A program made the position numbers and the translations under genes. Shown piece by piece: positions 1-64,000 of a DNA stretch of 64,000 nucleotides (its first letter is position 1; each line of letters opens with the position of its first letter). This DNA is from Teretinema zuelzerae (lineage in GTDB: Bacteria; Spirochaetota; Spirochaetia; Treponematales; Treponemataceae). Where the stretch lies: positions 620,001 through 684,000 of the forward strand of contig NZ_JAINWA010000001.1 of NCBI RefSeq assembly GCF_021021555.1, given 5' to 3'. The notes under the pieces were generated by a model that saw only the letters and a list, made by a program, of their open reading frames with translations, was not told the origin of the DNA and did not search any database.

Positions 1-1318
1 GCGCGGCCAGTTCCGAGCGGGGCACGCGGACCTGCTCCATGGAATCGCGGAAGCGGAGCGTCACCGTATTGTCTTCCTTGGAATCGTAGTCGACGGTTAC
101 GCAGAAGGGAGTTCCGATCTCGTCCTGGCGGCGGTAGCGCTTGCCGATGGCGCCGGCCTGGTCGTAATCGGTCATGAAGTCTTCCTTCAGCTCGTTCTGG
201 ATATCCTTCGCAAGTTCGGCCAGACCGTCCTTCTTCATCAGCGGAAGCACCGCCACCGTCACCGGCGCGATGAACGGATGGAAGCGGAGCACCGTTCTCC
301 AGTCGTCGTCGTTGCCCTTGTCCGCGACCTTTTCCTCTTCATAGGCGTCGCAGAGGAACATGAGCACGTTGCGGGTAAGGCCGGCGCTCGTCTCGATGAT
401 ATAGGGAATGTAGCGCTCGTTTCCGTTGTCCTGATCGATGTACTGAAGATCCTTTCCGGAGAACTTCGTGTGCTGGGTCAGGTCGAAATCGGTGCGGTTG
501 TGGATGCCTTCGAGCTCCTGGAATCCCATGGGGAACTCGAATTCGATGTCGTAGGCGTCCTTCGCGTAGTGGGCGAGCTTCTCATGGTGATGGAAGCGCA
601 GCTTCTCCGCGCGGATGCCGTACTTCGGGTAATAATTCATGCGCTCGGCGCGCCAGTACTCGAAGAATTTCTCGTCCTCGCCGGGCTTCACGAAGAACTG
701 CATCTCCATCTGCTCGAATTCGCAGGTGCGGAAGATAAAGTTCTTGGTCACGATCTCGTTGCGGAATGCCTTTCCCACCTGGGCGATTCCGAAGGGAATC
801 TTGAGGCGGTTCGACTGGGCGATGTTCTTGTAGTTGACGTAGATGCCCTGGGCTGTTTCGGGGCGGAGATAGATCACCGACGACGAGTCTTCCGCGGGGC
901 CGATGCTGGTCTTGAACATGAGATTGAACGAGCGGGGTTCGGTCAGGGGGCCGCCGCACTTCGGGCACTTGCGGGCTTCGACGTTTTCGCGGGAAATCTG
1001 CGTATCGTCGTCCGCGCGGAAACGGCTCTTGCAATCCTTGCAATCCACCAGCGGGTCGGAAAAGTTCGCCACGTGGCCCGACGCTTCCCACACACGCGGA
1101 TGCATCAAAATGGCCGCGTCGAGCCCCACGATGCTGTCGTGAAGCTGGGTCATCTCCTTCCACCAGGCTTTCTGAATATTATTCTTCAGCTCGATTCCCA
1201 GAGGACCGTAATCCCATGCGCCATTCTGCCCGCCGTAAATTTCGGAGGACTGAAACACAAAACCGCGCCTCTTGCAGAGGCTTACGATTTTTTCCATTGT
1301 TGTTGAGTGATCTTCCAT
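1..1318 (-). CDS. glyS: Glycyl-tRNA synthetase, single-chain type (3' part outside window)
   Basis: Class II aminoacyl-tRNA synthetase that charges tRNA-Gly in the cytoplasm. The reading frame starts at ATG 1318 ([20 protein letters not shown]) with AAAGGAG about ten bases upstream, and stays open to base 1, so about 439 residues are visible and the C-terminal anticodon-binding end is missing. Visible features of the alpha2 family are the N-terminal [14 protein letters not shown] segment, a zinc-ribbon-like insert with CKDC and KCPKCGGP, the motif 2 region [19 protein letters not shown], and [10 protein letters not shown] near the start of the anticodon-binding part. It is divergent from the small gene at 1629. 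The overlapping plus-strand frames are shadows. Identification is firm; only the 3' end is unknown. Confidence 0.97.
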
Positions 1319-1628
1319 TGTAAGGATGCTCCTTTGCCCACGCTGGTTGCGAGGGACCGTGATTAGAAGTACAGGATACCATATTTGCGCGAAAAGTGTA
1401 CAGAAGAAACAATTTCAAGACTGAGGCAGGAAGCTCAAGGACGGGCGGAGCCTCACGGCGGGAGCCCCCGCAAGAAAGAGGCGCAAGGGGCGGAATATCC
1501 AATACTCCCGATTTCTCCAGTTTTCTGCGTTTGTGTAAATTTGTATCGATATCCGTTAGATAGTATTTGATTCGCCGGCCGTCCCGGTGTCATACTGGTT
1601 TCAAACATAAAACAAAAAGAGGTACCGC
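1319..1628. other. Divergent intergenic region
   Basis: About 310 bases between glyS (minus) and the 66-residue gene (plus). It holds the glyS ribosome-binding site next to 1318 and a plausible plus-strand promoter at 1567-1596. I see no RNA gene and no long inverted repeat. Short open frames here look random. Confidence 0.6.
1567..1596 (+). promoter_or_regulatory. Candidate sigma70-type promoter of the 66-residue gene
   Basis: TTGATT at 1567-1572 and CATACT at 1591-1596 are separated by 18 bases. The box ends 32 bases before the ATG at 1629. The -35 is good and the -10 moderate; this is pattern matching only. Confidence 0.45.
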
Positions 1629-1829
1629 ATGCTTAACGAAGAAGACATCGTCTTGTTGAATCTTATCAGGCAATCCATGCTTCCCGGACAGGACGGCATC
1701 AAAATGAGGGCTTTTCTCGCTTTCAACCGCGACCACCCGCTCGCAAAGGCGGAAGCCGTCGAGGCGCTCGCCGCAAAGGACGCCCTCGTCGTAAAAGACG
1801 ACACCCTCTATCCGGTGGAAAACATCTGA
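1629..1829 (+). CDS. Small protein of unknown function (66 aa)
   Basis: ATG 1629 follows AGAGGT with normal spacing, and a candidate promoter lies upstream, so the frame is probably translated. The protein is charged, soluble and helix-rich. It reads MLNEEDIVLLNLIRQSML, then a central helix KMRAFLAFNRDHPLAKAEAVEALAAK, and ends in VVKDDTLYPVENI, a short strand-turn-strand pattern. Helices followed by a small hairpin could be a mini winged-helix, but no diagnostic motif is present and I do not recognise a family. There is no signal peptide or membrane segment. Confidence 0.7.
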   Translation: MLNEEDIVLLNLIRQSMLPGQDGIKMRAFLAFNRDHPLAKAEAVEALAAKDALVVKDDTLYPVENI

Positions 1830-1856
1830 CAAAAATCTGCAACCTGAGTGTTACAT

Positions 1857-1882
1857 CTGTGTCTATTTAAAAAGAGACACAG
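1857..1882 (+). promoter_or_regulatory. Inverted repeat overlapping the leader of the 43-residue gene
   Basis: CTGTGTCT (1857-1864) and AGACACAG (1875-1882) form a perfect 8-bp stem with a 10-base A/T-rich loop. The right arm runs directly into the AGAGGTG ribosome-binding site of the small gene at 1894. It has no T-run, so it is not a standard terminator. It could be an operator or a translation-control hairpin. Confidence 0.5.
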
Positions 1883-1893
1883 AGGTGCACTGT

Positions 1894-2025
1894 ATGAAAC
1901 TAAAAAAGATAGCGCATGAAACATCAGCCGTATTCTCGATCTTCTTCTCATTCACCTGGCTTTTCTGGATGTTGCTCGGAGCCTGGGCAGGGTTACGTTC
2001 GCTATTCTGCGGAAGCGACTGCTGA
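1894..2025 (+). CDS. Very small predicted membrane protein (43 aa)
   Basis: ATG 1894 is preceded by AGAGGTG and the frame ends at TGA 2025. The protein has a basic start (MKLKKIAHETS), one strongly hydrophobic stretch (VFSIFFSFTWLFWMLLGAWAGL) and a short cysteine-bearing tail (RSLFCGSDC). That is the layout of a single-span small membrane protein. Support comes from the ribosome-binding site, the terminator at 2104-2131 just downstream and the leader hairpin. Function is unknown. Confidence 0.55.
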   Translation: MKLKKIAHETSAVFSIFFSFTWLFWMLLGAWAGLRSLFCGSDC

Positions 2026-2103
2026 GCCGGCAATAGCCCGCTCGAGCCTCTCGGGATGCTTCGCCGATTACCAATGAATACACAGATGTCATCAAGCTAA
2101 AAG

Positions 2104-2134
2104 AAAACCCCGCGTCGTATCGCGGGGTTTTCTT
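2104..2134. terminator. Bidirectional Rho-independent terminator
   Basis: AAAACCCCGCG (2104-2114) pairs perfectly with CGCGGGGTTTT (2121-2131) around a 6-base loop, with flanking A and T runs on the two strands. It sits between the small plus-strand gene and the end of gltX on the minus strand and can serve both. Confidence 0.85.
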
Positions 2135-2179
2135 ATTAAATCACTTTCCATTTTCTTCCATTAGGGAAGATGCACGTAT

Positions 2180-3724
2180 TTACCGGGGGAAGCGTTCAGA
2201 CAAAGTCCTGTCTATGCGCGCGAGCGAAACCTCTATCCCGAGAATCTGGATCGAACCGACGAGAGGCGGAGACACCCTGCTGCCGGTTACGGCCATGCGG
2301 ATGGGCATCATGAGGTCGCCGAGCTTCGCATCGAGCTTTTCGGCGGCGGCCTTGAACAGGAGATTCGCGTCCTCCTCGGTCATACCGCCGATTTTAGCAA
2401 TAACATCCTTCGCTTCTATCAGAATCTCTCTGGTTTTCGCGGCGTCCAGTTTTTTCGGAATGATCTCCTCCGCCGGAGGAACCGCAGGTTCCCCGAACAG
2501 GAATGATACCATCGCCGGCGCATCGGTAAGGAAGTGAAGGCGTTCCTTGATCAAGGGCATCACCTTCATAAGTTTTTCCTTCTGTTCGTCAGTCGGACGA
2601 AGCAGGGTTTGATCGGCGAACAGGAATCCCGCGGCCTTTCTGGCTTCCTCGCCGTTCGCTTCTCCCGCGCCGCATCCGCCGAAGAGGCCGGAATTCGCGA
2701 TGAATGGCCAGGTCAGATCGAACAGCTCCTCGTCGGTTTTCATCCGCATGTACTGGCCGTTGAACCATTCAAGCTTCTTGTAGTCGAAAACCGCCGGAGC
2801 CTTGTTGATATGCTCCATGCGGAATAGAGATCCCAGTTCTTCGAGGGTATACATGTCGCGGGCGTCTTCGTAGGAGCAGCCCAGCATAGCCACGTAATTG
2901 ATGAGAGCTTCTTTGAGGTACCCGTTGTTCCGGAACTCGTTGCAGCTGGTCGCGCCGTGACGTTTCGACAGCTTCTGGCCGTCCTGACCCATGACCATGG
3001 GCAGATGGCAGTAATCGGGATGCTCCCAACCGAAAGCCTTGTACATGACGACATGGAGCGGAGTCGAAGGAATCCATTCCTGCGCGCGCATGACGTGGGT
3101 AATCTTCATGAAGTGGTCGTCCACGATGTTCGCGAGGTGGTAGGTCGGGAACCCGTCGCTCTTGAGAAGAACAGGATCGGGGTTCACGTCTTCGTTCTTC
3201 CATTCGATGTCGCCCAGAAGCACGTCGTGGAATTTCGTCGAACCCTCCATGGGAACGGCGAGCCGGATGACGAAGGGCTTTCCCGCGTCGAGATTTGCCT
3301 TCACCTCGTCGGAAGAAAGGGATCGGCAGTGCCTGTCGTATCCGGGAGGCATCTTGTTCATCGTCTGGATTTTGCGAATGCGTTCCAGCCGCTCTTCGTC
3401 GCAGAAACAGTAATAGGCCTGTCCCTTTTCCACGAGCTCGAGGGCGTATTTCTTATACAAATCGAAGCGCTGGCTCTGAACGTAGGGGGCGTACTGTCCG
3501 CCGCGGGGACCGCCCTCGTCCCATTCAAGGCCGAGCCATGCGAGAGTGTCGTATAAATTCTGTTCATATTCCGCGCTGTATCTGGTTTGGTCGGTGTCTT
3601 CGATCCGAAGTATGAACTTTCCATTTTGGGATCGGGCGTAAAGATAATTAAAAAGAGCTGTTCTCACTCCGCCGATGTGCTGCATCCCGGTCGGGGACGG
3701 TGCATAACGAACACGTACTTCCAC
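2180..3724 (-). CDS. gltX: Glutamyl-tRNA synthetase
   Basis: Class I aminoacyl-tRNA synthetase that attaches glutamate to tRNA-Glu. It has 514 residues, the usual bacterial length. The N-terminal signature is PSPTGMQHIGG, where the usual HIGH reads HIGG, and the second class I signature is KLSKRHG. The start codon is GTG at 3724, with AAGGAGA nine bases upstream; no ATG near it fits the conserved EVRVRYAPSPTG start. The C-terminal part (MPIRMAVTGSRVSPPLVGSI) matches the anticodon-binding region. A clear promoter lies at 3791-3819. Some bacterial paralogues charge tRNA-Gln as well; the sequence alone does not decide this. Confidence 0.97.
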   Translation of the reverse strand: MEVRVRYAPSPTGMQHIGGVRTALFNYLYARSQNGKFILRIEDTDQTRYSAEYEQNLYDTLAWLGLEWDEGGPRGGQYAPYVQSQRFDLYKKYALELVEKGQAYYCFCDEERLERIRKIQTMNKMPPGYDRHCRSLSSDEVKANLDAGKPFVIRLAVPMEGSTKFHDVLLGDIEWKNEDVNPDPVLLKSDGFPTYHLANIVDDHFMKITHVMRAQEWIPSTPLHVVMYKAFGWEHPDYCHLPMVMGQDGQKLSKRHGATSCNEFRNNGYLKEALINYVAMLGCSYEDARDMYTLEELGSLFRMEHINKAPAVFDYKKLEWFNGQYMRMKTDEELFDLTWPFIANSGLFGGCGAGEANGEEARKAAGFLFADQTLLRPTDEQKEKLMKVMPLIKERLHFLTDAPAMVSFLFGEPAVPPAEEIIPKKLDAAKTREILIEAKDVIAKIGGMTEEDANLLFKAAAEKLDAKLGDLMMPIRMAVTGSRVSPPLVGSIQILGIEVSLARIDRTLSERFPR

Positions 3725-3790
3725 TGTAGGTCTCCTTAAAAAGGGGCGCAGAACCGTTTCATATTCCTCAGGATCTGCGCGCTTCCCGGC

Positions 3791-3819
3791 AGTATAGGAT
3801 TTTTCCTTTTCTTGGACAA
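3791..3819 (-). promoter_or_regulatory. Promoter of gltX
   Basis: On the minus strand, TTGTCC (3819-3814) is followed after 17 bases by TATACT (3796-3791). The expected start would give a leader of about 60 bases that ends in the AAGGAGA ribosome-binding site of gltX. Confidence 0.65.
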
Positions 3820-3850
3820 GCGGAGCCCCGATACGCCGGACTGCCGAAAG

Positions 3851-5548
3851 CTATTCAGGGAAAACGGATCGCGCAGAGCGGAAGCCGACCGTTCCGCTTT
3901 TTCCGCTGAATTTCAGCACAGAGCGGTTAGCGGCCGCGCAATCTACTATCGTACCGCTATAGCTTGATCCGCGGATAACCCTTTCAAGAGCAGGACTCGC
4001 GGCAGGGCCGCCTGAATCAAATTCCCCCGCATTCGAGTACCAGGCGGGGTCATGCCAATCCTGGCACCACTCCGCGACATTGCCCGCCATATCGTAAAAG
4101 CCCGCTCCTGTAGACTCAAGAGAGCCGACAGGCCAGGTAGACTCCCGTCCCGCCGCCTTGCAGCTCGCCGGATACCACGCAAAGCGGGGCAGTCCGGTTT
4201 TGTCGTCGGTTCCCGGATACTCGGTACGCTCATCTTCCATCCCCAAAGGGCCCATGCCGGCCGCGTATTCCCATTCGGCCTCGGTCGGAAGCCTCCACCC
4301 GTCGGCGCGGGGGGAAACGCATACAAGGCCGGAGGCTATCGGCTTGCGCAATGGTTCTGAAAGGGTTTCATCAGTGTAATAAACAGGGGTTACGCCTTCC
4401 CACTCGCTGCGCGCGTTGCACCATATAGCCGCGTCCTGCCAGGAGATGTAGGTAACAGGCTCCAGATAATCAGCTGTGCAGGGATCTCCGGCGGTTCCGT
4501 CGTTTCCTTCCCGGCCCTTGTTAGACCAGGTCCACTCATGCGGCGAGTATTCAGCCGCCCACTGGCGAACTGAGGTCCATAACTCATACGTGGTCTCATT
4601 CTCGGACAACTCAAAAGAACCGACGGATATCTGTTTTTCGGGATTATCGTCATACGCGTCGAAATCGTTTCCCCGAATAAAAACGCCGCCGTTCAATATA
4701 TGAACTTCCGCGGAATCAGTGATTAACAAGGGTATTTCGATAGAACCGTGATCCGTCTCAAGCCGCAAAAGCGATACGCCCGAGCTTGCGGTGTCGACGA
4801 AGGAATCAGTCTCTTGCATATCGACAGGAATCAGGGAGCCGTCGCTCATCCGCACGGCAAGCTCGCAACCGGTCAAATCGACTGATTCGCCTACCCGATA
4901 CTGGATGCGATCAGGAGGGGCAATCAATTCAAGACCAACAACGGTCGCGCTCTCAACAGGAGGTTGAGGTTCAACCGGGGTAACAGGCTCGGCGGGAGGC
5001 TCTGCTTGCGCGGACGAATCCGCCGGAATTTCAGGGCCGGCCGGAGTTTCGGGTTCCGCTGGAAGTTCATTTCCGCCGGAAGACTCCGGTTCGCTCCCGT
5101 CGGGCGCCGCAGGCTCGGAAGGAGGATCTGTTTGCGCGGACGAATCCGCCGGAATTTCAGGGCCGGCCGGAGTTTCAGGTTCCGCTGGAAGTTCATTTTC
5201 GCCGGAAGTCTCCGGGTCGCTCCCGTCGGGCGCCGCGGGATCGGCAGGAGGCTCTGTTTGCGCGGACGAATCCGCCGGAATTTCAGGGCCGGCCGGAGTT
5301 TCGGGTTCCGCTGGAAGTTCATTTCCGCCGGAAGACTCCGGTTCCTTCACTTCAGGCGCACCGGAGTCATCATCGGCTTCCCCGGGCCCGGTCCCCTCGT
5401 CCTGATCCGATTCCTGGCCGCTCGCGGTCCCCGCCGGATCGACCGAGCCGGGCGTCTCGAGTTCCCTACCCGTTTCTCCAAGCGGAGCGTCGCAGGAAAT
5501 CACGATAAACAATGCCAGCAAGGCGGAAAAAAACAAAAATCGATTCAT
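3851..5548 (-). CDS. Lipoprotein with 42-residue repeats, Ig-like and SUMF1 domains
   Basis: 565-residue exported lipoprotein. The start is ATG 5548, behind a strong GGAGGAAGG; a longer frame reaching 5590 lacks a good site. A short hydrophobic signal ends in the lipobox VISC (Cys19). It is followed by an acidic, Pro/Glu-rich linker with three copies of a 42-residue unit (NELPAEPETPAGPEIPADSS), then an Ig-like segment (LIAPPDRIQYRVGESVDLTG) and a C-terminal formylglycine-generating-enzyme/SUMF1-type domain (WRLPTEAEWEYAAG, YDMAGNVAEWCQDW, VIRGSSY). Spirochaetes use this domain on secreted proteins that are mostly not true sulfatase activators. The role is unknown; the linker probably spaces the domain from the membrane. 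Confidence 0.88.
   Translation of the reverse strand: MNRFLFFSALLALFIVISCDAPLGETGRELETPGSVDPAGTASGQESDQDEGTGPGEADDDSGAPEVKEPESSGGNELPAEPETPAGPEIPADSSAQTEPPADPAAPDGSDPETSGENELPAEPETPAGPEIPADSSAQTDPPSEPAAPDGSEPESSGGNELPAEPETPAGPEIPADSSAQAEPPAEPVTPVEPQPPVESATVVGLELIAPPDRIQYRVGESVDLTGCELAVRMSDGSLIPVDMQETDSFVDTASSGVSLLRLETDHGSIEIPLLITDSAEVHILNGGVFIRGNDFDAYDDNPEKQISVGSFELSENETTYELWTSVRQWAAEYSPHEWTWSNKGREGNDGTAGDPCTADYLEPVTYISWQDAAIWCNARSEWEGVTPVYYTDETLSEPLRKPIASGLVCVSPRADGWRLPTEAEWEYAAGMGPLGMEDERTEYPGTDDKTGLPRFAWYPASCKAAGRESTWPVGSLESTGAGFYDMAGNVAEWCQDWHDPAWYSNAGEFDSGGPAASPALERVIRGSSYSGTIVDCAAANRSVLKFSGKSGTVGFRSARSVFPE
4964..5341 (-). repeat. Three tandem in-frame 126-bp repeats
   Basis: Coding repeats of the SUMF1 lipoprotein. 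Each unit encodes 42 residues (P-E-S/T-S-G-x-N-E-L-P, then AEPETPAGPEIPADSSAQ). The copies differ at a few positions (ADP, SEP, AEP), so they have begun to diverge. Copy number could vary between strains. Confidence 0.9.
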
Positions 5549-5688
5549 ACCTTCCTCCGGTTTCAGACAATCGAGAGTCTTTTCATTCATTAATCGATGA
5601 AAAAACCCTGCGCCGATTACCTTGGAGGAAATTCGCTTTTTTGCCCGACTCTCGCGCGATTATCCGCGCTTTTTTTGCCCAGTATTTC

Positions 5689-5806
5689 TTAAGGGGACCT
5701 CTAAAAACTTCAGTTTTTAGAGGTCTACCTTAATGTATGTGTAAATCCTGTAAGGATTTACAAAGGCCCCGAGGAAAACTAACCGAGTTTTTCGAGGTGC
5801 CCTTAA
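5689..5806. repeat. Block of nested hairpins bounded by 13-bp inverted repeats
   Basis: TTAAGGGGACCTC (5689-5701) and GAGGTGCCCTTAA (5794-5806) are inverted repeats with one mismatch. Between and overlapping them are a perfect 13-bp hairpin (5696-5708 with 5713-5725), a perfect 9-bp hairpin (5741-5749 with 5753-5761) and an imperfect hairpin (about 5765-5800). The kinase stop codon at 5803-5805 lies inside the right arm. It may act as a terminator or intercistronic processing element, or be a small palindromic repeat element. Confidence 0.75.
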
Positions 5807-8800
5807 TTAAAAGCACTGTCGAGGAAGAACGAGCCCAGAGTACGTGACGGATTCTTTTTTGCCTCGTACGCGGCCTTCAGATACAACGCCGCGACCTTGT
5901 CGTCGGGATCAATCGCCGTGACAGTCGCGAAGGCGGCGGCGGCGTCTTCAATAGAGTCGGCGTAAAAGGACTGGACAGCCTGATTGAATAATTGCAGCGT
6001 TTCAGTCTTTCTCCGTTCGAATAAGAGCTCGGAAACCTCGAGGGGAGTTTTGCGGCCCTTCATCCTGATGCGCCCGACGAATCGAGACGGAACTCCCGTA
6101 AAGTCCCCGAGCGAGGCAGTGGAGACAAGAGCGCAAGTATGCAGCTGCCGGGTCAGAGATTCGAGGCGGATGGAGAGCGATACCGTCTCGGAGAACAAGC
6201 CCGCTTCCACATGGCTGCCCTCGCCGATCAACGCAAGCGTGACAAGTCCCCGGTGAATTCCCATCCCGAAATCGACAGGAGCATAAGCGCAGTTGGAGCG
6301 ATGGCCGTTATATACATCCAATTCAAGGCGCAGCGCCTCTGCGGCGCGAAGGGCGTCCGTCGCCGATCCGGGAAAGAGCGCGAGCAGGCCGTCGCCTACA
6401 TACCGGTCCACGAAACCGCCGTGATCTCGGATTATCGGAGCGAATCGCGACAGGTACGAATTAAAAAATTTCAAACCCTCCTCGGGCGAAAGGCCTTCGG
6501 TAAAGGAGGTGAAGGCGCGCAAATCCGAATACAGGACGGTCATTTCCTTTCTTGCCATCGAACCCACTTCCAAGTCCGAGCCGACCTCTTCCTTCACCAG
6601 CTTCAGGAAATCAGCCGGTACGAAACGCTGTTCGGAATCATAAATCCGTTTCAGGAGAAGATGGCTGCGAATGCGGGCCAATAATTCCTGGCGCGAGAAC
6701 GGTTTTGTGATGAAATCATTTGCGCCGAGGCTGAAACCCTGAAGAAGATCGTCGATCCGGTTTTTCGCCGTCAGCAACAATACAGGCAGTTCGGCGCTCG
6801 AGCAGGTTTTCCGTATCTCGACAAGCGCCTCGTATCCGTTCATGCCGGGCATCATAATATCAAGCAAAACCATGTCAGGGCAAACTCCCTGGTCAAGCAG
6901 CGAAAGAAGCTCGTTCCCGCCGGAAAGAGAAACACCCTTATAGCCCGATGAGGAGAGCGCATTCATCAGTATCTGCCTGTTCGTAGACTCGTCGTCAACG
7001 ACTAATACCAGGGGCATATCGGAAGGCTTTGCTACGCGAAGAGCGGAATGAGCGTCGTCCTCATCGGTGAAGCCTCCGGGAACGGAAAGCATCGAACGCG
7101 GAGGAACCCTGAAGAATGCGTTTTCCTCATCCTCGGTGCCGTCGGAGAGAGGCAGGGCGACGGTGAAAAGAGAACCCTTCCCGACTTCGGATTGAACCGT
7201 AATGCTTCCGTTCTGCAGCGCGGCCAGTTCGGCGGCTATGGTGAGCCCGAGCCCTGTTCCGCCGTATCGGCGGGAAAGCCCGCCGTCGGCCTGTTGAAAA
7301 GACTCGAATATCAACTCCTGTTTATCTGCCGGTATTCCGATTCCGGAATCAGCGATCTCTATGCAAAGAAGCCCCCCCGATTCGCGGGCGGAAAGAGAAA
7401 CCCAGCCTGATTCGGTGAACTTCAACGCGTTGCCGAGCAGATTATAGAGAATCTGCTCCAGACGGGCGGGATCAGCGTAGACGGGAGAAAGTCCGTCGAT
7501 CTTGTCCATCCGTAATTCAATACCCCGGGAAAGAGCGTTCACCGAGAAAAATTCGCACACCGGCTCTGCGACTGTCCAGAAATCGACTGATCTGGGGAAT
7601 ACCGCAAGTTTTCCGTTTCGCAACCGGGCATGGTCGAGAATATCGTTTACCAGGGAAAAAAGGCGCCTCCCGCTTGAAGAGACCAGATCGAGCTGATGCA
7701 GCTGTTCAGGGCTCAAAGGGCCCTTGTCCCCGGCGGCAAGGCTTTCGGTGATGCCGATGATCCCGTTCAAGGGCGTTTTCAGCTCATGGCTCGTATTCGC
7801 GAGAAATTCATCCTTCATGCGGTCCATTTCAAGAAGAGCTTCTGTTTTCTCGGCAAGAGTGCCGGAAAGAGTTTCGACTTCCGCGAAGGCCCGGGAAAAA
7901 CGTCTGGCCAAGATAAAAGACTGAAACAGGAAGCACATCCAGACAGCCGTTCCCAGGTAATACGTCGGTCCGGCGATCTGAAGCGAAACAAGGGCGTCGT
8001 GTATTCCGATAACCATGATGAACAGCATGGCTATGAACACCAGCCCGGCTTCGTTCTGTTTCTTGACAAGAGCGTACAAGGCCATCCAGAAAGAAAAGAT
8101 CAACCCGAAAATGATGAATATATCCCGCACGCCGCCGAGAACCGAAATGTACGGATCGAGAAAAGGAATATAGTACAAAAGGCCGAGCACAATAGACTGG
8201 AGAACGAACACGCGCAGAAACCATTTGAATTTCTCTTGGGGAAAGAGGCTGTAGATATAGAGAAGAAACAGCGGCAGCAACGGATAGATTCCGAAAGCCT
8301 GAAGCAAATCCCAGACATACACGGTCAGCGAAGGGAATAGCGTAAAAACGAGCTTCGACCCTCCGACCATGAGCTGTCGAAAGACCATGAAAAGGGCGAA
8401 CAAGCCGAGATACAAGGGAGTTTTATCCTTGGTACGGAATACAAACAGAACAAGAAGATAGAGGCCCATAAACCCGAGAGAACCTGCCAACAAGAGATCC
8501 CACATCCGTTCGACGAAAGAAATATGGCTTATCGTCTCCCAGGAGCCGATTACGGGCGGCCTTCCGAGCCCTCCGTGGGTTTTATATTCGTAATTCGTTA
8601 CCTGAACAATGATTTCGAGCGACTCTGCGCCCCGGGGAGCGAAATAAAACGAAGTGCGCGCGGCGTTTCCCCGTTCGTCGGATCGGGAAGTTCCAATGAC
8701 CCCGTGTTCATAGGCCAGTTCGCCGTTTATCCACACGCGATAGGCCGAATACACCGACATAAAACGGATGCCGAGGATTTCAGGAAAAGGAGTCTCGCTG

Positions 8801-9081
8801 CGAAATACCTGACGATAGGTGCCCTTTCCGTAGGCGGAATACCCTTTTTTTGACCAAAAATCAGGAATAAACCGCGCGTCAGGAATAGGCTGAGCCTGAG
8901 GATCGAGAAATTGAGACGGGTACAAGAGCTGGTCCCAGTAAAAATCCCAGTCAGCGCCGAGCTCGACGGTTTCGCCGCTATCCCAGTCGGCTGCATTCAA
9001 CAGTCTGGATTCGGCGTCTGCGGCGGCACAAAAAATCGCCGTAATAAATATAATTGCGCAGGCAATTCGTCGCTTTGTCAT
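5803..9081 (-). CDS. 7TM-DISM hybrid histidine kinase with receiver and class III cyclase-like domain
   Basis: 1092-residue membrane sensor starting at ATG 9081, which gives a signal peptide (MTKRRIACAIIFITAIFCAA). Order: extracellular 7TMR-DISM ligand domain (about 25-190), seven membrane helices (about 195-395), a coiled coil, HisKA with NTSHELKTPLNG (His432), HATPase with the GTGLGL box, a receiver with LLDIMMPGMNG, a class III nucleotide-cyclase domain, and a TPR-like tail. Both cyclase metal aspartates are visible (YSDLRAF, VGDGLLALF). Other catalytic positions differ from the usual pattern: VDRYVGD instead of DKxxGD, and SETVSLSIR instead of DTVNxAxR. Cyclase activity is therefore uncertain. 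It is divergent from the receiver at 9217, a likely partner. Confidence 0.92.
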   Translation of the reverse strand: MTKRRIACAIIFITAIFCAAADAESRLLNAADWDSGETVELGADWDFYWDQLLYPSQFLDPQAQPIPDARFIPDFWSKKGYSAYGKGTYRQVFRSETPFPEILGIRFMSVYSAYRVWINGELAYEHGVIGTSRSDERGNAARTSFYFAPRGAESLEIIVQVTNYEYKTHGGLGRPPVIGSWETISHISFVERMWDLLLAGSLGFMGLYLLVLFVFRTKDKTPLYLGLFALFMVFRQLMVGGSKLVFTLFPSLTVYVWDLLQAFGIYPLLPLFLLYIYSLFPQEKFKWFLRVFVLQSIVLGLLYYIPFLDPYISVLGGVRDIFIIFGLIFSFWMALYALVKKQNEAGLVFIAMLFIMVIGIHDALVSLQIAGPTYYLGTAVWMCFLFQSFILARRFSRAFAEVETLSGTLAEKTEALLEMDRMKDEFLANTSHELKTPLNGIIGITESLAAGDKGPLSPEQLHQLDLVSSSGRRLFSLVNDILDHARLRNGKLAVFPRSVDFWTVAEPVCEFFSVNALSRGIELRMDKIDGLSPVYADPARLEQILYNLLGNALKFTESGWVSLSARESGGLLCIEIADSGIGIPADKQELIFESFQQADGGLSRRYGGTGLGLTIAAELAALQNGSITVQSEVGKGSLFTVALPLSDGTEDEENAFFRVPPRSMLSVPGGFTDEDDAHSALRVAKPSDMPLVLVVDDESTNRQILMNALSSSGYKGVSLSGGNELLSLLDQGVCPDMVLLDIMMPGMNGYEALVEIRKTCSSAELPVLLLTAKNRIDDLLQGFSLGANDFITKPFSRQELLARIRSHLLLKRIYDSEQRFVPADFLKLVKEEVGSDLEVGSMARKEMTVLYSDLRAFTSFTEGLSPEEGLKFFNSYLSRFAPIIRDHGGFVDRYVGDGLLALFPGSATDALRAAEALRLELDVYNGHRSNCAYAPVDFGMGIHRGLVTLALIGEGSHVEAGLFSETVSLSIRLESLTRQLHTCALVSTASLGDFTGVPSRFVGRIRMKGRKTPLEVSELLFERRKTETLQLFNQAVQSFYADSIEDAAAAFATVTAIDPDDKVAALYLKAAYEAKKNPSRTLGSFFLDSAFN

Positions 9082-9088
9082 ACACTCG

Positions 9089-9094
9089 ATTATA
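9089..9094 (-). promoter_or_regulatory. -10 box of a probable leaderless promoter for the 7TM-DISM kinase
   Basis: A perfect TATAAT reads on the minus strand at 9094-9089 and ends 7 bases before ATG 9081. There is no Shine-Dalgarno between them, and the -35 region is poor. The spacing predicts a transcript starting at or next to the start codon. Confidence 0.5.
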
Positions 9095-9216
9095 CCATTA
9101 ATTGTACAGTTTACTATACGACCGGAAAAATAAACGAACAGAAACGCAAAAAAAAAGAAGCGATAGCGGTAGGCAAGCCGATGAGTTATACTGTACTGCA
9201 AACGGAGGAGCATAAA

Positions 9217-9609
9217 ATGAAAGTATTGATAGTCGAGGATGATTTCACCAGCCGTCTGTTGATGCAGGGCCTCTTTGAGCCCTATGGATTAACCCATACC
9301 TGCGTAAACGGAAGGGAAGGAGTTGAAGCGTTCAGGAAAGCCCTGGAAGACAACGCTCCCTACGATCTGGTCTGTCTTGATATTATGATGCCCGATATGG
9401 ACGGTCAGGCGGCCTTGAAGCAAATACGCGAAATCGAAGAAAACGCCGGCATTTTTTCAACCTCCGGCGTTCGCATCATAATGACGACCGCTCTGGACGA
9501 CAGAAAAAACATCATGACGGCTTTTAAAGAACAATGCGACGCTTATCTGGTAAAGCCTATTGATCGGGAAAAACTGCTCGATACGCTTCGATCACTGAAT
9601 CTCATATAG
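9217..9609 (+). CDS. Single-domain response regulator (CheY-like)
   Basis: 130-residue receiver without an output domain. ATG 9217 is chosen over upstream starts because GGAGGAG lies at 9204-9210. The acidic pair is VEDD, the phosphoacceptor Asp is in VCLDIMMPDMDG, the conserved Thr is in MTTALDD and the Lys in LVKPID. The insert between strands 3 and 4 (EENAGIFSTSGVRI) is longer than in flagellar CheY. It lies between two hybrid kinases and probably takes phosphate from one of them. It may act through protein contact, since there is no DNA-binding part. Confidence 0.93.
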   Translation: MKVLIVEDDFTSRLLMQGLFEPYGLTHTCVNGREGVEAFRKALEDNAPYDLVCLDIMMPDMDGQAALKQIREIEENAGIFSTSGVRIIMTTALDDRKNIMTAFKEQCDAYLVKPIDREKLLDTLRSLNLI

Positions 9610-9622
9610 AAAAGATCTCGTT

Positions 9623-9640
9623 ATCCCCTTAGAAGGGGAT
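9623..9640 (+). promoter_or_regulatory. Hairpin covering the ribosome-binding site of the PAS hybrid kinase
   Basis: ATCCCCTT and AAGGGGAT form a perfect inverted repeat around AG (effective loop TTAGAA). The right arm holds the only purine-rich stretch before ATG 9647. Folding would hide it, so translation of the kinase may be throttled. Confidence 0.45.
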
Positions 9641-9646
9641 TAAAAC

Positions 9647-12040
9647 ATGGCGCAAACAAAAAAAACGTATTCAGAAAATGAAACAAAAAGTTGCTCGATG
9701 CTCGGCGATATTCCTGTCGGATTAATCGTTATTAATCCGATAAGCAGGAAAATAGAGTATGCGAATCGGTGCGCGGCAAAACTCTTCGCCATGGAGCCCG
9801 AATCGATGCTCGGAAAAAGATGCCATCATTTCGTCTGTACCGCGCCCGAAGGATTTTGCCCCTTTTGCGATCTGCAGCAGCCGGTAGAAAACCAGGAACA
9901 GCGGATATTGCGGAAAGACGGAAGCACTCTTACGGTTCTCAAGTCCGTCATGCCGCTGGAGGACGGAGAATTCACGGGAATGCTCCTGGAAAGCCTTGTA
10001 GACATCACGAGCCAGAAACAGACTGAAGAGGAACTGAGACAGGCGACCGACCGTCTCCAGATAGCCGCGCGGGCCGGCGGAGTCGGAATCTGGGATTACG
10101 ACATCGAAACAGGCACGGAAATCTGGGACGACCAGATGTACCGGCTGTATAAAGCCTCCCGGACCGAATTCCCGACGGGAGACGCTGCGTGGAAGGCGAG
10201 GATTCATCCTGAGGACAAAAACTTCCAGAGCATGGAAATACGGAGAACGCTGAATACCGGAAAAGACTACGACACCGAATTCAGGATTCTCTGGCCGAAC
10301 GGTTCGGTGAGAATCATTCGCGCCTTCGGTATTTTAAAACCATCTCCTGCCGGAACCGGCGGACACCTCATCGGAACTAACTGGGACATCACGACTCAAA
10401 AGGAAATAGAGCAGGAGCTGATAAAATCGAACCTCCATCTTGAGGCCGCAGGAATACGGGCAAATGAACTGATGATTCAAGCCGAAGTCGCCAACGTCGC
10501 TAAAAGCGCCTTTCTCGCAACCATCAGCCATGAAATCCGCACCCCCCTGAACGGAATAATCGGCATGGCAGCCCTCCTGCTGGACAGCAGCCTCACCGGA
10601 TCCCAGAAACAATACGCGGAACTGTTGAAATCAAGCGGAGAAACGCTTTTGTCTCTCATCAACGGCGTTCTCGATTATTCCAAGATCGACGCCAAAAAAA
10701 TGGTTCTCGATTACGTCGATTTCAATCTCCGCGAACTGGTCAATAGGACAGTCGCTTTAATGGAAGTCCAGGCGCGGGAAAAAAAGCTTTCCGTAACATG
10801 GGCCATCGACGATGAAATTCCCGAAACATTGTACGGCGATCCGGGCAGGCTGAGGCAGATACTCCTGAATCTCATAGGGAACGCGATAAAATTCACGGAT
10901 AAAGGAAAAATTTCGATCCGGATTAAAAAAGAATCCACAGAAGAAGACGCGCTGTACATCCGCTTCGAGGTGGAAGATACGGGAATCGGAATCCCTGAGG
11001 AAAAGCAGAAATTGTTATTCTCGCCCTTTACGCAGCTCGACAGCTCTACTACCAGAAAAAGAGGCGGAACCGGGCTTGGACTCGCTATTTCAAGGCAGCT
11101 GGTCGAACTGATGAACGGCGAGATCGGAGTGGCCAGCGAAGAATCGAAAGGCTCCACTTTTTATTTCACCGCGAAGCTTCATCGCGAAAGCAAACAGGAT
11201 ACCGCTCTCGATTCTAAAGAAGAAAAAACGGAAAAAAAGAAGAAGGCTCCTCTGCCCAAGAAAGGCTCCATTCTGGTTGCGGAGGACAATCCCACGAACA
11301 GGCTCATCGTAACTAAAATTCTCGAAAAAATGGGCATGTCCGTCACAACGGTAGAGAACGGATTGCAGGCGCTTTACGCGCTCGAAAGAGGACGGTTCGA
11401 TCTGGTGGTCATGGATTGCCAAATGCCGGTGATGGACGGATACGAAGCTACCCGGAAGCTGAGAGAGAGGGAAGCGGCACGGGGAGCGACGAATGAAAAG
11501 CCGATCCCCGTCATCGCGCTGACGGCATACGCCCTTGAAGGAGACCGCGAAAAAAGTTTGAACGCGGGGATGTCGGATTATCTGATTAAACCGCTCGATC
11601 CGGAAAAATTCCAGGACACGGTCAGATCATGGCTATCGGCGCATCCCCCGAAACGCGCGGCGGCGGCAAAAACTTCCAGCGCATCGGCATCCGGAAAAAC
11701 GCTGTTCGATTACGACGATTTTCTCCACCGCACCATGGATTCGCCCGCGCTGGCCAAAAGCGTGATCGAAGCATTTATCGGCGACATGCCGCATCAGATA
11801 AGCCAGATAGCAGGAGCGCTGCGCCTTCAAAACAGGGAAGCGGCGCGAGACGCCGCGCACCGCATCAGGGGAGCCTCCGCTAACCTTGCATGCGGAAGAC
11901 TCTATGAATGCGCGCGGGATATGGAAAAATCCTGCATGAACGATACGATCGACGCGGCTATTACGAAATCTGATCAGCTGCGCACGATCTACGATCAAAC
12001 CGCCGCGTTGCTTAAACAAGAATTGACGAAGCTCTCTTAA
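9647..12040 (+). CDS. PAS-PAS hybrid histidine kinase with receiver and Hpt domain
   Basis: 797-residue kinase with no signal peptide or membrane span, so probably cytoplasmic. Order: PAS domain (about 15-125) holding a four-cysteine pattern (CHHFVC, CPFCD; Cys59, 64, 71, 74), a second PAS_3-type domain (about 135-255), a short coiled coil, HisKA with [13 protein letters not shown] (His295), HATPase with GGTGLGLA, a receiver with [14 protein letters not shown] (Asp590), and a C-terminal Hpt domain with [10 protein letters not shown] (His738). All four phosphorelay sites are present, so it can run a complete His-Asp-His relay with an external receiver such as the product of 9217. It shares orientation with the che operon that begins 87 bases downstream. 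Confidence 0.94.
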
Positions 12041-12126
12041 CTTTTTTTCTCTATTTCCACTCAAGACTTGCATCCTCTCCTTTTCTACATACACTTTGGT
12101 ATAAGAAAACAGGAGCACAAAACAAA

Positions 12127-14460
12127 ATGCCTAAAAGTATCGATGAGGAAACGTTGGAAATCCTCTTGTCCTTTGTGGCAGAAGGGTATGAACGGCTTGA
12201 CGACGCCGAAGCTCAATTGGCTCACCTTGAGGAAGGCGAGACGGAAAGCAGGCTTCACTCGATATTCCGTTTATTCCATTCGGTAAAAGGATCGGCGGGA
12301 TATCTCGGCCTCAACAATATTCAAAAACTCACGCACGAAGCGGAAACCCTTCTGGACGTATTCCTTAAGGAAAAGAAGCCCCTTGCGCAGGACGCCGTCG
12401 ACGTCATCTATGAAACAGTAGACATACTTCGGACTCTGATAACGCTTGTGGAAAAGGAATTCTGCGATGACGACGGAGAGCAGAAAGCCGGCGAACAAAC
12501 TGAAAAGATCAAAGCGCAGATTTCTCTGATACGCGGCGGAGCGGCGGCGGCGCCGGCAAATCCGGGAAACGCGTCATCCCCTTCCGCTTCCCCGGCGAGC
12601 GAGAAGCAGGAAGGGGCGGCAGCTGAGCATTCTCACAAAAGCGACTCCCCGAAAGAGGAACCGCTTCCGGCAAATGAAATCCTTCTGGGCGACCTCGTCA
12701 CGGCGGACATGGTTCAGCGGTTCATAGGAGAATGCGCCGATCTTCTGGACAAGGGCGAAAGCATTCTGCTCAGCCTCGATCCGAAAGAAAACAACACGGA
12801 TAAAATTCATGAAATTTTCCGCGCGGTTCACACGATAAAGGGGAACGCGGGGTTCTTCGGGTATGCGCTGATGGAGCGGCTCTGCATGGAATTCGAGACC
12901 CTCCTGGACGATGCGAGAAAAACTCCCGGCGCCCTGGGAGAAGCGAGGATAAACGCGTCGATCAAAACCGTGGATTATCTGAGGGAACTGCTCTCCGGCC
13001 TGCAAGTCGTTTCAACGGCTCAACCGGCTCAAAGGCCGGATGCTTCTTCCGAACAAGACGCTGCACCGCAGAAGAAACCTTCGCTTCCGGAGTATAAACC
13101 CCTTGGAGAGATTCTCGTCGGAATGGGAGCGGCCGATAGGAATGCGATCCAGGAAGCCCTCGACGAACAGGAACGATCGCTGGGCGAGATACTCGTGCAA
13201 AAGGGAATCGTTCCTCCGGAAAAAGTCGACGAAGCGCTCAAGCTTCAGGGAGAGGGTTTAAAGAAGAACCAATCGGATTCGGCCGGAGAAATCGTCAGAA
13301 AAGAAATCAGGGTCGATACCAACAAGCTCGACAAGCTCTTTGAACTGGTCGGCGAACTCATCACCGCCGAATCGATGGTGATGAACAACGCGGATCTTGC
13401 GGGCCTCGCGCAGGATAGCTTTACGAAGGCCTTCTCCCGGCTCAACAAGATCAGCCGGGAGATTCAGGAAACGACGATGATGATCCGAATGATTCCCCTC
13501 GACGGCCTCTTTCAGAAAATGGCTCGCCTCGTCAGGGATCTCTCGCGCAAAATGGACAGGCCGATCAAACTCGCCGTCTCCGGCCAGGATACCGAGATGG
13601 ACAAAAACGTCATCGAGCAGATATCCGATCCTCTGGTTCATATCCTCCGGAACGCCATCGATCATGGAATCGAACCGAAGGATAAAAGAATCGCCTCCGG
13701 AAAAGACGAAACAGGCAGCATCAAGCTCAACGCTAAATACGAAGGCTCGGAAATCTGGATCAGCGTGCAGGACGACGGAGCCGGATTGGATCGAGATAAA
13801 ATTCTGGCGAAGGCGATCGAACGCGGGCTGCTCAAGGGAGACCCTGCTTCCTTCAAGGATCAGGATATTTTCTCCTGCATTTTCGAACCGGGCTTTTCAA
13901 CCGCGGCGATAGTATCAGACGTTTCGGGCCGGGGAGTCGGAATGGACGTCGTCAAACGGAACCTCGATAAAATCAGGGGGCGGATAGACATTAAAACGAC
14001 GCCCGGAGCCGGAACGGAGTTCATCTTGGCCATCCCCCTCACCATGGCAATCATCGACGGCATTACCGTGCGCGCCGGCGCGAACCGATACTCGCTTCCC
14101 CTCGCTGAAATTCTCGAGTTCGTAAAGATTCAGGACAGTCAGATTTCGCGTACGGGAACAGGAGAAGAAACCGTCAACATACGGAACGATTTTCTGCCGC
14201 TTATCAGACTGCACGAAGTTTTCAACATCGAAGGAGCAGTCACCGAGCCGGCCGATGGAATCCTCATCGTAATGCAGAACAACGGAAGACGGGCCTGCCT
14301 CCTCATCGACGAGGTAATCGGCAACCAGCAGATCGTCGTAAAATCTCTTTCCGAATATCTCGGAAAGGTAGACGGCATTTCCGGCTGCAGCATCCTCGGA
14401 GACGGAGGAGTCAGCTTTATTATAGATACGGGAAAACTGATGTCGCTGCGTCTTGAGTGA
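12127..14460 (+). CDS. cheA: Chemotaxis histidine kinase CheA with two Hpt domains and an MshEN-like insert
   Basis: 777-residue cytoplasmic kinase that phosphorylates CheY and CheB in response to receptors. ATG 12127 follows CAGGAG. Two Hpt (P1-type) domains are visible: LFHSVKGSAGYLG (His51) and FRAVHTIKGNAGFFG (His235). Residues about 325-374 hold two 24-residue units of the form LGEIL-x3-G-x6-(I/V)-x3-L-x2-Q, resembling the T2SSE N-terminal/MshEN module. The standard core follows: P3 dimerisation (DKLFELVGELITAESMV), ATPase (HILRNAIDHGIEP, GRGVGMDVVK) and CheW-like P5. I see no obvious P2 CheY-docking domain; the MshEN-like part and linkers occupy that space. It heads a tightly packed che operon. 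Confidence 0.96.
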   Translation: MPKSIDEETLEILLSFVAEGYERLDDAEAQLAHLEEGETESRLHSIFRLFHSVKGSAGYLGLNNIQKLTHEAETLLDVFLKEKKPLAQDAVDVIYETVDILRTLITLVEKEFCDDDGEQKAGEQTEKIKAQISLIRGGAAAAPANPGNASSPSASPASEKQEGAAAEHSHKSDSPKEEPLPANEILLGDLVTADMVQRFIGECADLLDKGESILLSLDPKENNTDKIHEIFRAVHTIKGNAGFFGYALMERLCMEFETLLDDARKTPGALGEARINASIKTVDYLRELLSGLQVVSTAQPAQRPDASSEQDAAPQKKPSLPEYKPLGEILVGMGAADRNAIQEALDEQERSLGEILVQKGIVPPEKVDEALKLQGEGLKKNQSDSAGEIVRKEIRVDTNKLDKLFELVGELITAESMVMNNADLAGLAQDSFTKAFSRLNKISREIQETTMMIRMIPLDGLFQKMARLVRDLSRKMDRPIKLAVSGQDTEMDKNVIEQISDPLVHILRNAIDHGIEPKDKRIASGKDETGSIKLNAKYEGSEIWISVQDDGAGLDRDKILAKAIERGLLKGDPASFKDQDIFSCIFEPGFSTAAIVSDVSGRGVGMDVVKRNLDKIRGRIDIKTTPGAGTEFILAIPLTMAIIDGITVRAGANRYSLPLAEILEFVKIQDSQISRTGTGEETVNIRNDFLPLIRLHEVFNIEGAVTEPADGILIVMQNNGRRACLLIDEVIGNQQIVVKSLSEYLGKVDGISGCSILGDGGVSFIIDTGKLMSLRLE

Positions 14461-14503
14461 CGCATAAAACAAAAAAGATGATTCAAGAAAACAGGAGGAC
14501 TAA

Positions 14504-16861
14504 ATGAAAATCCTAGCTAAGCTCCTTTCCAGCTTTATCGCAGTCGCCGCGCTCTGCGTCCTGGTCGGATACGTCGGCCTCGATCGAATGGAAAACGCGA
14601 AAGAAGGGCTGACCGTCCTATCGAAAGAAACTATTCCCAAGCTCATGTACGTAAACACCATCGACCTGAGCCTGCGGGAAGTAATCAACTCGGTCCGCAC
14701 CATGGCGAATCCGTACGCCATGGATGATGAAGACTTCTTCAACGAACTTCAGAAAGATGTCGCGGAAGGCAGAAAAAACTATGCGGAGGCTCGCGAAGAA
14801 TTTGAAAAGCTTCCGATGAACGACGAGGAGATGAAGCTCTACAAGGCGGTATCCGACGCGATTCCTCCGGCGGTAGACTATAACAACCGGATCATGGTCC
14901 TCGTCGAAAAGGCGAAAACGGCGGCTCCTGAAGACCGCGAAGAATACACTGAACGCGCGTACGCCCTCATTTCCGGTTCGGAAGGAAAGGTCATAGACGA
15001 TCTCATTGAACGGTTCGAAGAGCTGCTCGAATTCGTGCAATACCATTACGGCAAGGAAATGACCGATGGAATTCTCAACCAGGTCGTTCTGGGCCGGATA
15101 GCGATACTCGTAATCGGAGCTCTCTCCTGCATCGCGGCGATCATCCTCGGAGCTATCCAGGGCACAAGCATTTCAGGAAAACTCGGAAAAACGGTTCGCA
15201 TCATGGACAAGATCGCCCACGGAGATCTGAGCGAAACGTTGACGATTAAAACATCGGATGAATTCAAGCAGGTCGCCGAATCGCTGAACAACGTAGAAAA
15301 AAACGTAAAAGCCCTCGTCGCGGACACCGGAGATCTGGTGAAGAACGCGATTGCGGGAAACCTCGGCTACCGGGCCCAGGCGCAGTCGCATGAAGGCGAA
15401 TACCGGCGGGTCATCGAAGGAATCAATGAAACGCTCGACGCAGTCGTAAGCCCGCTCAATCTCGCGGCCGATTACGTAGACCGCATCGCACAGGGAAATC
15501 TTCCTGAAAAAGTGATGGAAGTCTGGAGCGGAGATTTCAACAAAATCAGGAACAACCTCAATCTCGCCATCGACAGTATCAACGCTCTGATCGAGGATTC
15601 AGCACAGCTTACCGAGGCGGCGGTTGCAGGATCGCTGCAAGTCCGGGCGGACGTATCGAAGCATCAGGGCGATTATCGAAAGATTATCGAAGGAGTCAAC
15701 AAGACGCTCGATCTGGTCATCACGCCGATAAACGAGGTGATAGAAGTGCTCAAGAATCTCGCGGAAGGCGATTTGACGAGGAGAGTCGCCGGCGACTACC
15801 GCGGAGACTTCGACATTCTCAAGAGCGCCCTGAACGAATCGATCGAGGCGATCGGAGACACGCTAAGCCAGGTGAACACCGCTGTCGAGCAGGTTGCGGA
15901 AGGCTCTGTGCAGGTTTCGCAGGCGAGCCAGGCCCTTTCCCAGGGGGCGACCGAACAGGCTTCCTCGCTTGAAGAGATCACGTCGTCTACGACCGAGATA
16001 TCCAGCCAAACCCGACAGAACACGGACAACGCGCTCAAGATGAACAGCCTCGCCGGCGAAGCGCAGGAAAACGCCGAAAAAGGCAACGCCCAGATGAAGG
16101 AGCTCGTATCCGCGATGAGCGATATCAATACAAGCGCGGAAAGCATCAAAAAGGTCGTCAATACGATCGACGATATTTCCTTCCAGATCAACCTCCTCGC
16201 GCTCAATGCGAACGTAGAAGCGGCGCGGGCGGGAAAATACGGAAAAGGATTCGCCGTCGTCGCCGAGGAAGTAAGAAATCTTGCCGTCAGAAGCGCGAGC
16301 TCGGTCAAAGATACTACGCGCATGGTGGACGAAGCGATCGGAAACATACAGCGCGGCAACACGCTTGTTTCTAATACCGCGAGCCAGCTCGACGAAATCG
16401 TGATAGGTTCCGCCCAGGTTTCGGCTCTTGCCGAAGAAGTGGCCACGGCGGGACGCGAACAGACGCAGGGGCTCGAGCAGATTTCTCTCGGTCTTACGCA
16501 AATAGATCAGGTGACGCAGAGCAACACGGCCAGCGCGGAGGAAAGCGCGTCCGCGTCGGAGGAGCTCTCCTCGCAGGCGCAGCAGGTCAAGGCCATGCTT
16601 GCCCGCTTCAAGCTCAAGGATTCAGGACGGGACGGCGGATTCGCGGCCCCTGCCCTCTCGTCTCGCGCAGGTTCGCAAACAGCGGCCGCCCAGCCCGGCT
16701 TCTTGAATCGTACGAAACCGGCTCCCGGCGCGGCTTCCGCCTCCGCCGATCAGCTTCGAAGGAATGCTGCTCCCGCTGCGGCTGCAGTCAAAAAAACGGC
16801 CGCACGCGTTGTACCTTCGGACATCATCTCGCTGGATGATGGCAATTTCGGCAAGTTCTGA
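14504..16861 (+). CDS. Methyl-accepting chemotaxis protein with tandem HAMP-like units
   Basis: 785-residue receptor with ATG 14504 after AGGAGG. It has a membrane segment at about 8-27, a periplasmic four-helix-bundle-type sensor (about 28-185), a second span at about 190-212, then several HAMP-like repeats with a recurring pattern (GNLPEKV, EGDLTRRV, NETLDAVVSPLN, NKTLDLVITPIN). The cytoplasmic hairpin tip is well conserved (FQINLLALNANVEAARAG, GFAVVAEEVRNLAVRSA). Gln/Glu pairs flanking it fit methylation by the CheR encoded downstream. The sensor has no recognisable ligand domain, so the stimulus is unknown. The alanine-rich tail lacks a clear CheR-tethering pentapeptide. Confidence 0.95.
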   Translation: MKILAKLLSSFIAVAALCVLVGYVGLDRMENAKEGLTVLSKETIPKLMYVNTIDLSLREVINSVRTMANPYAMDDEDFFNELQKDVAEGRKNYAEAREEFEKLPMNDEEMKLYKAVSDAIPPAVDYNNRIMVLVEKAKTAAPEDREEYTERAYALISGSEGKVIDDLIERFEELLEFVQYHYGKEMTDGILNQVVLGRIAILVIGALSCIAAIILGAIQGTSISGKLGKTVRIMDKIAHGDLSETLTIKTSDEFKQVAESLNNVEKNVKALVADTGDLVKNAIAGNLGYRAQAQSHEGEYRRVIEGINETLDAVVSPLNLAADYVDRIAQGNLPEKVMEVWSGDFNKIRNNLNLAIDSINALIEDSAQLTEAAVAGSLQVRADVSKHQGDYRKIIEGVNKTLDLVITPINEVIEVLKNLAEGDLTRRVAGDYRGDFDILKSALNESIEAIGDTLSQVNTAVEQVAEGSVQVSQASQALSQGATEQASSLEEITSSTTEISSQTRQNTDNALKMNSLAGEAQENAEKGNAQMKELVSAMSDINTSAESIKKVVNTIDDISFQINLLALNANVEAARAGKYGKGFAVVAEEVRNLAVRSASSVKDTTRMVDEAIGNIQRGNTLVSNTASQLDEIVIGSAQVSALAEEVATAGREQTQGLEQISLGLTQIDQVTQSNTASAEESASASEELSSQAQQVKAMLARFKLKDSGRDGGFAAPALSSRAGSQTAAAQPGFLNRTKPAPGAASASADQLRRNAAPAAAAVKKTAARVVPSDIISLDDGNFGKF

Positions 16862-16876
16862 TAACGGAGGCGCAGA

Positions 16877-17419
16877 ATGTCTGAACAAAGAAGAACCGAC
16901 GCCCACGATGATTTCCTCATCGACGACGAAGACAATGAAGATACGCAGGCGAACAAATACCTGTTCTTCCGCATCGGCAAGGAATCCTACGGAGTAGGCA
17001 TACGGCACGTGATTGAAATCATCGAATTGCAGCCGATTTCGGCGGTTCCCGACATGCCCTCGTATGTGAAAGGCGTCATCAATCTTCGGGGCAAAGTAAT
17101 CCCCATAGTAGATTTGAGGCTCCGCTTCCGTATAGACGAACGGGATTACGACAATCGAACCTGCATAATCGTCACAGAGGTGGAGCGGGTACAGGTCGGA
17201 TTCGTAGTCGACACCGTCGAGGAAGTGCTCGAGATTCCGGAGAAGAACATCGAGCCGCCGCCGAAATTCAGAACGATGCAAGGACAGGACAGATATCTTT
17301 CCGGAATGGCGAAATCGGGAGAGTCCATCAAGATTCTCGTCGATGTAGAAAAGCTCGTTCAGGACGAAAACCTGGGCGACTCTGTTCTCGCGCAGACAGC
17401 GGAAAGCCCGAGCTCATGA
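16877..17419 (+). CDS. cheW: Chemotaxis coupling protein CheW
   Basis: 180-residue adaptor that links receptor tips to CheA. ATG 16877 follows GGAGGCG. The CheW fold begins at about residue 25 after an acidic leader (DDFLIDDEDNEDTQ). Diagnostic segments are KYLFFRIGKESYGVGI, ISAVPDMPSYVKGVINLRGK, VIPIVDLRLRF and VEEVLEIPEKNIEPPP. It overlaps cheR by four bases (ATGA), so translation is probably coupled. Confidence 0.96.
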   Translation: MSEQRRTDAHDDFLIDDEDNEDTQANKYLFFRIGKESYGVGIRHVIEIIELQPISAVPDMPSYVKGVINLRGKVIPIVDLRLRFRIDERDYDNRTCIIVTEVERVQVGFVVDTVEEVLEIPEKNIEPPPKFRTMQGQDRYLSGMAKSGESIKILVDVEKLVQDENLGDSVLAQTAESPSS

Positions 17420-18276
17420 TGGAAGACCTCGTGCCTCTTTCGGACACGGAATTTAATATCCTCACGCGCATGCTCTTCGATCGCTTCGGCATTCATCTGG
17501 GCGATCAGAAGCGGGTGTTGCTGTCGGGAAGGTTGTCCAAAAGAGTGCGGGAAACGGGGTGCGGCAATTTTTCGGAATACATCGATTATCTCCGGACCGA
17601 TCCGAGCGGCAGGGAACAGACTGAGCTGATAAACAGGATCACTACGAATCACTCTTTTTTTTTCCGCGAGGGTGAACACTTTGCCTATTTGAAGGATAAC
17701 GTATTCTCCCGGATCGAAGAGGCTGTCTCGAAACGTTCTCCCCCTGCCGTGAGAATTTGGAGCGCAGGATGCGCAACCGGGGAGGAAGTATATACGATTG
17801 CGATGCTCATGCGTTCGCATTTCGGAAACAGGATAGACGGACTGGACATAGGACTTCTCGCCACGGACATATCAGTGGCGGCGCTCTCGCAGGCAAACGA
17901 AGGAATCTATCAGGAGAGCAAGTTGAAAGAGCTTCCGGGCGAATGGAAGCGGCAATGGTTCACCAAGGCAGGGCCGGACCAGTTCCGCATAAGCGATGAA
18001 ATCCGCGGCATGGTGCTCTTTAAAAAACTCAACCTCATGGAGACTCCGTATCCCATGAAGGGCTCGTTCGACGTGATATTCTGCAGAAACGTCATGATCT
18101 ATTTTAACGCGCAATCCCGGGAACATGTAGTGAACGCGATGCACAAATGCCTCAAGCCCGGCGGCGTTTTCTTCGTCGGTCATTCTGAATCGTTGAACAG
18201 GGAGACGTGTCCGTTCGAATACGTTAAGCCCGCTATTTATAAAAAAGGAGAGGGAGACCGTGGGATCAAGCCTTAA
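17416..18276 (+). CDS. cheR: Chemoreceptor methyltransferase CheR
   Basis: 286-residue SAM-dependent enzyme that methylates receptor glutamates. It starts within the cheW stop (ATGA); a second ATG follows at 17419. The N-terminal helical CheR domain includes FDRFGIHLGDQKRVLLSGRL and NHSFFFREGEHF. The methyltransferase domain shows WSAGCATGEEVYTIAM and DVIFCRNVMIYF, followed by HKCLKPGGVFFVGHSESL. The C-terminal end overlaps the GTG start of the next gene by 17 bases. Confidence 0.96.
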   Translation: MMEDLVPLSDTEFNILTRMLFDRFGIHLGDQKRVLLSGRLSKRVRETGCGNFSEYIDYLRTDPSGREQTELINRITTNHSFFFREGEHFAYLKDNVFSRIEEAVSKRSPPAVRIWSAGCATGEEVYTIAMLMRSHFGNRIDGLDIGLLATDISVAALSQANEGIYQESKLKELPGEWKRQWFTKAGPDQFRISDEIRGMVLFKKLNLMETPYPMKGSFDVIFCRNVMIYFNAQSREHVVNAMHKCLKPGGVFFVGHSESLNRETCPFEYVKPAIYKKGEGDRGIKP

Positions 18277-19078
18277 ACAGAAAAAAATGAAAATAGTGAC
18301 CGTCGCGAACCAAAAAGGCGGCGTAGGCAAAACCTCGTCTATCATTCAATTAGCAAGCGGACTCGCGAAACGCGGCGAGCGGGTGCTTGCCGTAGACGGC
18401 GATCCCCAGGGAAATTTAAGCCTTTTTTTCGGCGCCGCGGAAGGGCAGACCTTCGGTCAAGCTGCCGGCCAGACTAAAATCCCGGGATTCCACGATCTTC
18501 TCGCCTCGATCGAAAACGGAAAGCCGTCTCTGAAAAACTCGATCAGAAAAAGCGTTCGCCGCCGTCTCGACCTCATACCTTTCACCGACAGGGATTTCAG
18601 AATCAATTTCGCGGACGACAGGATTCGCAATTTGAAGGATCCGTTCGCGAAGGTCCTCTCGAAGGCCGCAAATTTCTACGACTGGATACTGATCGATTCG
18701 TCGCCTTCCAACAGCTGTCTTGAACGCCTCCTCGTAGAAGCGTCCGACGCGGTGATCATTCCCCTGGAATTCCAGCTGTTTTCGGTATCCGGTCTCGAAG
18801 CGAGCATTCAGGAAGTGGATGCCTGCTCGCAGGAATGCGGACGAGGGATTGAAGTCCACTCGCTCCTCTTCACCAAGGCTGAAAACAGGCTCAACCGCGT
18901 ACAGGACTATCGGCGCGTTTTTTCAACCTTCAGGATACCGATTTTCGAAGTCTGCAAATCGGAATATATGAGCAGGTCGCTGGAAAAATCCCGGACAATC
19001 TGGGAGTGCGGCCCCTCGAGCAACGCCGCGAAAGATTACGCGAGAATTATAGAAAAATCTTTTCTGGAGATTGTATGA
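18260..19078 (+). CDS. ParA/MinD-family ATPase in the chemotaxis operon
   Basis: 272-residue P-loop ATPase with the deviant Walker A motif NQKGGVGKTSSI near residue 20, Walker A' aspartate in AVDGDPQGN, and DWILIDSSPS as Walker B. GTG 18260 is preferred over ATG 18288 because GGAGAGGGAG precedes it and nothing precedes the ATG. ParA-type proteins in other che clusters (ParC of Vibrio, PpfA of Rhodobacter) place or segregate chemoreceptor arrays. Position inside cheR-cheB makes that role likely here. No parB or parS-like partner lies nearby, which argues against chromosome partition. Confidence 0.88.
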   Translation: MGSSLKQKKMKIVTVANQKGGVGKTSSIIQLASGLAKRGERVLAVDGDPQGNLSLFFGAAEGQTFGQAAGQTKIPGFHDLLASIENGKPSLKNSIRKSVRRRLDLIPFTDRDFRINFADDRIRNLKDPFAKVLSKAANFYDWILIDSSPSNSCLERLLVEASDAVIIPLEFQLFSVSGLEASIQEVDACSQECGRGIEVHSLLFTKAENRLNRVQDYRRVFSTFRIPIFEVCKSEYMSRSLEKSRTIWECGPSSNAAKDYARIIEKSFLEIV

Positions 19079-19653
19079 ACGTCAAAAAAGGATCGAACCG
19101 GCTCGAACAAATAGCGGGAAATGTGTCCTTGGCCCTCGGCGCGCAGGAAGGCGGGGGAGAAGAATCGGCGTACGAATTTTCAACAGCGTACCGGGGGATG
19201 CGTCCCGCCGATCTACTCGGCGAATGGGAAGTGGTCGGCCATACCTGGAACGGATCTCCCTGGAGCGAGGTATTCGCCCAATCCGCCTTTAAGGACATGG
19301 AAGCGCCGAAGCTCGACTACGACGCGATGTATTCGTTCTCCGTCGGAATCTGCGTCAAGCGGATACGCTTGACCGGCTCGCCCATTTTTCCGGGCGCCGA
19401 CGCACCCTGCGCTTGGGAATACCGCATGACTACAGCTCTCACCTGGGAACTGAAAAACGACGAACTCATAGCAAAGCCGCTTATCGGTTATCAATACACT
19501 GCGATAGACGGAGCGCCTTCCCAAGTACGCGAATTGCCGGGAGAAGGCGCGTCCATGACGCTGAAAATCCGGATGGACGACGGAGAACTCGTCATTGAAG
19601 ACGGATCCGACATTAAACGGCTCAGGAAGGCCGCTCATGAGCAAAAAGATTAA
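19075..19653 (+). CDS. Unknown protein of the chemotaxis operon (192 aa)
   Basis: Starts at ATG 19075 inside the stop of the ParA gene (ATGA) and overlaps cheB by 17 bases, so it is surely translated with the operon. It has no signal peptide or membrane span. After a short helical start it has a beta-rich core with many aromatic residues (DLLGEWEVVGHTWNGSPW, SFSVGICVKRIRLTG, WEYRMTTALTWELKNDEL, LKIRMDDGELVIEDGSD), as in small lipocalin-like or FABP-like barrels. I do not recognise a family. Its place next to the ParA-type ATPase makes it a candidate partner that links the ATPase to the receptor array; that is inference. Confidence 0.8.
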   Translation: MNVKKGSNRLEQIAGNVSLALGAQEGGGEESAYEFSTAYRGMRPADLLGEWEVVGHTWNGSPWSEVFAQSAFKDMEAPKLDYDAMYSFSVGICVKRIRLTGSPIFPGADAPCAWEYRMTTALTWELKNDELIAKPLIGYQYTAIDGAPSQVRELPGEGASMTLKIRMDDGELVIEDGSDIKRLRKAAHEQKD

Positions 19654-20740
19654 AGTTCTCGTAGTCGACGATTCAGCCATCGCTCGGGAAATGCTCGTAC
19701 GCGGCTTGTCGCGAAAACCCGATATAGAAATAATCGCGCAGGCAGGAGACGCGTACGAGGCGAGAGACCATATAGTCCTGTCGGCGCCGGACGTCATGAC
19801 GCTCGACGTAGAAATGCCGCGCATGGACGGCATCGAATTTCTGAAAAGGCTCCTCCCCCAGTATCCCATTCCGGTGGTAGTGGTCTCCGCCCTTACGGCG
19901 GAAGGCTCTAAAAAAGCCCTCGAGGCAATGCAGGCCGGAGCGATGGGAGTAGTGGCGAAACCGCGGGGAAGAACTCCCGGCGATTTAGAGCGCATGATAG
20001 AGGAACTCGCGGAACAGATCAGGGAAGCATCCATCGCAGACATCGGAAAACAAACGAAGCGCGAAGAATTTCCGAAATCTACTTCTCCGTTGCGTAGCCC
20101 TCCGCCCGGAAAAAGCGGAACTAGCGGATCAAAAGACAACCGGGACCGGATGATCGCAATCGGCGCTTCGACCGGAGGAACCGTCATACTCAACTACCTC
20201 GTATCGCGTTTTCCTCAAGACATGCCCGGAACCGTCATCGTTCAGCACATGCCCCCTGTTTTCACCAGGCTGTTCGCCGAATCCCTCAATAGAGAGTCGA
20301 AGGTGGAAGTACGCGAAGCGGCGGACGGAGACGAAATCAGGCAGGGGCTCGTTCTCGTCGCGCCCGGAGATTTTCAGCTCAAGGTCGTGAAAAAAGGCAA
20401 AGGCTGGGCTGTCTCGATCGCACCGGGCGATAAGGTATCGGGACATCGGCCTTCGGTCGACGTGCTGTTCTCGTCGGTTGCAGAAGCCGCCGGGCCGAAC
20501 GCCGCAGGATTGATCCTTACGGGCATGGGCCGCGACGGAGCGGACGGTCTTTTGGATATGAGGCGCAGCGGAGCGCGCTGCTTTGCGCAAAACGAAGAAA
20601 GCGCCGTCGTATTCGGAATGCCCCGTGAAGCCGCGGAAAACGGAGCCGCGGAGCGCCTTCTCTCCCCCGAGGAAATGGTTCCCGCCCTCTATTCGGATTT
20701 TCGCAAACCTGCGTCCGCGCCGCAAAGGACCCGCCGTTGA
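19637..20740 (+). CDS. cheB: Chemoreceptor glutamate methylesterase/deamidase CheB
   Basis: 367-residue response regulator-esterase. ATG 19637 has AGGAAGG ahead of it and gives a normal receiver start (MSKKIKVLVVDDSAIAREML). The phosphoacceptor Asp is in VMTLDVEMPRMDG. After a linker, the esterase domain shows the catalytic Ser (IGASTGGT), His (VIVQHMP) and Asp (GMGRDGADGL). It removes methyl groups from receptors, opposing CheR, and is activated by CheA. It overlaps the unknown gene upstream by 17 bases and cheD downstream by four. Confidence 0.96.
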   Translation: MSKKIKVLVVDDSAIAREMLVRGLSRKPDIEIIAQAGDAYEARDHIVLSAPDVMTLDVEMPRMDGIEFLKRLLPQYPIPVVVVSALTAEGSKKALEAMQAGAMGVVAKPRGRTPGDLERMIEELAEQIREASIADIGKQTKREEFPKSTSPLRSPPPGKSGTSGSKDNRDRMIAIGASTGGTVILNYLVSRFPQDMPGTVIVQHMPPVFTRLFAESLNRESKVEVREAADGDEIRQGLVLVAPGDFQLKVVKKGKGWAVSIAPGDKVSGHRPSVDVLFSSVAEAAGPNAAGLILTGMGRDGADGLLDMRRSGARCFAQNEESAVVFGMPREAAENGAAERLLSPEEMVPALYSDFRKPASAPQRTRR

Positions 20741-21216
20741 GCATGTTAACCGTCGGAATCGGAGAATGGATAGTCTCGAAAAATCCCGAAGACGTGATCA
20801 AGACGTACGCTCTCGGCTCCTGCGTCGCAGTCATGATTTACGACGTCAAGCTTGCGGTCGGCGGCATGATTCACATCGCGCTTCCTGAAGCCTCGATAGA
20901 CATAGAAAAGTCCAAAAGACAGCCCGGCTATTTCGCCGACACAGGCCTGCCGCTCATGATAGAAGAAATGAAAAAGCTCGGATGCGTCCGCATGTCGGTT
21001 CGCGTCAAGATTGCGGGAGGGGCTTCGGTCATGGACGATCGGGGATTCTTCGACATAGGGAAGCGCAATTTGCTCGCAGTGAAAAAAATACTCTGGAAAA
21101 GCAGTCTGGGAGCGGTCGGAGAAGACACCGGAGGAGAGATCAGCCGCACGGTTTCGCTTCGCGTCTGCGACGGAGAAACGATTCTCAATTCAGGCCAGCG
21201 GGAATGGACTATTTAG
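20737..21216 (+). CDS. cheD: Chemoreceptor glutamine deamidase CheD
   Basis: 159 residues from TTG 20737, or 157 from ATG 20743. The AAGGA at about 20725 is better spaced for TTG. The catalytic Cys is in YALGSCVAVMIYD and the catalytic His in GGMIHIALPE; KIAGGASVM is also typical. CheD deamidates receptor glutamines and, in some bacteria, is controlled by binding the phosphatases CheC or CheX. A CheX-type gene lies two genes downstream. Confidence 0.95.
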   Translation: MSMLTVGIGEWIVSKNPEDVIKTYALGSCVAVMIYDVKLAVGGMIHIALPEASIDIEKSKRQPGYFADTGLPLMIEEMKKLGCVRMSVRVKIAGGASVMDDRGFFDIGKRNLLAVKKILWKSSLGAVGEDTGGEISRTVSLRVCDGETILNSGQREWTI

Positions 21217-21234
21217 CCGCATAGAGGAGCGATA

Positions 21235-21624
21235 ATGAAGACATATCGAAAAATATTGATAGTGGACGACTCCCCGACCTCGCGCATGATCATACAAAGA
21301 TGCTTCGAGATGATAGGCGCTGAAGCCGGCGAATATCTCTACGCGGAAAACGGAATCGAAGGACTCACCATCGCCGGAGACGAAAAGGAAATAGACCTTG
21401 TCTTTTCCGACATCAATATGCCGAAAATGGACGGAAAAACATTCATCAAGCTGCTGCGCAACAAACCGGAAACGGCGAACATTCCGGTAATCATCACGTC
21501 GAGCATCGCGGACAGCGTCGCAGAAGCGGAATTGAAGGAGCTTTCAATTTCCGGATACATCAAAAAACCTGTTTCGCCGGAAAAAATAATGCATATTCTG
21601 GGAGGCGTCGATGTGCGATCCTGA
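21235..21624 (+). CDS. cheY: Chemotaxis response regulator CheY
   Basis: 129-residue receiver with ATG 21235 after GAGGAG. Key residues are the acidic pair in VDDSPTS, phosphoacceptor Asp in LVFSDINMPKMDG, conserved Ser/Thr in IITSS and Lys in IKKPVS. No output domain. It overlaps the CheX-type gene by 14 bases and is the main CheY of this operon. Whether it binds the flagellar switch or another target is not visible. Confidence 0.93.
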   Translation: MKTYRKILIVDDSPTSRMIIQRCFEMIGAEAGEYLYAENGIEGLTIAGDEKEIDLVFSDINMPKMDGKTFIKLLRNKPETANIPVIITSSIADSVAEAELKELSISGYIKKPVSPEKIMHILGGVDVRS

Positions 21625-22102
21625 TGAAACGACCAAAATTACAACCATTTTGAAAGAGGCTGTATCTTCGGTTTTCGCCGAAGTGGCCTTCATCGATGTA
21701 GAAAAACCGCGATCCGTCGAAGCGCAGGAAGCAGACCTTGAAACTGCGGGAAAAACCGATTTGTTATGCGCGGCGATAGACGTTCTTTCTCCGCTTTCCT
21801 ATCGACTGGAAATACGCGTCGGGAAAAAACTTCTGGATAAAATCGTCGAGAATTTGTTTCCCGAAGGGGACCTGGAAAGCAGAAAAAAGAACGCGGAAGA
21901 CTCGCTCTTGGAAATGCTTAACATCATTGCCGGAAATTTCATCTCGGCGTTTTTCGGCGCGGGCAGCGAAACTCAGCTCGAGCTTCCCCGGTACCTGTAT
22001 TTCTCAGAAAAAGAAGGCGGAACGCCGGTGTGCGGGCTCTCCCTCGACGCCGAAGGAGAACCCGTCGAAGTGTTTCTGTATTCCGTCAGATACCGCTATT
22101 AA
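21611..22102 (+). CDS. cheX: CheX-type CheY-P phosphatase
   Basis: 163-residue protein of the CheX/CheC family, the usual CheY-P phosphatases of spirochaetes. The active-site helix is visible as EDSLLEMLNIIAGNFISAFF, which fits the E-x2-x-N pattern of CheX. It is followed by a beta segment that ends in EPVEVFLYSVRY. ATG 21611 follows GGAGG. Its last 17 bases overlap the convergent second cheY. Sequence is diverged, so CheX versus CheC cannot be fully settled. Confidence 0.82.
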   Translation: MCDPDETTKITTILKEAVSSVFAEVAFIDVEKPRSVEAQEADLETAGKTDLLCAAIDVLSPLSYRLEIRVGKKLLDKIVENLFPEGDLESRKKNAEDSLLEMLNIIAGNFISAFFGAGSETQLELPRYLYFSEKEGGTPVCGLSLDAEGEPVEVFLYSVRYRY

Positions 22103-22442
22103 TCGCGGCAAGAAGCGTGTCTTTCTGAAACGGTTTTATGATGAAGCCCTTCGCACCCAGCGACAAGGCTTCCTGCTTCAACGCGTCCTCGTCCTGCGTC
22201 GTCAGAACGAATACCGGAATATTCGCTATGGCAGGCATCGCTTTTCTGGCACGGAGGAATTCGATGCCGTTCATCTCGGGCATATTGATATCCAGCAGGA
22301 TGCAATCCACCGGCCCTGCCTTCAACGCGTCCAAAGCCATTTTACCGTTCTCGGCCTCCTCGACGGTATGGCCTGCCCCCTTCAGCGCGAGAGAAATAAT
22401 TTTTCTCATAGTCGCGGAATCGTCGACTGAAAGAAACTTCAT
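22086..22442 (-). CDS. Second CheY-type response regulator
   Basis: 118-residue receiver, MKFLSVDDSATMRKIISLAL, with phosphoacceptor Asp in CILLDINMPEMNG, Thr in VLTTQDED and Lys in IIKPFQ. ATG 22442 lies inside the stop of the upstream MCP-like gene (ATGA), with GGAGGTG for initiation. It is therefore co-expressed with that protein and convergent to the main che operon. It is closer to flagellar CheY in length than the product of 21235. It may be the response regulator served by the CheZ-like motif of its partner. Confidence 0.93.
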   Translation of the reverse strand: MKFLSVDDSATMRKIISLALKGAGHTVEEAENGKMALDALKAGPVDCILLDINMPEMNGIEFLRARKAMPAIANIPVFVLTTQDEDALKQEALSLGAKGFIIKPFQKDTLLAAINSGI

Positions 22443-23710
22443 ACATGCACCTCCATTAGCGCGGATTTTTCGCCCTTTGTTTTAGCGTTTTTTACTAAGT
22501 CGTCCCGAATCCGGGAGAACGTATTTTGAAGCCGGCTTCTGTCGATCAGAGCCGGATCGTGAGACAGCGTTTCATCGATAGTTTCTCGCAGACGCGACAG
22601 GATATCGCTTGCGCCTTCAATCATCTGCCGCGTAATGTCCTGGAATTGGAGAGCTTCCAGCACCGTGTCGAGATCGCGGTCTATCGACTCCGACATCAGA
22701 GCCACCTGCTTCGTCAGCGTTACCGACTCGTTGGCCGAAGCGATCAGCGATTCGACCGCGGACTCGGTCGCCTGCATTCCCTTGTCCGCCTGGGAGATTA
22801 CCGCGCCGGCCTTCTCTTCCATGTTATTGCACAACAGCTCGTTGTACTCGCGGAAGCGGCCGAGCATTTCGGCAACCTTCCGGGAAAACTCGAAGGTCTG
22901 CTCGTTCAGTCGATGAAGTTCCGTAATAATAACCTTGAAGCCCCTGCCCTTCTCGCCGATCCTGGCAGCCTCGATAGACATGTTGAAGGCTATCAGTTTC
23001 GACCGCTCGGTGATTTCGGTAATGCTCGATAACAGGCCGAGACCGCCTTCTATCTCCGCGCTCATCGCTGTCAGGTGCTCGCGGTTCTCGCGGAGAAAGC
23101 GGGAAAGATTTTGAATGACGGATCGTTCTTCCCGGACTGATAGCCTCGACCGTTCAGCGGTTCTATGCAGAGAAGACTCGCCGGAATCGTCCTCGAGCGA
23201 AACTCGAAGCTTCCGCGCCGCCTCGGCCGCGTCGGAAGAAGCGTTCCTTACCACCATGAATTTCTCTAGAACCGCAAAGGCGGCCTCCTCGGTTTTCGAA
23301 GGCACCGCGCGGATGATGGAATCGGCAAGCGGCACGAAAATAAGCGAATCGGTGAGAAGACGATTCGACAACACCGCAAGAAGCTTTTCAGCTTCCTTCA
23401 ATTTTAACGAAGTTTCAGCCAGCATAAGAGAGGACCCGGATTGCTCCGCTCCGGCGGATTCCGCGGTAGCTGCGAAAGAAGAACCGGAAACGCCTCCGGC
23501 CGATTCGGGATCTCCGCCGCGGGCGGCGAATTCGCTCGCAGGGGCGGAGGAGGATCTGAACAACAGGGCTGAAACGGCGGATACCCCCGCAATCGCGGAC
23601 AGAGAAGCCGCCGCGATAGACCCCGCGGGCGCTTTTAAAAGAATTGACGAGAGAACTGAAGCCGCGGAACACGCAGCGGCGATCGACATCATTATTACTT
23701 GGCGATTCAT
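22439..23710 (-). CDS. MCP-like membrane protein with degenerate signalling tip and CheZ-like motif
   Basis: 423 residues. Two hydrophobic segments near the N-terminus (about 5-25 and 30-52) leave almost no periplasmic loop, so there is no obvious external sensor. A long coiled coil carries a diverged receptor tip: IAFNMSIEAARIGEKGRGF, then KVIITELHRLNEQT where receptors have AVVAEEVRxLAxxS. Near the C-terminus LQFQDITRQMIEG (Asp358, Gln362) matches the CheZ phosphatase core FQDxTxQ, in which the Asp and Gln act on CheY-P. It is translationally coupled to a cheY. I infer a receptor-like scaffold that may dephosphorylate or bind that CheY. An ordinary degenerate receptor is the alternative. 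Confidence 0.82.
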   Translation of the reverse strand: MNRQVIMMSIAAACSAASVLSSILLKAPAGSIAAASLSAIAGVSAVSALLFRSSSAPASEFAARGGDPESAGGVSGSSFAATAESAGAEQSGSSLMLAETSLKLKEAEKLLAVLSNRLLTDSLIFVPLADSIIRAVPSKTEEAAFAVLEKFMVVRNASSDAAEAARKLRVSLEDDSGESSLHRTAERSRLSVREERSVIQNLSRFLRENREHLTAMSAEIEGGLGLLSSITEITERSKLIAFNMSIEAARIGEKGRGFKVIITELHRLNEQTFEFSRKVAEMLGRFREYNELLCNNMEEKAGAVISQADKGMQATESAVESLIASANESVTLTKQVALMSESIDRDLDTVLEALQFQDITRQMIEGASDILSRLRETIDETLSHDPALIDRSRLQNTFSRIRDDLVKNAKTKGEKSALMEVHV

Positions 23711-23774
23711 ATACCACCAGTATAGGGTATGAATCGCCGGTTTTCCATTTTTTTTCAGGATGCCCGGGAGGGCG

Positions 23775-25817
23775 TCAGAATCCGCCCAGACCGCCTTTTT
23801 TCACCTCATAGTGAGAGAAGGTCATGCCGAACGAAGCGCGGCCCTGCGTAACAGAGCGGAGCGACGTTGAAAAGCCGAACATCTTCGCCATCGGAGCCTG
23901 CGCATGAACAACCTCGATCGAAGGCTTTGAATCCAAACTGGAAATCATGCCGCCGCGCTGGGTGATCTGGCTCATCGCCTCGCCGACGAAATCCTTCGGA
24001 CACAGGATATCGACGTTCATGATCGGCTCGAGAAGCTCGGGGCTCGCCTTCCTGCACGCCTCGTCGAAGCCGAGATTCGCGGCGGAGGTGAAGGCGAACG
24101 GGGTCGAGGTGAGCTCGCTGTAGTCGATTGCCGTCAGCGTCACGCCCACGTCCACGCACGGATAGCCGAATTGTATTCCCGAAGCGAACGCTCCGGAGAC
24201 CGCCTGTTCAACCGCGTCGAAGATCTCCTCGGGAACATGGGACTTCTTGACCGCGCAGCTGTACCGGTTCCCGCTTCCCCTCGGCAGCGGTTCTACGCGC
24301 AGCGTAACGCCCGCGGTGTTTTCCTTCCCGCCGAGATTGCGATCGAATTTCTCCGTGTGTTCGACAACCGCGGTTACCGACTCGCGGTAGGTTACCTGGG
24401 GGTTTCCCACCCTGGCCTGCACTTTGAAGTCGTCTATCATCCGCGTCACCAGCACGTCTATATGAAGCTCGCCCATTCCGGAAATGATGAGCTGTCCGGT
24501 CTCGGCGTCTTCGCGGCTGGTAAAGGTCGGATCCTCCCGGGACAGAATCTCAAGGGTATCCTTGAGCTTATCCCGCTCGCTCATGGTCTTCGGTTCGATG
24601 GAAACCGAGATAACCGGCTCCGGAAAATGCATCTTCTCCAGCAGTACGGGCACTCCCTCGCTGCCGATCGTATCGCCGGTTTGCGCGGTTTTCAAGCCGA
24701 TGAACACCGCGATGTCGCCGGCTTCCACCGCGTCCATCGGATCGGATTTATTCGAGTGCATGCGCAGCACGCGGTTCACGCGCTCGCGCTTTTTCTTGCC
24801 CACGTTGTAGACCTGATCGCCGGGCTTTATCTTTCCGGAATACATGCGCACATAGCAGAGGGCGCCGGCTTCCCGGTCGTATTGAATCTTGAACACAAGG
24901 CCGAGCGGCACCCCGTCCGTCTTGCAGGGTACGGGAACGTCCTCTTCCTTTTTCGTGTGGAAACCGATCGCCGCCGGAACTTCATGCGGAGCGGGGAGAT
25001 AGTCCACCACCGCATCGATGAGCGGCTGAATCCCCTGATTCCGCCGGGAAGCCCCGCACACGAACGGGATGAACTCTCGGGCGATAGTAGCGCGGCGGAT
25101 TTCCCTGCGCATCAGATCAGAAGGAATATCGACGCCCTCGAGAATCAACTCGGTAATCTCGTCGGACGCGGAAGACACCGCGTCGAGCAGCTTCTCCCTC
25201 CACTCCTGCGCCTCGGCGAGGCGGGAATCCGCAACGGGAGCGACATCCATTTTTTCGCCCTCGGTGGAAGCGTCCCAGCGGATTTCCTTCATTTCAAGAA
25301 GATCGATCACGCCTTCGAAGTCGCTTCCCTGCCCGATCGGGATCTGAAGCGGCACGCAAACGGCGCCGAATTTATCGTGTACATCCTTCATCGCGCCGAA
25401 AAAATCGGCCCCGATCCGGTCCATCTTGTTCACGAAGCAAATCCGGGGAACCTTGTATTGGTCTGCCTGGCGCCAGACGGTTTCGGTCTGGGGCTGAACG
25501 CCGCCTACCGCGCAGAGAACCGCGACCGCTCCGTCGAGAACGCGAAGCGAACGCTCCACTTCCGCGGTAAAATCGACGTGTCCTGGAGTATCGATGAGGT
25601 TTATCTGATGGTCGCGCCACCAGGTGGTGGTCGCCGCGCTTTGAATGGTGATTCCGCGCTCCTGTTCCTGGGCCATCCAGTCCATGGTCGCGTCGCCGTC
25701 GTCTATTTCTCCGATGCGGTGAATCTTTCCGGTATAAAAAAGGATTCGCTCAGAAGTCGTCGTTTTTCCGGCGTCTATGTGGGCCATAATCCCGATATTT
25801 CGCATTTTATCCAGCAT
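23775..25817 (-). CDS. fusA: Translation elongation factor G
   Basis: 680-residue GTPase that drives ribosomal translocation. ATG 25817 follows AGGAGTG. The G domain shows AHIDAGKTTTSERIL, RGITIQSAA (switch), DTPGHVDF and NKMDRIGADF; domains II-V follow at normal length. The C-terminal GGMISSLDSKPSIEVVHAQAP and RSVTQGRASFGMTFSHY are typical. Spirochaetes often encode two EF-G paralogues, and this copy is not next to rpsL/rpsG/tuf, so it may be the second one. The long plus-strand frame over it is a shadow. Confidence 0.96.
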   Translation of the reverse strand: MLDKMRNIGIMAHIDAGKTTTSERILFYTGKIHRIGEIDDGDATMDWMAQEQERGITIQSAATTTWWRDHQINLIDTPGHVDFTAEVERSLRVLDGAVAVLCAVGGVQPQTETVWRQADQYKVPRICFVNKMDRIGADFFGAMKDVHDKFGAVCVPLQIPIGQGSDFEGVIDLLEMKEIRWDASTEGEKMDVAPVADSRLAEAQEWREKLLDAVSSASDEITELILEGVDIPSDLMRREIRRATIAREFIPFVCGASRRNQGIQPLIDAVVDYLPAPHEVPAAIGFHTKKEEDVPVPCKTDGVPLGLVFKIQYDREAGALCYVRMYSGKIKPGDQVYNVGKKKRERVNRVLRMHSNKSDPMDAVEAGDIAVFIGLKTAQTGDTIGSEGVPVLLEKMHFPEPVISVSIEPKTMSERDKLKDTLEILSREDPTFTSREDAETGQLIISGMGELHIDVLVTRMIDDFKVQARVGNPQVTYRESVTAVVEHTEKFDRNLGGKENTAGVTLRVEPLPRGSGNRYSCAVKKSHVPEEIFDAVEQAVSGAFASGIQFGYPCVDVGVTLTAIDYSELTSTPFAFTSAANLGFDEACRKASPELLEPIMNVDILCPKDFVGEAMSQITQRGGMISSLDSKPSIEVVHAQAPMAKMFGFSTSLRSVTQGRASFGMTFSHYEVKKGGLGGF

Positions 25818-26010
25818 GATAGTGTCACTCCTGAAAGCCCGCGCACGAGGAATCTCGTTCGGGCGGATAGCGGTACTCCGGTATAGTAGCGGTTTAGCGC
25901 TGTTTTCTCAAGCCATCGGGCGGGGGCCGGCCGTTAACAGGAAATTCTGCTGTAGTCCGCTTTCCGGGCGTCGCAGGACGCTCGGTCCCCCCGCTGCAAA
26001 CCGCGAAACC

Positions 26011-26044
26011 GTTTTTCTATACCTACCGGTAGGTATAGAAAAAC
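26011..26044. repeat. 34-bp perfect palindrome
   Basis: GTTTTTCTATACCTACC is followed without a loop by its exact reverse complement. The dyad extends, after a 3-base mismatch, into CGCGAA (26002-26007) and TTCGCG (26048-26053), giving a structure of about 52 bases. No T-run follows, and it sits between divergent genes, so it is not an ordinary terminator. An operator or a palindromic repeat element is more likely. Confidence 0.85.
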
Positions 26045-26155
26045 TGCTTCGCGTTTTTCCGCTTCCCCCCGGGTACGGAATACCCCTACCGGAAGCCCTT
26101 CAAACATGCGCCCGCTCCCTGCCCACATCATCATCGATAGATGCCCGGCAACCCC

Positions 26156-26184
26156 TTGTTACTTTTCAAAAAGTGTCATATTTT
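26156..26184 (+). promoter_or_regulatory. Candidate promoter of the GH3 gene
   Basis: TTGTTA (26156-26161) and TATTTT (26179-26184) are spaced by 17 bases. An inverted repeat GTTTCTT-g-AAGAAAC follows immediately at 26185-26199 and could be an operator over the transcription start. ATG 26217 lies 32 bases after the -10 box. Confidence 0.45.
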
Positions 26185-26216
26185 GTTTCTTGAAGAAACT
26201 ATTAAAGGAGCTCACC

Positions 26217-28478
26217 ATGTCGTTCCAACAAAGACCCTGGCTCAATGCCGATATTCCCCTGGAAGAGCGGGTAACCCTGCTTCTTTCAGAAATGACCGTA
26301 GAAGAAAAAACCGCGCAGATGGTTCAGCTGAGCTACAGCATCATCTCCCCGGAGGAGGCGGATCGCTGGGCGCGACTCGGAGCGGGATCGTTTTTGCACG
26401 TACTGGGCGACAATGCCAGACGACTCCAGAAACTGGCGACTGAAACCCGGCTCGGCATCCCGGTTATTTTCGGAATCGACGCGATCCACGGACACGGAAT
26501 CCATAACGGTGCGACGGTGTTCCCCACCCAGCTCGCCCTCGCCGCGAGCTGGAATCCCGAACTTGCCGAGCGAATGGGAACCGTTACAGCGAAAGAAGTC
26601 GCGGCCGAAGGCCTTCACTGGACCTTCTCTCCGGTATTCTGTCTCGGCCGTGATCCGCGCTGGGGCAGAATCGACGAAACATTCGGGGAAGACCCCTATC
26701 TGGCCGGTAAAATGGGAGCCGCCGCCGTGCGCGGCTATCAGGGATCGGACGTCAGCGATCCGGAACGCATCATCGCCTGCGCCAAGCACTATATCGCCTA
26801 CGGAGAAAGCACCGGCGGCCGAGATTCCTACGACGCCCCGGTTTCGATGCGGTCGGTGAGGAGCACCTTCCTCCCTCCCTTCGCGGAAGCTCTCAAGGCC
26901 GGAGCCCTCACCGTCATGGCCGGATACGAGCCGATCGACGGACTTCCCTGTTCGGCGCATACAGCCCTCCTCCGCGATATACTGAAAGACGAGCTCGGCC
27001 TCAAGGGCTTCGTCGTCACCGATTGGATGAACCTCACCAGCCTCGTGAGCCGCCACCGTCTCGCGGAAAACGCGGAAGAAGCTTCGCGGATCGCAGTGGA
27101 AGCCGGGAACGACATGATCATGACGAGCCCGGAATTCTTCCAGGCGACTCTGAATAATCTCGCTGCCGGCAAACTGGACCCGGCCCTCATCGACGACTCG
27201 GTCAGGCGGATTCTCCGCGTCAAATTCCAGGCGGGCCTCTTCGACGTCGCCGCAAAGGTGAAAACCCTTCCCATTGCCCTGGATCCGGATGCAGGAAATT
27301 CGGAAACCGTATTCGGATGCCCGGCCCACCTCGAAGAAAGCCTCGCATCCGCCCGCGAATCGATGGTTCTTCTGAAAAATAATACAATAAAAGGAATCGA
27401 GTCCCTTCCGGTGCGGGGACCGCTCGCAACCGGCAGGACCGGCAGAGTAGTGCGTAAAATCGCTGTCGTCGGACCGAACGCTGATTCAGTGCGAGCTCAG
27501 TTCGGCGACTGGACCTTCTTCACCCATCCGGTTCCGCATCTGGATGCCGTCCCGACGTTCCGCGTCACCACGATGCTCGACGGCATCAGGGATCTTGCAA
27601 AACAAGAAGGAGCGGAGGTGCTATTCGATAAGGGATGCGACATCTTCGATCCGGAGAAGAACTCGATCAAAAAAGCCTGTGCCATTGCGAAGAAAGCGGA
27701 CATCGTATTCCTCGCAGTAGGCGATACGCTCATCCAGACGGGAGAAGCCCACGATCGGGCGAATCTCGCTCTTTCCGGAGCCCAGGACGCGCTCGCGGAA
27801 GCACTTGCGGCCGTATGCCGAAAAAAAGGCATTCCGCTTGTGTCTCTCTGGGTAAACGGAAAGCCGCTGGAGTTCGCGCGAGTTGCCGACTCGTCCGACG
27901 CGATACTGGAAACATTCAACTCCGGAACCCTCGGAGGGAAGGCCGCCGCGGAAATCCTGTTCGGCATTACGGAACCGAAGGGCCGGCTGCCCATATCCTT
28001 CCCCCGGACGACAGGCCAGATACCCGTCTACTACAATCAACTGCCCGGCTGGCACGAGGGTAAATACTTCGACTGCGACGAAACCCCGCTTTACGCTTTC
28101 GGAGAAGGTCTTTCCTATACATCCTTCCGCTACGATTCGGTTTCGCTCTCGAGCGAAACAATCAGGGAAGGCGAAAGCATAACCGCAACCGTAAGGCTGA
28201 CGAATACCGGTTCCCGCGACGGAACGGAAACCGTTCAGCTCTATGTTACCGACAGGATCGCAAGCTTGGTCCGCCCTGTCCGCGAACTCAAGGGGTTCGC
28301 CCGAGCCCATGTACGGGCGGGCGAAAGCGCAGAAGTTTCAATTCAGTTGGACTGGACCGCCCTCACGCTGGTGGATCAGCACGGGCGCACTATCCTCGAA
28401 CCGGGCGAATTCGACATACAGGCCGGGCATGACTCCCGCGCAAAAAGCCTCGTCTCGGCGGTTCTCAAAGCAGTATGA
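26217..28478 (+). CDS. Glycoside hydrolase family 3 beta-glucosidase/xylosidase
   Basis: 753-residue enzyme. ATG 26217 follows AAAGGAG and fits the family start (LLSEMTVEEKTAQM). The N-terminal barrel includes FGIDAIHGHG and FSPVFCLGRDPRWGR; the nucleophile Asp269 is in GFVVTDWMNL. The second alpha/beta domain follows, and the C-terminal fibronectin-III-like domain shows TVRLTNTGSRDGTETVQLYV and PVRELKGF. There is no signal peptide, so it acts in the cytoplasm on imported oligosaccharides. This complements the GH43, GH5 and ABC importer genes encoded 3-12 kb downstream. Glucosidase versus xylosidase activity cannot be told from sequence. Confidence 0.95.
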   Translation: MSFQQRPWLNADIPLEERVTLLLSEMTVEEKTAQMVQLSYSIISPEEADRWARLGAGSFLHVLGDNARRLQKLATETRLGIPVIFGIDAIHGHGIHNGATVFPTQLALAASWNPELAERMGTVTAKEVAAEGLHWTFSPVFCLGRDPRWGRIDETFGEDPYLAGKMGAAAVRGYQGSDVSDPERIIACAKHYIAYGESTGGRDSYDAPVSMRSVRSTFLPPFAEALKAGALTVMAGYEPIDGLPCSAHTALLRDILKDELGLKGFVVTDWMNLTSLVSRHRLAENAEEASRIAVEAGNDMIMTSPEFFQATLNNLAAGKLDPALIDDSVRRILRVKFQAGLFDVAAKVKTLPIALDPDAGNSETVFGCPAHLEESLASARESMVLLKNNTIKGIESLPVRGPLATGRTGRVVRKIAVVGPNADSVRAQFGDWTFFTHPVPHLDAVPTFRVTTMLDGIRDLAKQEGAEVLFDKGCDIFDPEKNSIKKACAIAKKADIVFLAVGDTLIQTGEAHDRANLALSGAQDALAEALAAVCRKKGIPLVSLWVNGKPLEFARVADSSDAILETFNSGTLGGKAAAEILFGITEPKGRLPISFPRTTGQIPVYYNQLPGWHEGKYFDCDETPLYAFGEGLSYTSFRYDSVSLSSETIREGESITATVRLTNTGSRDGTETVQLYVTDRIASLVRPVRELKGFARAHVRAGESAEVSIQLDWTALTLVDQHGRTILEPGEFDIQAGHDSRAKSLVSAVLKAV

Positions 28479-28481
28479 AAA

Positions 28482-28512
28482 AAACCCGCGACAGAAATTC
28501 TGTCGCGGGTTT
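28482..28512. terminator. Rho-independent terminator after the GH3 gene
   Basis: AAACCCGCGACAGAA (28482-28496) pairs over 15 bases with 28498-28512. A and T tracts at the ends suit termination. It starts three bases after the GH3 stop codon. The lon gene ends 100 bases further on the other strand. Confidence 0.8.
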
Positions 28513-28611
28513 CGCCGGCATCCGACTGGTTCGGATTCGCCGCTCCCGGGTATTAACGCACGGGCATTCGAGCACGGTTTTCACCGAAGCGCTGTCTTCT
28601 TACCTTGCCAT

Positions 28612-30993
28612 TCATTCGTCCTTCAACTTGGGCTGAATCTTTCCCCGTGAAAACGCGATGTCGATAACCTCTTCCATTCGTTGCACGGGATGGAAGGAAA
28701 TTCCCTTTCTGATATGTTCGGGTATATCGTCGAGGTCCCTGATATTCTGATGGGGAATGATGATGTCCTTAATCCCGTTTCTCCTGGCGGCGATAGTCTT
28801 TTCCTTCAATCCGCCGATCGGCAACACCTGTCCGGTAAGCGACAATTCGCCGGTCATCGCGAGTGAAGAGCGCAACGGCTTGTCTTTCAGAAGAGACAGC
28901 AACGCGATCGCCATGGTGATTCCCGCGGAAGGGCCGTCCTTCGGAGTGGCGCCTTCGGGTATATGCAGATGAACGAGATGTTTTTCGTACCATTCGGGAG
29001 TTACGATTTCTTCGGCAATCGCGTAGCGCTTCATCCAGGACCAGGCGATGGACGCTGATTCTTTCATCACGTCTCCCATCTGTCCGGTCAAACTGAATCC
29101 TTCCTTGCCGGCGTTCGCTATCGCTTCGATGATGAGAGTATCTCCTCCCATGCTCGTCCACGCAAGACCCATCGCGGTTCCCGGGATGTCGGCCTTCTTT
29201 CCTCCGTCCTCGCGGAAGATGGGCTTGCCCAGAAATTTCTCGATGAGCTCTTGATCAGGCGCGAACTTGTCCTTCTCTGTCTTCTCGCCGAACACGATCT
29301 CGGTTGCGAACTTCCGGTGAATCTTGTCGAGATTCTTCTCAAAGTTCCGCACCCCTGCTTCGCGGGCATAACCGTTCGCGATGAAAAGAAGCGAATCGTT
29401 GGAATACTTCACCTGGTTCTTCTTAAGCCCGTTCTTTTCAAGGCTTCTCGGAACAAGATATTTCTTGGCGATTTCCAGCTTTTCCGTATCGATATAGCCT
29501 GAAAGCTGAATAACTTCCGCCCTGTCCATCAGAGGACCTGGAATCGAATCCAGGGTATTCGCCGTGAGGATGAACAGGATGTTCGAAAGATCGTAGGGAA
29601 GATCAAGGTAATGATCCCGGAACGATACATTCTGTTCGGGGTCGAGCACCTCCAGAAGCGCGCTCGAGGGATCTCCCTGATAGCTGGAGCCCATCTTGTC
29701 CACTTCGTCTATCATGAAGACCGGGGACTTCGTTTTAACGATCTTCAATCCCTGGATGATTTTTCCAGGCATCGCGCCGATGTACGTCCTGCGATGCCCC
29801 TTGATCTCCGCTTCGTCGCGCATGCCGCCGACAGAGAACCGGAAGAAGGGCTTGTTCATCGCACGGGCTATCGATTTCCCCACGCTCGTTTTGCCGACGC
29901 CGGGCGGGCCCACTAAAAGAATAATAGAACCCTTGGTGTCGCGCCTCAGCTTCCGAACCGCCAGATACTCGATGATGCGTTTTTTTACGTCTTCCAAACC
30001 GTAATGATCCCCGTCGAGAATGCCCCGGGCTTCCTTTAAATCCCAGGATTCCGGGTCTGGATCCTTCCAGGGCAGATTTACGATGGTTTCAAGATAATTT
30101 CGCGTTACGATGTACTCGCCGGAGTTTGAATCCATCAGCGCGAATTTTTCCATCTCCGCGTCGACGGCTTCCTTTATCTCGCCCTGAAAGTCGAAGGCTT
30201 CTATCTTCTCTTTGAACTTCTGATAATCCGAACTCTTGGCATCGGTGGTCATGCCCAGTTCTTCTTTGATAGCCTTCAATTCTTCCCGAAGGAAGTAATC
30301 CCGCTGGGTTTTTTCTATACGGTTGTTTATCTCGCTTTGAATTTTCTTTTGTACGCGCAGGAGCTCCTGCTCTTTTTTTATGAAGACAAGAACCTGCTCC
30401 ATGCGCTGGCGAACGTTCTGCATCTCGAGGATTCGCTGCTGGTCCTGTTTTTCAATATTAAGGATGCTGGCTATAAAATCTGCTATCTTCCCCGGATGAT
30501 CGATGTTGATCATGTTGAGCCGCATTTCTTCGGAGAAAAGCGGATTGTTCTCCGAGATTTCCTTCATCTCTCCGATCAACGCTCGCGTAAGAGCCTTCAC
30601 CTCGAAGGTGTCGTCTTCGGTATCGTCGAGATAATCGACAATGGCCAGCAACGGAGAGCGCTCGCTGACGATCTTCCGAACCTTGAAGCGCTTCAGGGTG
30701 GAAATGAAGACATTCAACCCGCCGTCAGGCAAATTGATTTTTTTTATTATTCGGGCTACCGTTCCGACCTTGTACAGGTCCGAAACGCCGTGAGGGTCGT
30801 TCTCGGTCTCCAGCATGCAAATGCCCAAGAAACCGTCGCCTGCGTATGCTTCTTCGACCATCTTTACGTCATCCTGGTTGTTAACCATTACAGGCGTAAA
30901 TATGCCGGGAAATATTGGCCTTCCCATCAAGGGAATAAGAAACAGTTTGTTCGGGAGCAATTGTTCGATAGGTACTATGGTTTGATCTGCCAT
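28612..30993 (-). CDS. lon: ATP-dependent protease Lon
   Basis: 793-residue cytoplasmic AAA+ serine protease that degrades damaged and regulatory proteins. ATG 30993 follows GAGGAT. The N-terminal substrate domain begins LFLIPLMGRPIFPGIFTPV. A coiled-coil region precedes the ATPase with Walker A GPPGVGKTS (362-370) and Walker B VFMIDEVDKM. The protease domain has the catalytic Ser in PKDGPSAGITMA (Ser689) and the Lys in GGLKEKTIAARR (about 732). It is divergent from the dCMP deaminase. Full-length LonA type. Confidence 0.97.
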   Translation of the reverse strand: MADQTIVPIEQLLPNKLFLIPLMGRPIFPGIFTPVMVNNQDDVKMVEEAYAGDGFLGICMLETENDPHGVSDLYKVGTVARIIKKINLPDGGLNVFISTLKRFKVRKIVSERSPLLAIVDYLDDTEDDTFEVKALTRALIGEMKEISENNPLFSEEMRLNMINIDHPGKIADFIASILNIEKQDQQRILEMQNVRQRMEQVLVFIKKEQELLRVQKKIQSEINNRIEKTQRDYFLREELKAIKEELGMTTDAKSSDYQKFKEKIEAFDFQGEIKEAVDAEMEKFALMDSNSGEYIVTRNYLETIVNLPWKDPDPESWDLKEARGILDGDHYGLEDVKKRIIEYLAVRKLRRDTKGSIILLVGPPGVGKTSVGKSIARAMNKPFFRFSVGGMRDEAEIKGHRRTYIGAMPGKIIQGLKIVKTKSPVFMIDEVDKMGSSYQGDPSSALLEVLDPEQNVSFRDHYLDLPYDLSNILFILTANTLDSIPGPLMDRAEVIQLSGYIDTEKLEIAKKYLVPRSLEKNGLKKNQVKYSNDSLLFIANGYAREAGVRNFEKNLDKIHRKFATEIVFGEKTEKDKFAPDQELIEKFLGKPIFREDGGKKADIPGTAMGLAWTSMGGDTLIIEAIANAGKEGFSLTGQMGDVMKESASIAWSWMKRYAIAEEIVTPEWYEKHLVHLHIPEGATPKDGPSAGITMAIALLSLLKDKPLRSSLAMTGELSLTGQVLPIGGLKEKTIAARRNGIKDIIIPHQNIRDLDDIPEHIRKGISFHPVQRMEEVIDIAFSRGKIQPKLKDE

Positions 30994-31040
30994 AGAATTA
31001 ATATCCTCAAATAAGAGGGAAAAGTCAAACAGCCAAGTCT

Positions 31041-31068
31041 TTGCGCGAAGAAAAACTCATGATACAAT
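31041..31068 (+). promoter_or_regulatory. Probable leaderless promoter of the dCMP deaminase gene
   Basis: TTGCGC (31041-31046) and TACAAT (31063-31068) are spaced by 16 bases. The -10 ends 7 bases before ATG 31076, and no Shine-Dalgarno is present. The predicted transcript begins at or beside the start codon. Confidence 0.55.
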
Positions 31069-31075
31069 CGCCTTC

Positions 31076-31573
31076 ATGAGCGACGCGAAAACACCGTACA
31101 TTAGACCGAGCTGGGATGAATACTTCATGGAAGTCTGCCATGCAATAGCCAAGAGAGCCACCTGCGACCGCGGGAGATCCGGCTGCGTCATCGCCCGGGA
31201 CAATCAGATACTCGTAACAGGATACGTCGGTTCGCCGACGGGACTCCCCCACTGCGACGAGGTCGGGCATCAGTTCAAGAAAATGCAGCATGAAGACGGA
31301 ACGGTCACCCAACATTGTACCCGCACCGTTCATGCCGAGCAGAACGCGATCTGCCAGGCGGCAAGGCGGGGAATATCGATCGAGGGAGCGACGCTGTACT
31401 GCAGCATGACGCCCTGCCGGACCTGCGCGATGCTCATCATCAATTGCGGAATTTCAAGAGTAGTGGCTGAGCGGAAATATCACGATTCGGCCGACACAGT
31501 AAGCATGTTCTCGCAGGCGGGGGTCGAACTTGAACACATCCGCGACGAGGTGCAGCACTACTCAGGCCAATAA
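31076..31573 (+). CDS. dCMP deaminase (ComEB/DCTD family)
   Basis: 165-residue zinc deaminase that turns dCMP into dUMP for thymidylate synthesis. The zinc site is seen as HAEQNAI and TPCRTCAMLI, and the family start RPSWDEYFMEVCHAIAKRATC is well kept. The insert HCDEVGHQFKKMQHEDG with HCTRTVHAE is usual for dCMP deaminases. It stands alone, convergent with the LacI gene and separated from it by 8 bases. It has no ribosome-binding site. Confidence 0.94.
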   Translation: MSDAKTPYIRPSWDEYFMEVCHAIAKRATCDRGRSGCVIARDNQILVTGYVGSPTGLPHCDEVGHQFKKMQHEDGTVTQHCTRTVHAEQNAICQAARRGISIEGATLYCSMTPCRTCAMLIINCGISRVVAERKYHDSADTVSMFSQAGVELEHIRDEVQHYSGQ

Positions 31574-31581
31574 ATCGTTCT

Positions 31582-32595
31582 TTAAATTTGTCTGCAGGAA
31601 TCCCGTTTAAGCAAAGTAGCCGGAACCCGGATCGATTCCAGTTCGCAGTCGCCGGAAAGCCGGTGCAGAAGGATCTCTGCCGCGGTGTTTCCGATGGTGC
31701 GGCTGTCCTGTTCCATCGTCGTCAAGCCCGGCGTCATAAACGAACCCAGATCGTCGCCGTCGAACCCGATAAGCGAAACATCGTGAGGTATATAGATGCC
31801 GCTGTCTTCCAGCGCGAGTTTGACTCCGCTGGCCAGGGTATCATTCGAAGCGAATACGCCGGTGAAGTTTGTCGTCCGCTCCAAAAGCCGGCGCGTTGCC
31901 TCGTATCCCGACTGCGTATGCCAGAAATGGCTTTCCTCTACGAGATCTTCATCGAACGGAAGTCCGTTATCCAGAAGCGAGTCTTTGTAGCCCTGCAGGC
32001 GTTCGAGAGCGGCCGGCGCTGTTTGAAGATACGGACCCGATATATACGCAATTCTTCGATGACCGAGATCGATCAGGTACTGAACCGCGTCCCGGGCGCC
32101 CTGTACGTTTTCAGTGATCACCGAACTAATTCCCGCGATCGGTTCGTTTGCCGATACGCAGGATATTCCGGAAGACACCAATCGGGTAATCTCAGGATCG
32201 CCGGGAACAGGATTAAGAATAAGAACGCCGTCTACATTGCGAAATCTGCAATGGTCGGTATACGTCATCTTGCGTTCGCCGAGAGTGCGGGAAAGAAACA
32301 ACAAATCGTAGCCGGCAGATTCAACGACAGTCCTGAAGTTATTCAGGATGTCGCTGAACAGCGGATGCTTAAAGCCCATCAACATGTAATAATCTTCATA
32401 TATAACGCCGACAAGGTTAGACCTGTTGGTGCTGAGAGTCCGCGCGGTCATATTCGGGGTGTACCCCATTTCCTCCGCCACTCTCAGTATCATAGCCCTG
32501 CTTTCCGGGCTCAACCCCCCCGTTCCATTTAATGCCTTGGAAACGGAGGGAGGCGAGAAACCGGTTCGCTGCGCTATGTCATATATGGTTACCAT
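31582..32595 (-). CDS. LacI-family transcriptional regulator
   Basis: 337-residue repressor. The N-terminal helix-turn-helix with hinge is TIYDIAQRTGFSPPSVSKAL, followed by RTLSTNRSNLVGVIYED; the rest is a periplasmic-binding-protein-like sugar domain (GVFASNDTLASGVKLAL, ISLIGFDG-like VSLIGFDGDDLG). It lies at the end of the importer and GH43 operon. LacI-type palindromes flank the promoter of that operon (37550-37665), so it most likely represses it and is released by a xylo-oligosaccharide or related sugar. It also has its own promoter (32609-32638). Confidence 0.93.
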   Translation of the reverse strand: MVTIYDIAQRTGFSPPSVSKALNGTGGLSPESRAMILRVAEEMGYTPNMTARTLSTNRSNLVGVIYEDYYMLMGFKHPLFSDILNNFRTVVESAGYDLLFLSRTLGERKMTYTDHCRFRNVDGVLILNPVPGDPEITRLVSSGISCVSANEPIAGISSVITENVQGARDAVQYLIDLGHRRIAYISGPYLQTAPAALERLQGYKDSLLDNGLPFDEDLVEESHFWHTQSGYEATRRLLERTTNFTGVFASNDTLASGVKLALEDSGIYIPHDVSLIGFDGDDLGSFMTPGLTTMEQDSRTIGNTAAEILLHRLSGDCELESIRVPATLLKRDSCRQI

Positions 32596-32608
32596 GCCAA
32601 TACCAGAC

Positions 32609-32638
32609 TTTATAAAACAGAATAAGAGAAACGTTCAA
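32609..32638 (-). promoter_or_regulatory. Promoter of the LacI-family gene
   Basis: TTGAAC (32638-32633) and TATAAA (32614-32609) are spaced by 18 bases on the minus strand. The leader would be only about 6-7 bases before ATG 32595. It begins where the GH43 reading frame ends, so the regulator can be made independently of the operon. Confidence 0.5.
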
Positions 32639-34234
32639 ATTCGGCGAAAACTGAATGATTTACCGTATCAACGCAGAACATTCCGGTAAATGCGCCCGTG
32701 AAGCCCATGCCTCCGAACTCGTCGGAGAGGACGTTTGCAGACAGCACCGGCCTGAGAACCTTCCACGTTTTTCCATCGAGCGAATAACGGAATCGTCCAT
32801 CGCTTACATGGACGGTTACTCCGAGCCACAGAGGAACATTCTCCGGTACGGCGACAGGATCGTATTGCGTGAACTGATTGTTAATCATCGTCAATACTTT
32901 CACGACCTTGCCGAGTTTTTCATCCCGCGTTACCGCGAGGAGATACTGATTGGTTTCATCGTACCTCCAGCAGAGCCCTGCGAGTTGCTGAAAATTTTCA
33001 GGATTGAACTCGAGCTTTGTTTCCGCCTTGAAGGAAAAATCAGTCTGCCGTCGTGCAAGCAGGGTCTGGCCCCAATGCGATACAGGGGACTGTCCTCCGC
33101 GAAGACTAAGCCATCCGGGTCTTCTCGCAAGCGAATACGCTTCGGGATCGCGCTCACCTCTGAGATTCTTGAAATCCAGAGGGATGGTTTTCCCGTTGAA
33201 CGCATACTCGACGCTTCTGGTTGCCTGAGGGAAGGCGCCGGCTTTTTTGTATTCAGGAGCGATAACCGGAGGTTCAAAGCTGTCCGAGGGCCAATTACGA
33301 ACTGCGCCGTCGGGAAAGAGCTCGGCGCCGGGCTCGGGCTTGAGGTAGGGCCAGTCCTCGATCCATTCGAGTTCTACAATAGAAGTTTCGCGGCCGAGCA
33401 CGCAGTCCAGGGAGCCGGGAAGCGGCCTTCCGCACAGGAAGGCAAGATAGCTCCGACCGTCCGGGGTGTCGCACCAGCTTGCATGGCCGGATTTCTGAAT
33501 TCTGATTTCGGGATGGCCGTAGCTCGTAATCAGGGGATTATGGGGATGGAACTCGTAGGGTCCGAACAAATCCTTCGATCGGCCGACGCTCATAGCGTGC
33601 TCGTAAGAGGTTCCCCCTCTGCCGCGAAGATGTAGTACCAACCGTTACGGTAATACAGATGAGGGCCTTCGACCATGCCGATCTCGGTGCCCGGATAAAT
33701 CTTGCGAACTGGACCGACAAGTTTTTGATCCTTCGGGCTGTACTCTTGAAGAAGAATGCCGGAAAACTGATGTTGGCCGGTTTTTCTCCAGTCCCACTCC
33801 ATGTTTACCAGCCACTTCTGTCCGTCTCTATCATGAAATAGGGACGGATCGAAGCCAGATGAATCAAGGTAGACAGGATCGGACCACGGACCTTCGATGG
33901 AAGGCGCGGTTGTAAGATAATTCGGAGTATCCTTCCAGGGTCCAGCGTTCCAAGAGCGAACATTGGTATAAATGAGATAGAAAACACCGTCGGACCAGGA
34001 AAGACAAGGAGCCCAGATGCCGCAGGAAGCGAGAGCTCCTTCCATGTCGAGCAATCGCTTCTCTGAAAGGGGAGAAGGAACCTTCTCCCAAGTAACCATG
34101 TCCTTGGATGTATGAATCTCCACACCGGGATACCACTCGAAAGTCGAATTCGCGATGTAGTATGTGTCGCCGACCCTCAAGATAGAGGGATCAGCGTGAA
34201 ACCCCGGTAAAACCGGGTTAGTAACACGCAGCAT
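32610..34234 (-). pseudogene. GH43 beta-xylosidase-type gene interrupted by a one-base frameshift
   Basis: Two adjacent frames together encode a complete GH43 enzyme of about 540 residues. The first (34234 to about 33590) starts MLRVTNPVLPGFHADPSILR and holds the five-bladed propeller with DPSILR, APCLSWSDGVF and MVEGPHLYYRNGWYY. It then leaves the family pattern at AAEGEPL. The second frame continues it with GGTSYEHAMSVGRSKDLFGP and carries the C-terminal beta-sandwich. The break is in a run of five G (33613-33617 on this map); six would restore AAEGGTSYEHA. No signal peptide: an intracellular oligosaccharide-cleaving enzyme. It may be a true mutation, phase variation in the run, or a sequencing error. 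Confidence 0.88.
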
Positions 34235-34255
34235 GAAATGAACTCCTAAAAAGGG

Positions 34256-35104
34256 TTATTCCTTGACACCGCCGAGGGTGATTCCGGAAATAATAAATCT
34301 GGACATAAAGGAATAGAAGATCAGAATAGGAACGATCGAAACCGCGATACCCAGATAAATTCCGCCGTACTCGGTTCGGTAAATATCTCCTCTGAGCTTC
34401 TGAACCAACATGGGAAGAGTAGCCTTTGACTCCGTCGAAATGAGAACGAAGGGAGTGAAGAAGTTATTCCATGAACCGACGAAGGAAAAGATCGATTGGG
34501 CGGCCAGAGCCGGAGTTACAATCGGAATTACGATGGTATGGAAGGTTCTAAACTCTCCCGCTCCGTCGATTCGGGCAGCGTCGATCAGTTCCATCGAAAG
34601 GATGGACTGAAGATACTGCCGAAGAAAGAGCACGGTTCCCGCGGAAGCGATTGTGGGAATTATCAGAGCAAGGTAGTTGTCGGTAAGCTTGATGCGAGCC
34701 ATGAACTGATAAAAACCGATGAAGGAAAGTGAACCTGGAAGCATCATGATCAACAGGATCAAGCCCCAGAGGAAGCGGCGGCCCACAAAGCGGTATACAT
34801 GCAGACCGTAGGCGGTCATTGCAGAGAAATACACGCCGCAGAGAGTCATCCAAAAGGCCAAGTACAGGCTGTTGTAGAATCCCTGGGTGATGCTGAAGCC
34901 TCGGCTGGTGAGCGCGTTCCAGTTATAGGCAACTTGTTTAAAGCTGCCGGGAAGCATGCTGATTCCCGCATTGATCTGTTCGGTAGAACGGGTCGCGTTT
35001 ATCAGAAGAAGCCATATCGGAACGATCGCAAGAATAAAGAGCGTGATCATTATACCGTAGACTAAGGTCCGTTTAAGCATTAGGCCGGCTGTATAGGATT
35101 TCAT
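34256..35104 (-). CDS. Sugar ABC transporter permease (MalG type)
   Basis: 282-residue inner-membrane permease with six predicted spans. The ATPase-coupling EAA loop is ELIDAARIDGAGEFRTFHTIVIPIVTPALA. ATG 35104 follows AGGAGGT. It is the second permease of the importer, 11 bases downstream of the MalF-type partner. No ATPase gene lies in this locus; such importers commonly share a genome-wide MsmK/UgpC-type ATPase. Confidence 0.95.
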   Translation of the reverse strand: MKSYTAGLMLKRTLVYGIMITLFILAIVPIWLLLINATRSTEQINAGISMLPGSFKQVAYNWNALTSRGFSITQGFYNSLYLAFWMTLCGVYFSAMTAYGLHVYRFVGRRFLWGLILLIMMLPGSLSFIGFYQFMARIKLTDNYLALIIPTIASAGTVLFLRQYLQSILSMELIDAARIDGAGEFRTFHTIVIPIVTPALAAQSIFSFVGSWNNFFTPFVLISTESKATLPMLVQKLRGDIYRTEYGGIYLGIAVSIVPILIFYSFMSRFIISGITLGGVKE

Positions 35105-35115
35105 GACAGACCTCC

Positions 35116-36093
35116 TTATTTCGTTTTAACGTGTAATTTGCGAGGATTCTTCAATTCGCTGCGGTCTTGCAGGAAGAAGAATATGATGAGCGCGAGCACG
35201 ATGGTGATGAGGAATACTCCGATCGAAATCGCCGCCGCGTAGGCATAATCGTTTCGACCCTGGAACGCCATGTTGTACAAATACACGCTTGTGGTCCTGA
35301 TCTTGAAATCGGGAGCGCCGCGCATATCGGTAAGCAGGAAGGGAATATCGAGCATTTGCATACCGCCGATCATCGAAGTGACCAGGATATAGAGCATCAT
35401 CGGGCGAAGCATCGGAAGAGTTATGTACCAGGTTGTCTGGCGGCTGTTCGCGCCGTCGACTACCGCTGATTCATAGAGAGAGGCGGAGATGCTGGTAATT
35501 CCCGCCATCAGCATGATGACGGTATGTCCGTACCACATCCACCACTGGATGAAGGCGACGATACCGCGCGAGGCCGAGACAGTTCTGAAAAAGTTGAACG
35601 CTTCCTGAACGACCTGCCCGTCGCGTACTACTTCGCGATACAGTCCCAAACCGTTCAAAAACTGATTGACCGGTCCGAGAGGATATCCGAATAAGCTGCG
35701 GAACAGAAGAGCCACGGAAGCGGCTGTAAGCAAGTTCGGCATGTAGATAACCGCTCTGAACAATCCTTTAGCCTTTAGATTAAGACGAAGATCTGAAAGC
35801 CAGATCGACAGGATTAAAGCGATTCCAAGCTGGGGCGCGAAGTTCAAGCCCCACATGATGAATGTATTTTGCACGGCTCCCCAGAAATAGGGATCCTGAA
35901 TTAATTTCGCAAAATTTTCGAGACCAACAAACGTAAAGTCTGATCGGAGCCCCCGCAAATCGGTAAACGCGAGCAGGAACGTGTAAACAGTCGGATAAAA
36001 GCTGAACGCAAAGTAGACCACCACGAACGGCAATACGAAGGCGTATCCCCATCGGTTGACCCGCCGTTCGGTACCTACGGCTTTGGACTTCAT
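35116..36093 (-). CDS. Sugar ABC transporter permease (MalF type)
   Basis: 325-residue membrane protein of the carbohydrate-uptake family 1 group. It begins with a short cytoplasmic arm (MKSKAVGTERRVNRWGYAFVLPF) and has about six or seven spans. The EAA loop is seen as SASLYESAVVDGANSRQTTWYITLPMLRPMM. It precedes the MalG-type permease by 11 bases. A long hairpin (36196-36232) separates it from the upstream binding-protein gene, which is expected to be expressed more strongly. Confidence 0.95.
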   Translation of the reverse strand: MKSKAVGTERRVNRWGYAFVLPFVVVYFAFSFYPTVYTFLLAFTDLRGLRSDFTFVGLENFAKLIQDPYFWGAVQNTFIMWGLNFAPQLGIALILSIWLSDLRLNLKAKGLFRAVIYMPNLLTAASVALLFRSLFGYPLGPVNQFLNGLGLYREVVRDGQVVQEAFNFFRTVSASRGIVAFIQWWMWYGHTVIMLMAGITSISASLYESAVVDGANSRQTTWYITLPMLRPMMLYILVTSMIGGMQMLDIPFLLTDMRGAPDFKIRTTSVYLYNMAFQGRNDYAYAAAISIGVFLITIVLALIIFFFLQDRSELKNPRKLHVKTK

Positions 36094-36195
36094 TGGTTTC
36101 CCCCCATGAAAAGAATTAGGAACAAAAAAGGCGCGGATCTGGAAAACCCTATCCGCACCTCAGTGTGTACGTGAAAAAATCGTCGGAAGAATCTC

Positions 36196-36232
36196 GGATT
36201 TGTTTAATCCCTGAAAGGAATTAAACAAATCC
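36196..36232 (-). repeat. Intercistronic hairpin between binding-protein and permease genes
   Basis: GGATTTGTTTAATCC (36196-36210) pairs with GGAATTAAACAAATCC (36217-36232) with one bulged base; partial pairing continues outward through AATCGT-type flanks. It lacks a terminal T-run. Such hairpins after a binding-protein gene stabilise its mRNA or partly terminate transcription. Confidence 0.75.
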
Positions 36233-36255
36233 TTGTCGAACGATTCTGTCAGAAA

Positions 36256-37527
36256 TTAGAGGCCGAGCTGGGCGCTAACCTGGCTCTTGAAGTCTTCGAT
36301 AGCCTGATCGCGGGACTTTTCGCCTTCGATATAGGCAGTAACCGCTTCGTTGAAGAGTCCTTCAACAGCCTGGTCGGTTCCCTGGGTCAGCTTTCCGTCA
36401 ACAGCCTTCGCCATTTCGACGAAAGATGCATAGTGATTCTGTCCGCCGAGGAAGGGTTCGGCATAGCTGTCTTTGATCTTGGCGGTGACGTTGTTGTTGG
36501 AAACGACGTCTCCGGTATCCTTCGCCCAGCGCTCGAGGAAGCCGTCGTCGGAGGTTACGTACTTGATGAAGTCTTTAGCAGCCTGTACGTTCTTTGTTCC
36601 CTTGTAAGCGGCAACCCAGGTACCACCCCAGCGATAAGGAGCGGGTCCGGGAATCATTGCCCAGTCGCCAGCGGTGTCGGGAGCATTGGTCTTGAGAACA
36701 TAGTGGAGACCCCAGGTCGGGAGGAGGTAGGAGAATACTTCTACGTCTGCGCCCTTTTCGTCCTTGAGTGTTCCCTTCATACCGGCAAACCAGCCTTCCG
36801 ACCACTGACCGGCGCGGCCTTCATAGCCTTTCTGCTTGAGGGTTTTGGCCATGTCCATGTAGGAGATCATAGCAGGATCGATCACGAGCTTTCCGTTCAC
36901 GACCCAGGGGTCTTTGCGGGCGCCCTTGAAAGGCATGAACATATCGCCGGTGGAGGATACAACGACGCATTTTCCACCGGATTTTTCTTTCAGGACAGCG
37001 GCAGTCTCAACGAACTTGTCGAGGTTAGCCATGTACTTCTGAACTTCAGCGGGATCATCGGTTCCAAGGTATTTTTTCGCGAGGCTGCGGCGATAGAACA
37101 TAGCGCCGGGAGTTGCCTGCCAGGAAAGACCATAAACCTTGCCGTTATAGGTTCCGACTTCGATCGGATAGGCAAGCTGCTTTCCCTTGACTTCGTTCGC
37201 GAGATCGGTCAGGTCCAGGAGGAGTCCGGATTCGATATACTTGCGTACGAATGCGTCTTCAAGAGCGAAAACGTCGGGAGCACCCTGTCCGGAAGCGAGA
37301 ACCGGGTCGAGCTTGTTGGGGAACTGATCCGTGGGGGTCAGCGAGTAGTCGATTTTTACGCCGGGTTTGTCCACGGTGTAATATTTGTCGATCATGGTCT
37401 TCAACTCATCAGTGAATGACCAAACCACGAGTGAGCCTGTTCCGGCGTCTTTCGCCGCTTCGGCTTTCTTGGCGCATCCGCTCAGTAAAAGAACCGCAGC
37501 AGCGCACACAATAAGGATTTTCTTCAT
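36256..37527 (-). CDS. Sugar-binding lipoprotein of the ABC importer (family 1)
   Basis: 423-residue extracytoplasmic solute-binding protein. The start ATG 37527 follows GAGGAGA and gives a lipoprotein signal MKKILIVCAAAVLLLSGC (Cys18); the longer frame upstream crosses an operator and is not used. The mature protein has family signs such as SLVVWSFTDELKTMID, VFALEDAFVRKYIESG and WAMIPGPAPYRWGGTWVAAY. Genes downstream encode two permeases and a GH43 enzyme. The likely ligands are xylo-oligosaccharides or related hemicellulose fragments, by context. Expression starts at a strong promoter controlled by LacI-type sites. Confidence 0.95.
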   Translation of the reverse strand: MKKILIVCAAAVLLLSGCAKKAEAAKDAGTGSLVVWSFTDELKTMIDKYYTVDKPGVKIDYSLTPTDQFPNKLDPVLASGQGAPDVFALEDAFVRKYIESGLLLDLTDLANEVKGKQLAYPIEVGTYNGKVYGLSWQATPGAMFYRRSLAKKYLGTDDPAEVQKYMANLDKFVETAAVLKEKSGGKCVVVSSTGDMFMPFKGARKDPWVVNGKLVIDPAMISYMDMAKTLKQKGYEGRAGQWSEGWFAGMKGTLKDEKGADVEVFSYLLPTWGLHYVLKTNAPDTAGDWAMIPGPAPYRWGGTWVAAYKGTKNVQAAKDFIKYVTSDDGFLERWAKDTGDVVSNNNVTAKIKDSYAEPFLGGQNHYASFVEMAKAVDGKLTQGTDQAVEGLFNEAVTAYIEGEKSRDQAIEDFKSQVSAQLGL

Positions 37528-37549
37528 CTTTCTCTCCTCTTTTCTGTTT

Positions 37550-37563
37550 GACAACCGATTGCC
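37550..37563. promoter_or_regulatory. LacI-type operator candidate, promoter-proximal
   Basis: GACAACCGATTGCC is an imperfect palindrome (10 of 14 positions) centred on AACCGATT. It lies between the promoter and the ribosome-binding site of the binding-protein gene. Confidence 0.5.
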
Positions 37564-37570
37564 AAAAACC

Positions 37571-37584
37571 GGCAACCGGTTGCC
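37571..37584. promoter_or_regulatory. LacI-type operator, perfect palindrome
   Basis: GGCAACCGGTTGCC is a perfect 14-bp palindrome with the AACCGGTT core common to LacI-family sites. It starts 12 bases downstream of the -10 box, so a bound repressor would block transcription initiation or clearance. Confidence 0.75.
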
Positions 37585-37596
37585 TTTCATTGACCC

Positions 37597-37626
37597 ATAC
37601 TACACCCCTTCAAAACGGGCTGTCAA
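37597..37626 (-). promoter_or_regulatory. Promoter of the sugar importer operon
   Basis: Consensus TTGACA (37626-37621) and TAGTAT (37602-37597) are spaced by 18 bases on the minus strand. LacI-type palindromes lie on both sides of it. Confidence 0.75.
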
Positions 37627-37651
37627 ATGGTTTTTTACAGTATTTTTCCGG

Positions 37652-37665
37652 GTAAACCGGTTAAC
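37652..37665. promoter_or_regulatory. Upstream LacI-type operator candidate
   Basis: GTAAACCGGTTAAC is palindromic at 12 of 14 positions and shares AACCGGTT with the site at 37571. It lies 26 bases upstream of the -35 box; its centre is 81 bases from that of the perfect site, a distance that would permit repressor looping. Confidence 0.6.
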
Positions 37666-37677
37666 ACACATCTTCTC

Positions 37678-38748
37678 TCAGGGAATCTTTTTTTCATTTC
37701 TCAAAACAGAGCGGATAAAAACACCGCTCGGAGACAATTCTTCGAGCTTCCACCCGCCTTTTGCCTCGCGGTCGACATTGAACTGGAGAACTCCTGAATC
37801 CTCGCCTTTATTGTTCACCGACCAATTCACCCAGGAGATATTGTTCTTTTTTAAAAAGGACATCCATTCAAGCGTCTCTTCAGGGAAAACTCCGCCGCCG
37901 CCCGTATCCTGCGTGGTTCCCCACTCGGTTACGAAAATGGGAAGTCCAAGAGACAAGGCCTTTTCAACTTTTGCGCGCAACTCGTCTCCATGGCTTCCCG
38001 CGTAAAAATGCAGGGTATACAATATATTGTTAAAACTGGTTATCGGATCTTCCGCGGCTATATCTACGTCGCGGCTCCAGGTCGGAGTACCCACAATAAT
38101 GATGTTGTCGGGGTCGTACTTGCGTATTTCCGCGATTACAGCCTCTGCATAGGGCTTTATCGCTCCGGACCAGGTGACGTCGCTGCCGTTCGGTTCATTG
38201 CAGATTTCGTAGATAATGTTGGGAAGATGTCCGTATTCTTTAGCTATGCCGGCGAAAAATTCCAGAGCCCGGTCCTGATAGGCCCTCGGATCCCTGTCGC
38301 GATGTACATGCCAGTCGACGATCACATAGACGCCTGTTTCTCGCGCGGCCTCGATTGAATCGATCACCCTCTGACGCAAAGCGGGATTAGTGATATAACC
38401 GCCTTCGGTCAAATACATCGCGGCCCGCCAAACCTGAGAATTCCAGTCGTCGCGAAGCCAGCCGAGAACTGCAGGAGTCGCATACTTTCCATGCCATTGC
38501 AAACCGTGGGAACTCATCCCCCGCAGCTGAACCGGCTGTCCTTCGGAATTGCACAGATTCGTTCCGATCACCTGAAGCTGGCCGTACCGTTCCACTACGG
38601 TGCGTCCTTTTTTATCTACCGCCAGCCTGGTATCCTTGTATCCGCAGCCTGAAAGAACGAATACCGCGTACACTACTGCGGCAGCGCATATCACGACGCC
38701 TGCGTTCCGAAACCGGCCGTGCCGATCAGCAGGTAAAAACATCCCCAT
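37678..38748 (-). CDS. GH5 endo-beta-1,4-glucanase lipoprotein
   Basis: 356-residue secreted hydrolase of family GH5 that attacks cellulose or a related beta-glucan. Start ATG 38748 follows GAGGAGG. The signal ends in the lipobox VLSGC (Cys35), so the enzyme is membrane-anchored on the outside. Family landmarks are LRGMSSHGLQW, VIVDWHVH, the acid/base Glu185 in IYEICNEPNG, HFYAGSHG, and the nucleophile Glu275 in IFVTEWGT. No carbohydrate-binding module is present. The AraC gene lies 132 bases upstream in the same orientation; its promoter has a TATACT but no clear -35, which fits activator control. Confidence 0.95.
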   Translation of the reverse strand: MGMFLPADRHGRFRNAGVVICAAAVVYAVFVLSGCGYKDTRLAVDKKGRTVVERYGQLQVIGTNLCNSEGQPVQLRGMSSHGLQWHGKYATPAVLGWLRDDWNSQVWRAAMYLTEGGYITNPALRQRVIDSIEAARETGVYVIVDWHVHRDRDPRAYQDRALEFFAGIAKEYGHLPNIIYEICNEPNGSDVTWSGAIKPYAEAVIAEIRKYDPDNIIIVGTPTWSRDVDIAAEDPITSFNNILYTLHFYAGSHGDELRAKVEKALSLGLPIFVTEWGTTQDTGGGGVFPEETLEWMSFLKKNNISWVNWSVNNKGEDSGVLQFNVDREAKGGWKLEELSPSGVFIRSVLRNEKKIP

Positions 38749-38880
38749 TGAAAACCTCCTCGTTAGAGGAAAGTATAACATGGGTTTCTTATTTGTTGGA
38801 TCAGGAAACTAATTTTTTACAAAAAACAGATGTATTTATTTGAAAAAACGATGCTCACAATATCACGCGGCAGAAACAGG

Positions 38881-39900
38881 TTAGGAAAAATCGACGACCT
38901 GAAGATAGGTTCGCCGGTATTCGAGCGGGGACATTCCGGTACAGCGATGGAATATGCGAGAAAATGAGAATTGGTTTGCATAGCCGAACCAGGCGGATAT
39001 ATCGCCGATCGAACGATCGGAAGAAATGAGCATGCCGGAAGCTCCTTCGATCTTGAGCCGGGTGAAGTACTGGCCTGGAGTCATGCGCACCTCGCGGCGG
39101 AATATGCGAATAAAATGCTCAGTCGACAAGCCGAGCTTCCATGCCAGGTCTTCTATCTTTAACTGTTCGCGCACCTGCTTCTGCATAATCGCCAGAGCTT
39201 TTTCGACATGCACTTTTTCGACATGAGATCCATGAAGAGCAGGTCCCGGCCCGGCAGACTCCCCTGCCGCCGCGGAATCCTTTGATGAAACCGGTTTAAG
39301 GATCGGGGAGCCCTGCAAGCGGGAACCGCTCGATGAAACAGCGTCGTCTGAAGAGAATTCCGTAATACGCTTGGACTGAAGAACATTAACGGACGGAAGG
39401 GGAGATCCGGAAGATTCGACGTCTGCCGGATCGATCCGTCCGAACCATCGCCATAGAAAACTCGACAAGAGGTGCCGGGCAGAATCCCGGAGAGCAGGAT
39501 CGGGGGAGCGGGATAATTGAAGCAAATCTTCAAATTGAAAGCGGAAATTAGGATTTACGGTCAAAACAGTGTGCCGGGAGAAAAGGACGGAATCCAGTCG
39601 TTCTCGAAGCCGGACGTTCTCCGCCGAGGCGTCTTCGCCGAAGGCGAATAAAAACGCATACCAGGAAAGAGGACGCGAAACCGCTTCGGGTACTATGGAA
39701 TGAAATTCGCGCGGGCCGGTCAGAAAAAGCCTGCCTCCTGAAATCGGATAGCGCGTGCTATTGCAGCGAAAGGATCCTTCGCCTTCGAGGAAGAAATGTA
39801 TTTCGAATTCCTTCGATCCGTGTGCGTGGTATCTACCGTGCCAGGACAGGCGATCGCCCCCGGCGAGGCGGTATACAAAGACCGAATCGGTTATTTCCAT
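38881..39900 (-). CDS. AraC-family transcriptional regulator
   Basis: 339-residue regulator. The N-terminal cupin-type sensor includes WHGRYHAHGSKEFEIHFFLEG and SGGRLFLTGPREFHSIVP. A low-complexity linker (about 165-235) joins it to the double helix-turn-helix: LKIEDLAWKLGLSTEHFIRIF and IGDISAWFGYANQFSFSRIF, then CTGMSPLEYRR. It is divergent from xylB and upstream of the GH5 gene, so either may be its target. The gene has a strong promoter whose -10 ends 6 bases before ATG, so its mRNA is probably leaderless. Confidence 0.94.
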   Translation of the reverse strand: MEITDSVFVYRLAGGDRLSWHGRYHAHGSKEFEIHFFLEGEGSFRCNSTRYPISGGRLFLTGPREFHSIVPEAVSRPLSWYAFLFAFGEDASAENVRLRERLDSVLFSRHTVLTVNPNFRFQFEDLLQLSRSPDPALRDSARHLLSSFLWRWFGRIDPADVESSGSPLPSVNVLQSKRITEFSSDDAVSSSGSRLQGSPILKPVSSKDSAAAGESAGPGPALHGSHVEKVHVEKALAIMQKQVREQLKIEDLAWKLGLSTEHFIRIFRREVRMTPGQYFTRLKIEGASGMLISSDRSIGDISAWFGYANQFSFSRIFHRCTGMSPLEYRRTYLQVVDFS

Positions 39901-39906
39901 AGACAG

Positions 39907-39935
39907 AATATACGCTGAAAACGCTGAAATATCAA
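39907..39935 (-). promoter_or_regulatory. Leaderless promoter of the AraC gene
   Basis: TTGATA (39935-39930) and TATATT (39912-39907) are spaced by exactly 17 bases on the minus strand. ATG 39900 begins 7 bases below the -10 box, and no Shine-Dalgarno is present. Confidence 0.7.
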
Positions 39936-39987
39936 TTTCGGATATATAAAATCAGATTCGCCCATACCCATCTGAACGGGAGGGCCC

Positions 39988-39993
39988 TATACT
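39988..39993 (+). promoter_or_regulatory. -10 box of the xylB-xylA promoter
   Basis: TATACT precedes the GGAGGAG site and ATG 40017. No acceptable -35 box is found 16-18 bases upstream, as is usual for promoters that need an AraC-type activator. Confidence 0.4.
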
Positions 39994-40016
39994 CAGGATA
40001 TCTGGAGGAGCGAAAG

Positions 40017-41504
40017 ATGAAGACAGTGGCCGGAATCGATATGGGAACGCAGAGCATGAAGGTGATTCTCTACGATTACGAATCGAAGAAGATTGTGGCT
40101 TCGGCCCAGGAAGCAATCGATCTCATCGCGGAAAACGACGGAACGCGCGAACAGAAGGTCGAGTGGTACGACGAAGCCCTGAAAAAATGCTTCAGCTCTT
40201 TCTCAACCGAACAGCGCGCCTCTATCGCGGCGATCGGAGTCTCCGGCCATCAGCACGGCTTTGTTCCCCTGGATGCTGACGCGAAGCCCCTGTACAACGT
40301 AAAACTATGGAACGATACCTCTACCGTGGAAGAATGCAGGATTTTAACGGAAGCCGCAGGCGGAAACGATGCTGTGGTATCCGAGGTATGCAATCTGATG
40401 CTTCCCGGTTTCACCGCTCCGAAAATTCTCTGGCTCAAGCGGCACAAACCCGAGGCTTTCGCCCGGCTTAAATACATCATGCTACCTCACGACTATTTGA
40501 ACTTTCTCCTCACTGACACATATACCATGGAATGCGGCGACGCATCCGGAACCGCGCTGTTCAACGGAATCCGTAAACAGTGGTCTTCACGTATCTGCAG
40601 CCTTGTGGATCCAAAACTGGTCAGTCTCCTTCCTGACCTCACCGAATCCGGCAAGGCTGCCGGGAAGGTTTCCCGGAATGCGGCCGAGCTGTACGGCATT
40701 CCGGGAGACATTCCTGTTTCATCGGGCGGCGGAGACAACATGATGGGAGCGATCGGCACGGGAACCGTAAAAGACGGATTCCTCACCATGAGCCTGGGAA
40801 CGTCGGGAACGCTGTACGGCTATTCCGACAGCCCGCTCTCCGATCCTGAAAAAGGACTTTCCGGATTCAACTCCTCGACGGGGGGATATCTCCCGCTGTT
40901 GTGCACCATGAACTGCACCGTTGCGACGGAAGAAACCAGAGCCCTCTTCGGTCTGGATGTAAAAGAATTCGACGCCTGCGCCGCAAAGGCTCCGATCGGA
41001 TCGGAAGGAGTCGTATTCCTCCCCTTCTTCAATGGAGAGAGGACTCCGAACCTCCCGAACGGAAGGGCGAGCATCTGCGGTCTTTCATCGGCGAACTCGT
41101 CCCGCGAAAACATTGCCCGAGCGGCCATGGAATCCGCGATCTTCGGCATGAGGATCGGGCTCGAAGCCTTCCAGGCATTAGGATTCCGCGCACGGGAAAT
41201 CAGAATAATCGGCGGCGGTTCGAAGAGTCCTTTATGGAGAGAAATCGCCGCGAACGTGATGAACCTTCCGGTTAAGCGTCCCGCAAGCGACGAAGCCGCG
41301 GCGATGGGCGCGGCGGTTCAGGCGCTGTGGTGCATGAAGAACGAAGCGGGAACTCCGGCGGATATCGGAACTCTCACCGACGAGCATATCGCGATCAGGG
41401 AAGACGGCTGCGTGCAGCCGGACCCTGCCGCGGCGGCGGCCTACGATAAGGCATACCGCGAATACAACAGGTATTTGGGAGCGTTGGCTCCGCTGTATCG
41501 ATAA
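40017..41504 (+). CDS. xylB: Xylulokinase
   Basis: 495-residue FGGY-family sugar kinase converting D-xylulose to xylulose-5-phosphate with ATP. ATG 40017 follows GGAGGAG. The N-terminal phosphate loop is GIDMGTQSMKVILYD; GVSGHQHGFVPLD is the substrate region characteristic of xylulokinases. The catalytic Asp is in SSGGGDNMMGAIGTG, and the adenosine site in RIIGGGSKSPLWREIAANV. It is followed 28 bases later by xylA in the same transcript. Confidence 0.96.
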   Translation: MKTVAGIDMGTQSMKVILYDYESKKIVASAQEAIDLIAENDGTREQKVEWYDEALKKCFSSFSTEQRASIAAIGVSGHQHGFVPLDADAKPLYNVKLWNDTSTVEECRILTEAAGGNDAVVSEVCNLMLPGFTAPKILWLKRHKPEAFARLKYIMLPHDYLNFLLTDTYTMECGDASGTALFNGIRKQWSSRICSLVDPKLVSLLPDLTESGKAAGKVSRNAAELYGIPGDIPVSSGGGDNMMGAIGTGTVKDGFLTMSLGTSGTLYGYSDSPLSDPEKGLSGFNSSTGGYLPLLCTMNCTVATEETRALFGLDVKEFDACAAKAPIGSEGVVFLPFFNGERTPNLPNGRASICGLSSANSSRENIARAAMESAIFGMRIGLEAFQALGFRAREIRIIGGGSKSPLWREIAANVMNLPVKRPASDEAAAMGAAVQALWCMKNEAGTPADIGTLTDEHIAIREDGCVQPDPAAAAAYDKAYREYNRYLGALAPLYR

Positions 41505-41532
41505 CAGACACAAGCATTAATGGAGGTGCAGT

Positions 41533-42870
41533 ATGTCGTATTTCAAAGGCAACAAAGAATATTTCCCCGGAATCGGTAAGATCGCTTACGAGGGACCTAC
41601 ATCAAAGAATCCCCTGGCGTTCAAGTACTACGATCCGGAGAAGGTGGTCGGCGGCAAGAAAATGAAGGACATCCTTCGCTATGCCACCGCGTATTGGCAC
41701 TGCTTCTGCGGCGACGGTGCGGATCCCTTCGGCTCGTCAACCCACGATTTCCCCTGGAACGGAACTCCGGATCCAATGGCGAACGCCGAAGCGAAAGCGG
41801 ACGCAGCCTTCGAGTTCATCACGAAGATCGGAACCCCCTACTACTGTTGGCACGACCGCGATATTTCCCCCGAAGGAAAGACCCCGGACGAAAGTTTGAA
41901 GAATCTTGAGAAAATCACCGACGGACTCAAGAAGCGACAGGATGAAACCGGCGTAAAGCTTTTGTGGGGAACCGCAAACGCCTTCTCCAGTCCCCGCTTC
42001 ATGAACGGAGCCGCGACCAACCCCGATTTCGAGGTTGTAGCGCACGCCGGAGCGCAGATCAAGGCAGCGATCGACGCGACCATCAAACTCGGCGGACAGG
42101 GATACACCTTCTGGGGCGGACGCGAAGGATACATGAGCCTTCTCAACACGAACATGCAGCGCGAAAAGGACAATCTCGCCCGTATGCTCATCATGGCCCG
42201 CGACTATGCCCGTTCGAAAGGATTCAAGGGAACATTCTACATCGAGCCAAAGCCGATGGAGCCCTCCAAGCACCAGTACGACTTCGACGCGGAAACCGTA
42301 ATCGGCTTCCTGAAGGCGAACGGTCTTGAAAAAGACTTTGCTCTCAACATCGAAGCGAACCACGCCGAACTCGCCGGACACGATTTCTACCATGAACTGA
42401 CCGTAGCGGTAGACAACGGAATGCTCGGCTCGATCGACGCAAACCGCGGCGACCCCCGAAACGGATGGGACACCGACCAGTTCCCGAACAGCGTGTTCGA
42501 AACGACTCTCGCCATGCTCGCGGTTCTCCGCATGGGCGGCTTCAAAACCGGCGGACTGAACTTCGACGCGAAAATCCGCAGAAACTCCACCGACCCGGCA
42601 GACCTGTTCATCGCCCACATCGGCGGCATGGATGTATTCGCCTACGGTCTTGAGAAAGCACAGGCCATCCTCGACGACGGACGCCTTGTCAAGATGGTGA
42701 AAGACCGCTACGCATCCTTCGATTCCGGCAACGGCAAGAAATTCGCCGACGGCAAGATGAAGCTCGAAGAACTTGCGGCCCTGGCAACCAGCTACGGAAA
42801 GATCGGCCTGACTTCCGGAAAGCAGGAACTCTACGAAAACATCTTCAACGAAATCGTAATGGGCAGATAA
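41533..42870 (+). CDS. xylA: Xylose isomerase
   Basis: 445-residue metal-dependent TIM-barrel enzyme converting D-xylose to D-xylulose. ATG 41533 follows GGAGGTG. The catalytic His and Asp are in [13 protein letters not shown]. Metal ligands appear in [33 protein letters not shown] and [19 protein letters not shown]. Length and N-terminus (class II type) are usual. It ends the xylBA operon with a clear terminator. Confidence 0.97.
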
Positions 42871-42897
42871 TTCGCCCGCTACATTTCAATGAGAAAA

Positions 42898-42937
42898 CCC
42901 GCCGGCATCCGAAAGGAAAGCCGGCGGGCTTTTTTTT
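42898..42937 (+). terminator. Rho-independent terminator of xylBA
   Basis: CCCGCCGGC (42898-42906) pairs with GCCGGCGGG (42920-42928) over a 13-base loop, followed by a run of eight T. Confidence 0.9.
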
Positions 42938-42996
42938 AGCGTCTATCTTGCAAGACGCGTTACGTTTACAGGGAGGGGAAGCAGTTACGTTTCCCG

Positions 42997-43022
42997 CCGG
43001 CAGGATTTACATACCCTGCCGG
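42997..43022 (-). terminator. Hairpin after threonine synthase
   Basis: CCGGCAGG (42997-43004) pairs with CCTGCCGG (43015-43022), two bases past the thrC stop codon. No strong T-run follows on the minus strand, so termination is only likely. Confidence 0.5.
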
Positions 43023-43024
43023 TT

Positions 43025-44446
43025 CTACAGGTTAGCAAGCAGCCATGCCTTGAACTCCTGATAATCCGTCGACATGGGAGAAGATCTATCGGGAAGCGTT
43101 AAAACCTTTTCAAGGCGTTCCGGCAAAGACGGGTCGCGGCCGATCGCTTCCTTGACGGTTTCGCCGAATTTCGCCGGATGAGCCGTTTCGAGAATGAGCC
43201 CAACGCAGGTTTTATCCGAACAATCCTTCGCCCATTCAGGAGCGGTCTCGGGGCAGCCGACGAGACCGGGTTTTCCGGGCGCGTTGCTGCGGCCGGAAAG
43301 GAGATCGCGCATCGCGCCGTTTCGAACATCGTCCCAGGCTTTCCAGGCGACGGCTCCGTGAGGATCGATGATGTAGCCGGTGCGCTTGTTGCAGGAGCGG
43401 ATCGCTTCCATAGTGCCGGCGTCGTCGGTCCAATAACCGGCGATGACGCTGCGCGCTTCTTCCAGCGAATACATAGCGGACATTCGCTCGAAGTTGCTCG
43501 GAGCGCCTACGTCCATCGCGTTCGAGAGGGTTGAAACCGAAGGGCGCGCCTTATACTCGCCGGTCTGGAGCCAATCGGGAATCGTTCTGTTCGAGTTAGT
43601 AGCGGCGATGAAGCCGCGAATGGGGGCTCCCATTTTACGAGCCATCAAGCCTGAAGTGAGGTTGCCGAAGTTGCCCGAGGGAACGGTTACGATCAGAGAA
43701 GGATCGTCGATTTTGCAGTCGTAGCGGCAGCGGTCGCGAACCAGCAAAGAACCGTATATATAATAGAAGGATTGCGGCAAAAGACGCGAAATATTGATGG
43801 AATTCGCCGAAGAGAGCCTGAGTTTTGCGCGCAGCGCCTCGTCGGTAAAAGCGGTTTTTACGAGTTTCTGGCAGTCGTCGAAGGTGCCCGATACTTTCAG
43901 AGCGCGGACATTTCCGTCGAAAGTGCACAGCTGTTTTTCCTGGAGGGGAGAGATTTTTCCTTCGGGATACAGGATTGTTACATCGATGCCCTCCACTCCG
44001 TGAAAGGCGCTGCCTACGGCGCTCCCGGTGTCTCCGGAGGTGGCGACCAGAATATGCAGGGGTTCGTTTTCGTTGCGGTTGAACCAGGACATCATCCGAG
44101 CCATGAATCGAGCTCCGAAATCCTTGAACGCGCAGGTCGGTCCGTGGAAAAGTTCCAGCACATAGGTTGTCGGGTCGATCGGCGTCACAGGAGCCGTAAA
44201 CGGATAAGCGTCGGCTATGATCGCCATGAGCTCCTCGTCGGGGATTTCGCCTTCCATGAACGGACGGGAAACTTCATAGGCTATATCCCGAAACGAGGGA
44301 ACGGGATTACGCAGCAGAAAAGACCGGGGAAGCTCAGGAAGGGAGAGAGGGATATATAATCCGCCGGTTTCAGGGTCCATTCCCCGAAGAACCGCTTCAC
44401 CGAAAGAAACCTGTCGGGACGGATCCCGCGTATCACGATATTTCAT
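43025..44446 (-). CDS. thrC: Threonine synthase
   Basis: 473-residue PLP enzyme that forms threonine from O-phosphohomoserine. ATG 44446 gives MKYRDTRDPSRQVSFGEAV, the standard start; an extension to 44518 is open but runs through the promoter. The PLP lysine is in FHGPTCAFKDFGARFM, and the phosphate-binding loop in VATSGDTGSAVGSAF and VTVPSGNFGNLTSG. It is the longer (yeast/E. coli-like) form. It stands alone, without thrB or hom. The transcript is probably leaderless. Confidence 0.95.
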   Translation of the reverse strand: MKYRDTRDPSRQVSFGEAVLRGMDPETGGLYIPLSLPELPRSFLLRNPVPSFRDIAYEVSRPFMEGEIPDEELMAIIADAYPFTAPVTPIDPTTYVLELFHGPTCAFKDFGARFMARMMSWFNRNENEPLHILVATSGDTGSAVGSAFHGVEGIDVTILYPEGKISPLQEKQLCTFDGNVRALKVSGTFDDCQKLVKTAFTDEALRAKLRLSSANSINISRLLPQSFYYIYGSLLVRDRCRYDCKIDDPSLIVTVPSGNFGNLTSGLMARKMGAPIRGFIAATNSNRTIPDWLQTGEYKARPSVSTLSNAMDVGAPSNFERMSAMYSLEEARSVIAGYWTDDAGTMEAIRSCNKRTGYIIDPHGAVAWKAWDDVRNGAMRDLLSGRSNAPGKPGLVGCPETAPEWAKDCSDKTCVGLILETAHPAKFGETVKEAIGRDPSLPERLEKVLTLPDRSSPMSTDYQEFKAWLLANL

Positions 44447-44453
44447 GGAACCC

Positions 44454-44483
44454 ACTATATCACGGACGAGCGCCCCGGAGCAA
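44454..44483 (-). promoter_or_regulatory. Leaderless promoter of thrC
   Basis: TTGCTC (44483-44478) and TATAGT (44459-44454) are spaced by 18 bases. Seven bases separate the -10 from ATG 44446, with no Shine-Dalgarno. Confidence 0.55.
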
Positions 44484-44498
44484 CGGAAAAAGAACGGC

Positions 44499-45824
44499 TC
44501 ATTGCGCAAGAGTTTCAAGACGAAAACTGAAAGATACGAACGCTCCGGCGCTTCTTCGATACTGTCCGAACTCGGTCGGCAGCGGCCCGCCCGGCGCGCT
44601 GAGCGAAGTCATGAGAACACCGCCCGGAAATAGAGAGAGCTCATGGGATCCGCAGACGATAAAGCCTCCGTCCAACAGAGATTGCGTCCAAGATACATCA
44701 ATGATTGATGAAATCGAAGGAAAAGGGTGACGAACGCGACCCCGCATAACCCGGGTGAATGACGGCAGATTCGCATGCTCGGAGTATCCGAGAAGACAGA
44801 GATATGAAAGAACTAACGAAATTTCAGTCGAATTCCGTCCGTACGGAAAATTAGAGGCTTCTATTTCAAAATTGAAGGTCTGCCCTGCTTCTGTTTCCGT
44901 CCAATCGCCGTCCGTGTCTACGATTCTTCCAGAACTTGCAAGCCTTCCTCCCGTCCACGCGGCCGAAGCACTCCAGGACCAGTCAGGTTGACGAAAATCG
45001 AACGACAAGCCGGCTCCGACGACGGAATTGCTTTGCTGGCGCTCATCCAAATAAAACGTATTGGAAAGATAGTCGGTGCGGTAATATTTGAAAAGACGCG
45101 CGGGGGTACGGTCGGGTCCTGCGAATCCGAAAAAAGCAATGGAAAACGGATCGACGGGCACAATCGCCGAGGCGAAAAACGCCGGTTCGAATTGATACTG
45201 TTCCGAACCGCCTAGAAATACGATCGAGTCCAGCTCGTACGTCGAATCTATCAGAGATACTTTAGTATCTATTCCATGCCGGTTGAATAAAGGATCGTTG
45301 TAAACAGGCGAAGCGAATCGCGGCGAAAACGGGAGAAAGACCGCTTCAAAATCGCACACAGACGTTCGATTGGAGACGCGAAACAGCTCGAAGCGATCGG
45401 ATCTAATCAATACTGGAGAGAAAAGTTCATCAGGCTCGAAGGAACCTGAAAGCCAACGCGCCGGATCAGCGACCCGTGCAGGATATCCAGTTCTACCCGC
45501 TGAAATTTCAACGCTTCCGAATATCCGGCTGATAAGAAACTCGTCCACGCTGACCAGCTGTTCCCCGGAAGACGAAAGAAAGCTTGCGGCGCCCCAGTTG
45601 AGCTTCCAGGATGAAAACGATACGTCGCCCGCAGCTGAAAAAAGAGAGGCTCCGCCGGGTATTTCACAAAAAAACGGATCGGACGCGTTCTCGAAAAGCA
45701 CATCCGCGCGGGATACAGAGACCAAAGAAAACCGGCTCTGCATCGGCTCGGCGCCGTATATTTCGAGACAAAGCGACAGAGCCCCAAGTAACCAAATAAA
45801 AGTCCGCGCTCTACAAAAGAACAT
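44499..45824 (-). CDS. Predicted outer-membrane beta-barrel protein
   Basis: 441 residues from ATG 45824, with AGGA just upstream; a GTG at 45839 is the alternative. A signal peptide (FIWLLGALSLCLEIYGA) is followed by a protein rich in alternating hydrophobic and polar strands and aromatic residues, such as GDVSFSSWKLNWGAASFLSS and VVGAGLSFDFRQPDWSWSAS. The end is AGAFVSFSFRLETLAQ, close to but not a perfect terminal aromatic signature. I recognise no named family. It is downstream of the giant lipoprotein on the same strand, with a terminator between. Confidence 0.75.
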   Translation of the reverse strand: MFFCRARTFIWLLGALSLCLEIYGAEPMQSRFSLVSVSRADVLFENASDPFFCEIPGGASLFSAAGDVSFSSWKLNWGAASFLSSSGEQLVSVDEFLISRIFGSVEISAGRTGYPARVADPARWLSGSFEPDELFSPVLIRSDRFELFRVSNRTSVCDFEAVFLPFSPRFASPVYNDPLFNRHGIDTKVSLIDSTYELDSIVFLGGSEQYQFEPAFFASAIVPVDPFSIAFFGFAGPDRTPARLFKYYRTDYLSNTFYLDERQQSNSVVGAGLSFDFRQPDWSWSASAAWTGGRLASSGRIVDTDGDWTETEAGQTFNFEIEASNFPYGRNSTEISLVLSYLCLLGYSEHANLPSFTRVMRGRVRHPFPSISSIIDVSWTQSLLDGGFIVCGSHELSLFPGGVLMTSLSAPGGPLPTEFGQYRRSAGAFVSFSFRLETLAQ

Positions 45825-45852
45825 TCCGTATCCTAACACGAGTTGCGTAAAA

Positions 45853-45878
45853 AAAGGCGGTCTTAAAAGACCGCCTTT
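45853..45878 (-). terminator. Rho-independent terminator of the giant lipoprotein gene
   Basis: AAAGGCGGTCTT (45853-45864) pairs with AAGACCGCCTTT (45867-45878). On the minus strand it is followed by a run of seven T, so it ends the transcript from 49200. Confidence 0.85.
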
Positions 45879-45912
45879 CCTGCAAGTTATTTATTACATT
45901 AACCGATGCTGA

Positions 45913-48900
45913 TTATTTCATCCAGTCGATCAAAGCCAACTGATCAGCCGAAAGTTGTTCGGGCTCATCCCACATAGTGATTATCGGGAACATGATTGTG
46001 TTATCCTCTTCCCAATAACCTTCATCAGGGAACGCCGAGTCGGGAACATTGAAAAGTTCTTCAACCCGGTCAAGTTTTATCTTCAGGGCGACTCCAAAAT
46101 ACTCGGTAGTGGCATTGATATCTGTCAACGTTATTATCTTGGAATCGTCAAAAGTAATTCCGTAGAACTTCAATCCCTCGGGAGAATCTGCAGTTCCTGT
46201 TGTTTCGAACAACTTGGCCGGGTTCAGAATATCCGTGGACCACAACGCGGATGGAGTGCACTCCCAAGCTCCTTCAGTAGAAGAAGTTGAAAGAAGAGCG
46301 GTTATAGCCCCCCCTTCGATCGCGGCGGGATTGACGTAAAGAGATCCTCCGTTTGCGACGGAAGTACGCAGTTTACCGACAAGAACATCCGCCTCGCCGA
46401 GAGACGATACGACCATGTCGACGGATTCGGGAGCCGTCATTGCGAGTAGCATGCCGGAAAGAGTCGTTTGATCTTTTACGTCCGAGGCGAAAAGGGTCAA
46501 AGCATCCGAGAAATCATCCATCGCATCGATGAAGGTGTTCTTCGAAGCCGAACGCGATGATTCGCTGGTGGTTCTATTACCCAGCAAGCCGGCGGCGATG
46601 GGATTCTCCTGCTTGTACAGGGCGGCTAGAACTTTGTCCTCGCCGTCGGAATTCCAGAATTCATTTTGCATGAACGCGATGGAGTAATCGAGGTTGTACG
46701 AGGACAGAAGTTGCAGCAGGGACTTGCTCATCTGCATGGACGCGGAAAGAGCCTTCAGTTCCGCCTTGCGGATTGCGAACGCAGGCATCTCGCCGCTCGC
46801 ATCGCTTGAATCTCCGGTTAGTACCCTTGAGCTCGTTTCATAGTCGGTTTCATAGTCGGTGTCCACATCAATCGCATCAGATGATGATCCTTCGGCGGTT
46901 CCAAAGAACGGAAAATCGATATTGACGTTGAAATCGGGAGTATATGCTGCGATCAAATCGGGAGGCAGCGTTATGTTCGCAGAATCGGGAAGAGAATCGA
47001 TGAGAGAAACCACCCGGTTGAAGCGCTCACCGTACATTCCCGCGAGCACAGAGTCGAGCATGCCGTTGAAACCGCTTGCGTTCCGGCTGATAAGATTCAG
47101 GATAAGGAGAATAGGATAAGCAGATGTAGAAGTATAATCCTTAGATTCGCCGTAAACGCCGCCTAAAGAACCGTAGACAGTTGACGCCCATGCGGGTGTT
47201 TCCAGAGCAGGAAACATCTCAAAGTTCGCGGTGTCGAGAATATCTGATCTCACATAGCAAAGAGCTGCGTCATAGGGGTACAGATTGTCTGAAGGAGAAT
47301 ATTCAACACCGTCATACGTAAAATGTTCAGCATAATACGATCCCTGTGCGTTCGGTGTAAACGTTCCATAACCCCAGAAATAATTCATATTGGAGTCATA
47401 CCCGCTCACAGATGAATCAGAGGTATAATCATTAGTTTCAACAAAGTCGCCGCGGATAAACCAATATGGGTCTTCTCCTGACGTTGGGGCGAATCCCCAA
47501 TAAGTGTTGTAATATTTTGCGTTGAACCACTTATCCGAAAAGAGATCGTTCATGTTGCCGGGATAGCTTGCCATCCCGATGCGGTCTTTCATCAGAGAAA
47601 CAGTGTCCGGATCAGTGGAAATGGAGACAAGGCTCATAAAGGCATACCAGAAGGTGGTTTGAGAATTAGACTCGTCTTTCTGATACGCGGCTTCGAACTT
47701 GGTCATCGCCAGGTTGAAATCTTTCTCAACGAGAGCGGCGATTCCTTCATTGAGGAGGGCTTCAGCGTCGGAAGAGACAGGAAGCTCGAACCCTACATTT
47801 ACAGTCTTTGAAGTAGAAAGAAATCCGGTCTTATTCTTCACGGTTACGCTGAAAAAATAATTACCGGCTTCTGTAATCGACACGGAAGCGGAGGCCGTAG
47901 TCGCATTCGATATCGCAACAGAAGGTCCTGAAAGCTGAGACCAGAGAATCTCCGTATCGGTTGCTGCGGTAATGTCGGCAGAGAGCGTTACGGTTCCAGC
48001 CGCTGTCAGTTTCGAAGGACTTGCCGAGACGCTGACGACGGGGGCGGTTTCGGTAAGAACCGCGTCGACAGCATCGGCTATGTCGCTGCCCGCCTCAGCG
48101 GCAAGGTCGCTGTCGGTTTCTTCGACTGCTGCGGTCATAGCCGTAGAAGTTATTTCAACGTTCGCGTTTACTTTAACGGTCGCGGTGATCTGGCTCGCAG
48201 CGATAACGACGAGTGCGGACGATACATTGTCAGACCCTGCGACGGCCTGTACGGCAGCTTTCGCCAAGTCGTCGGCGTTTGCTGTCGAAACGCCGGAAAG
48301 AGCTGCGGCGAGAGAAGCTTTCAAAACAGCCTGTTGATAAGCTTCTTCGAGGGAGATGGAAGCGCTAACGGAAGCCGATACAGATACGGACACCATATCC
48401 GCGGCGGAGATTTTATCCATTGCCGCATTTGCGAGAGCAGTGTTTACGGAAGTCGAGACCGAGACTAGAGAGCCCTTAACGGCGACGGCTGACATTGAGC
48501 CCTCGAGAATGCCGGCAACAGCGTCTTTCATGGAGACATCGGTATTGCTTCCGACGGATTTCACCTTGGCATTCGACTCCAAAACCGCGACGGATTTCGT
48601 CACCGAAACAGATACGGCAGAGTCCGCGACTGCAGAGAGAACGGCATTGGCATACACAACCGTAACAGTAACGTTAGAGACTGCTTTTAAGGATGCGACC
48701 GCTTCAGCGGGAGGAAGGGAAGCGACAACCGCAGTAACAGATGCTTCGGATATAGAACCGACGGCATCCGTCAGAGTCTTTCCGGAGCTGAGCTTTGCTT
48801 TCCGTTCCGGCTTCCCCATGGACTCAAGGGCGCTCTTCGCGCTGATCTCGAAGACGTCGGCTTTCGCGGCATTACCAAGATTTTGAGTTCCCGCAGCTGC

Positions 48901-49200
48901 ACCCGCAATCATCGACGGAAGTATTTTATCGAGCTCCTGCGATGCGGCAAGGCCGTCTGCGGCGATGCGAGCCGTAGCCGCTGCCTTGATCGCGGCAATC
49001 TGGTCTGAACCGACAGCTCTGATTGAAGCCGCAGGGGCGGCAGCCAGGGCCGAGCCGAGCTCATTGACAACCTGTTCTGCCAGGGTAGCCTCCGGGTCCG
49101 TGTTATTATCCGTTGTCGACGGATTAGGACATCCGGTCATGAGCGCGAAAACGGCCGCCAACGCGAGCGTTGCGGCGATCTTCGATTTAATCATTTTCAT
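45913..49200 (-). CDS. Giant surface lipoprotein (1095 aa)
   Basis: ATG 49200 follows GGGAGA. The signal MKMIKSKIAATLALAAVFALMTGC ends in a lipobox with Cys24, so the protein is lipid-anchored. Residues about 30-390 are poor in aromatics and rich in Ala, Ser and Val, with many alternating SVSVSASV-type stretches that suggest long beta strands or a helical stalk. An Ig/PKD-like segment follows (about 390-475: KLTAAGTVTLSADITAATDTE, WSQLSGPSV), then a TPR-like unit (LLNEGIAALVEKDFNLAMTK). The C-terminal half is globular and aromatic-rich. Beta-barrel-like proteins are encoded on both sides. Function unknown; an adhesin or surface-assembly role is possible. Confidence 0.85.
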   Translation of the reverse strand: MKMIKSKIAATLALAAVFALMTGCPNPSTTDNNTDPEATLAEQVVNELGSALAAAPAASIRAVGSDQIAAIKAAATARIAADGLAASQELDKILPSMIAGAAAGTQNLGNAAKADVFEISAKSALESMGKPERKAKLSSGKTLTDAVGSISEASVTAVVASLPPAEAVASLKAVSNVTVTVVYANAVLSAVADSAVSVSVTKSVAVLESNAKVKSVGSNTDVSMKDAVAGILEGSMSAVAVKGSLVSVSTSVNTALANAAMDKISAADMVSVSVSASVSASISLEEAYQQAVLKASLAAALSGVSTANADDLAKAAVQAVAGSDNVSSALVVIAASQITATVKVNANVEITSTAMTAAVEETDSDLAAEAGSDIADAVDAVLTETAPVVSVSASPSKLTAAGTVTLSADITAATDTEILWSQLSGPSVAISNATTASASVSITEAGNYFFSVTVKNKTGFLSTSKTVNVGFELPVSSDAEALLNEGIAALVEKDFNLAMTKFEAAYQKDESNSQTTFWYAFMSLVSISTDPDTVSLMKDRIGMASYPGNMNDLFSDKWFNAKYYNTYWGFAPTSGEDPYWFIRGDFVETNDYTSDSSVSGYDSNMNYFWGYGTFTPNAQGSYYAEHFTYDGVEYSPSDNLYPYDAALCYVRSDILDTANFEMFPALETPAWASTVYGSLGGVYGESKDYTSTSAYPILLILNLISRNASGFNGMLDSVLAGMYGERFNRVVSLIDSLPDSANITLPPDLIAAYTPDFNVNIDFPFFGTAEGSSSDAIDVDTDYETDYETSSRVLTGDSSDASGEMPAFAIRKAELKALSASMQMSKSLLQLLSSYNLDYSIAFMQNEFWNSDGEDKVLAALYKQENPIAAGLLGNRTTSESSRSASKNTFIDAMDDFSDALTLFASDVKDQTTLSGMLLAMTAPESVDMVVSSLGEADVLVGKLRTSVANGGSLYVNPAAIEGGAITALLSTSSTEGAWECTPSALWSTDILNPAKLFETTGTADSPEGLKFYGITFDDSKIITLTDINATTEYFGVALKIKLDRVEELFNVPDSAFPDEGYWEEDNTIMFPIITMWDEPEQLSADQLALIDWMK

Positions 49201-49278
49201 ATCGTCTCCCTATAAATAGAAATATTTGCTATTATTCTATACCAAGTCCATGCCGTTTACATAGCGTTTACATCAAAA

Positions 49279-50382
49279 TCACCAAGAAAATGATACAGAA
49301 AGTCCGGTTCCGGCGAACAGCAGAGTCGCCGGGTCCAGGTCGCCGAAGATATCATCGATAGACTGCGAATCGCCGCCGGAGGGATTTTGGGAGGATTCCT
49401 CAACGACTGAAAATAAAGTCGAGGGAAACCTGCCGATCAGGCGGAAGGGCGTGATCGAAAGACGGGAAGACGGCGTGAAGGACGCAGACGCATATAACAG
49501 CGCGAAACAGTCCGTCCCGGTGGAATCGGGATGGCTCCAGGTAGAAACACGCGACGACTCTATTGTCTGAAAAACGAAATCGAAGGTTCCTGCGATCGCG
49601 GCTCCGGCGGCCCCGGCGCAGGAAATAGAGAAACGCCGTCCTTTCCGTTGAACGTTCCAATACGCGCCGGCAAGCGGAATCCCCATATCAGCAGAACCCT
49701 GTGCGGAAAAAACGGTGTATCCGAACAGCCCTGCCACGGCAGAAAAATCCATGGTCCCCTGCAGCCAGCCTCCGAACAGTCCAGCCTGCCTCGTCCCCGC
49801 CGCTCCCCCGATGAATAACGCATCCGCTGATCCGACAGAAACGCGTTCAATCGAAGCCGAAGCATTCGCGTAGGCCGAAACAAGAGATGCGGAAAACACG
49901 CCGAATTCAGTGCCGACTGAAACCGAAGACAGAGGAAGGCTTTGAATCTGAAAATCCTGTCCTTCCAGAGTTCCTGAAATCCGGGGAATGAAAAGAGCTG
50001 AAAATCCGAGTCCTATTTCCTGATTACCCAGCGAGAAGGGAAAATAAAAAGAAGCGAAAGGCGCAGGGGGAATTTCAACGGAAAAGGCTGAAAGCAAAGG
50101 CGGCGCGAAGGCGCAGCCGACGATCGTTTTTATCGGGCCTGCTTCGAATCCGACAATCGCAGTTCCCCAGGTTTGCTCGCGGCGCTGAGGCGACGAGCCG
50201 ACCAAAAGCAAGCCTTCAATTCCGGAAGGATCGGAAAAATACGCTCCCTGGGAAAGGATGGCATTGCTTCCAGAGATCCAGGGAGCCCATGAAAAAGGCG
50301 TAATCTGGTCACCGTAGGCAGAAACCAAGCACAGCTGAGTCAGCATGGTACACAGAAGAATAAAACGATATAAACGGCGCAT
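49279..50382 (-). CDS. Predicted outer-membrane beta-barrel protein
   Basis: 367 residues. The N-terminal signal is MRRLYRFILLCTMLTQLCLVSAYG. The body shows alternating strands rich in Gly, Ser and Phe (LSAFSVEIPPAPFASFYFPF, GLGFSALFIPRISG), and the protein ends in LSVSFSW, an aromatic C-terminus typical of BAM-inserted barrels. It precedes the giant lipoprotein gene by 78 bases on the same strand, so the two may be co-expressed. No named family recognised. Confidence 0.78.
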   Translation of the reverse strand: MRRLYRFILLCTMLTQLCLVSAYGDQITPFSWAPWISGSNAILSQGAYFSDPSGIEGLLLVGSSPQRREQTWGTAIVGFEAGPIKTIVGCAFAPPLLSAFSVEIPPAPFASFYFPFSLGNQEIGLGFSALFIPRISGTLEGQDFQIQSLPLSSVSVGTEFGVFSASLVSAYANASASIERVSVGSADALFIGGAAGTRQAGLFGGWLQGTMDFSAVAGLFGYTVFSAQGSADMGIPLAGAYWNVQRKGRRFSISCAGAAGAAIAGTFDFVFQTIESSRVSTWSHPDSTGTDCFALLYASASFTPSSRLSITPFRLIGRFPSTLFSVVEESSQNPSGGDSQSIDDIFGDLDPATLLFAGTGLSVSFSW

Positions 50383-50415
50383 ACCCGTAACAGTCTATCA
50401 CATTATCGCGTCAGC

Positions 50416-50868
50416 GGGTCGGCGCCCTTTCGCGATCGACTCGCCCCCGTCTCCCTTATTAAAACAAAAACCGCCCTTGCGGGGCGGTTTTCGTTTTTTG
50501 GAGATGGGGGGAGTCGGCTTTCATTCGCCGACGTCCTGTCGGCTCATTCCAGCCCGCGCTCAAGGGCTGGCGCGCGCGTCCGGCGCGCTTTTCCTCCCGC
50601 GGGTCGGCGCCCTTTCGCGATCGACTCGCCCCCGTCTCCCTTATCAAAACGAAAACCGCCCTTGCGGGGCGGTTTTCGTTTTTGGAGATGGGGGGGGAGT
50701 CGGCTTTCATTCGCCGACGTCCTGTCGGCTCATTCCAGCCCGCGCTCAAGGGCTGGCGCGCGCGTCCGGCGCGCTTTTCCTCCCGCAGGTCGGCGCCCTT
50801 TCGCGATCGACTCGCCCCGTCTCCCTTATCAAAACAAAAACCGCCCTTGCGGGGCGGTTTTCGTTTTT
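50416..50868. repeat. Tandem 185-bp repeats abutting the ssrA 3' end
   Basis: Units begin at 50416, 50601 and 50787 with GGTCGGCGCCCTTTCGCGAT. The first two are complete (185 and 186 bases) and nearly identical; the third runs into ssrA itself. Each unit holds a terminator hairpin (AAAACCGCCC/GGGCGGTTTT) followed by GGAGATGGGGGGAGTCG, a copy of the last bases of ssrA. Upstream of the hairpin is an inverted, slightly diverged copy (CGACTCGCCCCCGTCTCC). GC-rich hairpins (CAGCCC/GGGCTG, GCGCGC) fill the rest. Frames through it are repeat artefacts, not genes. Confidence 0.9.
50837..50861 (-). terminator. Terminator of ssrA
   Basis: AAAACCGCCC (50837-50846) pairs with GGGCGGTTTT (50852-50861). 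On the minus strand the stem ends in a T-run. The same hairpin recurs in each upstream-map repeat unit, giving three terminators in series. Confidence 0.85.
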
Positions 50869-51219
50869 TGGAGATGGGGGGAGTCGAACCCCCGTCCTGA
50901 AGAGAGATGCAGGGGCGTCTACAGGTTTAGCGATGCGAGTTGATTGTCGGGATCCGGTGGCAGCACCGCAAGCGTCGGCTCCGTATCCTGGTTAAAGTCC
51001 CTCCCGCTGTTCAGGCCCGGCGGAAAGCAAGCTCCGGTTGGCGTCGGAAGGTCCGGATGCTTCGGAGCAGCATCATCCGGTTTCCGCGCTCTGCTGCTTA
51101 CGCGGCGAGAGCGTAACTGTCGTTAGTTTCGGCAGTTATAAGTTTTGCCCGTTCAGAGGACAGGCGGCCTCACCTGCAACCCAAGCAACAACCTCCACAG
51201 TCGAAACCGGTGCACCCCC
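50869..51219 (-). ncRNA. ssrA: Transfer-messenger RNA (tmRNA)
   Basis: 351-nt RNA that rescues stalled ribosomes. The 5' end GGGGGTG (51219-51213) pairs with CATCTCC near the 3' end, and GGTTTCGACTGTGG gives the tRNA-like D region. The 3' T-arm is GGGGGTTCGACTCCCCC. The resume frame at 51133-51098 encodes AETNDSYALAA and then TAA, a typical degradation tag ending in ALAA. Pseudoknot-type inverted segments fill the middle. The CCA tail is not encoded; the discriminator A is at 50869. The ends are inferred from the acceptor stem. Confidence 0.95.
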
Positions 51220-51292
51220 GAGAAAACTGATATAACCTCGGAGAGGTTATATCAGTTTTCTCTTCGAGTTTCGTCCTTCCGGACAAAACTCG
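51220..51292. repeat. Two strong hairpins directly upstream of tmRNA
   Basis: A perfect 20-bp stem with a 3-base loop (51220-51239 with 51243-51262) begins at the base next to the mature tmRNA 5' end. A second hairpin follows: CGAGTTT-c-GTCC with GGAC-a-AAACTCG (51265-51292). They could be part of the precursor leader, an rlpA/ssrA regulatory element, or a palindromic repeat. Confidence 0.8.
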
Positions 51293-51499
51293 CGACATGA
51301 AAAATCATAGCGTTTCAAGGGTTAAGATACGGAGTTAGGGGGCAGGTGTCAAGGTGCCCCGGATTTTCTTTTGGAAGGGATGGGTGCGGGAAGGGAAACT
51401 TTTTCTTTGAAAGAAAAGGTTTCTCTTCCAGCGGAATCGGATATTCAAGGTCGTTCCTTTTTTTTCCGATAGTAACCGTATACGGGAGGATTATTGTAC

Positions 51500-52219
51500 A
51501 TGAACAAAAAATACGGTTGTCTGGCGTTTTCGCTTCTTCTGGCGGCCTTCGCCGCGCATGCGCAAAGCGAGATTATCAAGCTCGACGCTTCGATTTCCTG
51601 GTACGGAGCCGATTTTCACGGCAGGCCGACTTCCAGCGGGGAAATTTTCGATATGAATGCGATGACGGCGGCTCACAAAACGCTTCCCTTCGGCACTATG
51701 CTGGAGGTTGTCAACCTGGATAACGGAAAAAAAGCGGTAGTGCGGGTGAACGATCGCGGGCCCTTCGTGGACGACCGCGAGCTCGACGTTTCCAAGGCGG
51801 CGGCCGAGCAGCTGGGCATCATAGAGTCGGGGTTGGGCAGGGCGTCGATTCGAAAAATAGGCGCTGAATCCGCGGTTGCGGCTGTTGAACAGAAGGCTGT
51901 TGAACCAAAATCAGCCGATCCCGAACCGCTGAGCAAGGAATCCCGCGAGAAGCTTTCTACGCCGGCTGAGGCCGCCCCGAAGGCAGCTTCAGGCTCTGTC
52001 ACCTGGCGCATTCAGCTGGGGTCTTTTTCCCGCGAGGAAAACGCGACCCGCCTGGTGGTGCGCCTCCGCGAAGCCGGCTTCGATCCCGCGTTCGAGAAGT
52101 TCGGCGAAATGACGAGGGTCGTGCTTGCGGGCGTTCAGAACGCCCAGCTCGACGATGTCAAAGCCCGATTGAAAAAAGCAGGCTATGGCGACTGGATCGT
52201 CAAACAGGAATCCTGGTAA
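51500..52219 (+). CDS. rlpA: RlpA-like protein with double-psi beta-barrel and SPOR domain
   Basis: 239 residues from ATG 51500, nine bases after GGGAGGA (a TTG at 51494 is less likely). A signal peptide (CLAFSLLLAAFAAHA) precedes the RlpA barrel: ASWYG-like ISWYGADFHGRPTSSGE, AAHKTLPFGTMLEVVN, VVRVNDRGPFVDDRELDVS. A linker rich in Ala, Glu and Pro leads to a C-terminal SPOR domain (WRIQLGSFSREENATRLV) that binds denuded peptidoglycan. RlpA proteins of some bacteria are lytic transglycosylases acting at division sites. No Cys lipobox is present, unlike the E. coli protein. Its end overlaps the next gene. Confidence 0.92.
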   Translation: MNKKYGCLAFSLLLAAFAAHAQSEIIKLDASISWYGADFHGRPTSSGEIFDMNAMTAAHKTLPFGTMLEVVNLDNGKKAVVRVNDRGPFVDDRELDVSKAAAEQLGIIESGLGRASIRKIGAESAVAAVEQKAVEPKSADPEPLSKESREKLSTPAEAAPKAASGSVTWRIQLGSFSREENATRLVVRLREAGFDPAFEKFGEMTRVVLAGVQNAQLDDVKARLKKAGYGDWIVKQESW

Positions 52220-53495
52220 GGATATTCGCATCAACGCGTTACGCGCTTCCCCGTCGGGAGCGTCCCGCAGCTCCTTCGCAACTCCGATTGCCGCCGCTAC
52301 GGTTTTTTTCTCCGCCGCGGCGGCTCTGTCTCTCCGCGCCCTCCGCGCGGAGGGTTTGCCGGATAAGGCGTTCGAGCAGCTGATAGCCGTCTGCGTCGTC
52401 TTCGCGCTGTCGAGTTTCATTTTATACAGCGAAAGCCGCGAGATCCGCTTCGCCGTCTATCCTGTCAAGCTGTTCTGCATCTTTTTCGTAACACGGGCGG
52501 TCGAGCCCGGAATTTCACCGTTCATTTTTTTCCTCCTCGCATACACCCTTGAAACATGCTGCATGGATTCGCCGGCCTTCATACCGGTGTTAAGCATTCC
52601 CGCCCTTGTCCTGATATACGCCGGCTCGGCGCAGCGGTCGGCATGGAACGAGCTTCTTTCTCCCGGATCAGCGGAAGTATTTTACATCCTCGTGCTCAGC
52701 GCGGCCGGTGCGGGATTGATCGGAGCGGTGTTCGTCCGTTCTCTGAAAGAAAGAAACAGATTGAAGGCGGAAATCGCGCGTCTTGAAGAAGCGGTCGTGC
52801 ATCTCGCGTCCACGAACAACGCATGGCAAACCTACGCTACTTATATAGAAGAAACTTCAAAAGACGAGGAGCGCCACCGCATCGCCAGGGAAATTCACGA
52901 CATTGTCGGATATTCGATGACGAACCTTTTGATGCTGGTCCAGGCGGCTTTATACTCTGAAAACCAGGAAAAAATCACCGAACTCCTTCAAAAAGCGCAG
53001 GCTCATATCAACGACAGCCTTGAGGAAGTGCGGACGGCCATGAGAAAACTCCGTTCGACCAGAAAAAAAGCCTTGCACGGCAGCGACCTGTTCCGGTATC
53101 TTGCCGGAAATTTCAGCAAGGTGACCGGAATACGGGTTACAATGGAGTTCATCTCGTTTCCGGGAAAACTGACGGCCGAGGCCGAGGAAGCGATCTACCG
53201 AATGCTCCAGGAATGCATGACCAATTCATTCAAGCACGGCAAGGCGACTCGGATCGGCATATCGTTCTGGTTTCAGGGAGACGAGCTGATCGCGCAGATC
53301 AGGGACAACGGACAGAAGAAAACTGAAGAGGTTCATTCCGAAGGAATCGGTATACAGGGCATGCGCGAACGGATCGAGGCGATAGGAGGAAGGCTCTCCA
53401 TGAAGCACGAAAAAGACGGCTACACCGTAGTCGCGGCGATTCCGCTGCTCCGGGAGGGTACAGGTCGGATGATAAACGAAGAGGGCGCTCCATGA
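52185..53495 (+). CDS. NarX/DesK-type sensor histidine kinase
   Basis: 436-residue membrane kinase with about five to six N-terminal spans (roughly 30-185), no extracytoplasmic domain, then a coiled coil. The HisKA_3 motif RHRIAREIHDIVGYSMTNLL carries the phosphorylated His, and the HATPase shows LQECMTNSFKHGKA and GIGIQGMRERIEAIGG. The start is not certain: ATG 52185 overlaps rlpA by 35 bases and has a weak ribosome-binding site. It overlaps the response regulator by four bases, so the pair is coupled. The signal may be sensed within the membrane. Confidence 0.92.
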   Translation: MATGSSNRNPGKDIRINALRASPSGASRSSFATPIAAATVFFSAAAALSLRALRAEGLPDKAFEQLIAVCVVFALSSFILYSESREIRFAVYPVKLFCIFFVTRAVEPGISPFIFFLLAYTLETCCMDSPAFIPVLSIPALVLIYAGSAQRSAWNELLSPGSAEVFYILVLSAAGAGLIGAVFVRSLKERNRLKAEIARLEEAVVHLASTNNAWQTYATYIEETSKDEERHRIAREIHDIVGYSMTNLLMLVQAALYSENQEKITELLQKAQAHINDSLEEVRTAMRKLRSTRKKALHGSDLFRYLAGNFSKVTGIRVTMEFISFPGKLTAEAEEAIYRMLQECMTNSFKHGKATRIGISFWFQGDELIAQIRDNGQKKTEEVHSEGIGIQGMRERIEAIGGRLSMKHEKDGYTVVAAIPLLREGTGRMINEEGAP

Positions 53496-54175
53496 GCGAA
53501 ACGATGCAAAAGACGCGCATTCTGCTCGTCGACGATCAATATCTCTTTTTGGAAAGCCTGAAACTCGTCCTGACGACGCTCGCGCCGGATTTCGAAATAG
53601 TCGGAACGGCGCAAAACGGCGAGGAAGCCCTCTCCTTTCTGGAAACGGAAGCCGTGGACGTAGTGCTGATGGACGTGTATATGCCGGTGATGGACGGAGT
53701 CGCCGCGGTGCGCACAGCGATGAAAAAGCATCCCGGCGTTTCGGTGATCATGCTCACCACCTTTGAAGACGACGATTACGTTACCGAAGCCCTGGCCCAG
53801 GGTGCGAAGGGATACCTTTTAAAAAACATCGCGCCCCATATGCTTGTTACCGCCGTCAGGGCTGTCGTTTCCGGTTCTATTCTGATAGATCCGAACATCG
53901 CCTCCTCTCTGATCCAGCAGCTCAAGGAGAGAAATCCGCACGAGAGCGGCCAGCACAGCCTCCCCGACTGGTATTACGAATTGACGCAGCGGGAGAGGGG
54001 AATCATCAAGCTGATACTCCGGGGTCTTTCCAATAAAGAGATAGCGGCCGAAATCCACGTAGGCGAACAGACGATCCGGAATTATGTGAGCACCATCTAC
54101 GATAAACTTTCCGTCACCTGCCGAAAAGAAGCGATATTGAAAACCAAGGACATCCCGCCCTTCTATCTGGACTGA
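53492..54175 (+). CDS. NarL/LuxR-type response regulator
   Basis: 227 residues, starting in the kinase stop (ATGA). Receiver: ILLVDDQYLFLESL, phosphoacceptor Asp in VVLMDVYMPVMDG, LTTFEDDDY, GYLLKN. The LuxR-type helix-turn-helix is LTQRERGIIKLILRGLSNKE and following IAAEIHVGEQTIRNYVSTIY. Paired with the upstream kinase. A sugar importer operon begins 123 bases downstream from its own promoter and could be a target, but nothing shows it. Confidence 0.95.
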   Translation: MSETMQKTRILLVDDQYLFLESLKLVLTTLAPDFEIVGTAQNGEEALSFLETEAVDVVLMDVYMPVMDGVAAVRTAMKKHPGVSVIMLTTFEDDDYVTEALAQGAKGYLLKNIAPHMLVTAVRAVVSGSILIDPNIASSLIQQLKERNPHESGQHSLPDWYYELTQRERGIIKLILRGLSNKEIAAEIHVGEQTIRNYVSTIYDKLSVTCRKEAILKTKDIPPFYLD

Positions 54176-54228
54176 CTATTCCCGCCTGAATATGACGCTC
54201 TAAGTACAAAACCGCGTACATTTGTCAT

Positions 54229-54257
54229 TTGACCGCCGCGCCGGGCGCTCCCATACT
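54229..54257 (+). promoter_or_regulatory. Promoter of the second sugar importer operon
   Basis: TTGACC (54229-54234) and CATACT (54252-54257) are spaced by exactly 17 bases. The leader of about 35 bases ends in GAAGGAGATAGG before ATG 54299. Confidence 0.65.
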
Positions 54258-54298
54258 GAAGCTACACACGGGTTCATGCCCGAAAGAAGGAGATAGGA

Positions 54299-55564
54299 AT
54301 GGGAAAGAAAATCGCTTTTCTGGCCGCATTGGCAGTCTGCATCGCCGCGGCGCCGCTCGCCGCCGGAGGTTCGAAGGACGCGGGAAAATCCGCAGGTCCG
54401 GTATTGACGATGGGATCCTGGCGCGCGGACGACGTTGCAGGATGGAACGCTTTGCTCGGCGAATACAAAAAGCTCGCCGGAGTCGAGATTCAATTTAAGC
54501 CGACGAACCCTCCGGACTACAACGCGACGCTGCGCCTGCAGCTTGAAAGCGGAACCGGCCCCGACCTGATGTTCGCCCGATCCTACGACACCGGAGTCGA
54601 CCTCTTTAACAACGGCTTTTTCGCCGACGTGAGCGGAGTAAAAGGGCTTCAGGAAAATTTCACCGAAGGCACCCGCGCTCCCTGGGTTACCCCGGACGGA
54701 AAATCGTTCGCGGTCCCCCTGTTCGCCGTTGTGCAGAGCATCTACTACAACAAGGATATATTCGCGAAGCACGGACTGAAGGCTCCCGCTACCTGGGAAG
54801 ACTTCCTCAAGGCTTGCGAAACGCTGCAGAAGGCGGGAGTAACGCCGCTGGCGAACGGGCTTGCCGACGAATGGGACATAAACGAATGCTTTATGATGGG
54901 AATTCTCCCGAATTTTGTTGGAGGATACCAGGGACGGCTCGCCTATGAAAAGGGAAAGAAGCCCTTCAACGACGCCGGAATCGTAAAAGCCTTCCAGGCG
55001 ATGGCGGACGTCGCGAAATACTGCCCCAAGGGATTCGAAGCGCTTACCTATAACGACTCGATCGCCCTGTTCGCGACCGGACAGGCCGCTATGTACGCAG
55101 ACGGTTCCTGGTCCCTTGATTCCTTCAAGGACGCGCCCTTTAAATGGGGCAACTTCGCCTTCCCCGCTCCCGCCGGCATGAAGAGCGCGATCTGCTTCCA
55201 TGCGGACGCGGGAATCACGATGAACTCGAAGTCCAAATACCCCGCGGAAGCGAAAGCATTCCTTGAATGGCTGTGCACGCCGGCCGGAACGACTATCGCG
55301 GCGAAATATCTGCCCAACGGCTTCTATCCTATGATCAACGCAGACATCAAGATCGAGGACCCGCACAGCGCCGAGCTGTATTCGCTCATCAGAGGCAAGG
55401 ATCAGGACGTCCGTTTCACCTGGCCGCGCCTCATGAGCGGAAATCCGTCCGGATACGTTCTGATGAATCAGGGCGTCATCAAGGTTATGAAGGGGCAGGC
55501 TTCCGCGCAGGCGGTTGCGGACGAATTCGCAGCAGGCCTTGCAAAGTGGTATAAACCGAACTGA
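54299..55564 (+). CDS. Sugar ABC transporter substrate-binding protein (family 1)
   Basis: 421 residues. ATG 54299 follows AAGGAGA. The N-terminus is a signal peptide (KIAFLAALAVCIAAAPLAAGG). The lipobox is not canonical, so cleavage could be by signal peptidase I. The mature protein shows the family patterns GSWRADDVAGWNALLGEYKK, LQLESGTGPDLMFARSYD, FAVPLFAVVQSIYYNKDIF and TWEDFLKACETLQKAGVTPL. Two permeases follow in the operon. The ligand is unknown. It shares little with the binding protein encoded at 36256, so the two importers serve different sugars. Confidence 0.95.
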   Translation: MGKKIAFLAALAVCIAAAPLAAGGSKDAGKSAGPVLTMGSWRADDVAGWNALLGEYKKLAGVEIQFKPTNPPDYNATLRLQLESGTGPDLMFARSYDTGVDLFNNGFFADVSGVKGLQENFTEGTRAPWVTPDGKSFAVPLFAVVQSIYYNKDIFAKHGLKAPATWEDFLKACETLQKAGVTPLANGLADEWDINECFMMGILPNFVGGYQGRLAYEKGKKPFNDAGIVKAFQAMADVAKYCPKGFEALTYNDSIALFATGQAAMYADGSWSLDSFKDAPFKWGNFAFPAPAGMKSAICFHADAGITMNSKSKYPAEAKAFLEWLCTPAGTTIAAKYLPNGFYPMINADIKIEDPHSAELYSLIRGKDQDVRFTWPRLMSGNPSGYVLMNQGVIKVMKGQASAQAVADEFAAGLAKWYKPN

Positions 55565-55629
55565 CGACAGGAATGCCGCCGGCCGGATCTGTTCAGGAGC
55601 CGGCCGGCTCCGCATCAAGGAGATTCCGA

Positions 55630-56538
55630 ATGAAGAAGAACGCCCTTACGCAATACAGCTGGTACCTCTATCTGATCCCGGCTCTGTTATTCTATACCAT
55701 CTTCATGGCGCTGCCGCTGCTGGATTCGATCCGCATGAGCCTGTATACAGGAGGAAGCGGGGAACGCAGCTTCGTCGGTTTCGACAATTACCTCAGGCTT
55801 TTTTTGGATCCCGATACCTCTGAACGGTTTTGGGGCGCTTTCGGTAACACCTGGTATTTCTTTTTTATAAACATGATCTGCCAGAATTTTCTGGCGCTGA
55901 TATTCGCCCTGATGCTGACCGAACGAAACATGAAGGGATCGAGGTTCTACCAGACGGTCATCTTCATTCCGGTGACGCTCGCGATTCTGGTCACCGGTTA
56001 TCTGTGGAAGCTTATTTTGAATCCGCAATGGGGAGCAGTCGCCCTGATTCTGGGAAAACTGGGCTTGGAAGATCTTGTAAAGCCCTGGCTCGGCGACGCC
56101 CGATACGCGCTCACCGCGGTCGCCCTGGTTTCCTCATGGCAGTGGGTTGGAATTCCCACCATGATGTTCTTCGCGGGACTGCAGAATATTTCCGAAGAAC
56201 TGATCGAAGCCGCTGAAATAGACGGGGCTTCTAAAATCCAGAAAATCGCCGCCATCAGGCTTCCCCTCATTAAACCGGTGATCGGCATGGTCGCGGTGCT
56301 CACCTTCGTGAACAACTTCAACGCCTTCGACGTCGTATTCGCCATGGAAAACGCGAACGGAGCCCCGCAATATTCGACCGATCTCATCGGCACCCTGTTT
56401 TACCGGGTCGGCATCGCCGGCCAGCATCCAGTCGGAATTCCCGACCCCGGCCTCGGAGCGGCGATCGCGACGAGCACCTTCATCATGCTGATGATCGGCG
56501 TGGTGGGCATTCTCAGGCTGACTAAAACAGAAAACTGA
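55630..56538 (+). CDS. Sugar ABC transporter permease (MalF type)
   Basis: 302-residue membrane protein starting at ATG 55630 after AAGGAGA. It has six predicted spans beginning with YLYLIPALLFYTIFMALPLL, and the coupling loop is ELIEAAEIDGASKIQKIAAIRLPLIKPV. It lies 65 bases after the binding-protein gene and 54 before the MalG-type partner. As at 34256, no ATPase gene accompanies the system. Confidence 0.95.
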   Translation: MKKNALTQYSWYLYLIPALLFYTIFMALPLLDSIRMSLYTGGSGERSFVGFDNYLRLFLDPDTSERFWGAFGNTWYFFFINMICQNFLALIFALMLTERNMKGSRFYQTVIFIPVTLAILVTGYLWKLILNPQWGAVALILGKLGLEDLVKPWLGDARYALTAVALVSSWQWVGIPTMMFFAGLQNISEELIEAAEIDGASKIQKIAAIRLPLIKPVIGMVAVLTFVNNFNAFDVVFAMENANGAPQYSTDLIGTLFYRVGIAGQHPVGIPDPGLGAAIATSTFIMLMIGVVGILRLTKTEN

Positions 56539-56592
56539 GCATCCCTGGACCGCGCGGAATGCGCGATTCATTCAATCATAGAGGAGCGATCC

Positions 56593-57447
56593 ATGCGTAC
56601 GAAAACTGCCATAACTCCGTCCCTGAAAATGCAAAACCGCCATATAGCTTCACATATCGTCCTCAGCCTGTGGGGACTCCTCGTCCTCTTCCCTATCTGG
56701 ACGATGGTGATAAACTCGTTCAAGTTCAAGCTCGACATTTATCTCGACCCCTTCGGACTGCCGAAGAAATGGAATTTCGGCAGCTATGGCTCGGTGTTTC
56801 AGGACGGAAATTTTCTCGTCTATTTCAAGAACAGTCTGGCCGTAACCGTCGGTTCGATACTCCTGGTCCTGTTGTTCGGATCGCTGTGCTCATACGCCAT
56901 CGTCAACTGGAAAAACAGGCAGACGCGATTCGTGTATCTGTTTTTCATAGCCGGCATGATGATGCCGATCAAGATCGGAAGCATCAAGCTGCTCGAGATG
57001 ATCAAGGCGCTCGGATTGCTCAACTCGATAATGGGCCTGTATCCGATTTATATCGCGATGGGACTGCCGATCGCCATTTTCGTGCTCACCCAGTTCATCA
57101 GCGACATCCCGAAGGAATTGACTGAAGCGTCCGTGATGGACGGGGCGAGCAGGTTCAGGATTTACGCGCAGATCATCATGCCGATAATCAAGCCGGCTCT
57201 CGCGACGGTGGGAATCTACAACCTCGTGCCGTTCTGGAACGACCTGTGGTTCCCCCTCATCTTCATCTCCGATGAAAAATCGAAGACCCTCCTTTTGGGA
57301 GTAACCCGTCTGTTCGGCCAATATCAGACCGACTGGTCGAAGATCCTGGCGGTTCTCACCCTTTCGGCGATTCCGGTCATACTGCTCTATCTGACGATGA
57401 GCAGGCAGTTCATCCGCGGCCTGACGGCAGGAGCGGTCAAGGGGTAG
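56593..57447 (+). CDS. Sugar ABC transporter permease (MalG type)
   Basis: 284 residues from ATG 56593 after AGAGGAG. Six predicted spans. The coupling loop is ELTEASVMDGASRFRIYAQIIMPIIKPALA, and the C-terminus FIRGLTAGAVKG is usual for the family. Last gene of the operon; no terminator hairpin is seen before the minisatellite begins. Confidence 0.95.
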   Translation: MRTKTAITPSLKMQNRHIASHIVLSLWGLLVLFPIWTMVINSFKFKLDIYLDPFGLPKKWNFGSYGSVFQDGNFLVYFKNSLAVTVGSILLVLLFGSLCSYAIVNWKNRQTRFVYLFFIAGMMMPIKIGSIKLLEMIKALGLLNSIMGLYPIYIAMGLPIAIFVLTQFISDIPKELTEASVMDGASRFRIYAQIIMPIIKPALATVGIYNLVPFWNDLWFPLIFISDEKSKTLLLGVTRLFGQYQTDWSKILAVLTLSAIPVILLYLTMSRQFIRGLTAGAVKG

Positions 57448-57516
57448 CTCGTTCGCTGAAGTCGGGCGGCGGAGGTTCGCCGGGGGAGTACCTCACGAGC
57501 GGAGCGGCTTGCCAGG

Positions 57517-57893
57517 GGGCGCAGTTCGCTGGCGAGCAGCTCGCGGGTGGCGCAGTTCGCTGGCGAGCAGGTTCGCGGGCGGGGGCGCAGTTCGCTGGCG
57601 AGCAGCTCGCGGGCGGCGGCGCAGTTCGCGGGCGGCGGCGCAGTTCGCGGGGTCGCAGGTTCGCGGGCGGCGGCGCAGTTCGCGGGCGGGGGCGCAGTTC
57701 GCGGGCGGGGGCGCAGTTCGCGGGCGGGGGCGCAGTTCGCTGGCGGGGGCGCAGTTCGCTGGCGGCGGCGCAGTTCGCGGGCGCGCAGTTCGCGGGCGGG
57801 CGCGCAGTTCGCGGGCGGGGGCGCAGTTCGCGGGCGGCGGCGCAGTTCGCGGGCGCGTAGGTTCGCGGGGGCGCAGGTTCGCGGGCGGCCGCT
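57517..57893. repeat. Degenerate 19-bp minisatellite
   Basis: About 18-20 imperfect copies of a GC-rich unit, GGCGCAGTTCGCGGGCGGG, with variants CTGG, CAGCTCG and CAGGTTCG and a few shortened units. The 19-base period is exact between several neighbours (for example 57731, 57750, 57769). There are no unique spacers, so it is not CRISPR. Confidence 0.88.
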
Positions 57894-57952
57894 GGACACT
57901 AAGGCGGTAGCTGGACACGCGGAAAGTCAAGCTATCCACGCGTTTTTTTTTG

Positions 57953-57961
57953 TGCTATAGT
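57953..57961 (+). promoter_or_regulatory. Extended -10 promoter of the helicase gene, probably leaderless
   Basis: TGC followed by TATAGT (57956-57961) forms an extended -10 element. ATG 57970 begins after 8 bases, with no Shine-Dalgarno. A T-run lies just upstream; the -35 is weak. Confidence 0.55.
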
Positions 57962-57969
57962 AAAAACAA

Positions 57970-59883
57970 ATGAAATTTACCGATTTTACGCTTGATGCGG
58001 GCCTCCAGGAAGGCCTCGCCGAAGCAGGATACGTTTCCTGCATGCCTGTTCAGGAACAGGTGCTTCTTAACGGCCTCGAAGGGGCCGACCTTTACGTCCA
58101 GTCCCAGACAGGGACCGGAAAAACAGCCGCATATCTGGTGACAATCCTTCAGCGGCTCTCAAGTGATCCCGCCCTCTCCGGCAAAAAAGCTCTCGTCATG
58201 GTGCCCACCCGCGAACTCGCAGTACAAGTCGAAGAAGAAGCCCGCATTCTGGGCTCGGGAATGAAACTCAAATCCGCCAGCTTTTACGGCGGAGTCGGCT
58301 ACGGCGGACAGCAGGAACTGCTGAAGCGAGGAGTCGACATCATCATCGGAACCCCGGGCCGCGTCATCGATCTGCAGGAATCCGGAACGATGGATCTGTC
58401 GCAGGTGGCCTTTCTGGTCATCGATGAAGCCGACCGCATGTTCGACATGGGCTTCTACCCGGATCTGCGAACGCTCATCAGAGTGCTTCCGAAATCCGAA
58501 GAAAGACAAACCATGCTTTTCAGCGCGACGCTCAACAACTGGGTGAAAAACCTCGCGTGGGAGTATACGATCGAGGCCAAGGAAATCACCATCGAGGCCG
58601 AAAACGTCACCGTGGACGAGATCGACCAGCTCTTGTTCCATGTATCCAGCAATGAAAAAATGAAGCTCCTCCTGGGGCTGATAAAAAAAGAAAATCCGGA
58701 AAGCCTCATCGTTTTCTGCAATACGAAGCGCATGAGCGAGATCGTTTCCAAACGCCTTAAAATCAACGGATTCGAAAGCGAGTTCCTAATCGGAGACCTC
58801 CCCCAGTCAAAACGGCTGCAGGTCATCGATTCCTTCAAGTCGGGATCACTCCGGATGCTGGTCGCGACCGACGTCGCCGCGCGGGGAATCGACGTCGATT
58901 CCCTGGCAATGGTCATCAACTACGATCTTCCGAACGAAGCCGAAAATTACGTTCACCGCATCGGCAGAACGGCGCGTGCGGGTAAAACCGGCAAGGCCTA
59001 TTCCTTCTGCTCCGAACAGGACGTCTACAACCTCCCGGCTATCGAAAAATACTGCGAATCGAAGATTCCCAGCTGCGTTCCCGGCGAGGACGACTATGTA
59101 GAAGACAAGAGCGCCGGCGTGTACATCCGAACCGATCGCTACGATTCCGATTACGACGACGGCGACGATCGCCGCGGCGGTCGGAGCGGCGGAAAAAGCG
59201 ACAGAAGCGGACGCCCGGGCGGCCGCGGACGAGACGACAGGGGCGGAAGCCGCGGTCCTTCGAGAGAAGGAAGCAGGGACGGCAGAAGCCGGCCTGCTGG
59301 ATCGGATCAGCGAAGAGACCGCCCGAGCGATTCTCGGGACAACCGAAGAGGCCAAGGCGACAGTTCCCCGGACCCGCGCAGACAGAGCAGCCAGCCCGGC
59401 ATCGGCGGCTATCAGGGCGCCGGATATCAGGGACGGGAAAAGAAAGAGGAACAGGCTGAACGGGATCTTTCGAAGCTCAGCTTCGACGAACGGATGGCCT
59501 ATTACAAGTCCAAGTACGGTTCGGAGGAAGCGGCCAGGGCTGCCGAACACGAGCGGAGCGAAAAATCCGCGAAAGCCGGAAACAGGAACAATCAAAACAG
59601 AAATAGAAACCGGAACGCTTCGGGCACAGACCGAAAACCCGGCGCAGGAAAGCAATCCGACGGCCGCGGCCAGGGCGGTAGGCCGGGAGCGCAGGGGAAA
59701 TCTCCGGCTCAGGATCAGAGGAACAGGAATGCGCCTGCGAAAACCGGAGGCTATCAAGGCCGTCCGAAGGCCGGCAATACAGGCCGCCCCGCTATCGCAA
59801 AGCAAAATCCCGCATCAGCTGCGGCTCCCGCCAAAAAAGGCGGCATAGCCTCCCTGATCAAAAAACTGTTTGGAAAAAAATAA
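57970..59883 (+). CDS. DEAD-box RNA helicase with long basic C-terminal tail
   Basis: 637-residue ATP-dependent RNA helicase. The core (about 1-375) has the Q motif region, QSQTGTGKTAAY, PTRELAVQ, GTPGRVIDL, DEADRMFDMGF, FSATLNNW, VATDVAARGIDVD and HRIGRTARAGKTG. The remaining 260 residues are a disordered tail rich in Arg, Gly, Asp and Ser (RRGGRSGGKSDRSG, GRGRDDRGGSRG), later with Asn and Gln. Such tails bind RNA and can promote condensates. It resembles RhlE/RhlB/CsdA-type helicases in ribosome assembly or RNA decay; the exact group is not settled. A terminator follows. Confidence 0.95.
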   Translation: MKFTDFTLDAGLQEGLAEAGYVSCMPVQEQVLLNGLEGADLYVQSQTGTGKTAAYLVTILQRLSSDPALSGKKALVMVPTRELAVQVEEEARILGSGMKLKSASFYGGVGYGGQQELLKRGVDIIIGTPGRVIDLQESGTMDLSQVAFLVIDEADRMFDMGFYPDLRTLIRVLPKSEERQTMLFSATLNNWVKNLAWEYTIEAKEITIEAENVTVDEIDQLLFHVSSNEKMKLLLGLIKKENPESLIVFCNTKRMSEIVSKRLKINGFESEFLIGDLPQSKRLQVIDSFKSGSLRMLVATDVAARGIDVDSLAMVINYDLPNEAENYVHRIGRTARAGKTGKAYSFCSEQDVYNLPAIEKYCESKIPSCVPGEDDYVEDKSAGVYIRTDRYDSDYDDGDDRRGGRSGGKSDRSGRPGGRGRDDRGGSRGPSREGSRDGRSRPAGSDQRRDRPSDSRDNRRGQGDSSPDPRRQSSQPGIGGYQGAGYQGREKKEEQAERDLSKLSFDERMAYYKSKYGSEEAARAAEHERSEKSAKAGNRNNQNRNRNRNASGTDRKPGAGKQSDGRGQGGRPGAQGKSPAQDQRNRNAPAKTGGYQGRPKAGNTGRPAIAKQNPASAAAPAKKGGIASLIKKLFGKK

Positions 59884-59919
59884 ACATTTATCGGCGGCCC
59901 TCACACGGCGCAACGAGAG

Positions 59920-59953
59920 AGCCCCGGAGATCGGTCGATCGCCGGGGCTTTTT
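59920..59953 (+). terminator. Rho-independent terminator of the helicase gene
   Basis: AGCCCCGG (59920-59927) pairs with CCGGGGCT (59942-59949), with a small inner dyad GATC/GATC in the loop, and a run of T follows. Confidence 0.88.
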
Positions 59954-59976
59954 ATTATCTTCATAGACGCATTCCC

Positions 59977-60005
59977 TTGACAAAACATCCTTCACGCACT
60001 AACTT
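59977..60005 (+). promoter_or_regulatory. Candidate promoter of the ABC export operon
   Basis: Consensus TTGACA (59977-59982) with TAACTT (60000-60005) 17 bases later. The -10 is weak. The inverted repeat that begins at 60007 covers the expected start point. Confidence 0.5.
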
Positions 60006-60006
60006 A

Positions 60007-60043
60007 TGTATAAACAGGTTTATATAATAAACCTGTTTATACA
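60007..60043. promoter_or_regulatory. Perfect 17-bp inverted repeat, probable operator
   Basis: TGTATAAACAGGTTTAT (60007-60023) and its exact reverse complement (60027-60043) are separated by ATA. It lies over the expected transcription start, 51 bases before ATG 60094. The operon's second gene encodes a winged-helix protein, so autoregulation is likely. A T-run is absent, which argues against a terminator. Confidence 0.75.
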
Positions 60044-60093
60044 AAATGCTTTTCTATGCATTACACTTTATTCAGCAATAACGGAGGATAGTC

Positions 60094-60759
60094 ATGACGG
60101 AACAGGAAATACAACAGGCTCTGGACGATATCGCGGAACTCAAAAAAAGCGTCAAGGGACACATGCGCTTCATGACGTCCATTCTGATGGACCGGAAATT
60201 CATCTGGTTCAGCATCGCCGCCGCTGTTTTTTCCGGCTTCTTTTTTTCGGCAATCGGCTTGATGGCCGTCAGATTCGGCTCCTTCAATGCAATTCCGGGA
60301 GAAATAAAAATCGTCCTCGCAGGAATTCTGATTCTGTTTATTGGACTCTCGGGCGTGTATAAAACGCGCATCATCAGCCGCAATATCGCTCGCCGGAACG
60401 CATCATTCACCTACCGGGATCTGTTCAGGGACTCGGAGTTTACTGCCCTGTTCTCGGTGATGTATGCCGGAATGTTCGCGGTTATCGTGACGGGCGCCGT
60501 AATCGGATCGAGACTGAACGATCTCTGGATACTGCTGCCGTTCATTTCGCTGTACTACGCCTTTATCATCGCTCTTTTCGCGATCGTATTCCTTACGCCG
60601 GCGTATTTCATAACAGCCGGCTTTTCCGCCGCCTTCGGCCTCGCGGCTCTGCTGTTCATGAAATCGCATCACTTCTTCTGGCTCGCCGCATGGATGGTTA
60701 TTCTCATGCTCTCATTCGCCGGAAGCATCGCTGCGGCAACCAGAAAGAAGGCTCTATGA
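60094..60759 (+). CDS. Multi-span membrane protein of unknown function
   Basis: 221 residues, ATG 60094 after GGAGGA. A short coiled-coil-like start (MTEQEIQQALDDIAELKKSV) precedes about six hydrophobic segments, including FIWFSIAAAVFSGFFFSAIG, IVLAGILILFIGLSGVY and LFSVMYAGMFAVIVTGAVIG. No motif is recognised. It overlaps the winged-helix regulator gene by four bases (ATGA), and both head an ABC export operon. It may be a membrane partner of the regulator, in the manner of a signal-sensing membrane protein; that is inference. Confidence 0.85.
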   Translation: MTEQEIQQALDDIAELKKSVKGHMRFMTSILMDRKFIWFSIAAAVFSGFFFSAIGLMAVRFGSFNAIPGEIKIVLAGILILFIGLSGVYKTRIISRNIARRNASFTYRDLFRDSEFTALFSVMYAGMFAVIVTGAVIGSRLNDLWILLPFISLYYAFIIALFAIVFLTPAYFITAGFSAAFGLAALLFMKSHHFFWLAAWMVILMLSFAGSIAAATRKKAL

Positions 60760-61052
60760 ACCGGATCGTGCACGAACAGAGCAGGCTCAAGATTCTCGTG
60801 CACCTCTCTTCGGCAGGAGGAAAGACGGCGTTCCCGGCGATCCGCGAAGCGCTGGAAATGACGGCGGGAAATCTCAGCATACAAATTAAAACGCTTGAGG
60901 AAAGCGGCTACGTCGCGACCGAGAAATCGTTCGTAGAGAACAAACCGCGGACTGAAGTATCGATAACCGAGGAAGGGCGCGAAGCACTCATTCAATACCT
61001 GGAAGAAATGGAAGCCCTGCTGGCTGGACTAAAAGCCGGCGTAAAGCCGTAA
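60756..61052 (+). CDS. Winged-helix transcriptional regulator (98 aa)
   Basis: Begins at ATG 60756 within the stop of the membrane-protein gene. MNRIVHEQSRLKILVHLSSA, AIREALEMTAGNLSIQIKTLEESGYVATEKSF and TEVSITEEGREALIQYLEEM give the complete winged helix of the MarR/ArsR-like group with a short C-terminal dimer helix. It has no sensor domain. Operators of this class are palindromes like that at 60007-60043, so it probably represses its own operon, relieved by a signal from the membrane protein or from the transporter load. Confidence 0.9.
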   Translation: MNRIVHEQSRLKILVHLSSAGGKTAFPAIREALEMTAGNLSIQIKTLEESGYVATEKSFVENKPRTEVSITEEGREALIQYLEEMEALLAGLKAGVKP

Positions 61053-61075
61053 GACCGCTGAATCCGGAGGATTAC

Positions 61076-61756
61076 ATGATCGACGTTTCGTCAGTTTCAA
61101 AAAACTACATAGTGGGCGCGCAGGAAGTCCGCGCTCTCAAGAAGGTGAGCCTGAAGGTGGAAACAGGAGAATTTCTCGCCCTCGCAGGGCCGTCGGGATC
61201 GGGAAAGACCACGCTGCTCAATCTGATCGGCTGCATCGATTCGGTGACGGAAGGGATCATCTCGCTCGACGGCGAAACAATCTCGGGACTCGACCAGAAT
61301 AAGCGCAACCTCGTGCGGCAGCGCAAAATCGGCTTCATCTTTCAAAGCTACAATCTCATTCCGGTGCTTACTGCCCGCGAAAACGTAGCGCTCGCGCTGC
61401 AGCTGGTCAAGGGAATCGGCGAAAAGGAGATCGCCGAACGCACGTCGAAAATACTGGCGGAAGTCGGCCTTTCAGGGATGGAAGACAGAAAACCTTCTCA
61501 GCTTTCCGGCGGCCAGCAGCAGCGGGTATCGATCGCCCGAGCCCTCGTCAAGGAGCCTCCGGTCATTCTGGCCGACGAGCCGACCGCTAATCTCGACAGC
61601 AAGACGGGAAGGGAAATACTCGCATTGATGCGCGAACTTAACGAGCAGCACGACACCACCTTCATTTTTTCCACTCACGACCCTATGGTGATGGAACAAG
61701 CTCGCGTTCTTGTAAAACTCCACGACGGAGAAATCACCGGAATCGAAAAGAGGTGA
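61076..61756 (+). CDS. ABC transporter ATPase, LolD/MacB type
   Basis: 226-residue ATPase. Walker A is [12 protein letters not shown], the signature [15 protein letters not shown], Walker [14 protein letters not shown], and [12 protein letters not shown] the switch His. This pattern belongs to the MacB/LolD/SalX export group that works with FtsX-type permeases, two of which follow at once. It powers extraction or export of a lipoprotein or hydrophobic compound at the inner membrane. It lies 23 bases after the regulator gene. Confidence 0.96.
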
Positions 61757-61760
61757 CGAA

Positions 61761-63083
61761 ATGACGATGGCTAAAATGGCGTTCAGGAACGTGTGGAGAT
61801 ACCGCAGGCGAAGCCTGATAACCGCGATAGCGATCGCGCTGGGAGTGCTGTTCTCCATTATGGTGGACGCGATGCTCTACGGCGCCGAGCGCGAATCCGC
61901 GCGGAATATCAGGGAATACGAAACAGGCGACGTCAAGGCGTTCGCGCCCGGATACTTCGAGGAGCGGCAGTTTCTTCCGTTCGAGTTTTTCATCGAACCC
62001 GGAGATAGACAGCGGATCGAAGCGATTTTCGCCGCCGAACGACAAGCGAACGGATCAGCGGACGACGGTACGGCGGGACTTTCTACGGCGCGCCCGGTTT
62101 CAAGGTGGGCGCCGCGGGTTGTCGGAGGGGCAGAGCTGTACTTTACGGAAGAATTTTTTCCGGTAGCCGGCTCCGCCGAGGTGAAATTCCACGCGGTCGA
62201 TCCTGAGCGAGAGGAGACGGTTTTCCGCACTCCGCGGATGATCGAAAAAGGCCGTTGGCTGAAGAAGGGAGACGAAGGAATCGTGATCGGCGGCTGGCTT
62301 GCCGAAGACATCGGCGCTGACGTCGGGTACATGGTCAGCGTAGAGCTCAAGGGCCGCGGCGGATTTTATCAAACCTTCGACGCTGAAATCGTCGGCATCG
62401 CCCTCACCGACAATCCCTACGTAAACAGAAGCGCGATCTACATGGACCTCTCTCGCGCGGACGAACTCTTGGCCCTAGAAGGAGCCGTAACCGAATACGC
62501 GATCGCCTTTCCTCCGGAAGGCAAAAAGGAAAATCATCGAAAAGCGCTTTCGTCAGCCGTCGCCCGAAGCATGAACGGCGGATCTCAAGCTCCGGAAATA
62601 TACGGATGGGATGAAATCGAATCGGACGCGGTCCTGCTCACCAAGACGAAAAGCGGCGGCTCCAAGGCCTACCTCTTTTTCATGTTCGTCATCGCGGCGG
62701 TCGGAATATCGAATACGATGCTGATGGCCGTCATGGAGAGAAAAAACGAAATCGGCATGCTTCGTTCGCTCGGCTACGGCAACGGCAGCATACGATGGCT
62801 CTTTCTGGTGGAAGGCTTCGCGATCGGTTTGATCGGAACCGCCGCGGGAACTCTTTTCGGCAGCGTCATCGTCGCGCTCATGGTCGAGTACGGAATAGAC
62901 TTCAGCTTTATGATGCGCGAAATGGACGCCGGCTACCGGCTCACCGGAGTCATGCGTTCGGCCTGGCATCCTCAGGGAATGCTGTCCGCTATCGTCGGGG
63001 CTCTCGTCATATCGTCGGCAGTCGCGTGGTTTCCCTCGGGACGGATACTCAAGGCCGAAGTCGCCGAGATACTGAGATCTTAA
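61761..63083 (+). CDS. FtsX-like ABC permease (LolC/E-MacB type), first copy
   Basis: 440 residues, starting four bases after the ATPase gene. One span near residues 18-40 (SLITAIAIALGVLFSIMVDA) is followed by a large extracytoplasmic domain (about 45-300) and three C-terminal spans (AYLFFMFVIAAVGISNTMLM, LVEGFAIGLIGTAAGTLFGS, LSAIVGALVISSAVAWFPSG). The cytoplasmic MERKNEIGMLRSLGYG is the usual coupling loop. It probably forms a heterodimer with the next gene's product. Substrate unknown. Confidence 0.95.
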   Translation: MTMAKMAFRNVWRYRRRSLITAIAIALGVLFSIMVDAMLYGAERESARNIREYETGDVKAFAPGYFEERQFLPFEFFIEPGDRQRIEAIFAAERQANGSADDGTAGLSTARPVSRWAPRVVGGAELYFTEEFFPVAGSAEVKFHAVDPEREETVFRTPRMIEKGRWLKKGDEGIVIGGWLAEDIGADVGYMVSVELKGRGGFYQTFDAEIVGIALTDNPYVNRSAIYMDLSRADELLALEGAVTEYAIAFPPEGKKENHRKALSSAVARSMNGGSQAPEIYGWDEIESDAVLLTKTKSGGSKAYLFFMFVIAAVGISNTMLMAVMERKNEIGMLRSLGYGNGSIRWLFLVEGFAIGLIGTAAGTLFGSVIVALMVEYGIDFSFMMREMDAGYRLTGVMRSAWHPQGMLSAIVGALVISSAVAWFPSGRILKAEVAEILRS

Positions 63084-63107
63084 GATGCGAAAGCGAAAGG
63101 ATACGCT

Positions 63108-64000
63108 ATGAAAATAATGAAGACAGCCTGGAAGAATCTCTGGCGCAACCGAGGACGAACGATTCTATCGGCGACCGCAATCGCGGTCAGCTCCTTCATC
63201 GTCATGTTCGTCATCGGATTCGAGGAAGGATTCATCGGCGATATGACGAACAACCTTACCGCGAACGTAACCGGAGATATCCGGATAATGCGGCGCGAAT
63301 ACGTGGAAAACGATCGGGTTTCGCCGCTGCAGTTCTACATAGAAAACACAGAGGAACTGATCGCCGCCGCGGAGTCGAACCCGCTGGTGGAGTTCGCCAC
63401 GGCGAGAACCGAGTTCGGGGTCTCGCTGTACCGGGACGGCAAACAGATACCCTCTCGAGCGGTCGGCGTGGACATGAACCGCTCGAAGCTCGTGAACGGC
63501 CGCAATTCCCTGGTGGAAGCCGGGACGCTTCCGGCTCCCGGGAAGAATGAGATTCTGATAGCGACCGGCTTCGCGCGGGAAACGGGAATCAAGCCGGGAG
63601 ACCGCGTAACACTGCTTACGAAAACGGCATCGAGCGGAACGAACGGACGAACCTTCACAGTCTCCGGTGTGCTTTCGGTGGCTGACGCCTCGTACCGAAA
63701 CCGGGCGATCTTCCTCGATATCGAACGCGCGGGCGATTTTCTCAGGATGGGCCGCGACGCTCTGCAGATTCAAGTTTTCCTTAAAAACGGACCGACCATC
63801 AATATGGAAGACGCGGCGAAAGACGTCTCGCGGACGCTAACGGCTGCCGCGGGAGCCGATTTCGAAAAAGACTACGACCTGCGTCCGTGGTACGCCGTCA
63901 GCAGCACCTTCAGCTTTTTCAAACTCGCCTCGGTGATGTATTTCTTCATCGGAGCGATTTTCTACTTCCTTGCGGGCACGGTGATCATCAATACGACGAT
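63108..64000 (+). CDS. FtsX-like ABC permease, second copy (cut by window edge)
   Basis: ATG 63108 follows AAAGGA; the frame is open to the right edge, so about 297 residues are seen. It begins MKIMKTAWKNLWRNRGRTIL with a first span at about 16-40, then the extracytoplasmic domain (NNLTANVTGDIRIMRREYVE, GTLPAPGKNEILIATGFA), and reaches the second span (LASVMYFFIGAIFYFLAGTV). The layout matches the first permease, though the sequences differ, as in LolC and LolE. The C-terminal spans lie outside the window. Confidence 0.93.
   Translation, partial: MKIMKTAWKNLWRNRGRTILSATAIAVSSFIVMFVIGFEEGFIGDMTNNLTANVTGDIRIMRREYVENDRVSPLQFYIENTEELIAAAESNPLVEFATARTEFGVSLYRDGKQIPSRAVGVDMNRSKLVNGRNSLVEAGTLPAPGKNEILIATGFARETGIKPGDRVTLLTKTASSGTNGRTFTVSGVLSVADASYRNRAIFLDIERAGDFLRMGRDALQIQVFLKNGPTINMEDAAKDVSRTLTAAAGADFEKDYDLRPWYAVSSTFSFFKLASVMYFFIGAIFYFLAGTVIINTT

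Follow-up and report, generated by a model that had tools for sequence, protein, structure and literature searches.

The window analyzed here, a stretch of 64,000 nucleotides from Teretinema zuelzerae, holds a chemotaxis locus in which two sets of genes converge. On the plus strand, Pfam matches define a che operon (12127–21216) encoding CheA, a methyl-accepting chemotaxis protein (MCP), CheW, CheR, a ParA-like protein, an unknown protein, CheB, and CheD, which continues into a cheY of 129 codons (21235–21624; Response_reg, 4.8e-21) and an overlapping cheX (21611–22102; CheX, 31.4 bits at a cut-off of 27). Facing this array on the minus strand is a gene pair: the gene of a 423-residue membrane protein with an MCP tip and CheZ-like segments (22439–23710) and a dedicated cheY of 118 codons (22086–22442; Response_reg, 4.6e-29), the end of which overlaps cheX by 17 bp. 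The stop codon of the first gene overlaps the start codon of this cheY as ATGA, just as the initial annotation had claimed, and the ribosome-binding site of cheY (GGAGGTG; 22448–22456, minus strand) lies within codons 419–421 of the upstream gene. The pair is translationally coupled. In most other spirochaete members of the family, the gene is likewise followed by this cheY orthologue; two (L151 and L155) have no cheY beside it. Regarding other features of the window, the gene of the ParA-like ATPase and its follower (19078–19653, no Pfam match) occupy 18284–19653 between cheR and cheB, are conserved as a pair in relatives (L056–L059), and perhaps form a system positioning the chemosensory array. 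A large hybrid sensor kinase with 7TM-DISM, HisKA, HATPase, receiver, and guanylate/adenylate cyclase domains is encoded at 5803–9213 on the minus strand.

The 423-residue protein had been annotated as an MCP-like protein with a diverged receptor tip, IAFNMSIEAARIGEKGRGF, and with D358 and Q362 near its end, all of which was borne out by the open reading frame and by Pfam. MCPsignal (PF00015) covers residues 213–352 with 52.2 bits (8.7e-14), above the cut-off of 34.6, and the signalling tip, recognized by Pfam and Foldseek, comprises residues 225–290 (22841–23038, minus strand) and contains SKLIAFNMSIEAARIGEKGRGFKVI. At the N-terminus, two hydrophobic helices (residues 2–54; 23549–23707, minus strand) are predicted to form a membrane hairpin, which would leave no space for a periplasmic sensor domain. 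This region is hydrophobic in the majority of long members and in every short member of the family. A full-length AlphaFold2 model based on 14 sequences (pLDDT 79.6, pTM 0.41, local confidence usable) places the two helices at residues 2–25 and 28–54, followed by a low-confidence stretch (54–92) and a single long hairpin with a helix break at residue 355, immediately ahead of FQD. Foldseek searches with this model retrieved cytoplasmic hairpins of MCPs (2ch7 and 3g67); CheZ was not among the best matches, which was expected, the hairpin being much longer. The motif FQDITRQ itself spans residues 356–362 (22625–22645, minus strand), with D358 encoded by GAC at 22637–22639 and Q362 by CAG at 22625–22627. 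The last conserved element is the C-terminal tail (residues 409–423; 22442–22486, minus strand), AKTKGEKSALMEVHV, with the consensus K-[TVI]-x-x-E-[KR] and almost invariant residues T411, E414, K415, and A417 in the family alignment. As the ribosome-binding site of cheY is encoded there, it accounts for the MEV part of the tail conservation. K-T-x-x-E-K is retained in L027 and L028 although no cheY follows the gene in these cases, and we therefore counted only K-T-x-x-E-K as a feature of the protein.

Homologues were collected by searches of close relatives and of the phylum, which yielded 20 long spirochaete members with a complete motif region, three short members, and fragments, and further members were found in Gammaproteobacteria. 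The occurrence of orthologues in many genomes led us to reject a sequence artefact. Even at about 25% overall identity, the 20 long spirochaete members share FQDITRQ without a single change, and the three short members read FQDMTRQ, FQDLTRQ, and FQDSERQ, all keeping FQDxxxQ. The gammaproteobacterial members examined also carry FQDxxxQ. A lack of D358 and Q362 in homologues would, by its own terms, have refuted the initial annotation; both residues are invariant across the family. Pairwise identity averages 0.69 around FQD and 0.54 over the tip, with a minimum of 0.20 in the latter; in one group, the tip has drifted from EAAR to EEVK or EGVK and from GRGF to GRAI. Tip and FQD are 112 residues apart in all members with a locatable tip, both spirochaete and gammaproteobacterial. 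Among the other tip-bearing MCP frames examined from the T. zuelzerae genome, FQDxxxQ was not found; one frame (L015) does bear FQ[DE], though not within the signalling domain and with the Q missing. Presence in all spirochaete and all examined gammaproteobacterial members, together with absence from the other examined MCP frames, argues that the motif is not a chance occurrence. The same genus also harbors a paralogous MCP family (L002 at G000:C1:821344–822477, L031, L053, and L054), in which the tip is followed by LSPLxMLHAIITQEIENL, with an A-x3-Q-like pattern and no Asp. The tail of these paralogues, RxRLTTSRELDAL...DIEFF, resembles that of the gammaproteobacterial members, and they are possibly a non-catalytic cousin of the family.

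CheZ is the CheY-P phosphatase of Proteobacteria and, to our knowledge, spirochaetes are thought to lack it and to rely on CheX. This view, also taken in the initial annotation, proved right as sampled, since none of 198 Spirochaetota genomes contained a PF04344 match above the cut-off and cheX is found next door in the window. The 423-residue protein gave the single match to PF04344 at E ≤ 1e-3 in the whole genome (residues 291–378, 20.7 bits, 4.2e-4), below the cut-off of 30.7 bits. The relationship was followed with CheZ profiles built from 22 CheZ proteins, bearing in mind that E-values of single profile–profile comparisons do not equal database E-values. In hhalign, the descending-helix segment matched CheZ with 91% (score 46), and the ascending-helix segment matched with 51% (score 31) in the correct register, VPLADSIIRAVPSKTEEAAFAVLEKF being aligned with E. 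coli CheZ. The latter match, which is of moderate strength, outlines a putative first CheZ-like helix at residues 130–155, ADSIIRAVPSKTEEAAFAVLEKFMVV (23246–23323, minus strand), which is retained in the short members; these align with CheZ over both helices in a collinear manner. Corresponding segments from 12 ordinary MCPs and four paralogues reached at most 1.6% (score ≤ 20). For the first helix, the 51% of the spirochaete segment compare with at most 0.3% in the larger MCP control set and with 14.5% for one segment in a small control set of three MCPs. Spirochaete and gammaproteobacterial whole-protein profiles align with 99.8% over 376 columns, and the gammaproteobacterial ascending helix, which reaches 0.3% against CheZ directly, is linked to it only through the spirochaete members. 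In the opposite direction, a profile of five gammaproteobacterial sequences searched against 274 genomes retrieved canonical CheZ genes among its weaker matches: nine of ten sampled matches of 248–276 amino acids carry FQD[LI]T[GS]Q and an LxSLGF end.

Comparison of helix geometry revealed a further likeness. Measured from D, the hydrophobic face that follows the motif lies at 192 degrees in the family versus 201 degrees in CheZ, and D and Q therefore point outward in both. Like CheZ, the family carries FQDxxxQ in the second helix of the hairpin, where D and Q lie across from the core, and has its gene beside cheY, and the profiles of both detect each other; a first helix of the [IL]P...TExA type, with [IL]PDA...TExAA as the CheZ pattern, may be a further likeness. 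The 423-residue protein differs from CheZ in scoring below the Pfam cut-off, in its two transmembrane helices, in the MCP tip between the helices, and in its tail: the CheY-binding peptide at the C-terminus of CheZ (...DDLLSSLGF) is absent and replaced by the tail described above. Because of the missing SLGF peptide and the Pfam score, we did not file the protein as CheZ. The CheZ profile search proposed with the initial annotation gave the only PF04344 match of the genome, below the Pfam cut-off, together with the hhalign matches above. The idea of a receptor scaffold fused to a phosphatase helix needs correction as well. Its CheZ-like motif stands, but the motif sits within the descending hairpin helix rather than on a helix added at the end, and the likeness probably spans two helices, with the partner on the ascending side and the MCP tip between them. 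From the sequences, the protein is best read as a CheZ-related membrane-bound hairpin bearing an MCP tip, the relatives of which are annotated solely as MCPs. Identity with the CheX/CheC type, which shares the CheY-P phosphatase function and adjoins the gene pair in the form of cheX, was rejected; its fold and motif (ExxN) are unrelated. A histidine kinase was considered and rejected, too.

In some members of the family, the tip is naturally deleted. Three sister genomes carry, in the corresponding position (downstream of the EF-G gene, ahead of cheY, and converging with cheX), a gene whose product has about 195 residues and no MCP tip. These short forms keep the hydrophobic N-terminus, the TE helix (T-G in one), FQDxxxQ, the tail, and the ATGA overlap with cheY. 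A tree of CheB, CheD, and CheX groups the three genomes as a single clade within the long forms, with 100% for this split. The simplest reading is that the tip was lost once while the CheZ-like part persisted. AlphaFold gave a poor model of the short form (pLDDT 48.6), which lends no support to the CheZ-like reading. A tip-less form with a transmembrane region was also found in a Methylococcaceae genome (L073/L145). Alternatively, the protein might be an ordinary chemoreceptor without sensor, which would signal through CheA and in which FQDxxxQ would serve as a structural interruption of the coiled coil. The protein shares with MCPs (PF00015) the signalling tip, the long antiparallel hairpin, and the annotation, and such a receptor would agree with the MCPsignal score above the cut-off, the MCP fold matches, the canonical tip of the gammaproteobacterial members, and the helix break in the model. 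However, the 423-residue protein differs from MCPs in its small size (about 400 amino acids), in having neither a periplasmic sensor nor HAMP, and in a D-x3-Q site about 15 heptads below a tip that is dispensable in one clade. As that clade keeps FQDxxxQ, as D and Q are turned outward from the core, and as the motif was not found in the other examined MCPs of the genome, we consider an ordinary receptor distinctly unlikely.

The CheZ-type reading of D358 and Q362 is upheld by their conservation, the two-way profile comparison, the helix geometry, the pairing with cheY, and the retention after tip loss. Outward and conserved D and Q, constant pairing with a cheY orthologue, and retention in the short forms make a phosphatase of CheY-P the best explanation; as judged from sequence, the 423-residue protein is probably a CheZ-related phosphatase that is anchored in the membrane and acts on the CheY whose gene directly follows. 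CheZ and MCPs both dimerize into four-helix bundles. The protein's cytoplasmic part, a single long helical hairpin, would probably do the same. Near the base of this hairpin, the ascending helix (130–155) and the descending helix (approximately 340–380) would correspond to the two hairpin helices of CheZ, and the MCP tip would prolong the hairpin between them. D358 and Q362 may then act on CheY-P in the way of the Asp and Gln of D-x3-Q in CheZ, which are the phosphatase residues of that enzyme (PMC7750401). Likewise, the tip may attach the protein to the CheA/CheW array, comparable to E. coli CheZ, which is localized via its hairpin tip (PMC7750401). The activity would presumably be specific for the adjacent CheY, and the tail may play a role in CheY binding.

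As the genome also encodes CheX, the CheY-P phosphatase known from spirochaetes, a second phosphatase is not obviously needed. The phosphatase reading is also weakened by the two spirochaete members without a neighboring cheY, by the Pfam score and the missing SLGF peptide, by the ascending-helix result for the gammaproteobacterial members, and by the true CheZ present in most sampled gammaproteobacterial carriers of the gene. The protein could instead bind CheY-P without catalysis, its CheZ-derived face capturing CheY-P at the array, either as a sink or as an adaptor delivering CheY to CheA. A conserved outward face and pairing with cheY would look identical in this case, and CheX would be available for dephosphorylation. 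Nevertheless, D and Q are catalytic in CheZ (PMC7750401), their exact conservation over two phyla exceeds what binding seems to need, and the A-x3-Q-like paralogues suggest that the position of D can change, so that we consider binding alone unlikely. The overlap of the second cheY with cheX suggests that the cell holds two separate CheY/phosphatase pairs. A more elaborate version of the phosphatase would be regulated by signals, contact with CheA/CheW or the membrane state switching the D-x3-Q site via the tip or the base and making the protein receptor and phosphatase at once. The fixed spacing of 112 residues in two phyla suggests possible mechanical coupling of this kind; however, constant length may merely reflect coiled-coil packing or array height, and tip-less members exist, which leaves signal regulation very unlikely in our judgment.

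The protein is not an isolated fusion, as its family occurs in both Spirochaetota and Gammaproteobacteria; among the papers covered by literature searches, none was found to describe an MCP with a CheZ site. The gammaproteobacterial relatives are roughly 400 residues long and have a hydrophobic N-terminus, a TEEA helix, a canonical tip, LQFQDRxxQ, and a TTxEQxxNH tail, which the spirochaete tail resembles. Their gene is followed by cheY, often a STAS gene, and then cheA, mcp, cheW, cheR, cheD, and cheB, and true CheZ is also present in eight of ten sampled gammaproteobacteria carrying the family gene. By description, the McpA-like receptors (CttP/PA0180 and VCA1088) and VC1394 fit these relatives: two reports (PMC7184735, PMC7534058) describe a transmembrane region, no sensor domain, a position as first or neighboring gene of an F7/F9-type che cluster, and a conserved C-terminus with Val at the second position of the end motif, and the passages on these receptors mention no phosphatase motif. 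Membership of these receptors in the family is a lead only, drawn from topology, gene order, and C-terminal pattern. The role of these receptors is described as unclear (PMC7184735, PMC7534058), as is that of the conserved C-terminus of the McpA-like ones (PMC7184735), and the family would offer a concrete function for the latter.

As a tentative proposal, which we would place a little below even, the short membrane "chemoreceptors" of spirochaetes and gammaproteobacteria, probably including the McpA-like/VC1394 receptors of F7/F9 systems, may be array-docked CheY-P phosphatases that also share a common hairpin ancestor with CheZ, the MCP tip having either disappeared in the line toward soluble CheZ or been acquired from an MCP. 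If the 423-residue protein is such a phosphatase, spirochaetes would possess a membrane-bound enzyme of the CheZ type with a CheY of its own, and the hairpins of CheZ and of chemoreceptors would appear to be linked in evolution. Some "receptors" of unknown purpose may then be membrane-anchored off-switches, a possibility raised by an MCP-annotated family that carries the CheZ signature and geometry, nearly always with its own CheY, in two phyla. Regarding other gammaproteobacterial findings, a soluble protein of 168 amino acids (L128; L166 5964–6470) contains LQFQDRVNQ without transmembrane region or MCP tip; its gene is not located beside a che operon, and its genome also encodes true CheZ. 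Family members are furthermore found on plasmids: WP_320579541.1 of Pseudomonas sp. HR96 and WP_268015531.1 of Aeromonas sp. BC14 are plasmid-encoded and carry the annotation methyl-accepting chemotaxis protein. The plasmid of Pseudomonas sp. HR96 (L216; NZ_CP139142.1) carries a complete che operon, consisting of the family gene, cheY, STAS, cheA, mcp, cheW, cheR, cheD, and cheB, beside a VapC/Phd toxin–antitoxin pair.
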